Positions 1-36,503 of a stretch of 36,503 bases of DNA are shown in pieces. The DNA comes from Streptomycetaceae bacterium (lineage in GTDB: Bacteria; Actinomycetota; Actinomycetes; Streptomycetales; Streptomycetaceae). The stretch lies in assembly GCA_019243445.1 (NCBI GenBank), contig JAFAUH010000042.1, positions 1 to 36,503 on the forward strand. The letters are read 5' to 3'. The notes under the pieces were generated by a model. The model was not told the origin of the DNA and did no database searches. It saw nothing but the letters and a program-made list of their open reading frames with translations. Positions within the stretch are counted from its first letter, which is position 1; each line of letters begins with the position of its first letter. Both the position numbers and the translations under genes were made by a program.

Positions 1-2
1 AC

Positions 3-116
3 GACCTCGCGCGGATCATCCGCGCCGACGTGCTCGACCACGTCCCCCGCGAGATCCACCGACTGACCGTCAGCCTGGCCAGCGGACAGGGCATCAACCT
101 CTATTTACCCCCATGA
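3..116 (+). CDS. C-terminal fragment of an unrecognised protein (cut by window edge)
   Basis: An open frame runs from the window edge to TGA at 114-116 and gives 37 residues starting DLARIIRADVLDHVPREIHR and ending GINLYLPP. The other two forward frames read less convincingly: one stops after 21 codons. No family was recognised from this tail, so no function is offered. The fourth-to-last codon is TTA (105-107), a rare codon in streptomycetes that depends on the bldA tRNA there. The next gene lies on the other strand and converges on it, with about 50 bases between. Confidence 0.5.
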   Translation, partial: DLARIIRADVLDHVPREIHRLTVSLASGQGINLYLPP

Positions 117-166
117 CCATCAACCCGATCACAACGGACCACCGTTAACAACCATTAACAACCGTG

Positions 167-757
167 TCATCGATCGACGACGCGCAGCTCGAACCAAGTC
201 GTCTTGCCGCGCGCGAGCAGATCGACGCCCCAGCGGTCCGACAGCTTGTCGATAAGGAAGAGGCCGCGGCCACTGATGTCGAGTTCGCCGACCGGCAGCA
301 GACAGGGCAGGCCGCGCGAGGGATCGCGTACTTCGACACGGATCCTGCTTCGGCGGCGCAGCATCCGCAGCCCGAAGGTGCGTGCTCCGGTGTGCCGAAC
401 GGCGTTGCCGACGAGTTCGGAGACCAGCAGCTCGCAGGTTTCGCCGAGCTGGGGCAGCGCCCACAGTCGTATGACGGCGAGGGTGAGCCGGCGCGCGGTG
501 GACGCGGACTCCGGGCGGGAGGTCAGCCGTACCTCGTCGACCGATGGATTGCCCAGCATGTCCAGCATGCTGGCATCCCGCTGCTCCAGGCTCTGCTCCA
601 GGCTCTGCTCCCGGCTCTGCTCCCGGCTCTGCTCCAGGGTCTGCTCCGGATTCCCGGCCGGGCTCGGAACAGACCCTGGCTGCGTGGGAATCCACGCAGC
701 CGCAGTAGTGGCGCCGGACCGCTGCATCTGTTCAATGCCTCCCCGATGACTCGCCAT
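167..757 (-). CDS. RsbW-like ATP-binding protein (anti-sigma regulatory factor family)
   Basis: A single GHKL/HATPase_c_2 domain fills roughly residues 75-196, as in the serine kinases that act as anti-sigma factors or their relatives. The N box is visible as ELVGNAVRHT, the G1 region as VEVRDPS, and the G2 region as GRGLFLIDKLSDRWG. Proteins of this size are abundant in Streptomyces and usually lack a known partner. The N-terminal ~60 residues are low complexity and contain a four-residue repeat (LEQS/REQS) encoded by 12-bp tandem units. The ATG at 757 has a weak ribosome site; an in-frame ATG at 727 sits 10 bases after GGGGAGG and is a good alternative start. The family call is firm; the role (sigma-factor or developmental control) is inferred. 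Confidence 0.85.
   Translation of the reverse strand: MASHRGGIEQMQRSGATTAAAWIPTQPGSVPSPAGNPEQTLEQSREQSREQSLEQSLEQRDASMLDMLGNPSVDEVRLTSRPESASTARRLTLAVIRLWALPQLGETCELLVSELVGNAVRHTGARTFGLRMLRRRSRIRVEVRDPSRGLPCLLPVGELDISGRGLFLIDKLSDRWGVDLLARGKTTWFELRVVDR
581..649. repeat. 12-bp tandem repeat, 5.7 units, in the ATPase gene
   Basis: Units ctgctccaggct, ctgctcccggct and close variants follow each other at an exact 12-bp period from 581. In the gene they encode alternating LEQS and REQS. The period is a multiple of three, so unit gain or loss keeps the frame. Confidence 0.9.
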
Positions 758-852
758 GACTTCATCATGACTACCCAGACGCGGCTTCGTGCCCGAACCG
801 GGGGAATTGGGGGAATTGACTGAGCAGAACGTCCTGCTTTCAAGGGTGTTGC

Positions 853-1620
853 TCAGGAAAACCTAGCCTTACCGGGCCCCTCTTCGACGAAGCTGCGCAT
901 GCCCGTCTGACGGTCCTCGGTAGCGAAGAGCCCCGCGAACAGGGCCCGTTCGATGGCCAGGCCCGTCTCCAGGTCGGTCTCCAGGCCGGCGTCCACGGCC
1001 TCCTTCGCGGCGCGCAGCGCATACGCCGGGCCGCGGGCAAGCCGGGCTGCCCAGGCGTATGCCTGCTCGTAGACCTCGGCGTCCGGGACGACGCGGTCGA
1101 CAAGGCCGAGCGACAGCGCCTCGTCGGCGCGGACCTGCCGGCCCGTGAAGATCAGGTCCTTGGTCTTGGCAGGGCCCACGAGACGGGAGAGCCGCTGCGT
1201 GCCGCCCGCGCCGGGGATCAGGCCCAGCAGGATTTCCGGCTGGCCCAGCTTGGCGCTCTCGCCCGCGATGCGCATGTCCGCGCAGAGCGCCAACTCGCAG
1301 CCGCCGCCGAGCGCGTAGCCGTTCACTGCGGCGATGACGGGCTTGGGGATGCGGGCAAGGGCGGTGAAGGAGTCCTGCAGGCCGCGGGAGCGGTCGACCA
1401 TGTCCTGGTAGCTCATGGCCTGCATCTCCTTGATGTCCGCGCCCGCCGCGAACACTTTCTCGCCGCCCCACACGACGACGGCGCGTACGTCGTCGCGGCG
1501 GGCGGCCTCCTCCGCGATCTCGCGCAGCCGGTCTTGGGTGGCGGTGTCGAGTGCGTTCATCGGGGGACGGTCGAGCCGAATGGTGCCGACGCCTTCGGTG
1601 GCCTCAAGGTGAACGGTCAT
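853..1620 (-). CDS. Enoyl-CoA hydratase/isomerase (crotonase family)
   Basis: The 255-residue product has the length and layout of a crotonase-fold enoyl-CoA hydratase, which adds water across the 2,3 double bond of acyl-CoA thioesters in beta-oxidation or related pathways. The oxyanion-hole segments are visible at residues 59-62 (AGAD) and 105-109 (GGGCE). The two catalytic glutamates expected of a hydratase are present as E109 in GGGCELALCADMRIA and E129 in GQPEILLGLIPGAGG, so hydratase activity is more likely than isomerase. The protein is cytosolic, with no signal peptide. The start ATG at 1620 lies only 27 bases past a strong hairpin (1647-1677), and its ribosome site (AGGTAG) is weak. 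Substrate chain length cannot be told from the sequence. Confidence 0.93.
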   Translation of the reverse strand: MTVHLEATEGVGTIRLDRPPMNALDTATQDRLREIAEEAARRDDVRAVVVWGGEKVFAAGADIKEMQAMSYQDMVDRSRGLQDSFTALARIPKPVIAAVNGYALGGGCELALCADMRIAGESAKLGQPEILLGLIPGAGGTQRLSRLVGPAKTKDLIFTGRQVRADEALSLGLVDRVVPDAEVYEQAYAWAARLARGPAYALRAAKEAVDAGLETDLETGLAIERALFAGLFATEDRQTGMRSFVEEGPGKARFS

Positions 1621-1646
1621 GGCCGGACTCTACCTGCGGGAAGGCG

Positions 1647-1677
1647 CGAAACGGCCCGCCAGAGGCGGGCCGTTTCG
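1647..1677 (-). terminator. Perfect 14-bp hairpin, probable terminator of the L,D-transpeptidase gene
   Basis: CGAAACGGCCCGCC (1647-1660) pairs with its exact reverse complement at 1664-1677 around a 3-base loop. It lies about 90 bases past the L,D-transpeptidase stop codon in its direction of transcription. No long T run follows, which is common for actinobacterial terminators. It is also just upstream of the enoyl-CoA hydratase start. Confidence 0.8.
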
Positions 1678-1768
1678 GTGGTCGCGCATATGTCACTGCA
1701 TGTCACTGGATGCCACTGCATGGCGGAGCCATTCCCCTGAGGGTGGTGGTGGGCGACGGGCAGGAAGG

Positions 1769-2713
1769 TCAGCTTCCGGCCACCCACTGCGACCAGGGCA
1801 TGTTCCAACCGTTGAAGCCATTGTCGGGTTGCACGGTCTTGTCGGGCGAGTGGGAGACCACTACGACATCACCGACGAGGGAGTGGTTGAAGAACCACGC
1901 GGCCGGTGTACTGGGGTCGCCGCCGCCCTTGACATCGTGCATGCTCACGCAGCCGTGGCTGACATTGGCCTTGCCGAAAACCGAAAGGTTGGACCAGTAG
2001 TTGCCGTGGATGAAGGTGCCGGACTGGGTGAGGCGCATCGCGTGCGGCACATCCTTGATGTCGTACTGGCCCTTGAACCCCACCGTCTCGCCGTTCATCT
2101 CGGTCGTCAGGTCCTTCTCGCTGATGACCATGGCGCCGTTGTAAGTGGTCTTGTCGGGCTGGCCGGCGGTGATCGGGATGGTCCTGATCGTCCGGCCGTT
2201 CTGAGTGACGCGCATCATATGAGTGCCGGCGTCGACGTAACTGACCTGGTTGCGGCCGATGGAGAACTGCACGTCCTTGGACTGGACGCCGTAGAAGCCG
2301 GGCGCACCCTCGACGCCACGCAGCCGCAGGTGGAGAGTGACCTGCGTGCCGGGTGCCCAGTAGTGCTGCGGACGGAAGTCGAGACGCTGGTTGCCGAACC
2401 AGTGCGGGACGACTGGGACGGACGGGTTGGAGGTAACCGTCAGCGCCTGCTCGACCGCCTCCTTGTTGGTGATCGGGTGGTTGAAGCTGAGTGACACCTC
2501 TTCGCCGACACCGTACGTAGCACCGGGGTCGACGTTGAAGTAGCCGATAAAGGTGTTCTTGGGTGCGCCGGTCGTGTTCGCTGCGGCCGGGGACACCTGC
2601 ACACCGTTGGAACCGGCCTGCGCCGCCGCGACACCGCCCGCCGTGGCCAGGAGCACAGCCGCGCCGAGCGCCAGGGCCGACAACCCTCGCTTGGCACCCA
2701 ACGTCGAACGCAT
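1769..2713 (-). CDS. Secreted L,D-transpeptidase (YkuD domain)
   Basis: This 314-residue protein forms or exchanges 3-3 peptidoglycan cross-links outside the membrane. Residues 1-33 look like a Sec signal peptide with a likely cut after AQA; no lipobox is seen. Residues ~50-155 fit an Ig-like domain of the LdtMt2 type. Residues ~155-285 form the YkuD domain with H236, and the catalytic motif SHGCVSM (H253, C255). A W-rich tail ends the protein. The open frame continues upstream to 2932, but ATG 2713 is preferred because it puts the signal peptide at the N-terminus and follows GGGGGAT at a suitable distance. The gene is monocistronic, with its own hairpin downstream. Confidence 0.93.
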   Translation of the reverse strand: MRSTLGAKRGLSALALGAAVLLATAGGVAAAQAGSNGVQVSPAAANTTGAPKNTFIGYFNVDPGATYGVGEEVSLSFNHPITNKEAVEQALTVTSNPSVPVVPHWFGNQRLDFRPQHYWAPGTQVTLHLRLRGVEGAPGFYGVQSKDVQFSIGRNQVSYVDAGTHMMRVTQNGRTIRTIPITAGQPDKTTYNGAMVISEKDLTTEMNGETVGFKGQYDIKDVPHAMRLTQSGTFIHGNYWSNLSVFGKANVSHGCVSMHDVKGGGDPSTPAAWFFNHSLVGDVVVVSHSPDKTVQPDNGFNGWNMPWSQWVAGS

Positions 2714-3020
2714 CGCCCGTATCCCCCGTATCGCACTCCGTGCCGACGGCTGGTCTTGCTCCACCTTGTCTCTCCCCTCGAACGACCGTACGCGGCCGCA
2801 CTCCGGACACGTGTGTGACACGCGCCACATAGCGATCTCTTCCGGCCGACGTCTGCCCATGCCCCCGCGGTTCCGCCGCGCTCCTTGCGCACGGCTCCGA
2901 TACGTCGGACACGTCAGCCGATAGATAACCATACGAATGGCTCGCCCAGGGCAAAGGGAAAGTCACCTTTGCATACCGCTCGGCCGTGCACGGGCACCGC
3001 GACCCGCCGCGCCCGTCCTT
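2714..3020. other. Intergenic, 307 bp: promoter region of the L,D-transpeptidase gene
   Basis: No convincing gene is seen. The stretch lies between the end of the DNA-binding protein gene and the transpeptidase start, with both genes on the minus strand. It holds a small dyad, CAAAGG-N8-CCTTTG at 2952-2971, inside a relatively A+T-rich patch (about 2925-2975), which is where a promoter would be expected. An open frame continuous with the transpeptidase crosses it but has no recognisable homology. Confidence 0.5.
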
Positions 3021-3941
3021 CTACCGTCCCGCAGCAGCGAAGGTGGGGCTGTGTGCACCGCGCACCGCGGCAGTGGCCGTCTTGGTGGCGCGCAGCGCGG
3101 CGCGGACGCGCGCGGCCCCGACGGTAACGGCGGCTCCAGTGCCGGACACGGCCGCCACGCGCGGGCCGAGGCCCGCGCAGGCCCGGCAAAGGCCCGGCCG
3201 CGGCGCGGGATCGTGACATCCCTCACACTCCGGGCGTGGGAGAACGGGGGCGCGGAGAGCAGCGGTGGGCGGCATTTTCCGCTCCAGGCGGTTGCGCAAC
3301 AGGGCGACTGGAGCATGCACGATCGGCGGCAGGCCGGGCAACAGGGCCTGGGCGAGGTCGCCCGGAGTGCTGCCGCGCTCCAGCCACTGTGCGACCAGCG
3401 GCGCCAGCTCGGCGGCCTCGGCCTGGCCCAGGCGCAGGCGCGGCTCTGGGCGGATCACCCGGAACAGCATCGCTACGGCCGCGCGTACCTCTTCGTCCGC
3501 TTCATCCGCTTCGTCTGTCTGGTGCCCGGCGGGGAGGGAGGGTATTTGTACCGGTTCCTTTACGGGAGGGGTGTCAGCCGGACCGACTGCCGCCTCGCCG
3601 AGTGCCGGACGTGTGGCATCCGGCGCCGGTATCCGTACCGGTAGCGCGAGTTGCGGGGTGTCGAAGACGTGGGCCTCGGAGCGGATGGTGCCGTCCGGCA
3701 TCCGGATTTTGTCGACGCGATAGTAGCCCGCTTCGGTCAGCTCCTTGAGGGCCTTGCGGATCGCGCCGCGCCCCTGGGGGCTGGAGTCGGCCATCTGACG
3801 CCCGTCCTCCCGCCAGCCGTCCTTGCGGGAGAGCAGGTCGGCCAGCAGCCCGCGCGCGGTGTAGCTGAGCTGGCGGTCCTGCAGCGCGGTGTTGGGCAAG
3901 ACGGTGAAGCAGCGCTGATGTTGGGTACGATGGATCTGCAT
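3021..3941 (-). CDS. Helix-turn-helix DNA-binding protein of a Streptomyces family
   Basis: The 306-residue product begins MQIHRTQHQRCFTVLPNTAL and continues through a winged-helix-like segment (residues ~25-85: LSYTARGLLADLL, then GAIRKALKELTEAGYYRVD). This matches a family of Streptomyces proteins whose N-terminus resembles replication-initiator or MarR-type winged helices. A Pro/Ala/Glu-rich linker follows. Near residues 240-255 is CEGCHDPAPRPGLCRAC, a probable four-cysteine zinc site. The C-terminal tail is Ala/Arg-rich. AGGAG lies 13 bases upstream of the ATG, slightly far, but the N-terminus agrees with family members as I recall them. DNA binding is likely; the target is unknown. Confidence 0.72.
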   Translation of the reverse strand: MQIHRTQHQRCFTVLPNTALQDRQLSYTARGLLADLLSRKDGWREDGRQMADSSPQGRGAIRKALKELTEAGYYRVDKIRMPDGTIRSEAHVFDTPQLALPVRIPAPDATRPALGEAAVGPADTPPVKEPVQIPSLPAGHQTDEADEADEEVRAAVAMLFRVIRPEPRLRLGQAEAAELAPLVAQWLERGSTPGDLAQALLPGLPPIVHAPVALLRNRLERKMPPTAALRAPVLPRPECEGCHDPAPRPGLCRACAGLGPRVAAVSGTGAAVTVGAARVRAALRATKTATAAVRGAHSPTFAAAGR

Positions 3942-4109
3942 CGGGAGGTTTCGGCTCCTGTTGTCGGACCCCGGGGTGTTCCACCACCGCCGGGGTCACC
4001 AATCTTCGGTTCACGATCAAGCAACGCACGCAGCCCCAAGCCACAACTGGGCCCAGCGCCAGCGGCGTTGAACCCAGTGTACGCGTGACGTGACGCTGAA
4101 TGAGCGCTC

Positions 4110-4328
4110 TCAGGAACTGAACTCGTGACGCTGGACGGCGGTGATGAACGCCGACCACGCCGACGGCCCGAAGGTGAGCGCCGGGCCGTCCGGATCCTTG
4201 CTGTCGCGGACCGGGACAACACCTGAGTCGACGTAAGCCGGTGCCCACTCAACGCAGTCACGCCCCCCATTACCGCTGTAGCTCGACGTGACCCACTCCG
4301 CGTGAGAGAGGTCAGGGGTGTTGCTCAT
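4110..4328 (-). CDS. DUF397 (BldB-like) small protein
   Basis: This 72-residue protein has the DUF397 pattern: LSHAEWVTSSYSGNGGRDCV near the N-terminus, then PVRDSKDPDGPALTF and WSAFITAV. BldB, needed for Streptomyces differentiation, belongs to the same family; members usually pair with an XRE regulator and may modulate it. The ATG (4328-4326) overlaps the stop of the upstream regulator gene as ATGA, so the two are translationally coupled. GGAGG lies just upstream of the start. The partner relationship is inferred from context and from WhiJ-like loci; no biochemical role is visible. Confidence 0.9.
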   Translation of the reverse strand: MSNTPDLSHAEWVTSSYSGNGGRDCVEWAPAYVDSGVVPVRDSKDPDGPALTFGPSAWSAFITAVQRHEFSS

Positions 4329-5155
4329 GTCGGAAGTTCCTCCATTACGGACCGGATGAACGCCGCCGATTTGCCAGGCGACAGGGCGCATGCCCTCAGT
4401 AGATCGTAGGCCCGTTGACGCTCGGCGACGATCCCCAGGTCTTCCAGCAGCGTCCCGGCCGTGATGCTCTCCTCGTAGGCCACCCGCGCACCATTGTCCA
4501 TGGTCATCAGCGTCAGCCTGCCCCCGAGCAACGCATGTCCCCCGTGCTCGAAGGGGAGAACCTGCATCACGGTCGTCGGCGTGAGCGCCAGCTCACCGAG
4601 ACGTACCAGTTGCGCCCGCATGACCGCCGGGCCACCGAAGCCGCGCCGCAACACCGCCTCATCAAGGATCAGGGAGTACTCGGGCGGAGGATCGGCGCGC
4701 AACAGCGCCTGCCGACTCAAGCGGGCTGTGACCAGCTCCTCGATCTCGTCCTGGGTCGCCTTCGGATTGGTCACCACGAACTGGGCGCGGGCGTAATCCT
4801 CCGTCTGTACGAGCCCGGGGACGACCTGACCGGCGTACTCCTCGATGAGCCGTGCCCCTGCTTCCAGTTCCATCACGCGCCGGAACTGGTCGGGGTGGAT
4901 CTCCTTGCTCGCGAGCCGGTACAGCTCCTCGAAGATGCCATCCGTGCCGAAGGCCACGTCCAGCATGGCCGGCAGCGACAGGGGCGGCATGGCCTCAGCC
5001 GTCTCGATACGAGACAGATGACTGCGACTGATGTTCACAATATCCGACAAGCCTTCAAGACTCATGTCTGCCCGCTCTCGATAAGCGCGCATCTTGGCCC
5101 CGAACAGGTGTCGGGCGCCTCGGTCGGGCGTCAGTTCGCGCGGTCGTGCCGGCAT
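4325..5155 (-). CDS. WhiJ-like XRE-family regulator with DUF5753 domain
   Basis: The 276-residue product has an N-terminal Cro/C1 helix-turn-helix (residues ~18-72, with MSLEGLSDIVNISRSHLSRI) and a C-terminal DUF5753 domain (~95-270, with IEEYAGQVVPGLVQTEDYAR and MQVLPFEHGGHALL). This is the architecture of WhiJ and its many Streptomyces paralogues, generally sporulation or secondary-metabolism regulators. The stop codon overlaps the start of the DUF397 gene. An imperfect operator-like dyad, CCTGT-N13-ACAGG (5199-5221), lies 44-66 bases upstream, between this gene and the divergent small gene, and could serve autoregulation. The family call is firm; the target genes are unknown. Confidence 0.92.
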   Translation of the reverse strand: MPARPRELTPDRGARHLFGAKMRAYRERADMSLEGLSDIVNISRSHLSRIETAEAMPPLSLPAMLDVAFGTDGIFEELYRLASKEIHPDQFRRVMELEAGARLIEEYAGQVVPGLVQTEDYARAQFVVTNPKATQDEIEELVTARLSRQALLRADPPPEYSLILDEAVLRRGFGGPAVMRAQLVRLGELALTPTTVMQVLPFEHGGHALLGGRLTLMTMDNGARVAYEESITAGTLLEDLGIVAERQRAYDLLRACALSPGKSAAFIRSVMEELPT

Positions 5156-5198
5156 CGCACGGCTCCCATCTCCCCAAGCAGAACGGGGGACATAAATA

Positions 5199-5221
5199 CC
5201 TGTTGATCGCCGTCATACAGG
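5199..5221. promoter_or_regulatory. Possible operator dyad in the XRE/small-gene divergent region
   Basis: CCTGT and ACAGG face each other across 13 bases in a locally A+T-rich 146-bp divergent intergenic region. The arms are short, so this is only a candidate site for the XRE regulator encoded next to it. Confidence 0.3.
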
Positions 5222-5301
5222 GCAACGCTTTGGCTACAAAAGGTAATTGCTCCCCGCCGGGGACCGCAGGCGAACGTACGGATTGATTGGCAGGCACGAC
5301 G

Positions 5302-5544
5302 ATGGAAGACAGGCAGCAGAAGGCAACCGAGAAGATCAGGGACGCCAAGAAGGCATGCAGCGAACTGGACGAAGCGCTCAGGGCCGTAGGAGTCAACCTG
5401 CCCTCCCTACGGCTCGACGCGGCCTCGTGCGTCGGCTCCCCCCCGCTCACGCTGATCCACCTGGGCCGCTGCAACGTAGCCACCGCCCGCGCACTCACCG
5501 CCGTCCTGCGGCCCGACTCCGCCACAGCCGAAGCAGCTTCCTGA
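5302..5544 (+). CDS. Small conserved actinobacterial protein of unknown function
   Basis: An 80-residue protein, MEDRQQKATEKIRDAKKACS at the N-terminus, with a later segment LPSLRLDAASC and LIHLGRCNVATARALTAVL. I recognise this pattern as that of small streptomycete proteins often encoded beside XRE/DUF397 regulators, but no function is known to me. ATG 5302 is chosen over the in-frame TTG at 5287 because family members start near MEDR; neither has a strong ribosome site. The gene is divergent from the XRE regulator and likely shares its control region. It converges on the GH79-like gene. Confidence 0.68.
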   Translation: MEDRQQKATEKIRDAKKACSELDEALRAVGVNLPSLRLDAASCVGSPPLTLIHLGRCNVATARALTAVLRPDSATAEAAS

Positions 5545-5656
5545 ATGCTTACGCTTCAGCCAGGCTTCTCTTCGCGGATGCGGTCGCGACTTCACTTCCG
5601 GACAGGGAACGGCATCAAGACTCTTCCGCGGTGCGAGGACATCCGCGCATGGCCCA

Positions 5657-7189
5657 CTACCGAGTGCTGTGAGTGGGGGTGAGCGTGAGGATCTCGGCGG
5701 TGCCGGCGGGCACGCTGATGGTGAGCGTGTTGCCGCCGACCTGGAAGGGAGTCGAGCGCGGCAGGGCCAGGTGTCCGTCGGCCGATACGGTCTGCCCGCC
5801 GAGGGTGATGCCGGTGGTGGCGGACAGGCTGCCCGCGGTCAGCTCAACCTTGCGGCCCGCGGCGAACGAGGCGCCGAGGCCGAGCCGGAGGGTGGTGGGG
5901 CCGCTGTGTGCCGGATCCTGGACATTGATGAGTGCGACGGTCATGGTGCCGTCGGTGTGCCTGAGGGCGAAGGCGCGCATGGTGGCCCATGCGGGGTTGT
6001 CGACCTGGAGGAAGTCTCCGGTGCCGATGAGGTGGACGGCGGCCAGGCCGTAGTACTCCGGTTGCGCGGCCAGCCGCCCGGCGGCCGCGTCGGCTGCTGT
6101 CGGCGCGCACAGCGGTGTGTAGTACATGTACAGCGGCTTGGCCGAGCCGCACTGCACGACAGTGCCGTGCAGGTAGTCCCCGGCCACGCCCTCGCGGGCG
6201 ATGGTCAGTTCATCGTCGAGTACCCACAAGGCCGAGGCGAACACGTTGCTCACGCCGTCCTGTCCCCCGCACGCCGCCGAATTGGACTCGTCCACCACGG
6301 CCGGCACGTGAAGCCTGGCGGCTTGGGCGGCAGCCTGCTCGGCGATCTGCCTCTCGCTGAGGTGGGCACCGGGGCCGAGCAGCTCCGCGACCGTCGGGTG
6401 CCCGCCGCACGTGCCGGAGACGAGCGGGTACTCGTGGCTGGTCAACTCCGCGATGTCGGGCCTGGCCAGTCGGGACTCGTTTGCCACGAAGTTGCTCTGG
6501 AAGGCCCAGTCGGGGGCGCCGGCGGCGTCCGTGCCCTCGAGCGCCACGCCGGGCGCGGCCTTCTTGATGGCTGCGGCGTAGGTCTCGAAGTCTTTGAAGT
6601 ACTGCTGGTAGTTGTGGGAGTACTGCGGGAAATAGTCGGGCTCGTTGCCGATCTCGATGGCCTGCAGGTAGGGGCCGAGGGACCGGGAGGCGTGGGCCGC
6701 CTCATCGGCCGCTCGCGACGGGTCGTTGTGTTTGAGGTTCACCCCGAGGATCACCTTCCAGCCGCTGGCCCGGGCCAGTCGGCCAAGGGCATCCAGGTCG
6801 GCCGGAGTGATCGTGGCGATGGACCAGGACGGTGCCTTTTCTCCGCGAGAAGTCCAAAACGTCTCATCTGAGAAGTTGGCGCCGATCCGGATCACCGAGC
6901 GGCCGAGGGTCCGCAGGTAGGTGGCCAGATTGCCGGACGTGAAACTGGGCAGCGCCAGATCAGATGCCTCGTACGACACTCCCAGGGAACTGTCCGTCAG
7001 CGAGGAGCCGGTGGTGCTCTGGCCGATCGTGACCACCTCGGCGGGGCTCTGGCCGATCGTGCGCCCCGGAGTACCGCCTGCCGACGCCAGGGGAGCGATC
7101 ACCGCCCCCAGCACGAGCGCAGACACGCAACTGAGAACAGACAGCCGCACACCACGAGACGCACGTATGAATCCGGCCGGACGACGCAT
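5657..7189 (-). CDS. Secreted GH79-like glycoside hydrolase (heparanase / beta-glucuronidase type)
   Basis: The 510-residue protein has a Sec signal peptide (residues ~1-37), a (beta/alpha)8 clan GH-A domain (~65-385) and a C-terminal beta domain (~400-505). The acid/base region is IEIGNEPDYF, with N182 and E183; the probable nucleophile is E301 in PAVVDESNSAACGG. The order and the C-terminal beta domain fit GH79, which cleaves terminal or internal glucuronides. The substrate could be plant or fungal glucuronidated glycans, but this is not readable from the sequence. GAGGGG sits 6 bases before the ATG. A 16-bp direct repeat (7016-7031 and 7046-7061) makes a duplicated TIGQS near the mature N-terminus. 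Confidence 0.85.
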   Translation of the reverse strand: MRRPAGFIRASRGVRLSVLSCVSALVLGAVIAPLASAGGTPGRTIGQSPAEVVTIGQSTTGSSLTDSSLGVSYEASDLALPSFTSGNLATYLRTLGRSVIRIGANFSDETFWTSRGEKAPSWSIATITPADLDALGRLARASGWKVILGVNLKHNDPSRAADEAAHASRSLGPYLQAIEIGNEPDYFPQYSHNYQQYFKDFETYAAAIKKAAPGVALEGTDAAGAPDWAFQSNFVANESRLARPDIAELTSHEYPLVSGTCGGHPTVAELLGPGAHLSERQIAEQAAAQAARLHVPAVVDESNSAACGGQDGVSNVFASALWVLDDELTIAREGVAGDYLHGTVVQCGSAKPLYMYYTPLCAPTAADAAAGRLAAQPEYYGLAAVHLIGTGDFLQVDNPAWATMRAFALRHTDGTMTVALINVQDPAHSGPTTLRLGLGASFAAGRKVELTAGSLSATTGITLGGQTVSADGHLALPRSTPFQVGGNTLTISVPAGTAEILTLTPTHSTR

Positions 7190-7511
7190 GGCAGCCCCTC
7201 ATCCCATCAGCAACGCAAAGCACCGCAAAGCACCGCGGCAGCAAACACGCGGCAGCCCACGTTAAGAGTCCCGGCAAGAACACGCCAAGAAGGAACATCC
7301 CTGTGCCTGGGGAATGCCCGTGCATCTCGAGGGGTAGAGAGCTTCAGGGAGCTGCTCCCCCCAACGCCATCCGCCGCAATGCGCCCGGACGCCGTGACTT
7401 CCGGTGTCGAAGCGGGAAGGACATCAAGGAGAACGGGACCCGCGCGCGGTAATGGGACGCCGCGCGCACGCCGTACGGCCTGGGGCCCGCAGAGCCGCGG
7501 GAGGCTGAAAC
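7190..7511. other. Intergenic, 322 bp: divergent control region of the GH79-like gene and glgX
   Basis: The two genes are transcribed away from each other, so promoters for both must lie here. No open frame of note is present. A direct repeat caaagcaccg is seen near 7214-7233. The glgX ribosome site GGGAGG is at 7499-7504. No clear operator dyad was found. Confidence 0.5.
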
Positions 7512-9830
7512 ATGTCGAGCGCAGCCGGGCGGGAAGCCCCGCCGAGCGACAGCAGCCACTGGGCATTGCCGCCCACCGGCTCGGCAGGCGGCAATGGGCA
7601 GGCAAGCGGCAATGGGCAGGCGGGCGGCGCCGAGGCACATCCGCGGAAACGGCCGGTCTGGCCGGGCAGCCCGCAGCCGCTCGGGGCGCGCTTCCACCTC
7701 GGGCCCGACGCCACGCCGGGAACAAATTTCGCACTGTGGGCGGGTGGCGCCGAGGCCGTCGAGCTCTGCCTGTTCGATCCGGACGGCATCGAGACGCGCG
7801 TCGAGTTGACCGAGCTCACCCATGAGGTCTGGCACGGTTTCGTCCCGGGCGTGCTGCCCGGCCACGCCTACGGCTACCGTGTGCACGGCCGCTGGGACCC
7901 ATGGACCGGTGGCCGCTGGAATCCGGCCAAGCTACTGCTCGACCCGTACGCGCGGGCCGTCGACGGCGAATTCACCCTGCCCCCGCATGTTTACGGGCAC
8001 GTCCGCGACTGGCCGGAGCAGGCGGTCGCCGACACCGTACGCGACAACCGCGACTCGGCCCCTTTTGTGCCCAAGGGCATCGTCGTCCAGGACGACGATG
8101 CCTGGTCCGACGACCGCCGCCCCAAGACCCCGTGGTCCGACTCGGTCATCTACGAGCTGCATGTGCGCGGCTTCACCATGCGTCACCCCGATATACCTCC
8201 GCAGCTGCGCGGCACTTATGCGGGCCTGGCGCACCCGGCCGCCATCGGGCATCTGGAGCGTCTCGGCATCACCGCCGTCGAACTGCTCCCCGTGCACCAG
8301 TTCGCGCACGAGGACCATCTGCTGCGACGGGGCCTGCGCAATTACTGGGGCTACAACTCGATCGGCTACTTCGCGCCACACGCCGGGTACTCCGCCTCCG
8401 GTACCCGTGGCGAGCAGGTCGGGGAATTCAAGCGCATGGTGCGGGCATTGCATGCGGCGGGCATCGAGGTGATCCTCGACGTCGTCTACAACCACACCGC
8501 CGAAGGCAGTGAACTCGGCCCCACCCTGTCGCTGCGCGGCATCGACAACCGCGCCTACTACCGTCTCCAGTCGGATGCCCGCCGCTACGCCGACTACACC
8601 GGATGCGGCAACACCCTCAACCTCGTACGGCCACAGGCACTGCGCCTGATCACCGACAGCCTGCGGTACTGGGTGACGGAGATGGGCGTCGACGGTTTCC
8701 GCTTCGACTTGGCGGCGGCGCTGGTGCGATCCCTGCACGCCGACGATCCGGACATGCTCTCACCGTTTCTCGCCGTGATCGCCCAGGACCCGGTGCTGCG
8801 GCGGGTGAAGCTGATCGCCGAGCCGTGGGACGTGGGCTTCGGCGGTTATCAAGTCGGGGCGTTCCCCCCGCTGTGGACGGAGTGGAACGACCGCTACCGT
8901 GATGCGATACGTGACTTCTGGCGCGGTGCCAGCCCCGATCTGGCCGACCTCGGCTACCGATTGTCGGGGTCGAGCGACTTGTACGCCTGGGGTGGGCGCC
9001 GCCCGTACGCGTCGGTCAACTTCATCACCGCACATGATGGGTTCACCTTGCGCGACCTCGTCACCTACGAGCACAAGCACAATGAGGCCAATGGTGAGGA
9101 GAATCGGGACGGCACCAACGACAACCGCTCCTGGAACTGCGGAGCCGAAGGAGAAACAGACGATCCGGGCGTGGTCGCGCTGCGCCGCCGCCAACTGCGC
9201 AACCAGTTGGCGACGTTGTTGCTGTCGACGGGTGTACCGATGCTGTGCGCGGGTGACGAGATGGGCCGTACGCAAGGCGGCAACAACAACGCGTATTGCC
9301 AGGACAATGAGACCAGTTGGGTCGACTGGTCGTTGCTGGACGAGCCGCAGTGGCGTGATCTGTTCGACCTGGCCCGCCATTTGATCATGCTGCGGCGGGC
9401 GCACCCGGTGTTGCGGCAGGGGTCCTTCTTCTCCGGGCGCCCGCGCACCCCGGCGGGTTTGCGGGATCTGGCGTGGTTCACACCGGAGGGGCAGGAGATG
9501 AGGGAGGGCGACTGGTTCAGCGCCGCCACCACGCTTGGCATGTATCTGTCCGGCCGAGACATCGCGCAGCGCAATCCGCAGGGGCAGTGGATCATCGACG
9601 ACAGCTTTCTGGTGATCCTGCACGCGGGCGCGGAGCCGGTGCGTTTTGTTCTTCCCGGGCCGCCGTGGGCGGATGGCTACGAGCTCCTCGTCGACACCTC
9701 GTCGGACGGCATCCCGGGCAACCCGAGCATCCCGGACCCCATACGGCATGCGGCAGGCATCGTGATCACGGCCAAGGAACGCTCTGTGCTGCTCTTGAAA
9801 GCCGTGGCAGACGAACGTCCGCAGTGCTGA
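7512..9830 (+). CDS. glgX: Glycogen debranching enzyme GlgX (GH13 isoamylase type)
   Basis: The 772-residue enzyme hydrolyses alpha-1,6 branches of glycogen, preferably short limit-dextrin branches. A CBM48-like domain spans residues ~55-160 and the GH13 barrel ~205-590. The conserved regions are DVVYNH (323-328), GFRFDL with nucleophile D399, IAEPWD with acid/base E437, and ITAHDG with D509. It is about 60 residues longer than most GlgX because of a low-complexity N-terminus containing a GGNGQASGNGQAGG repeat. The ATG follows GGGAGG by 7 bases. It sits beside the GlgE-pathway genes and would supply linear chains to GlgP. Confidence 0.95.
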   Translation: MSSAAGREAPPSDSSHWALPPTGSAGGNGQASGNGQAGGAEAHPRKRPVWPGSPQPLGARFHLGPDATPGTNFALWAGGAEAVELCLFDPDGIETRVELTELTHEVWHGFVPGVLPGHAYGYRVHGRWDPWTGGRWNPAKLLLDPYARAVDGEFTLPPHVYGHVRDWPEQAVADTVRDNRDSAPFVPKGIVVQDDDAWSDDRRPKTPWSDSVIYELHVRGFTMRHPDIPPQLRGTYAGLAHPAAIGHLERLGITAVELLPVHQFAHEDHLLRRGLRNYWGYNSIGYFAPHAGYSASGTRGEQVGEFKRMVRALHAAGIEVILDVVYNHTAEGSELGPTLSLRGIDNRAYYRLQSDARRYADYTGCGNTLNLVRPQALRLITDSLRYWVTEMGVDGFRFDLAAALVRSLHADDPDMLSPFLAVIAQDPVLRRVKLIAEPWDVGFGGYQVGAFPPLWTEWNDRYRDAIRDFWRGASPDLADLGYRLSGSSDLYAWGGRRPYASVNFITAHDGFTLRDLVTYEHKHNEANGEENRDGTNDNRSWNCGAEGETDDPGVVALRRRQLRNQLATLLLSTGVPMLCAGDEMGRTQGGNNNAYCQDNETSWVDWSLLDEPQWRDLFDLARHLIMLRRAHPVLRQGSFFSGRPRTPAGLRDLAWFTPEGQEMREGDWFSAATTLGMYLSGRDIAQRNPQGQWIIDDSFLVILHAGAEPVRFVLPGPPWADGYELLVDTSSDGIPGNPSIPDPIRHAAGIVITAKERSVLLLKAVADERPQC

Positions 9831-9852
9831 TCCGCTCCCTATTGCTCCCCAG

Positions 9853-9912
9853 GTCACAACCCTGGTCACAACCCTGGTCGTAACCCTGGTCGTAACCCTG
9901 GTCGTAACCCTG
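9853..9912. repeat. 12-bp tandem repeat, 5 units, downstream of glgX
   Basis: Two copies of gtcacaaccctg are followed by three of gtcgtaaccctg at exact 12-bp spacing, starting 23 bases after the glgX stop. The array lies between convergent genes and is probably noncoding. Confidence 0.92.
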
Positions 9913-10010
9913 GTCGGCGCCCACCGGCACGGCCCGGCTACCGCCCCTCGCGTGACAACCGCGATCGAGACGCCGGCCGATGAGGTGGTGCCGATCGACC
10001 GTGCCATCGC

Positions 10011-10043
10011 CGAGGAGGCGGCGAGGAGGCGGCGAGGAGGCGG
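10011..10043. repeat. 11-bp tandem repeat, 3 units
   Basis: cgaggaggcgg occurs three times back to back, then decays into cggcggcg. The period is not a multiple of three, which argues against a coding role for this stretch. Confidence 0.85.
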
Positions 10044-10104
10044 CGGCGGCGAAGTTGGGCGCGCAGTGCCCAGCCATCCGCCTCCCGGACGCGTTGATGG
10101 GACG

Positions 10105-10524
10105 CTAGCTAGTCCATTGCGCTTGCTGCCCGCCGTCGGTGTTGCAATTCCCTAACACCTGGTGCAGCTTCCCTGAGTTGCTAATGCGGAAGCAGGCGGG
10201 CAGGGGCGAGGGCTGACCTGGGGCTGGTGGCACAAACGTGTACTCATGGCGACCTCCCTCCACGTAGACCTGCGTAGCGTTCGAGTCGATGAGCCAGTAC
10301 AGGGTCTTGGGATTGCCACCGTCAAAATCGTGCGAAACCTGATGGACGGTGCCATCTGTGTCTGTTTCCTGAATGTTGACTTGTACGTCATGTCCGTATA
10401 TCTGGTCATCGCTGATCAGGACGAAATTCTGCTGAACGTTGTCACCGAACGCCGGAGCGATGGCCACGGTTGCGGCTACGACAACCCCAGCGGATAGCGA
10501 GAGCAGTTTCGTGCGCTTCCTCAA
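10105..10524 (-). CDS. Small secreted protein of unknown function, TTG start, contains TTA
   Basis: A 139-residue protein with a clear Sec signal peptide (MRKRTKLLSLSAGVVVAATV, likely cut near residue 27). The mature part is about 112 residues, rich in short beta-prone stretches, with two cysteines (in PACFRI and GNCNTD) that could form a disulfide. I do not recognise a family. The start is TTG, fixed by a perfect AGGAGGT 4 bases upstream. A leucine near the C-terminus is encoded by TTA (10155-10153). Many codons end in A or T (for example ATA, GTA, ACA, GGA), unlike the neighbouring glycogen genes, suggesting a different origin. A 22-bp-periodic site array lies about 135-215 bases upstream. 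Confidence 0.82.
   Translation of the reverse strand: MRKRTKLLSLSAGVVVAATVAIAPAFGDNVQQNFVLISDDQIYGHDVQVNIQETDTDGTVHQVSHDFDGGNPKTLYWLIDSNATQVYVEGGRHEYTFVPPAPGQPSPLPACFRISNSGKLHQVLGNCNTDGGQQAQWTS
10153..10155 (-). other. In-frame TTA (leucine) codon in the secreted-protein gene
   Basis: The plus strand reads taa at 10153-10155, 16 codons before the stop codon of the minus-strand gene and in its frame. In Streptomyces such codons need the bldA tRNA and often mark developmentally timed genes. Confidence 0.85.
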
Positions 10525-10528
10525 CGGG

Positions 10529-10535
10529 ACCTCCT
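10529..10535 (-). promoter_or_regulatory. Shine-Dalgarno AGGAGGT that fixes the TTG start
   Basis: AGGAGGT lies 4 bases upstream of TTG 10524-10522 and is fully complementary to the 16S tail. No ATG or GTG in frame nearby offers a better start. Confidence 0.85.
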
Positions 10536-10657
10536 GTGTCTGGTTTCAGCCGTCCCCGTCTGATGAAGCCATACGTCATCCCGAGTCGGGACACCGTCGG
10601 CCAACTCATCCCCCGGAACCGACGCTAGAGGCATGAAACGGCCTCGCACAATGCCAC

Positions 10658-10738
10658 CTTGTCCAATGACAGAGCGAACCTGACCTAACGACAGATGGCG
10701 TCTGTTCCAATGACAGCTGGCACCTGGCTGCATGACAG
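10658..10738. promoter_or_regulatory. Four operator-like sites at an exact 22-bp period
   Basis: Fifteen-base sites start at 10658, 10680, 10702 and 10724: cttgtccaatgacag, ctgacctaacgacag, ctgttccaatgacag and ctggctgcatgacag. The best copy is an imperfect palindrome, CTGT-N7-ACAG. The 22-bp spacing is two helical turns, so proteins bound to all four would lie on one face of the DNA. The array is upstream of the orphan secreted-protein gene and downstream of glgP, so it most likely controls the former. No known regulator is assigned. Confidence 0.6.
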
Positions 10739-10817
10739 ATGGCCAGATGGCCAGATGGACGGATGGACGGATGGCCGGATGGACGGATGGCCGGATGGCC
10801 GGATGGCCGGATGGTGT
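10738..10817. repeat. 8-bp tandem repeat, 10 units
   Basis: Units gatggcca (2), gatggacg and gatggccg mixed (7), and a last gatggtgt run without a gap at exact 8-bp period. The first unit overlaps the last base of the operator-like array. The 8-bp period rules out a conserved reading frame. Confidence 0.92.
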
Positions 10818-10883
10818 CCTACTGAAAGGCAGACTTCTCCGCACATCCCATGACGTGACATATTGACGCCAGGTCAAAAGTAT

Positions 10884-10918
10884 GTCGGCGCGCGGGTGCC
10901 GAGCACCCGCGCGCCGAC
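10884..10918 (-). terminator. Perfect 16-bp hairpin, glgP terminator
   Basis: Sixteen bases at 10884-10899 pair exactly with 10903-10918 around a 3-base loop, 25 bases past the glgP stop. On the minus strand the stem is followed closely by TTTT (in ATACTTTTGA), fitting an intrinsic terminator. Confidence 0.88.
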
Positions 10919-10943
10919 GAAAACCGGCCGCCGAACAGACCCG

Positions 10944-13655
10944 TTACCGCAGCAGTCCGCCCGGCATGCCCACCGCCTCCGACGGGACTGCGATCAGGCC
11001 CAGCTCGGCGGGTGAGGCAAGCAGCGGATGGCTGGGCAGGACACGGACTGTGTAGCCGTACGGCCCGGTGCGGTCGAGAGAGAGCGGCCCCTCGTAGAGC
11101 CAGCGGCCCTCCAGGTCGGGTCGTCCCGCCGGTTTGAGCGAGACGACCGCGGGATCAGCGATCCGGTCCGATTCGTCCACCCGTCCGGCGACCACCTGCA
11201 CATCCACGTCCTGCGGATCGAGTTCCCCGAGCCGTACTTGCACCCGCAGCGGGAGCGAGGAGCCGAGTTCCGGCATGCCGCCCGCTGCGCCCACCTCGAC
11301 GTGGTCGATTGCGACGCACGACCACTCACGGCGTACCGTAGCCTTCCAGGCGGCGAGCTCGCGCGCGGTGCCGGGGCCGATGGCGCGATGGGCGCGGGCA
11401 GCGGGAGCGTACAGTTCCTCCACGTACTCACGCACCATCCGCGACGCCAGCACCTTCGGCCCGAGAGTGGCAAGGGTGTGCCGGACCATCTCAATCCACC
11501 GGCCCGGGATCCCGCGTTCGTCGGCATCGTAGAAACGCGGCGCCACCTGATGCTCAATCAGGTCATAGAGCGCAGCCGCCTCGATGTCGTCGCGACGGTC
11601 CGGGTCGGAGCCGGAGTAGCCGTCGGCGGTGGGGATGGCCCAGCCGTTGTCACCGTCGAACCACTCGTCCCACCAGCCGTCGAGCACCGAAAGGTTGAGG
11701 CAGCCATTGAGCGCCGCCTTCATCCCGGAGGTACCGCATGCCTCCAGCGGGCGCAGCGGGTTGTTGAGCCAGATGTCGCAACCGGGGTAGAGCCGCTGGG
11801 CCATGGCCATGCCGTAGTCGGGCAGGAAGACGATCCGGTGGCGGATGGCCGGGCTGTCGGCGAATCGCACCAGCTCCTTGATCAGCTTCTTGCCGCCGTC
11901 GTCGGCCGGGTGTGCCTTGCCCGCGACGACGATCTGCACCGGACGCTCCGGGTGCAGCAGCAACCGGGTGAGCCGCTCCGGGTCGCGCAGCATCAAGGTG
12001 AGCCGTTTGTACGACGGGACGCGGCGGGCGAAGCCGATGGTGAGCACGTCCGGATCGAGGACCTGGTCGGTCCAGCCGAGTTCCAGGTCGGCTGCGCCGC
12101 GCTGCCGCCAGGAGGCACGCAGCCTCGCCCGTACCTCGGTGATGAGCTGCTCCCGCAGGGTCCGGCGCAGCTCCCAGATGTCCGTGTCCGGAATGTCCGC
12201 GGCGGCATCCCAGCGCGTGTCGCCGCCGACGGCGAGAGCGTCCTCGGTGCGCTGCAGTCCTCCGGCGCCGAGCTGGCGTGCGCCGAGCCGTACCACCTCG
12301 GGCGCCACCCAGGTGGGTGCGTGGACGCCGTTGGTGATGGACCGGATCGGCACCTCCTCGGGGTCGAAGCCCGGCCAGAGCGCGGCGAACATCTGGCGGC
12401 TGACGGCGCCGTGCAGGGTGGAGACGCCGTTGGCGCGCTGAGCAAGGCGCAGACCCATCACAGCCATGTTGAACAGCCGCGGGTCGCCGTCGGCGTAGGT
12501 CTCGGTGCCGAGTTCCAGCACTCGGTTGACGTCCACCCCGGGCAGTTCGCCGTCCTCGCCGAAGTGACGGACCACCAACTCGCGGTCAAAGCGATCGATC
12601 CCGGCGGGGACGGGGGTGTGGGTGGTGAAGACCGTCCCGGCCCGGACAGCCTCCAACGCGGTGTCGAAGTCGAGCGCGCAGTCGCTCCCGCCCTCCCGCG
12701 CGCCGTCGCTCCCGCCCTCCCGACCGATGATGAGCTCGCGGATCCGCTCCAGGCCGAGGAAGCCGGCATGGCCCTCATTGGTGTGGAACACTTCGGGCGT
12801 GGGGTGCCCGGTGATGCGGCAGTAGGCGCGCACCGCGCGGACGCCGCCGATGCCGAGCAGCATCTCCTGCAGCAGACGGTGCTCGCTTCCGCCGCCGTAG
12901 AGCCGGTCGGTGACTTCGCGTTCGCTCTGGCTGTTCTCCTCGACATCCGAGTCGAGCAGCAGCAGCGGGACTCTTCCGACTTGTGCCTTCCAGATGTGCG
13001 CCCGCAAGCGTCGGCCGCCGGGCAGCGACAAGACGACGGGCGCGGGTGCGCCGCTGTCCTCACGCAACAGGGTCAACGGCAGTTCGTGCGGGTCGAGGAC
13101 GGGATAGTGCTCTTGTTGCCAGCCCTCACGCGACAGGGTCTGACGGAAGTACCCGTGCCGGTAGAGCAACCCCACGCCGATCAGCGGGACGCCGAGGTCG
13201 CTCGCGGCCTTGAGGTGGTCGCCGGCGAGGATGCCGAGGCCTCCGGAATACTGGGGGAGGGCAGCGGTGATGCCGAATTCTGGTGAGAAGTAGGCGATAG
13301 CGGAGGGGAGTTCGGCACCGTCTCCCTGAGCCGCCTGATACCAACGGGGATTAGTGAGATAATCGGTCAGGTCCTCCGCGACAGCGCCGAGCCGCCGTAG
13401 GAATCTGCGGTCCCGGGCGAGCGCGTCGAGCCGTTCGGTGGGGACCGCGCCGAGCAGCCGCACCGGATCACCGCCTGCCGCCTGCCAGCCGCCAGGGTCG
13501 ACGGACTGGAGCAGCTCACGGGTTTCCGGGTGCCAGGACCATCGTAGATTCTGCGTCAGCTCGCGAAGCGGCAGCAGAGTTTCGGGGAGAACTGTACGGA
13601 CAGTGAAACGACGAATAGCCTTCACGCTCTTGACGGTAGCGGCGTTCAGCCACAC
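10944..13655 (-). CDS. glgP: Alpha-glucan phosphorylase GlgP (GT35, DUF3417 type)
   Basis: The 903-residue enzyme releases glucose-1-phosphate from alpha-1,4-glucan ends. It has the actinobacterial layout: an N-terminal DUF3417 domain (residues ~20-130) followed by the GT35 catalytic core. The pyridoxal-phosphate lysine is K646 in EACGTSGMKAALNG, and EVFHTNEGHAGF and THTPVPAG are family segments. The GTG at 13655 has GGGGGTGA upstream, but the family usually begins at KAIRRFTVR, which would mean the in-frame GTG at 13625 with a poor ribosome site; either is possible. An eight-codon in-frame duplication (12681-12728) gives REGGSDGAREGGSDCA. The gene is divergent from glgE and ends at a strong hairpin. 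Confidence 0.95.
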   Translation of the reverse strand: MWLNAATVKSVKAIRRFTVRTVLPETLLPLRELTQNLRWSWHPETRELLQSVDPGGWQAAGGDPVRLLGAVPTERLDALARDRRFLRRLGAVAEDLTDYLTNPRWYQAAQGDGAELPSAIAYFSPEFGITAALPQYSGGLGILAGDHLKAASDLGVPLIGVGLLYRHGYFRQTLSREGWQQEHYPVLDPHELPLTLLREDSGAPAPVVLSLPGGRRLRAHIWKAQVGRVPLLLLDSDVEENSQSEREVTDRLYGGGSEHRLLQEMLLGIGGVRAVRAYCRITGHPTPEVFHTNEGHAGFLGLERIRELIIGREGGSDGAREGGSDCALDFDTALEAVRAGTVFTTHTPVPAGIDRFDRELVVRHFGEDGELPGVDVNRVLELGTETYADGDPRLFNMAVMGLRLAQRANGVSTLHGAVSRQMFAALWPGFDPEEVPIRSITNGVHAPTWVAPEVVRLGARQLGAGGLQRTEDALAVGGDTRWDAAADIPDTDIWELRRTLREQLITEVRARLRASWRQRGAADLELGWTDQVLDPDVLTIGFARRVPSYKRLTLMLRDPERLTRLLLHPERPVQIVVAGKAHPADDGGKKLIKELVRFADSPAIRHRIVFLPDYGMAMAQRLYPGCDIWLNNPLRPLEACGTSGMKAALNGCLNLSVLDGWWDEWFDGDNGWAIPTADGYSGSDPDRRDDIEAAALYDLIEHQVAPRFYDADERGIPGRWIEMVRHTLATLGPKVLASRMVREYVEELYAPAARAHRAIGPGTARELAAWKATVRREWSCVAIDHVEVGAAGGMPELGSSLPLRVQVRLGELDPQDVDVQVVAGRVDESDRIADPAVVSLKPAGRPDLEGRWLYEGPLSLDRTGPYGYTVRVLPSHPLLASPAELGLIAVPSEAVGMPGGLLR
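12681..12728. repeat. 24-bp tandem duplication inside glgP
   Basis: Bases 12681-12704 are repeated at 12705-12728 with changes only at the end of the unit. The encoded REGGSD(G/C)A repeat lies in a surface-type loop between recognisable phosphorylase segments. Confidence 0.88.
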
Positions 13656-14130
13656 ATTTCACCCCCGTGCCCCGCAATCTCCCTCCCAATCCTCGATCCG
13701 GCCAGGATTCCCTCGAACGGCTTAACGATCCACGGACTTTACGGCTACTCATCCGTTACCCATCCGTATCTGACATCCTCCACTCCTACGCGTGAGTAGG
13801 CCCTATCCAAAGAGGTTGCGACGCGGTAATCGTAGGGAAGGCTTCTCCCAAGGCCCCCCGCCCTACTATCTCCACAGCTCCCATGCGCATCCCCACCAGC
13901 GCAACCTCCCACCCGCCCCCATCCGTCACCCATCACCACCCTCAACGGAGCGCTTCGCGCGCAGCCTCCCACCCGTCACCCACCACCACCCTCAATGGAG
14001 CGCTTCGCGCGCAGCCACTTGGGTGAACGCGAACTGGAGCGGCCATGCACGCCCGTACACAATCGAGGGAGCAGATAGAAAAGGCACAGGGGGCACCGAG
14101 ACTACGCAACGACGCAAGCCAGGTGAGTCA
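13656..14130. other. Intergenic, 475 bp: glgP/glgE divergent promoter region
   Basis: Both promoters for central glucan metabolism must lie here. The stretch contains a near-perfect 50-bp tandem duplication (13919-14016), an inverted repeat CTACTCA/TGAGTAG (about 13744-13798), and the glgE ribosome site AGGTGAG at 14121. An open frame continuous with glgE extends through it to 13792, but its translation is low complexity and unlike GlgE. Confidence 0.65.
13919..14016. repeat. 50-bp tandem duplication in the glgE promoter region
   Basis: Bases 13919-13966 and 13969-14016 are the same 48-mer with three C/T differences, offset by 50 bp. Each copy contains GTCACCCA followed by a GGAGCGCTTCGCGCGCAGCC segment. 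The second copy ends 114 bases before the glgE start. Confidence 0.92.
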
Positions 14131-16154
14131 ATGATCGGTCGCATCCCTGTCCTGGACATCCGCCCGCTGGTCGAATGCGGACGCCGCCCCGCCAAGGCAG
14201 TGGTGGGCGAGGCATTTGACGTCACGGCCACCATCTTCCGTGAAGGACACGAAGCAGTCGCCGCCGGTGTGGTGCTCCGTGACCCCAAAGGGCGCTGCGG
14301 TCCATGGACGCCGATGCGGGAATTGGCCCCGGGCACCGACCGTTGGGGCGCCGAGGTGACGGCGACGTCGGAGGGCCGCTGGACATACACCGTCAAAGCA
14401 TGGTCCGATCCGCTGGCCACTTGGCGGCACACCGCTGGCATCAAGATCCCGGCCGGCATCGACACCGAGCTCGTTCTCGCCGAAGGTGCGAGCCTATTGG
14501 AGCGTGCAGCGGTCGGTGTACCCAAGAAGGACGGCCGCGCCGTGGTGCTCAAAGCCCTCGCCCTCTTGCAGGACGAAGAACAGGCACCGGCGGTACGGCT
14601 GACCGCCGCGCTGTCGCCCGAGGCCACCGAGGTGCTTGCGCGCTTCCCACTGCGGGATCTGGTCACCTCCTCCCGTCCGCTGCCGCTGCTGGTGGAGCGT
14701 CAGCGGGCGCTGTTCGGCTCCTGGTACGAGTTCTTCCCGCGCTCCGAGGGCGCGGTGATAGACGAGAGCGCACAGGGCGCCCCCTCGCGCTCCGGCACCT
14801 TCCGTACAGCCGCCGAGCGGCTCCCGGCGATCGCGGCGATGGGCTTCGATGTAGTTTATCTGCCGCCCATTCACCCGATCGGCTCCTCCTACCGCAAGGG
14901 CCGCAATAACGCACTGACCGCCGGGCCGTACGACGTCGGCTCGCCGTGGGCGATCGGCTCGCCGGAGGGCGGGCACGATGCGATCCACCCGGATCTCGGC
15001 ACCATCGAGGATTTCGACGCGTTCGTCGCCCGCGCCCGCGAGCTGGAGCTCGAAGTGGCGCTCGACTTCGCACTGCAGTGCTCCCCCGACCACCCGTGGG
15101 TGGACAAGCATCCCGAGTGGTTTGTGCACCGAGCGGACGGCAGCATCGCATACGCGGAGAATCCCCCCAAGAAGTACCAGGACATCTACCCGCTCGCCTT
15201 CGACGCCGACATGCCCGGAATTGTCGCCGCGACGCTGCGCGTACTGCGTCACTGGATGAGCCACGGAGTACGAATCTTCCGGGTGGACAATCCGCATACC
15301 AAGCCGGTGGTCTTCTGGGAGAAGGTGCTCGGCGAGATCCAGCGCACCGACCCTGACGTGATCTTCCTCGCCGAGGCATTCACTCGGCCGGCGATGCTGC
15401 ACACCCTTGCCTCGATCGGTTTCCAGCAGTCGTACACGTATTTCACCTGGCGCAACACCAAGGAGGAAATCACCAGCTACCTTGGAGAGTTGACGGGCGA
15501 GGCCGCCGCGTGGATGCGACCCAATCTCTTCGTCAACACCCCTGACATCCTCCACGCCTATCTGCAGCACGGCGGTCGGCCGGCCTTCGAGGCACGGGCC
15601 GTCCTCGCCGCCACCCTGTCACCCACATGGGGGATGTATGCCGGCTTCGAGCTGTGCGAGAACACCCCTGTGCGGGAGGGCAGCGAGGAGTACCTGCACT
15701 CGGAGAAGTACGAACTGCGCCCTCGCGACTGGGCAAGAGCCGAGGCCGAAGGCCGCTCCCTCACCCCGCTGATCACTCGCCTCAACCACCTGCGCCGCCA
15801 CCACCCGGCCCTGCAACATCTGCGTAACCTGCGGTTCCATCACAGTGACAACGACTCAATCATCGTCTACTCCAAACGTGCCCGCACCGCCGAAGGAGTG
15901 TGCGCAGGACCCGACACGTACGACACCGTGCTGGTCGCGGTCAACCTCGACCCGCACCACACCCGTGAAGCAACCATCTCGTTGAACATGCCGGAACTCG
16001 GCCTCGACTGGCACGACTCCATCCCGGTGCGCGACGAGCTCACCGGCGAGACCTACTACTGGGGCAGGGAGAATTACGTGCGCCTCGAGCCGGGCGTCGC
16101 GCCCGCGCACGTGTTGTCCCTGCGGCCGTCCTCACCGATCGGAGGGTCGCCCAA

Positions 16155-16158
<4 letters not shown>
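14131..16158 (+). CDS. glgE: GlgE maltosyltransferase (GH13_3)
   Basis: The 675-residue enzyme transfers maltosyl units from alpha-maltose-1-phosphate to the non-reducing end of alpha-1,4-glucans. It has the family order: N-terminal beta-sandwich and helical domains (~10-200), GH13 barrel (~200-560) and a C-terminal beta domain. D386 in [12 protein letters not shown] is the nucleophile, E415 in [10 protein letters not shown] the acid/base, and D472 in NTPDILHAY the third acidic residue; these correspond to D394, E423 and D480 of the S. coelicolor enzyme. ATG 14131 follows AGGTGAG and gives the family N-terminus. Its stop overlaps the treS start by 4 bases, opening the glgE-treS-mak-glgB operon. 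Confidence 0.97.
16141..16146 (+). promoter_or_regulatory. Ribosome site GGAGGG that decides the TTG start of treS
   Basis: GGAGGG, inside the end of glgE, lies 8 bases before TTG 16155. The nearby ATG at 16165 is out of frame, so TTG is the only reasonable start; the resulting MIINEPV N-terminus fits TreS. Confidence 0.8.
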
Positions 16159-17870
<1,712 letters not shown>

Positions 17871-17900
17871 ATGGGCGCGCGCCCCCAAAGAAGGGACGTC

Positions 17901-19403
17901 ATGTCGGATACCTGGCGGCTTTGTCCCATGACTGGTCATTCCCCTGCGCGGGGCGTCGTCGGCGCTCCCCGGCTCGCCTCTGCTTCCGCCACTGCCGCGG
18001 AGGCGGAAGCGGGGGCGCCCGGGCTACTGCGGGCGCTCACTCCGCTGCTGCGGGAATGGCTGCCACGGCAGCGGTGGTTCGCCGGCAAGGGCCAGCCGAT
18101 CACCGGCTTCGGCTTGGTCTGCGCGACGGAGTTGCTGCCCGCCGACGGCGGGGCCGGTCGACCGCGGCTGCTCCATCTGCTGCTCGACGTGCACCAGGAC
18201 GACACCCCTCCCGACTGCTACCAACTCCTGCTCGGCATTCGCGAGCTGCTGCCTCCAGCGCTCGCCCCCGCGCTGATCGGGCATGCGGTGGGCGGGCCGC
18301 TCGACGGGCTTACCGTCTTCGAGGGGCTGCACGACCCGCGGCTTGCGACGCTGCTGCTGGAGCGGCTGCGCGCCTCGGGATCGGCTGGACATCTGCGGTT
18401 CTCGGCGGAGCCGGATACCGCGATCCCCTCAGGGCTCGCACCGCGGATGTCAGTGGCGGAGCAGTCCAACTCATCCATCATTTACGGAGATACATTCATC
18501 CTCAAACTATTTCGGCGTATTTTGCCGGGCTGCAACCCCGACCTGGAACTCTCGCTCGCCCTCGCACGAGTGGGCTCGACGCGGGTGGCTGCGCCCGCGG
18601 CATGGTTCGAGGCAGTCGGGCTGCACGAGGAGCCCGCGACCCTCGGCGTCCTGCAGCGTTATCTTCCCGGCTCCTCCGACGGCTGGGAGCTTGCCTTGCA
18701 AGCGGTCGACGCATCAGGTGCCCAGGGCGACTTCGCCGACGGGGATTTCACCAAACATGCCCACGCACTCGGGCGTGCCACCGCCGAGGTGCACACAGCG
18801 CTCGCCGACGCACTGCCCATGACCCTCCTGCGCCGCCCGCAGATCCAACAGCTCGCCGCGGCGATGGCCGGGCGCCTGGACAGCGCGGTGGCCGCCGTGC
18901 CCGCGCTCGGCCCCTACCGTACGGGGCTGCGGGATGCCTTCCAGGATCTCGCCGCATTCGGCGCGGGCGGCGGGACGGTACGGGCACAGCGCATCCACGG
19001 CGATCTCCACCTGGGACAGGCGCTGTTGACCCCGGCGCAAGGATGGGTGCTCATCGACTTCGAAGGTGAGCCGGCCCGGCCGCTCGCGGAGCGGCGCCGC
19101 CCGCACTCCCCCCTCCAGGACATCGCGGGCATGCTGCGCTCGTTCGACTACGCGGCACGGCACCGCGATCCGACGTCCCCCTATGCCGCCGACTGGGCCG
19201 CACGGCATCGCACCGCCTACGTCGCCGGCTACGCCGAACGGTCGGGCAATGACCCGAACGGCTCACCGGTGCTGTTGCGCGCCTTCGAGACGGACAAAGC
19301 TGTCTACGAAGTCGTCTACGAAGCCCGTCACCGACCCGACTGGCTGCCCATCCCCATGGCCGCGATCGAGCGGCTGTGCCATCCGCAACCGGCCCGTCCC
19401 TGA
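17901..19403 (+). CDS. mak: Maltokinase (Pep2/Mak)
   Basis: The 500-residue kinase phosphorylates maltose with ATP to maltose-1-phosphate, the GlgE substrate. It has an N-terminal cap domain (RQRWFAGKGQPITGFG) and an aminoglycoside-phosphotransferase-like fold with the catalytic loop RIHGDLHLGQ (D368) and LIDFEGEPARPL (D386). An in-frame ATG at 17871 directly abuts the treS stop, but ATG 17901 follows AAGAAGGGA at good spacing and is preferred. A patch at 18471-18524, encoding SSIIYGDTFILKLFRR, is only about 37% GC against roughly 70% around it. The gene lies between treS and glgB in one operon. Confidence 0.95.
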   Translation: MSDTWRLCPMTGHSPARGVVGAPRLASASATAAEAEAGAPGLLRALTPLLREWLPRQRWFAGKGQPITGFGLVCATELLPADGGAGRPRLLHLLLDVHQDDTPPDCYQLLLGIRELLPPALAPALIGHAVGGPLDGLTVFEGLHDPRLATLLLERLRASGSAGHLRFSAEPDTAIPSGLAPRMSVAEQSNSSIIYGDTFILKLFRRILPGCNPDLELSLALARVGSTRVAAPAAWFEAVGLHEEPATLGVLQRYLPGSSDGWELALQAVDASGAQGDFADGDFTKHAHALGRATAEVHTALADALPMTLLRRPQIQQLAAAMAGRLDSAVAAVPALGPYRTGLRDAFQDLAAFGAGGGTVRAQRIHGDLHLGQALLTPAQGWVLIDFEGEPARPLAERRRPHSPLQDIAGMLRSFDYAARHRDPTSPYAADWAARHRTAYVAGYAERSGNDPNGSPVLLRAFETDKAVYEVVYEARHRPDWLPIPMAAIERLCHPQPARP

Positions 19404-19427
19404 CTGGCCCTCTAGGAGGACCCGACT

Positions 19428-21803
19428 GTGAATCCGCGCTATCCCTCGCACCCTGCGCCCGGGTATGTACCGGCCACGTTCCTGCCGGGCACAGGGCCGG
19501 GCGCAGGCTCGGGCGGGGCCGCAGGGCCGGGCGCAGGCTCGGGCGGGGCCGCAGAGCCGGGCGCAGCACGGCCCTGCGAGGGCCACAGCGCACCGCTGAG
19601 CCCCGACCACAGCGCACCGCTGAGCCCCGAGGAGCACCGGCAGCTGTTCGACGGCGCTCATCACGACCCGCATGCGCTGTTGGGCGCGCATCACGTCAGC
19701 GGGGGTATCGCGTTCCGCGTGCTGCGTCCGTGCGCCCGCTCCGTCACCGTCGTCGCCAAGGGGCTGCGCGCCGAGCTCCACGACGACCGCCAAGGCCTGT
19801 TCACCGGCGTGCTGCCGCTGCAGGAGATCCCCGAGTACCGGCTGATGGTGGAGTACGACGGCGGGACGCACGAGGTCGAGGACCCTTACCGACTACTGCC
19901 TTCGCTCGGCGACCTCGATCTGCACCTGATCCGCGAGGGCCGCCATGAGCAGCTGTGGACGGCGCTCGGCGCACATCCGATGACACATCAGGGCGTGACG
20001 GGCACCCGGTTCACCGTGTGGGCACCGAACGCGCGCGGGGTGCGGGTAGTCGGCGACTTCAACTACTGGAACGGCACCGGCCATCCGATGCGCTCACTCG
20101 GCTCGTCCGGGGTGTGGGAACTGTTCCTGCCGGGGATCGGCGAGGGCACTCTCTACAAGTTCGAGATCACCCGCCAGGATGGCTCCCGCCAGACCAAGGC
20201 CGATCCGATGGCCCGCCGCACCGAGGTACCGCCCGCGACCGCTTCCCTCGTCACCGTCTCCCACCACCAGTGGCAGGACGAGGAGTGGATGGCGCACCGC
20301 GCCGAGATCCCCGTCCACCGGGCGCCGTTCTCCGTCTACGAAGTACACCTGCCGTCGTGGCGTCCCGGCCTGACCTACCGCGAGCTCGCCGAACAACTCC
20401 CCGCCTACGTCAAGGACCTTGGCTTCACCCATGTCGAGTTGATGCCCATTGCCGAGCATCCCTTCGGCGGCTCATGGGGCTACCAGGTCACCTCGTACTA
20501 CGCCCCCACCGCCCGCCTGGGCACCCCGGACGACTTCCGCTACCTGGTCGACGCGCTGCACCGGGCCGGGATCGGGGTGGTGATGGACTGGGTGCCGGGG
20601 CACTTCCCCAAGGACGAGTGGGCGCTCGCCTGCTTCGACGGGACGCCGCTGTACGAACACCCCGACCCCGCGCGGGCCGAGCACCCCGACTGGGGGACCT
20701 TGGAATTCGACTTCGGCCGCACCGAAGTGCGCAACTTCCTCGTCGCCAATGCCGTCTACTGGTGCACCGAATTCCACATCGACGGTCTGCGAGTGGACGC
20801 CGTCGCCTCGATGCTCTACCTCGACTACTCGCGCGAGCAGGGCCAGTGGAGTCCGAACCGGCACGGCGGCCGGGAGAATTTGGCGGCGGTGGAATTCCTG
20901 CAGGAGATGAACGCCACCATCTACCGCCGCTGCCCGGGCGTAGTCACCATCGCCGAGGAGTCAACGGCATGGGAGGGGGTCACCAGAGCCACCCACCACA
21001 CCGGCCCGAACGGCTTCGGCGGCCTCGGCTTCGGCCTGAAGTGGAACATGGGGTGGATGCACGACACCCTGGTGTATCTCTCCCACGAGCCGATCCACCG
21101 CAAATACCACCACAGCGAGATGACTTTCGCCATGGTGTACGCGTACTCCGAGAATTACGTACTGCCCATCTCGCACGACGAAGTGGTGCACGGAAAAGGC
21201 GCGTTGGTCTCCAAACCACCGGGTGACTGGTGGCAGCGGCGCGCCACCCACCGGGCCTACCTTGCCTTCATGTGGGCGCACCCTGGCAAGCAACTTCTGT
21301 TCATGGGCCAGGAGTTCGCGCAAGGAGCGGAGTGGTCGCACGAAAGCGGCCCCGACTGGTGGCTGTTGGACGAGGCCTACTCGGCGGCCGGTGACCACCG
21401 CAGCGTGCAGGATTTGGTCCGCGAACTCAACCGACAGTACGCCGCGACCCCCGCGCTGTGGCAACTCGACACCGACCCGACCGGTTTCTCCTGGCTCGAC
21501 TCCGGTGCCGCCGACGACAATGTCTTTTCCTTCATCCGCTACGACACCGGCGGGCAGCCGCTCGCCGCGATCAGCAATTTCTCACCTGTCGTACGGCACG
21601 GCTACCGCATCGGCCTTCCCGAAGTGGCGGCGTCCTGGCAGGAAGTCCTCAACACCGATGACCATGGCTACGGCGGCAGCGGAATGATCAACCCCGAGCC
21701 GCTCAAGACCGAACCTCTCGCATGGAACGGCCGCCCGGTCAGCGTAGAGTTGACGCTGCCGCCACTGGCGACGGTATGGCTACGTCCGGCCGCCACAAGG
21801 TAA
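19428..21803 (+). CDS. glgB: 1,4-alpha-glucan branching enzyme GlgB (GH13_9)
   Basis: The 791-residue enzyme makes alpha-1,6 branches in the glucan built by GlgE. It has two N-terminal CBM48-type beta domains (~75-165 and ~185-285), a GH13 barrel and a C-terminal beta domain. Key residues are D457 in [16 protein letters not shown]510 in [10 protein letters not shown] and D584 in [12 protein letters not shown]. The GTG start is fixed by AGGAGGA 7 bases upstream. The first 70 residues are a low-complexity extension built from two tandem repeats (30 bp and 24 bp units). It is the last gene of the glgE operon, with a terminator-like hairpin following. Confidence 0.97.
19494..19630. repeat. Two tandem repeats in the glgB 5' coding region
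   Basis: A 30-bp unit occurs at 19494-19523 and 19524-19553 with a third partial copy, giving [10 protein letters not shown] repeats. A separate 24-bp unit occurs at 19583-19606 and 19607-19630, giving HSAPLSP(D/E). Both periods keep the frame. Confidence 0.92.
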
Positions 21804-21818
21804 GGCATCAAAGACGTG

Positions 21819-21851
21819 GCGGCCCCTGCCGACTCCTGTGGCAAGGGCCGC
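21819..21851 (+). terminator. Hairpin after glgB, probable operon terminator
   Basis: gcggcccctgcc (21819-21830) pairs with ggcaagggccgc (21840-21851) with a single mismatch and a 9-base loop, then tgttctttcc. It begins 15 bases after the glgB stop. Confidence 0.7.
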
Positions 21852-21981
21852 TGTTCTTTCCGACGCCTCGCAATTCTGCGGCAATCTCATGACCGTAAGG
21901 AACGCAATAGTGACCACAGACCCGCACGGCCTCATGCTGTGGCGAGTAATGCACCCGACCCTGTGGTGAAAGGTCCCCGTC

Positions 21982-23280
21982 ATGAGGCAATTACTCGGTG
22001 AGCGCGAGGCCAGGCCCCCTCGTCGGCGGCTCACAGCCGACCAGCGCAACGCGTTCCTCGCGGCCCAACTCGGCTGGGCGATGGACGCATTCGACTTCTG
22101 CATCGTCGTTTTCGTATATGACGAGATCAGCAAGAGCTTTCATGTCTCTTTGGAGACGGTAGCCTTCCTGACCACGGTCACCTTGCTGATGCGACCGGTG
22201 GGTGCGCTGCTGTTCGGCCTGTGGGCAGACAAAGCGGGTCGCCGGCTGCCGCTCATGGCCGACGTCTGTTTCTACTCGCTGGTCGGTTTCCTCTGCGCTT
22301 TCGCCCCCAACTTCACCGTGCTGCTGGTGCTGCGGCTGCTGTACGGGATCGGCATGGGTGGTGAGTGGGGCCTTGGGGCGGCACTCGCGATGGAGAAGAT
22401 CCCGGCCGAGCGGCGCGGCTTTTTCTCCGGTCTGCTGCAGGAGGGCTACGCCTGCGGATATCTGCTGGCCGCACTCGCCTATCTGCTGATCCACTCCGAG
22501 ATGCACCTGTCCTGGCGGTGGCTGTTCGGGCTGAGCATTCTCCCGGCGCTGATCAGCCTCGTCATCCGTTCCCGGGTGAAGGAGTCCGAGGTCTGGGAGA
22601 ACACCCGCGAATCGATGCGAGTCACCCGGACATCGAGGCGTGAGGTGCTGCTCAACGGGAAAATTGTGCGGCGTTTCGTCTATCTCGTCGCGCTGATGAC
22701 CGCGTTCAACTGGATGAGCCACGGAACTCAGGACATCTTCCCGGCTTTCTTGAAGGCCACCGAGCATGGCGGCGCCCACTTGTCGGCGTCGACGGCCGGC
22801 TGGATCGCGGTGATCTACAACATCGGCGCCATCATCGGCGGTCCGATCTCAGGCATGCTCTCCGAGCGCTACGGGCGCCGCTACATGATCGCCTTCTGCG
22901 CGCTGCTGGCTCTGCCGATCGTGCCGCTGTTTGCCTATTCGCACACGGCGGGCATGCTCGCCCTAGGGGCGTTCTTGATGCAGGTCATGGTGCAGGGGGC
23001 GTGGGGTGTCATCCCGGCTCACCTCACGGAGCTGTCACCGGATGCCATTCGCGGCTTCTACCCCGGTGTGACGTACCAGCTCGGCAACTGCCTGGCTGCC
23101 TTCAACTTGCCGATCCAGGTGGCGCTGGGGGAGTCCCACGGCTACCCCTTCGCACTGGCCGTGACGGTCGTGCCGACGCTGATCATCGTGGCCGTGCTGA
23201 CCCTGATCGGCAAGGAGGCCAAGGGCATTTCGTTCGGATCGGAACCGGCCGCCGCGGAAGCCACCACCGTGTACTCCTGA
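21982..23280 (+). CDS. MFS transporter, carboxylate/sialate-proton symporter type
   Basis: The 432-residue protein has about 12 membrane segments and the MFS signatures [12 protein letters not shown] between helices 2 and 3 and SERYGRRY after helix 8. The N-terminal [20 protein letters not shown] resembles the sialate/lactate-H+ symporter (SHS/JEN-like) branch, so uptake of a monocarboxylate or other organic acid is likely; the substrate is not fixed by sequence. A kinase of the CitA/DcuS type and its regulator follow, which supports an organic-acid role. AAAGG lies 9 bases before the ATG. The fourth codon is TTA (21991-21993), so in a Streptomyces-type cell translation would depend on the bldA tRNA. 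Confidence 0.87.
21991..21993 (+). other. TTA codon at codon 4 of the transporter gene
   Basis: The gene starts ATG AGG CAA TTA CTC. No other in-frame start between here and the first membrane helix would avoid this codon, because the next methionine is inside helix 1 (AMDAFDF). Confidence 0.88.
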
Positions 23281-23382
23281 CAGCCCCTGTGCCGGCCCGG
23301 GCGATCCCGGCCCGGGCCATCCCGGGAGAATCCGGCGCACGCTCCCGATACAGAGCACGCCCGGCAGGGCACACTGGACGGC

Positions 23383-25203
23383 ATGCCCATACCACGGCCT
23401 CGCCGGCCTCGCCGCTGGTGGGGCCGGCCTGTCCCCTCCAGGCGCCCCCGCAGCCTGGCAGGTCAGCTACTCACCATGCAGATCATGGTGATCGCAGCTG
23501 TGCTGCTGGGATGCGTCTTCGTAGCGTACGTCTTCGCTCAGGACGAGGCGGATGACACCGCGCGCCAGCACGTCGTCAGCGAGGCGCGCACTCTCGCGGA
23601 CACGCCGACCGTTCGCCAGGCAGTCGTCAGCCGGGACCCGACCGCCGTACTCCAGTCGTACGCCGAACAAGTGCGCCGCGACACCGGTGTCTCGTTCATC
23701 ACGATCATGAGCCCGAGCGGAATACGGTTCACCCACCCCAACCCGGCGGAGATCGGCCGCCACTTCCTCGGGCACCGCGCCAGGGCCCTGGCCGGGCACA
23801 CCTTCACCGAGACCTATCGGGGCACCCTGGGCCGCTCCATCCGCGTCGTCACCCCGGTGTGGGGTACGCATGGCGAGGTCAGCGCCCTGGTGAGCGTGGG
23901 CGTCACCGTGCACAGCATCGACAGCCGCCTGTGCGACCAACTGCTGGCCCTGTCCGGGCTCGCCCTCGCCGCGCTGGCCGTCACCGGTATCGGCACGTGG
24001 CTCGTCGGATCCCGGTTGCGTCGCCATACCCACGGCATGGGCGCGCAGGAGCTGGGCCGGATGTACGACTACCACGAGGCGACCCTGCATGCGGTGCGGG
24101 AAGGCCTGCTTCTGCTCGACAAGGACCGGGAGGGGCAGATCCGGATCACTTTGTGCAACGATTCCGGGCGCGAGCTACTCGGGCTGCCGGCCGATACCGA
24201 AGGCCGCCGTCTCGATGATCTCGGGCTGCCCGAGTCGCTCATCACCGCGCTGGTGGCGTCGGAACCGCGGGTGGACGAGGTGCATCTGACCGCCGAGCGG
24301 GTCGTGCTCGTCAACACTCGGCCGGTGCGGACCGGTTCCCGGCGCGGCGTCGTGGCCACACTCCGCGACCATACCGAACTTCAGGCGCTCAGCGGCGAGT
24401 TGGACTCGGTGCGCGGTTTCGCCGAGGCTTTGCGTTCCCAAGCCCACGAGGCATCCAACCGCCTGCACACCATCGTCTCGCTGATTGCGCTGGGCCGACC
24501 ACAGGAAGCTGAGGAATTCGCCACCGCTGAGCTGGGGTTGGCACAAGCCCTCACCGACCAGGTGATAACTGCGGTCGCCGAGCCGGTGCTCGCCGCGCTG
24601 TTGCTCGGCAAGGCTGCCGAGGCCAACGAGCGCGGTGTGGACTTCCGCGTCACCTCCGACAGCCGCATCGACGACCGGCTGTTGCCACCCGCACTGAGCC
24701 CCCGCGATCTCGTCACCATCCTCGGCAATCTGATCGACAACGCGCTCGATGCGTCGATCGAGGCGGCCGGCTCGCCCGAATCGCCCGGCTCTCCTTCGCC
24801 GCGCCCGTATGTCGAGGTGACCGCCCGGATCGAGGAGGGGCAGCTGCTGCTGCGGGTGGCCGACTCCGGCCGCGGGGTGGATGCCGAGGAGCTGCAGGAG
24901 GTGTTCCGGCGCGGCTGGAGCACCAAACAGGCCGCCGACGACCGGGGCCGCGGGATCGGCCTCGCCCTCGTCCAGCAAACGGCGCACCGCGGAGGCGGTA
25001 CGGTGCACGTCGACCGGGAGGTGGGCGCAGTGTTCACCGTGCGGCTGCCGGTGGCAGAACATGAGCGACGCACGGGAACAGGCGGAGTGGGCAGAATGGG
25101 CGGTCGAGACTCCGGTCGAGGGGCGCGCCTTTGGCGCGACAGGACGGCCGGGGAGAGTGCGAGTGGGTGGGGAAGCGAAGGTACGGAGAGGGCCAAGGCG
25201 TGA
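23383..25203 (+). CDS. CitA/DcuS-family sensor histidine kinase
   Basis: The 606-residue membrane kinase has helix 1 (~33-52), an extracytoplasmic PAS-like sensor (~53-185, with TGVSFITIMSPSGIRFTHPN), helix 2 (~187-208), a cytoplasmic PAS (~225-335), a SpoOB-type dimerisation helix with phosphoacceptor H355 in RSQAHEASNRLHTI, and an ATPase domain (N449 in GNLIDNALDA, D493 in VADSGRG, and GRGIGLALV). Kinases of this family sense citrate, fumarate or related acids. The last ~45 residues are a Gly/Arg-rich tail not needed for the fold. Its TGA overlaps the regulator's GTG, so the pair is translationally coupled. It lies about 100 bases after the transporter gene. Confidence 0.92.
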   Translation: MPIPRPRRPRRWWGRPVPSRRPRSLAGQLLTMQIMVIAAVLLGCVFVAYVFAQDEADDTARQHVVSEARTLADTPTVRQAVVSRDPTAVLQSYAEQVRRDTGVSFITIMSPSGIRFTHPNPAEIGRHFLGHRARALAGHTFTETYRGTLGRSIRVVTPVWGTHGEVSALVSVGVTVHSIDSRLCDQLLALSGLALAALAVTGIGTWLVGSRLRRHTHGMGAQELGRMYDYHEATLHAVREGLLLLDKDREGQIRITLCNDSGRELLGLPADTEGRRLDDLGLPESLITALVASEPRVDEVHLTAERVVLVNTRPVRTGSRRGVVATLRDHTELQALSGELDSVRGFAEALRSQAHEASNRLHTIVSLIALGRPQEAEEFATAELGLAQALTDQVITAVAEPVLAALLLGKAAEANERGVDFRVTSDSRIDDRLLPPALSPRDLVTILGNLIDNALDASIEAAGSPESPGSPSPRPYVEVTARIEEGQLLLRVADSGRGVDAEELQEVFRRGWSTKQAADDRGRGIGLALVQQTAHRGGGTVHVDREVGAVFTVRLPVAEHERRTGTGGVGRMGGRDSGRGARLWRDRTAGESASGWGSEGTERAKA

Positions 25204-25889
25204 GCGACGTTGTCCAGGTGCTGGTCGTCGAGGACGATCCGGTGGCGGCGGACGCCCACCGGATGTACGTCGAGCGGCTCAGCGGCTTCGCCGTTGCCGG
25301 GATCGCGCACTCCGGCACCGAGGCGCTGCGCTTCATCGAGCGTCAGCGGGTCGATCTGGTCCTGCTCGACCTGCACCTCCCGGACGGCCACGGCCTGCAG
25401 GTCGTACGGTCGATGCGTGCGGCGGGGCACGGCGCGGACGTGATCGCGGTGACCTCGGCACGCGAGCTGGACATGGTGCGTCAGGCCGTGTCGGTGGGGG
25501 TGGTGCAGTATCTGCTGAAGCCGTTCACCTTCCCGGCGCTGCGCGAGCGGATGGAGCGGTGGGCACGGTTCCGCGACGAGTTGGCGGGCGGCGAGGCGTC
25601 CGGGCAGGAGGAGGTGGACCGCGCGCTGTCGGTGCTGCGCAGCCGCGAGTCGGCGGCCACGTTGCCCAAGGGGCTGAGCGCGTCGACGCTCGAGGCGGTG
25701 ACAGCGGCGCTGCGGCAATCGACCGCCGGCGTGTCTGCGGGCCAGGCTGCCGAGACGGTGGGCATCTCGCGGATCACGGCACGGCGCTATCTGGAGCACT
25801 TGGTGGGCACTGGACGTGCGCGCCGGGCACCGCAGTACGGGCAGGTGGGCCGCCCGGAGTTGAACTACCGCTGGATTCACCGTACTTGA
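25200..25889 (+). CDS. CitB/DcuR-family response regulator
   Basis: The 229-residue regulator has a receiver domain (1-125) with acidic pocket E11/D12, phosphoacceptor D57 in LLDLHLPDGHG and the KPF motif, followed by a DNA-binding helix-turn-helix (~175-215, VSAGQAAETVGISRITARRYLEHL) typical of the CitB/DcuR group. GTG 25200 overlaps the kinase stop (GTGA) and follows GGAGAGG; the longer open frame upstream lies within the kinase gene. The likely targets include the transporter gene upstream, by analogy with DcuSR and CitAB systems. The stop codon is inside the stem of the terminator. Confidence 0.93.
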   Translation: MSDVVQVLVVEDDPVAADAHRMYVERLSGFAVAGIAHSGTEALRFIERQRVDLVLLDLHLPDGHGLQVVRSMRAAGHGADVIAVTSARELDMVRQAVSVGVVQYLLKPFTFPALRERMERWARFRDELAGGEASGQEEVDRALSVLRSRESAATLPKGLSASTLEAVTAALRQSTAGVSAGQAAETVGISRITARRYLEHLVGTGRARRAPQYGQVGRPELNYRWIHRT

Positions 25890-25947
25890 CGAAGCTCCTC
25901 GCGTGGCGCGGCGGGTGGTCCTGTACGCAACAGCGAGGAGCTTCGTC
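25888..25947. terminator. Bidirectional terminator between convergent genes
   Basis: gacgaagctcctcgc (25888-25902) pairs perfectly with 25933-25947 across a 30-base loop. The response regulator ends in its left arm and the amidase gene ends 8 bases beyond its right arm, so it can serve both directions. Confidence 0.82.
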
Positions 25948-25954
25948 GGCCGGG

Positions 25955-27958
25955 TCACGGCCGCTGAAACTGCGACTTCACCTGTGACTTCACCTGCGAG
26001 TGCGGCGCCACTTCAGCGTCATTGAGCAAGGCAAGCCGGTGGTTGTACTGGATGACGTAGTACTTCTCGGTGCCGGTGACCACAGTGTCCGGCGGGTTCT
26101 TCGCGAAGAAGTCGTCCGCGGGGACCGGTGCGGCATTCGCCACGTATGCCTGGCCGCCGCGCACCGAGTACATGCTCAGTGGCTGCTGCGTGGACGGCGC
26201 GAAACCCCAAGGGTATTCGGACGGCTGCGGGTAGGCCTGCCCGTACACCGCGGCGGATGCGATGCCCGGCTTGGCGGAGACGATGGTGGCTCCCGGCGCG
26301 GGTGTGGTGTTCACGCCGTCGGGGTTGTAGAACCAGACCTTCGATCCCGCGTACCAGATCGCCGTCCAGTCACCGCGCTTGTCTGCGACCACGAACTGCT
26401 GTCCGGCGACGACCGTGTTGCCCCAGTTGTCGATCCGCTGTGTTCCAGTGGTGCCGGCGGAGTGCATTCCAGGATCCGCGAACAGCGGAGCCGTGGGGCG
26501 GGGTGCGGTGCGCACATACAGGAAGTTCGACGGCTGAGTCCGGGTGCTGCACCTCGTCGACCTCGTCGATGCCGGGGTGCCGCCTTCCCCAGTGGGCTGA
26601 CCACAGACCTGCACCGTCTGCCTGTTCGTGGCGAAATCCGGCGTGATGGTGATGGCGGTGCCGACCGGGCCGACCCCGTGCAGCAGGCCGAAGTCCCTTC
26701 CGGCGCCCAGCAGATGCATGAAATACGTCCAGTCCCAATACGGTCCGGGGTCCCAGTGCATTCCGCTGACTTTGCTGCTCGCCGGGCCGGGGACATTGTC
26801 GTGGCCGATGATGTGCCGGCGATCCAGTGGAATGCCATATCTGGCGGCCAGGTACCGCACCAGGTGGGCCGTGGCCCGGTACTGGGCCGTGGTGTACCAG
26901 GTCGCTCCACTGGCGGCAAAGCCCTCGTGCTCGATGCCGACAGAGTGCATGTTGAACCAGTAGTTGCCGGTGTGGAATGCCACGTCCTTGTCCGGAACCA
27001 CCTGGGTGACCTTGCCGGTCGATGACTGCATCACATAATTTGCAGCAGCGCCGTTGGCCGGATTCTTGAAGGCGCGGATGGCCTGCTGGTAGGAGCTTTC
27101 GGTGTCGTGAATGACGATGTAGCGGATGGCCAGCCCGTCAGCGAGCCGGTTCGCCTCCTGGTAGTTGCCGGAACCGGCCGGTAGGAAGGTGCACGCCACG
27201 CCGGGCGGGCACTCGACTTCCCGCCCGAAGTCACGCTTCAGCCCCAGCAGTGGGTTGTCCAGCTGGACGGTAATGGGCGTGACGGCCTGGGCCTGCAGGT
27301 GGAGTTCGCCGCCATCCGGCAACCGCTGGACGACTCCCTGCACGATGGTCCGAAACACATCGTCCACGAAGCTCTTCGCCCCGGCCTGGCTCAAGATCCC
27401 GCTGTACTCGGCCACAGCGCCGTACCACTGGGCTGGATCGGGCGGTGTGCCGCCAGTCAACTTCCGCTCGTAGGAAGCGAGCAGCGCCGCGCCGCCCCGG
27501 ATGTTTTGCAGGTCGTTGCCCCTCAGCTGTGCGGGTGAGGCGCCGGTCAGCTTGGCGGCGGCAGTCAAAGTGTGCAGCACCGGGTTACTGAGGAGCGCAG
27601 ACAGATCATGCCGTCCGACCGCACCGGCACCTCCGTCGGAGAGCATGCTCGGTGTGACGTCGGTGAGACCCATCACCCCATAGCCACCTTCGGTGTTGTA
27701 CTGCCCGTGATGCCCGTCCCACCGCGACTCCTCATACGACAGGCCGAGCAGGACCGGCAACGGCACATGGAACTCCTGCGCTGCCTGGCTGAATTTGCTC
27801 TGCAGACCGGCCGACGTGCCCGATGCGCTCTGCACGAGGCCGTACGCCGCGGTGGGTACGGTGAGCGCCGTCCCGGCGACAAGCGCTGTCGCGGCAGCAA
27901 TGCTTCTCTTGAACCTGAGGTACTTCTTCAGCCTGTGCCTGGCGCTGTTCTCCCGCAC
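25955..27958 (-). CDS. Secreted two-domain peptidoglycan hydrolase: lysozyme-like + N-acetylmuramoyl-L-alanine amidase
   Basis: The 667-residue protein has a signal peptide (~1-40), a transglycosylase/lysozyme-like domain (~50-200) with the acidic pair in LSYEESRW (E76/E77) and GGYGVMGLTDV, and an Amidase_2 domain (~275-415). Probable zinc ligands are H284 (IVIHDTESSY), H386 (IIGHDNVPGP) and D403 (DPGPYWDW), as in AmpD-type amidases; E343 lies in GIEHEGF. A C-terminal SH3-like region follows (FLYVRTAPRPT). It would cut both glycan and stem peptide links. Start is GTG after AAAGGGAAG. The C-terminus ends with a KSQVKSQ repeat from 12-bp units. A CRP-family site lies 168 bases upstream. Confidence 0.9.
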   Translation of the reverse strand: MRENSARHRLKKYLRFKRSIAAATALVAGTALTVPTAAYGLVQSASGTSAGLQSKFSQAAQEFHVPLPVLLGLSYEESRWDGHHGQYNTEGGYGVMGLTDVTPSMLSDGGAGAVGRHDLSALLSNPVLHTLTAAAKLTGASPAQLRGNDLQNIRGGAALLASYERKLTGGTPPDPAQWYGAVAEYSGILSQAGAKSFVDDVFRTIVQGVVQRLPDGGELHLQAQAVTPITVQLDNPLLGLKRDFGREVECPPGVACTFLPAGSGNYQEANRLADGLAIRYIVIHDTESSYQQAIRAFKNPANGAAANYVMQSSTGKVTQVVPDKDVAFHTGNYWFNMHSVGIEHEGFAASGATWYTTAQYRATAHLVRYLAARYGIPLDRRHIIGHDNVPGPASSKVSGMHWDPGPYWDWTYFMHLLGAGRDFGLLHGVGPVGTAITITPDFATNRQTVQVCGQPTGEGGTPASTRSTRCSTRTQPSNFLYVRTAPRPTAPLFADPGMHSAGTTGTQRIDNWGNTVVAGQQFVVADKRGDWTAIWYAGSKVWFYNPDGVNTTPAPGATIVSAKPGIASAAVYGQAYPQPSEYPWGFAPSTQQPLSMYSVRGGQAYVANAAPVPADDFFAKNPPDTVVTGTEKYYVIQYNHRLALLNDAEVAPHSQVKSQVKSQFQRP
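25970..25993. repeat. 12-bp tandem repeat at the amidase 3' end
   Basis: ctgcgacttcac and ctgtgacttcac follow each other, with a third decayed unit starting at 25994. They encode the KSQV repeat just before the amidase stop codon. Confidence 0.8.
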
Positions 27959-28125
27959 AACTTCCCTTTCGCTCGGTGGTCATGCCCGCGAACCGGGACC
28001 CGATGCGAATCCGAGGAAGTGGCTGCTCGCTGGTACCGGCCGTCCTCACCGGTATCCCTCGTGCTGCTGACTACGTTGATGGCCTGCGTCGGCCCCCAAC
28101 GAACGTCACCATGACTGGAGTTCAC

Positions 28126-28147
28126 CTGTGTGAGGTATCTCACACAG
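28126..28147. promoter_or_regulatory. CRP/FNR-family operator, perfect 22-bp palindrome
   Basis: Nine-base arms CTGTGTGAG and CTCACACAG flank four bases, containing GTGTGA-N6-TCACAC, the consensus for cAMP receptor protein family binding. It is 168 bases upstream of the amidase start and 660 bases upstream of pyruvate kinase, so the hydrolase is the likelier target. Confidence 0.7.
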
Positions 28148-28636
28148 TACTCACCCAGTGATCAAGACTCCCGCACGCCACGCCTACGAACAGCCGTTCC
28201 GGTGCGTTTGCCGAGGGCAGGTGGGGCATTCACTCACCGAGGGCTGTGGCGAGGAGTCAGCACTCCCAGCTATTCCGGCTGCTGCGGAATGTGGAGTGTC
28301 TCATCAACGGCGGATCGACTGCCGTTGTCGGCAAACCACCGGGCGGGACCTGATTTTGTCTGCGCGTCAATTGGCGTTTCAGGTGTCACCGGTCATTGTC
28401 GGCTGCAGACCTCCCCCTTGTTTTTGAAGTATTCGAATTCAAAGGGCTTCGGAGTTTGACGTGGGCCAGAACGGCTTTGGAGACCGGGGCAGTGATGGCG
28501 CCGCAGGCGTATCCCAGAAGCGAGTAGTGGTAGGCGATCGGCTGTCCCGCGCCCGGGTCCACCGTGCTTCCGCCTCCACCACAGGAGACGTACAGGAAGC
28601 GCTGGAAGATTCCTGGAAGATTCAACGAGCCGACGC

Positions 28637-28660
28637 TGATCACCTGATCATCTGATCACC
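28637..28660. repeat. Three 8-bp units each holding TGATCA
   Basis: TGATCACC, TGATCATC and TGATCACC are contiguous, 147 bases before the pyruvate kinase start. Each unit contains a 6-bp palindrome, so the array could be a repeated binding site. Confidence 0.7.
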
Positions 28661-28806
28661 GACGAGGAGCTGGAGATCGCGCGGGAGGCATATCCGCTCG
28701 TCAGCCCATGCCGTAGCCCACGTTGCAGCCCATGCCATGACATCCGCCTCCCCCTGCCCCGAACGCGGCGGACACGCCGGAACAAACCATCGATAGGATC
28801 GACCTC

Positions 28807-30237
28807 ATGCGCCGAGCCAAAATCGTCTGCACCCTGGGTCCCGCCGTCGACTCCTACGACCAGCTCAAGACACTGGTCGAGGCCGGGATGAACGTGGCCC
28901 GCTTCAACTTCAGCCACGGCACGCACACCGAGCACGAGGAGCGTTACCACCGGGTCCGCAAAGTCTCCGAGGAGACCGGCCGCGCCGTGGGCGTCCTCGC
29001 TGACCTGCAGGGCCCCAAGATCCGTCTGGAGACATTCGCGGACGGCCCCGTCGAGCTCGTCGCCGGGGACGAGTTCACCATCACCACCGAGGACGTGCCC
29101 GGTGACCGCTCGATCTGCGGTACGACGTACAAGGGCCTGCCCGGCGACGTACGCAAGGGCGACCCTGTCCTGATCAACGACGGCAATGTCGCACTGCAGG
29201 TGATCGAGGTCTCCGGCCCGCAGGTGCGCTGCCTGGTGATCGAGGGCGGCGTGATTTCCGACCACAAAGGGATCAACCTGCCCGGCACGGCCGTCAATGT
29301 CCCGGCGCTGTCCGAGAAGGACATCGAGGACCTCAAGTTCGCGCTGCGCATGGGCGTGGACATGGTCGCGCTCTCCTTCGTGCGAGACGCCGACGACGTA
29401 CGGGACGTGCGCCGCGTCATGGACGAGGCGGGCCGCCGGGTCCCGGTGATCGCCAAGGTCGAGAAGCCGCAGGCGGTCGAGAACATGGAGGCCGTGGTCG
29501 CGGCTTTCGATGCGGTGATGGTCGCCCGCGGCGACCTCGCCGTGGAATACCCGTTGGAAAAAGTGCCGGTTGTCCAAAAGCGGCTGATCGAAATGTGCCG
29601 GCGCAACGCAAAGCCCGTGATCGTCGCGACCCAGATGATGGAGTCGATGATCAACAATTCGCGGCCGACCCGCGCCGAGGCATCCGACGTGGCCAACGCG
29701 GTGCTCGACGGAGCGGACGCGGTGATGCTGTCGGCCGAGTCCTCGGTCGGCAAGTACCCGATCGAGACGGTCAAGACGATGTCCCGGATCGTCGAGGCTG
29801 CCGAGACCGAGCTGCTCTGCCGTGGGCTGCAGCCGCTCGCACCGGGCAAGAAGCCGCGCACGCAAGGCGGCGCGGTGGCTCGCGCCGCCGCGGAGCTCGC
29901 GGACTTCCTCGACGCGAAGGCACTCGTCGCCTTCACCAAATCGGGCGATACAGCGCGGCGGCTCGCCCGCTACCGCGTCCCGGAGCCAGTGCTTGCGTTC
30001 ACCACCGACCCCTCGACTCGTAACCAACTGACGCTGACGTGGGGTGTGCAGCCGCACCTCGTCCAGCACACGGATCACACCGACGCAATGGTCGACCTCG
30101 TCGACCAGGAGATGCTCAAGATCAGCGCCTACGGCAGGGGTGACACCGTGATCATCACGGCCGGCTCTCCCCCGGGTGTACCCGGCACGACGAATATGGT
30201 GCGCGTCCACCACTTGGGCGGCGGTCAATCCGACTGA
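28807..30237 (+). CDS. pyk: Pyruvate kinase
   Basis: The 476-residue enzyme converts phosphoenolpyruvate and ADP to pyruvate and ATP in glycolysis. It has the usual length and order: the N-terminal KIVCTLGP and NVARFNFSHG, the B domain (~70-165), the active-site segment VIAKVEKPQAVENM with K217 and E219, MVARGDLAVEYP, and the C-terminal regulatory domain with AFTKSGDTARRLARYRP-like sequence. AGGA lies about 8 bases before the ATG. It appears monocistronic, with a long leader region upstream and an inverted repeat after it. Confidence 0.97.
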   Translation: MRRAKIVCTLGPAVDSYDQLKTLVEAGMNVARFNFSHGTHTEHEERYHRVRKVSEETGRAVGVLADLQGPKIRLETFADGPVELVAGDEFTITTEDVPGDRSICGTTYKGLPGDVRKGDPVLINDGNVALQVIEVSGPQVRCLVIEGGVISDHKGINLPGTAVNVPALSEKDIEDLKFALRMGVDMVALSFVRDADDVRDVRRVMDEAGRRVPVIAKVEKPQAVENMEAVVAAFDAVMVARGDLAVEYPLEKVPVVQKRLIEMCRRNAKPVIVATQMMESMINNSRPTRAEASDVANAVLDGADAVMLSAESSVGKYPIETVKTMSRIVEAAETELLCRGLQPLAPGKKPRTQGGAVARAAAELADFLDAKALVAFTKSGDTARRLARYRVPEPVLAFTTDPSTRNQLTLTWGVQPHLVQHTDHTDAMVDLVDQEMLKISAYGRGDTVIITAGSPPGVPGTTNMVRVHHLGGGQSD

Positions 30238-30243
30238 CGCGGG

Positions 30244-30309
30244 AACGGCGCCCTGCCAGGCGACAGGCGCTACGCTGCACGTAGTCCGGTCCGCCCCACG
30301 GGCGCCGTT
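30244..30309 (+). terminator. Possible terminator after pyruvate kinase
   Basis: aacggcgccc (30244-30253) and gggcgccgtt (30300-30309) are perfect inverted repeats with a smaller imperfect hairpin inside the loop. The long loop makes the call uncertain. Confidence 0.4.
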
Positions 30310-30424
30310 GTCCGGATTCGGGCGGGAATTCAACCTGATGACGACCTTGACCAGCCTGACCAAAGGTCATCATTGGGTAATTCCTTCCCCCTGTTTCCCC
30401 TCTCAGTTTCCCCCGGAGTACCTC

Positions 30425-31699
30425 ATGGTCGATGTGACCAATCCCCCCGAGGGACCAGCTAAGATCGCTCAGGCATCGGGGACGGTGCCGGCCCAGCAGG
30501 GGTCACCAGAATTGAAGCCTGCTCGTGAACCGCTCGCGCGGCTGGAAACGTTGCTGCGCCGCGAGCCCGTCACGGTACATGTTGACCGCCGTGAGGCGTT
30601 GACAGCCGCCGGGATCTACCTCGCGCTCTCCGCGATCGGCTTCGGCCTGCTGATGGTGGTCACCCATCATTTGGGATTCTCCGCTGACCATGTACTGCGC
30701 CGCTGGGACAGCGAGAACTACCTCAAGATCGCTGAGAGCGGCTACCCCAATCACCTCACATACCGCCCCGACGGCACCCCCGCTTTCACCAGGCTCGCGT
30801 TCTTCCCTCTCCTTCCTGCGCTGATCCGCGGCGTTCACCTCGTCTTCTTCGGCGCGCTTCCCTTCCCCTACGCCGGTGTGCTCGTCTCGTGGGTCGCGGG
30901 AGCCGTGGCCGCCGCCGGTGTGCACACGCTGTCGCGTTCACTCGTCGGCCGCCGAGTCGGCTACGCATGTGTGAGCCTGTGGGCCTGCTCCCCGTATGCG
31001 TTCGCGCTGTGGGTCCCGTACTCCGAGGCATGTTTCAGCGCCGCCCTGATGTGGACGCTCGTCGCGCTCGTCGCCCGCCGCTGGCTCACCGCCGCGGCGC
31101 TCTGCGTGGTGGCCGGCACCATCCGGCCGACCGCCTCCGTGCTCGTGGGCGTCCTGGTACTCACCGCCGCATGGTCGCTGCTGCATCGACGCGGTGGTCG
31201 CCGCCCGTGGATTGCGATGATCATCGCACCACTCGGTCTGATCTTCAGCTGGCTCTACCTGGGCAGCAGGATCGGGCACCTGAACGGCTGGTTCGAGGCG
31301 GAGAAGGCCTGGGGCCAGTCCTTCGACTTCGGCTGGGGCACCCTGAGATTCCTCAAGCGCGTCATCCTCTACCAACATATCGACATCCGCTACCCGCTGG
31401 TGCTCGCACTGATCTTGCTGGTCGCGGTCGCCGTGACGGCACTGGCGCTGGACCGCCGCACCCCCTGGGCGCTGGTGCTTGCGCTTGCCGGCGCCTGGGA
31501 GCTGATGGTGGGCACCCCCGGCTCTCCGCTGTCCAAGCCGCGGTTCATGCTGCCGTTCCTGCCGATCATGCTGCTGCTGGTGGCCAAACCAGTCGCCCGG
31601 CTGCCGCGACTCGTCCAGGGCGGGCTCTATGTCTGCGGGGCGGTCTTCGCCGGGTGGTACGCCATCGGTCTGCTCGTACTCTTCAAAATGTCACCATGA
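30425..31699 (+). CDS. PIG-V-like membrane mannosyltransferase (GT-C fold)
   Basis: The 424-residue protein has a cytoplasmic N-terminus of ~58 residues and about 8-9 membrane helices. After helix 1 comes VLRRWDSENYLKIAESGYP (D95), the first-loop acidic motif of the PIG-V/GPI-mannosyltransferase-II-like family, which uses polyprenyl-phosphate mannose on the outer face. The C-terminal half has KPRFMLPFLPIM, also typical. ATG 30425 follows CGGAG; the open frame upstream to 30176 overlaps pyruvate kinase and is rejected. A polyprenol-phosphate-mannose synthase encoded nearby would supply the donor. The acceptor (protein or lipid) is unknown. Confidence 0.8.
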   Translation: MVDVTNPPEGPAKIAQASGTVPAQQGSPELKPAREPLARLETLLRREPVTVHVDRREALTAAGIYLALSAIGFGLLMVVTHHLGFSADHVLRRWDSENYLKIAESGYPNHLTYRPDGTPAFTRLAFFPLLPALIRGVHLVFFGALPFPYAGVLVSWVAGAVAAAGVHTLSRSLVGRRVGYACVSLWACSPYAFALWVPYSEACFSAALMWTLVALVARRWLTAAALCVVAGTIRPTASVLVGVLVLTAAWSLLHRRGGRRPWIAMIIAPLGLIFSWLYLGSRIGHLNGWFEAEKAWGQSFDFGWGTLRFLKRVILYQHIDIRYPLVLALILLVAVAVTALALDRRTPWALVLALAGAWELMVGTPGSPLSKPRFMLPFLPIMLLLVAKPVARLPRLVQGGLYVCGAVFAGWYAIGLLVLFKMSP

Positions 31700-31867
31700 G
31701 TAGCGCCACGTAGCCATGAGCAGTCGCAAGCAACGAATCCTTTGCCAATCCGCGACCTGGCTGACGGAACGTGACACCCTCACAATGCATCTGACACTGC
31801 GGGCCACCCCCGGCCCCGGTAGCATCGCCATTCGCACATCGACCCACTGTGATTGAGGTAACTGTTA

Positions 31868-32947
31868 GTGGAAGCCATCCTCTTGGTCGGCGGGAAGGGG
31901 TCCCGTCTGCGTCCCGTCACGGAATACACCCCCAAGCCCATGGTTCCCACCGCCGGAGTGCCCTTCCTTGCACACCAGCTCGCCAGAGCACAGGCCGCGG
32001 GCGTCGAGCACGTCGTGCTCGCCACCTCGTACCTCGCCGAGGTCTTCGAACCGTACTTCGGTGATGGCTCGACACTGGGTCTGAAGATCACCTACATCCA
32101 TGAGAACGAGCCGCTCGGCACCGGCGGCGCGATCCGCAACGCCGCTACCGCGCTCACCTCTCAGCCGGACGCGCCCGTCCTGATCTTCAACGGCGACATC
32201 CTCACCGGACTCGACATCGCCGCCCTGGTCCGCAGCCACCAGACGGCCGGCGCTGATGTCTCCCTCCACCTGACCTGCGTCGAAGACCCCAGCGCCTTCG
32301 GGCTCGTCCCCACCGACCCCGACGGCCGTGTGCAGGCATTCACCGAAAAGCCGCAACGCCCTGAGGAAATCGTCACCCACCAGGTCAACGCCGGGTGCTA
32401 CGTCTTCCGCCGCTCCGTGATCGACACCATCCCGGCCGGACGGGTGGTCTCCGTCGAACGTGAGACCTTCCCCGGGCTGCTCGCTTCCGGCGCACACCTG
32501 CACGGCGTGGTCGACAAAACCTACTGGATGGACCTGGGCAAACCTGCGGCGCTCATCCAGGCCTCCGCCGACCTGGTGCGCGGTATCGTCCCCTCCCCCG
32601 CCGTCCCCGGACCGACCGGCGACTACCTGATCCTGCCGGGTGCCAAGGTGGCCGACGGCGCCAAGCTCACCGGCGGCACAGTCATCGGCACCGGTGCACA
32701 GATCGCGGCGGATGCGGTGATCGACGGCTCCGTCGTGCTGACGGACGCGGTGATCGAGGCCGGCGCCCAGGTACGGGCCTCACTCGTCGGGGCTGCAGCC
32801 CGCGTCGGTTCGCGTACGGTGTTGGAAGGTGCCGTCGTCGGAGACGGGGCCGAGGTCGGCGAGGACAATGAACTGATCGGCGGAGCCCGGGTGTGGTGCC
32901 ACTCAGCGATCCCCGCCGCCGCGATCCGTTTCTCCCCCAAGCCCTGA
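31868..32947 (+). CDS. Nucleotidyltransferase, mannose-1-phosphate guanylyltransferase-like
   Basis: The 359-residue protein couples a nucleotidyltransferase domain (1-235) to a left-handed beta-helix (~250-345). It shows the pyrophosphorylase signature LLVGGKGSRLRPVTEYTPKP, the metal-binding segment FNGDIL, NAGCYVFRRSVID, and VDKTYWMDLGKP. This arrangement is found in actinobacterial ManB-type GDP-mannose pyrophosphorylases, making GDP-mannose from mannose-1-phosphate and GTP, but glucose-1-phosphate enzymes look similar, so the substrate is inferred from the mannosyltransferase neighbours. The GTG start has GAGG about 10 bases upstream. The beta-helix is a run of imperfect hexapeptides. Confidence 0.87.
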   Translation: MEAILLVGGKGSRLRPVTEYTPKPMVPTAGVPFLAHQLARAQAAGVEHVVLATSYLAEVFEPYFGDGSTLGLKITYIHENEPLGTGGAIRNAATALTSQPDAPVLIFNGDILTGLDIAALVRSHQTAGADVSLHLTCVEDPSAFGLVPTDPDGRVQAFTEKPQRPEEIVTHQVNAGCYVFRRSVIDTIPAGRVVSVERETFPGLLASGAHLHGVVDKTYWMDLGKPAALIQASADLVRGIVPSPAVPGPTGDYLILPGAKVADGAKLTGGTVIGTGAQIAADAVIDGSVVLTDAVIEAGAQVRASLVGAAARVGSRTVLEGAVVGDGAEVGEDNELIGGARVWCHSAIPAAAIRFSPKP

Positions 32948-32986
32948 CCCAAGCCCTGACGGCCGCGGCCCGTTGGAGAAGACACC

Positions 32987-33820
32987 GTGATGAGTGCTAC
33001 GAGGATGCCCGGACAAGCTCCCGGCGCCGCTACCACGCTGCGCCGGCCCCAGTCGATCCCGCCGGAGTGGAGCCGTACCCCGCTGACCGTGGTGATGCCC
33101 ACGTACAACGAGGCCGACAACCTCCCGAAGGCGGCCGAGGCGCTGATGGCCCTCGACCTGGAGGGCCTGCGGCTGCTGGTGGTGGACGACAACAGCCCCG
33201 ATGGCACCGGCGAGGTCGCCGAGACACTCGCCAAGAAGTACAACAGCGCGGGCCGCACTCGCATCGGTGTCCTGCACCGCACCGCCAAGGACGGCCTCGG
33301 CCGCGCCTACGCAGCGGGCATGGACCAAGCAGTCGCGGACGGCGCACAGTACGTGCTGCAGATGGACGCCGACGGCAGCCACCCGGTCGAGTATGTGCCG
33401 CAAATACTGGGTACGGCGTTGGCCACCGGCGCCGGGTTCGTCATCGGCAGCCGCTACGTGTCCGGCGGCCGGCTCGCCGAAGAGTGGGGCCTGCATCGCA
33501 AGCTGCTCTCCCGCTGGGCCAACGCCTACGTCAGCGCCGTGCTCCACACCGGGCTGCGTGATGTGACAGCGGGCTTCGCGATGTGGCGCGCCGATGTGGT
33601 CACCGCAATGAAGCTCGCTCAGGTGCGCAGTAACGGCTACAGCTTCCAGGTGGAGCTCAAGTACCAAGCTGTGCGCGCCGGTTACACGGGCGTGGAGGTC
33701 CCGATCCACTTCGAGGAACGCCAGATCGGCGCCTCCAAGATGACGGCCGCCGTCCAACTCGAGTCGGCCCTCCTGCCCTGGAAGCTGCGTCTGGATTCCT
33801 CCCGTGCACCTCACCACTGA
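32987..33820 (+). CDS. Polyprenol monophosphomannose synthase (GT2, Ppm1/DPM1-like)
   Basis: The 277-residue cytosolic-face enzyme transfers mannose from GDP-mannose to polyprenyl phosphate. Family segments are VVMPTYNEADNL (35-46), LVVDDNSPDGTGEVAE (65-79), QMDADGSHP with the metal-binding D127/D129, and VPIHFEERQIGASKMT near the end. There are no C-terminal membrane helices and no fused N-acyltransferase domain, unlike mycobacterial Ppm1 with its partner domain. Start is GTG 32987 or the adjacent ATG 32990; GGAGAA precedes both. It lies 39 bases after the nucleotidyltransferase gene, and its end overlaps the next gene by 17 bases, so the three probably form an operon. Confidence 0.93.
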   Translation: MMSATRMPGQAPGAATTLRRPQSIPPEWSRTPLTVVMPTYNEADNLPKAAEALMALDLEGLRLLVVDDNSPDGTGEVAETLAKKYNSAGRTRIGVLHRTAKDGLGRAYAAGMDQAVADGAQYVLQMDADGSHPVEYVPQILGTALATGAGFVIGSRYVSGGRLAEEWGLHRKLLSRWANAYVSAVLHTGLRDVTAGFAMWRADVVTAMKLAQVRSNGYSFQVELKYQAVRAGYTGVEVPIHFEERQIGASKMTAAVQLESALLPWKLRLDSSRAPHH

Positions 33821-35414
33821 CAAGGACGACAAGGACGACAAAGGCGGCATGGGCGCCGCGGAGCCGGCCGAGCCGTATCTCACCGGTGCCATGGCCGGCC
33901 GGCTGTCGCGCCTCCGTAAGGAGACGCGGGCGAGTTGGACGCGGGCGAACCGGCTGTGGAAGGGCGTTTGCATCGCAGCAGGGCTGATCATCGTCCTGCT
34001 TGCGCTCATGGTCATACGCCTGCCCTGGGCGGGCGATCTCGGCATTCACGCCGCGACGATCGAACGACTGCGGCACGATCTGGGCAATCCGGGCGATCCG
34101 CTGGTCAACGCAGATGTGGCGAGCCCCTACTACTCGCCATGGATGGTCGCCCTGGCTGTCATCGGCCAGATCACCGGCGTTTCGACTTTCAGCATGCTGC
34201 ACTTCGCAGCTCTGGCCGACCTAGTGCTGCTGGTCACCGGCATCCACCACTTCGTACGCGCCCTGACCCGGCGGCGCGCCGCGGTGCCGTTGGCGATCTT
34301 GTCCATGACACTGCTGATGGGCTGGACTCTGTTCACCTGGAGCGGTTTCCCGGGGCTCACCTCCCTGGCGCTCTGCCTCGCCTACCCGAGCACGTTCGCA
34401 CTCGGCGCCTCCCTCCACTTGTGGGCGCTGCTGCGCAAGGCGCTGACGCGCGGCTGGAAACTGCCCGCGTTCCTCGGGGTGGGCATGCTGCTGGCGCTGG
34501 TCATGCTCGTCCACCAGTTCACCGGCGTGGTCACGGTCTGTGGGTTGCTGGCGCTGCTGCTCGGCGCACGCCCCTTCCCGTCACTCACGGTATGGCTGCG
34601 GGCCGCCGTGGCCGCTGCGCTCGCGCTGGCGATCCTGCTGATCTGGCCGTACTACTCATTCCTGTCGCTGCTCGGCGTCGGCGGTCTGGACTCCGTCCAC
34701 AAGCCGCTGTACGAGCATCTGTTCTCGCACTTCGGGCTGGTGCTCGTCGGCGTCGCCGCGCTGTGGATGCGATTCCGCCGCGATCGGCGCGATCCTTTGG
34801 TGCTGCTCTTCGCCCTCGGTGTGCTTGTCTTCGCCCTCGGCGGGATCACGGGACACTACGCGTACGGGAGGATCCTGCCCGCCGTGCTCATCTCCGCACA
34901 GCTCGCCTTGGCCATCGAGTGCGTGGATTCGCCCGACGTGGACACCAGGGCGATCCTCGGCACGGTCACCGGCGCCGCGCTGTTGATGGGCTGCTGGGCG
35001 CAGGCCGGGACGCTGAGCTACGTCCTGCCCACCAAGCCACTCCCCATCATCGGCAAAGCCCCGACGCAAAAGCCGTGGAAAAGCTTTGCCTGGGCGGCCA
35101 AGCACGTCCCGTACGGCGGCGTTGTGATGACGAAGGACTACTTCCCGCTACGGCAGCTGCCCGCCTACGGGCCGTACACCGTCGAGTCGGGCTACCCGGA
35201 TTTCTTCCTGACCGACACCGCGCAGCGTGCCAAGGACACCGATGCCTACTTCTCATCGGCGACCACACGTGAGGAGAAGCTCGCGCTGCTGCACACATAC
35301 CGCGCGGGCTGGGTGCTGCAGACCGCCCACGACGGCGGCCTGAGCGAGCACGACCCTGCGCTGAAACTCGTCGGGAGGGGCTCGAAGGGCGAGCTGCTCT
35401 TCAAGGTCAGGTGA
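33804..35414 (+). CDS. Multipass membrane protein, probable GT-C-type glycosyltransferase
   Basis: The 536-residue protein has about 11-12 membrane helices and a C-terminal extracytoplasmic domain (~405-536). After helix 1 the loop carries RLPWAGDLGIHAATIERLRH and VASPYYSPWM, acidic and aromatic residues where GT-C enzymes place their catalytic aspartate. No specific family was recognised, so glycosyltransferase function rests on topology and on the adjacent polyprenol-phosphate-mannose synthase. The GTG at 33804 overlaps the previous gene and has a weak ribosome site; ATG 33849, after AAAGGCGGC, is an alternative start. The intervening DKDDKDDKGG segment is a 9-bp tandem repeat. Confidence 0.7.
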   Translation: MHLTTDKDDKDDKGGMGAAEPAEPYLTGAMAGRLSRLRKETRASWTRANRLWKGVCIAAGLIIVLLALMVIRLPWAGDLGIHAATIERLRHDLGNPGDPLVNADVASPYYSPWMVALAVIGQITGVSTFSMLHFAALADLVLLVTGIHHFVRALTRRRAAVPLAILSMTLLMGWTLFTWSGFPGLTSLALCLAYPSTFALGASLHLWALLRKALTRGWKLPAFLGVGMLLALVMLVHQFTGVVTVCGLLALLLGARPFPSLTVWLRAAVAAALALAILLIWPYYSFLSLLGVGGLDSVHKPLYEHLFSHFGLVLVGVAALWMRFRRDRRDPLVLLFALGVLVFALGGITGHYAYGRILPAVLISAQLALAIECVDSPDVDTRAILGTVTGAALLMGCWAQAGTLSYVLPTKPLPIIGKAPTQKPWKSFAWAAKHVPYGGVVMTKDYFPLRQLPAYGPYTVESGYPDFFLTDTAQRAKDTDAYFSSATTREEKLALLHTYRAGWVLQTAHDGGLSEHDPALKLVGRGSKGELLFKVR

Positions 35415-35538
35415 CGTCCTTACCCACGTTCACATGCCGGATCCGGCCGGGCCGTTGAAGCCGTCGCTGAAGACGGTGGCCCCACCAGGCCCCGGCCGCA
35501 CGCCGCTGACTACTGCGTCGGCACTGCTGCAAGGCGGG

Positions 35539-36503
35539 TCAGATTTCCGGTGGTGGAACGCGCGTGTACGTCAGGGCTGGGCTGGTTCCGGCAGAGGTGG
35601 TGACCGTGATGTTGACCGGCCCTGCGGTTCCGGGTGGAGCTACTGCGGTGATGATGCTGTCAGAGATGACGGTGAATGCCGCGGGTACTGTGCCGAAGAT
35701 GACGGCGGTGGTTGTGGTGAGGCCGCTTCCAGTGAGAGTGATGGTGTTTGTACCGGAGACCGGTCCCTGACCTGGGCTGATGGCGGTGAGGATGGGTGCG
35801 GGGAGATAGAGGTAGGGGATAGGGTCACTGGTGCCGCCGGCGGTTGTGACGGTGAGCTGGACGGTGCCGGCCGCTCCGTGCGGTGCGATCACGGTGAGCT
35901 GGGTGTCCGAGACCACGGTGAAAGAGGTGGCGGGGGTGCTGCCGAAGGTGACGGCGGTGGTTGTGGTGAGGCCGCTTCCAGTGAGGGTGACGGTGTTTGT
36001 GCCGGAGACCGGCCCCTGACCGGGGCTGGCACAAGTGAGGACCGGTGCGGCGATGTAGAAGTACACGGTTCCTGGGGCGCTGGTGCCACCGGGTGTGGTG
36101 ACCGTGATGGTGGCAGGTCCGGCAGCGGTGCTTGGCGGTGAGACCGCGGTGATCTGAGTGGCGGAGACCACCGTGAAGGAGGTGGCGGGGGTGCTGCCGA
36201 AGGTGACCGCTGTCGCGCCGGTCAGATTGCTGCCGGTCAAGGTGACGGTGGTACCGCCGGACAGTGGTCCCCGGCTGGGGCTGATACCGCTGACGACCGG
36301 AGCTGGGAGGTAGGCGTAGGCGATGCTGTTACTGGTGCCGCCCGCGGTGGTCACCGTAACGGAGACCGTTCCCGTTCCCGAGGGAGCGACCGCGGTGACA
36401 GTCGTGCTGGAGACGGTCGTGAACGACAGGGCCGCCACAGAGCCGAAGGTTACCGCGGTGGTGCCGGCGAGACCGGTACCGGAGATGGTCACGGTGGTGC
36501 CGC
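35539..36503 (-). CDS. IPT/TIG-repeat surface protein, C-terminal part (runs off the window)
   Basis: The open frame continues past the window's right edge; the apparent GTG start at 36492 is an internal valine codon in GTTVTISGTGLAG. The visible ~320 residues are about four IPT/TIG beta-sandwich repeats of ~81-83 residues, each with PxxGPxSGxxxxTLTGxxL, TAVTFG and ITVTTxxGTS elements. Such repeats are extracellular and often belong to adhesins or filamentous surface proteins. The last repeat ends VPPPEI with no sorting signal or membrane helix, so it is probably released or anchored by its N-terminus. It converges with the mannosylation genes. It is rich in Ser, Thr, Ala and Pro. Confidence 0.87.
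   Translation of the reverse strand, partial: GTTVTISGTGLAGTTAVTFGSVAALSFTTVSSTTVTAVAPSGTGTVSVTVTTAGGTSNSIAYAYLPAPVVSGISPSRGPLSGGTTVTLTGSNLTGATAVTFGSTPATSFTVVSATQITAVSPPSTAAGPATITVTTPGGTSAPGTVYFYIAAPVLTCASPGQGPVSGTNTVTLTGSGLTTTTAVTFGSTPATSFTVVSDTQLTVIAPHGAAGTVQLTVTTAGGTSDPIPYLYLPAPILTAISPGQGPVSGTNTITLTGSGLTTTTAVIFGTVPAAFTVISDSIITAVAPPGTAGPVNITVTTSAGTSPALTYTRVPPPEI
35692..36028. repeat. Near-identical ~88-bp segments in adjacent IPT repeats
   Basis: Bases 35692-35779 and 35941-36028 differ at about six positions. The offset is 249 bp (83 codons), one IPT domain. This points to a recent domain duplication or gene conversion. Confidence 0.85.

Follow-up and report, generated by a model that had tools for sequence, protein, structure and literature searches.

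A rare TTA codon at the fourth position of a transporter gene in a Streptomycetaceae bacterium probably reflects ordinary codon turnover rather than a programme of sensing before uptake

We asked whether a TTA codon at the very start of a transporter gene could make sensing precede uptake in a Streptomycetaceae bacterium. Normal translation of a TTA codon needs the bldA tRNA. An earlier note on the DNA analysed here (the window, a stretch of 36,503 nucleotides) had proposed that the codon gates an organic-acid-type transporter, while a sensor kinase and a regulator encoded downstream are made earlier. Our analysis indicates that the TTA is probably a genuine, lineage-specific rare codon subject to ordinary TTA turnover, and not an evolved programme of sensing before uptake. 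The neighbourhood itself was as the note had described it, with genes of the GlgE pathway upstream and, downstream, a sensor kinase gene and a regulator gene, both free of TTA:

Positions 13792 to 21803, plus strand: GlgE-pathway genes, namely glgE (start uncertain), treS, a maltokinase-like gene and glgB.
Positions 21804 to 21870, plus strand: hairpin with a U-rich tail 3' of glgB, a probable terminator (folding and terminator scan).
Positions 21969 to 21973, plus strand: AAAGG, a probable ribosome-binding site picked out by eye, 8 bases 5' of the ATG.
Positions 21982 to 23280, plus strand: MFS transporter gene, 432 aa (Pfam MFS_1, TIGR00891 and the Streptomyces humicola orthologue).
Positions 21991 to 21993, plus strand: TTA, codon 4 and the sole TTA of the transporter gene (read from the sequence).
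Positions 23383 to 25203, plus strand: gene for a DcuS/CitA-like sensor histidine kinase (sCache_3_2, PAS, HATPase_c), no TTA.
Positions 25200 to 25889, plus strand: gene for a DcuR/DpiA-like response regulator, no TTA.

Positions 21982-21996 read ATG AGG CAA TTA CTC and form the opening five codons of the transporter gene, which confirms TTA as its fourth codon. An in-frame TGA lies at 21967 and is followed by no ATG, GTG or TTG before 21982; the next in-frame ATG (22081) falls within a conserved GWAMDAFDF stretch that we take for TM1. As there is no alternative start from 21967 up to this stretch, the start at 21982 is secure. The S. humicola orthologue, 88% identical, shares this start and the N-terminal sequence (MRQLLG.REARPP). 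The transporter gene has a GC3 of 0.85 and its product matches Pfam MFS_1 with an E value of 1.1e-39; with its secure start and in-frame TTA, this genuine coding sequence counts as a TTA gene. The best NCBIfam match of the protein is TIGR00891 (sialate:H+ symport, SHS; E 2.4e-143 over residues 14-398), yet it scores 478.1 bits against a model cut-off of 552.9 and hence is not a certified member of this SHS-type MFS group. It is an SHS-like major facilitator and a probable organic-acid symporter.

How unusual is such a codon in this organism? As the earlier note assumed in arguing from streptomycetes, the host is a member of the Streptomycetaceae, congeneric with S. humicola, which NCBI taxonomy places in this family. 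Its genome is a draft (5.36 Mb, 414 contigs, 96.21% complete, 4.96% estimated contamination) in which the window is contig C148. Genes were called with a codon-score script, a non-standard annotator that may have misplaced some starts (for the kinase the script preferred a later start, 23476). A sample of 265 genes with 91,275 codons, drawn from 19 stretches of the host genome (371,853 bases), contained 11 TTA codons in nine genes, in agreement with the claim that TTA is rare. Two TTA-rich stretches, G000:C261:4031-9751 (L170) and G000:C317:8003-13262 (L180), hold nine of the 11 TTA codons, in seven genes; both match S. humicola only in part and are probably accessory DNA. Outside them, two TTA codons were found in 81,432 codons. 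The transporter TTA is the only one among the 21 called genes of the window, for which 1.2 would be expected at the full-sample rate and ∼0.24 at the lower rate. Given the rarity outside the TTA-rich stretches, its presence in a gene common to both genus members is somewhat notable. Taken alone, its early place is also unusual, a flat rate predicting 0.008 TTA codons for codons 2-4 of the 21 genes taken together. In this small sample, TTA is somewhat enriched near gene starts (2/192 leucine codons in codons 2-10 versus 11/9,028 overall, P 0.02, a figure that rests on two genes with script-called starts). A bias of TTA towards gene starts has been published for streptomycetes (PMC4255298), and an early position such as that in the transporter gene is common among streptomycete TTA genes. 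With 51-505 TTA-bearing ORFs per genome reported across 213 Streptomyces species (PMC10327506), the transporter gene has numerous counterparts in genomes of this kind and, as a TTA gene, is an ordinary one.

The tRNA on which bldA-type control depends was found. The draft genome yielded 56 tRNA matches, 55 of which ARAGORN resolved over 50 loci, the match at C387:432-503 giving no ARAGORN call. Five of the 55 are tRNA-Leu genes and one of these, at G000:C2:10433-10514, has the anticodon UAA; the bldA-type tRNA-Leu(UAA) that the gating proposal presupposed is thus represented by one gene among the resolved matches, and a single UUA-reading tRNA coincides with rare TTA. In the AdpA orthologues of both species (L182 and L183, 90% and 91% identical to the query sequence) the inter-domain TTA is kept in frame, as TCA TTA CC[A/G], and the third base of the codon that follows differs between the two. 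The adpA TTA was reported in all streptomycetes analysed in PMC4255298. Together, the tRNA-Leu(UAA) gene and the adpA TTA indicate that the bldA setting is present, and the conservation in adpA served as a positive control, showing that our comparison is able to detect a conserved TTA. Translation of the transporter would be expected to use this single tRNA, and its synthesis would be lowered or delayed while tRNA-Leu(UAA) is scarce, as in other TTA genes. With its single rare TTA, in a genome where one tRNA-Leu(UAA) gene was found, the transporter gene resembles bldA/TTA-controlled Streptomyces genes such as adpA, actII-ORF4 and redZ (PMC2000904).

We then compared codon 4 among relatives. 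The genus is represented by two genomes in all, that of the host and one that we take for Streptomyces humicola RB6PN25. In S. humicola codon 4 is CTA, one synonymous base away from TTA, within an otherwise conserved start region. Codons have changed at 16 of the 57 leucines that the two transporters share, which makes a difference at a single leucine nothing out of the ordinary. An error of the draft assembly, a wrong T for C at 21991, would also create a TTA, and S. humicola indeed has C at this base while the draft is fragmented into its 414 contigs and carries some estimated contamination. However, the reading frame is intact over all 432 codons, and the substitutions nearby (eight of the first 20 codons differ between the two species, seven of them synonymously) resemble normal divergence, which makes an assembly error extremely improbable.

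Strong homologues of the transporter (E 1e-150) were found in 28 of 394 Streptomycetaceae genomes, 26 of them outside the genus, and these 26 are free of TTA over the whole stretch that starts 31 codons ahead of the anchor and runs to the end. In the 26 family matches the alignment starts at query residue 10-16, and at 79 loci outside the genus the tblastn alignment reaches residue 4 in 11 cases, none with a leucine there, so that the outgroups cannot polarise TTA versus CTA. A wider set of 88 rows (80 contig-search loci minus L067, which lacks the anchor, plus nine Streptomycetaceae family rows) includes 14 in which a TTA occurs from 31 codons ahead of the anchor onwards, in no case at codon 4; these rows all come from Mycobacterium, Nocardia or Amycolatopsis. 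For such non-streptomycete genera bldA-type control is considered doubtful in one source (PMC4255298), and another holds that it may matter in most Actinobacteria (PMC10327506). At L116 a TTA lies two codons from the codon-4 place, but upstream of the start suggested by the relatives of L116.

The earlier note had accepted that absence of the codon from close relatives would speak against its proposal, and such absence is what we observed in the single close relative available (CTA); none of the 26 other Streptomycetaceae homologues has a TTA either. Sister species beyond this sample could share the TTA at codon 4. Nevertheless, we see no sign in these sequences of selection keeping it there. 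Unlike the transporter TTA, that of adpA is conserved between the two species, and dependence of the transporter on bldA is putative. From the sample, one TTA gene lying beyond the TTA-rich stretches, L164:6423-7340, was compared with S. humicola and likewise has another leucine codon there, CTG. Published comparisons over 213 Streptomyces species describe most TTA codons as poorly conserved, and transferred genes have been proposed to bring or shed TTA codons (both PMC10327506). The case also carries a caution: a single rare codon is no basis for inferring regulation unless relatives are checked.

Sensing before uptake requires that the kinase be expressed independently of the transporter, and we therefore considered the layout of the genes. 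Upstream, the hairpin 3' of glgB is strong (-33.9 kcal/mol, z -4.07, with 0/200 shuffles folding as well) and is accompanied by one terminator-like site at 21838-21851, where 0.2 would be expected. A transporter gene within the GlgE operon was rejected as the default because of this strong, U-tailed hairpin. Between glgB and the transporter gene S. humicola has a 225-aa open frame (L062:4209-4886), the product of which looks by eye like an XRE-like DNA-binding protein; the window has 178 bases there. Downstream, transporter, kinase and regulator genes lie on one strand, with a gap of 102 bases (23281-23382) between transporter and kinase and an overlap of 4 bases between kinase and regulator, and their order is identical in S. 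humicola. No promoter-like and no U-tailed terminator-like site was found in the gap by a scan that omits other promoter types.

The gap contains GC-rich hairpins in both species, of differing sequence (window 23281-23382; L062:6300-6378). It folds slightly better than shuffled sequences in the host (z -1.45, 13/200 as good) and in S. humicola (z -1.16, 26/200), and the hairpins are possible terminators without a U tail.

Taken together, these observations bear on three further readings of the codon. The first is the adaptive one, in which the early TTA is a bldA gate on uptake and kinase and regulator are made earlier. The tRNA-Leu(UAA) gene, the TTA-bearing adpA, the absence of TTA from kinase and regulator, and gap hairpins that might separate two mRNAs would all fit with it. 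On the other hand, the codon is kept neither in S. humicola nor in the 26 homologues, the genes share a strand across a short gap that lacks a promoter-like site, and the folding of this gap is barely better than that of shuffles. Moreover, a kinase gene without TTA appears to be the default and not a design, since in the aligned stretches of related loci in the family no TTA was found in the kinase (21), in the regulator (21) or in the symporter that usually adjoins them (19 loci). Were the kinase encoded on the transporter mRNA, stalling at codon 4 would lower it too, which also argues against sensing before uptake. Non-conservation and the same-strand layout thus weaken adaptive gating, and we consider it quite unlikely; the gene layout offers no ground for favouring sensing before uptake.

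The second reading takes the single mRNA at face value: transporter, kinase and regulator would be co-transcribed, and a stall at codon 4 would lower all three when the tRNA is scarce. It agrees with the shared strand, the short gap, the 4-base overlap and the same gene order in S. humicola. It also has a precedent in S. coelicolor, where deletion of bldA lowered a UUA gene together with its downstream neighbour (SCO6638/6637), and polarity from stalling was suggested (PMC2000904). There, as here, the TTA gene comes first and the next gene follows on the same strand; however, SCO6638 and SCO6637 have a start/stop overlap and the bldA effect was measured, whereas the present genes are separated by 102 bases and are known from sequence alone. 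Co-transcription is putative, and the first mRNA could stop short of the kinase, at the GC-rich hairpins that the gap contains in both species. Such joint lowering seems to us rather improbable.

Third, the TTA could be nearly without effect, either because charged tRNA is sufficient during growth or because near-cognate tRNAs read the codon. Expression of several TTA genes in bldA-deficient strains has been described (PMC4932002). Against this stand the ribosome pausing score of TTA, which in S. griseus was the highest among the 61 codons during one growth phase (PMC8914203), and a calculation that gave no raised missense error rate for UUA (PMC4932002). A codon of almost no consequence is fairly unlikely in our judgement. 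Under the preferred reading, that of a genuine rare codon in ordinary turnover, any effect of codon 4 on the transporter would be at most modest and species-specific.

Finally, we asked what the transporter may have to do with the kinase-regulator pair. The kinase has the DcuS/CitA-type architecture, with a periplasmic single-Cache sensor domain, PAS and kinase domain in this order, and the best solved relatives of its sensor are a histidine-kinase sensor domain (8bgb, 8biy), DcuS and CitA. It falls below the cut-off in the DcuS/MalK, MalK and DpiB NCBIfam models. Kinase matches (E 1e-100) were present in 43 of 61 Streptomycetaceae genomes, including both genus members, and among the 41 from other genera we viewed the neighbourhood in 20 (the 18 best loci plus two chosen ones; L200-L217, L226 and L227). 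In 19 of the 20 the pair is divergent from an adjoining SDF/DctA-type dicarboxylate symporter gene, and Pfam SDF was confirmed in all eight symporter proteins scanned. In the remaining genome, G072, no SDF symporter lies within 1.5 kb of the kinase copy viewed (one of two copies). Sensor domain and regulator match DcuS/CitA and DcuR/DpiA relatives, as at DcuS-DcuR and CitA-CitB-type loci with a DctA-type symporter. While an SDF neighbour is usual at such loci in the family, both members of the host genus (2/2) lack it at the locus and instead have the MFS gene upstream on the kinase strand (window 21982-25889; L062). No SDF symporter was detected in the host draft genome, and in S. humicola a 31% relative was all that was found.

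The note's description of the transporter as organic-acid type is supported. The DcuS/CitA-like sensor domain and the dicarboxylate symporter that is the partner of the pair elsewhere in the family make an organic-acid type probable, but the family models alone are no proof. On the simplest reading of these gene neighbourhoods, uptake of organic acids for the DcuS/CitA-like kinase has passed to the MFS protein. A reading that builds on such a replacement of DctA and carries the relationship of DctA and DcuS over to the MFS protein and the DcuS-like kinase was given a very low probability. Kinase and regulator were not found in the flanks covered (up to 5 kb per side) of the other 79 transporter-bearing loci, and the neighbours of the Amycolatopsis acididurans transporter, an amidase gene and an IMS-type (impB/mucB/samB) polymerase gene, give no clue to the substrate. 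A limited literature search (Streptomyces CitA/DctA-type loci; TTA in transporter genes) found nothing that matches the locus. Here a widespread pair for sensing organic acids has, in one lineage, a different transporter beside it. This makes a natural case in which to ask how a kinase adapts to a new transporter, and the replacement is a more interesting lead than the TTA codon.

The transporter tree (89 rows, L067 left out, nine of the 26 family homologues included, midpoint root) groups the two genus members as a clade (100/100) and separates them from the nine family rows. This clade sits among Pseudonocardiaceae, Nocardiaceae, Mycobacteriaceae and other families, its exact place being weakly supported, and the branching suggests that the transporter gene may have been acquired from outside the Streptomycetaceae.
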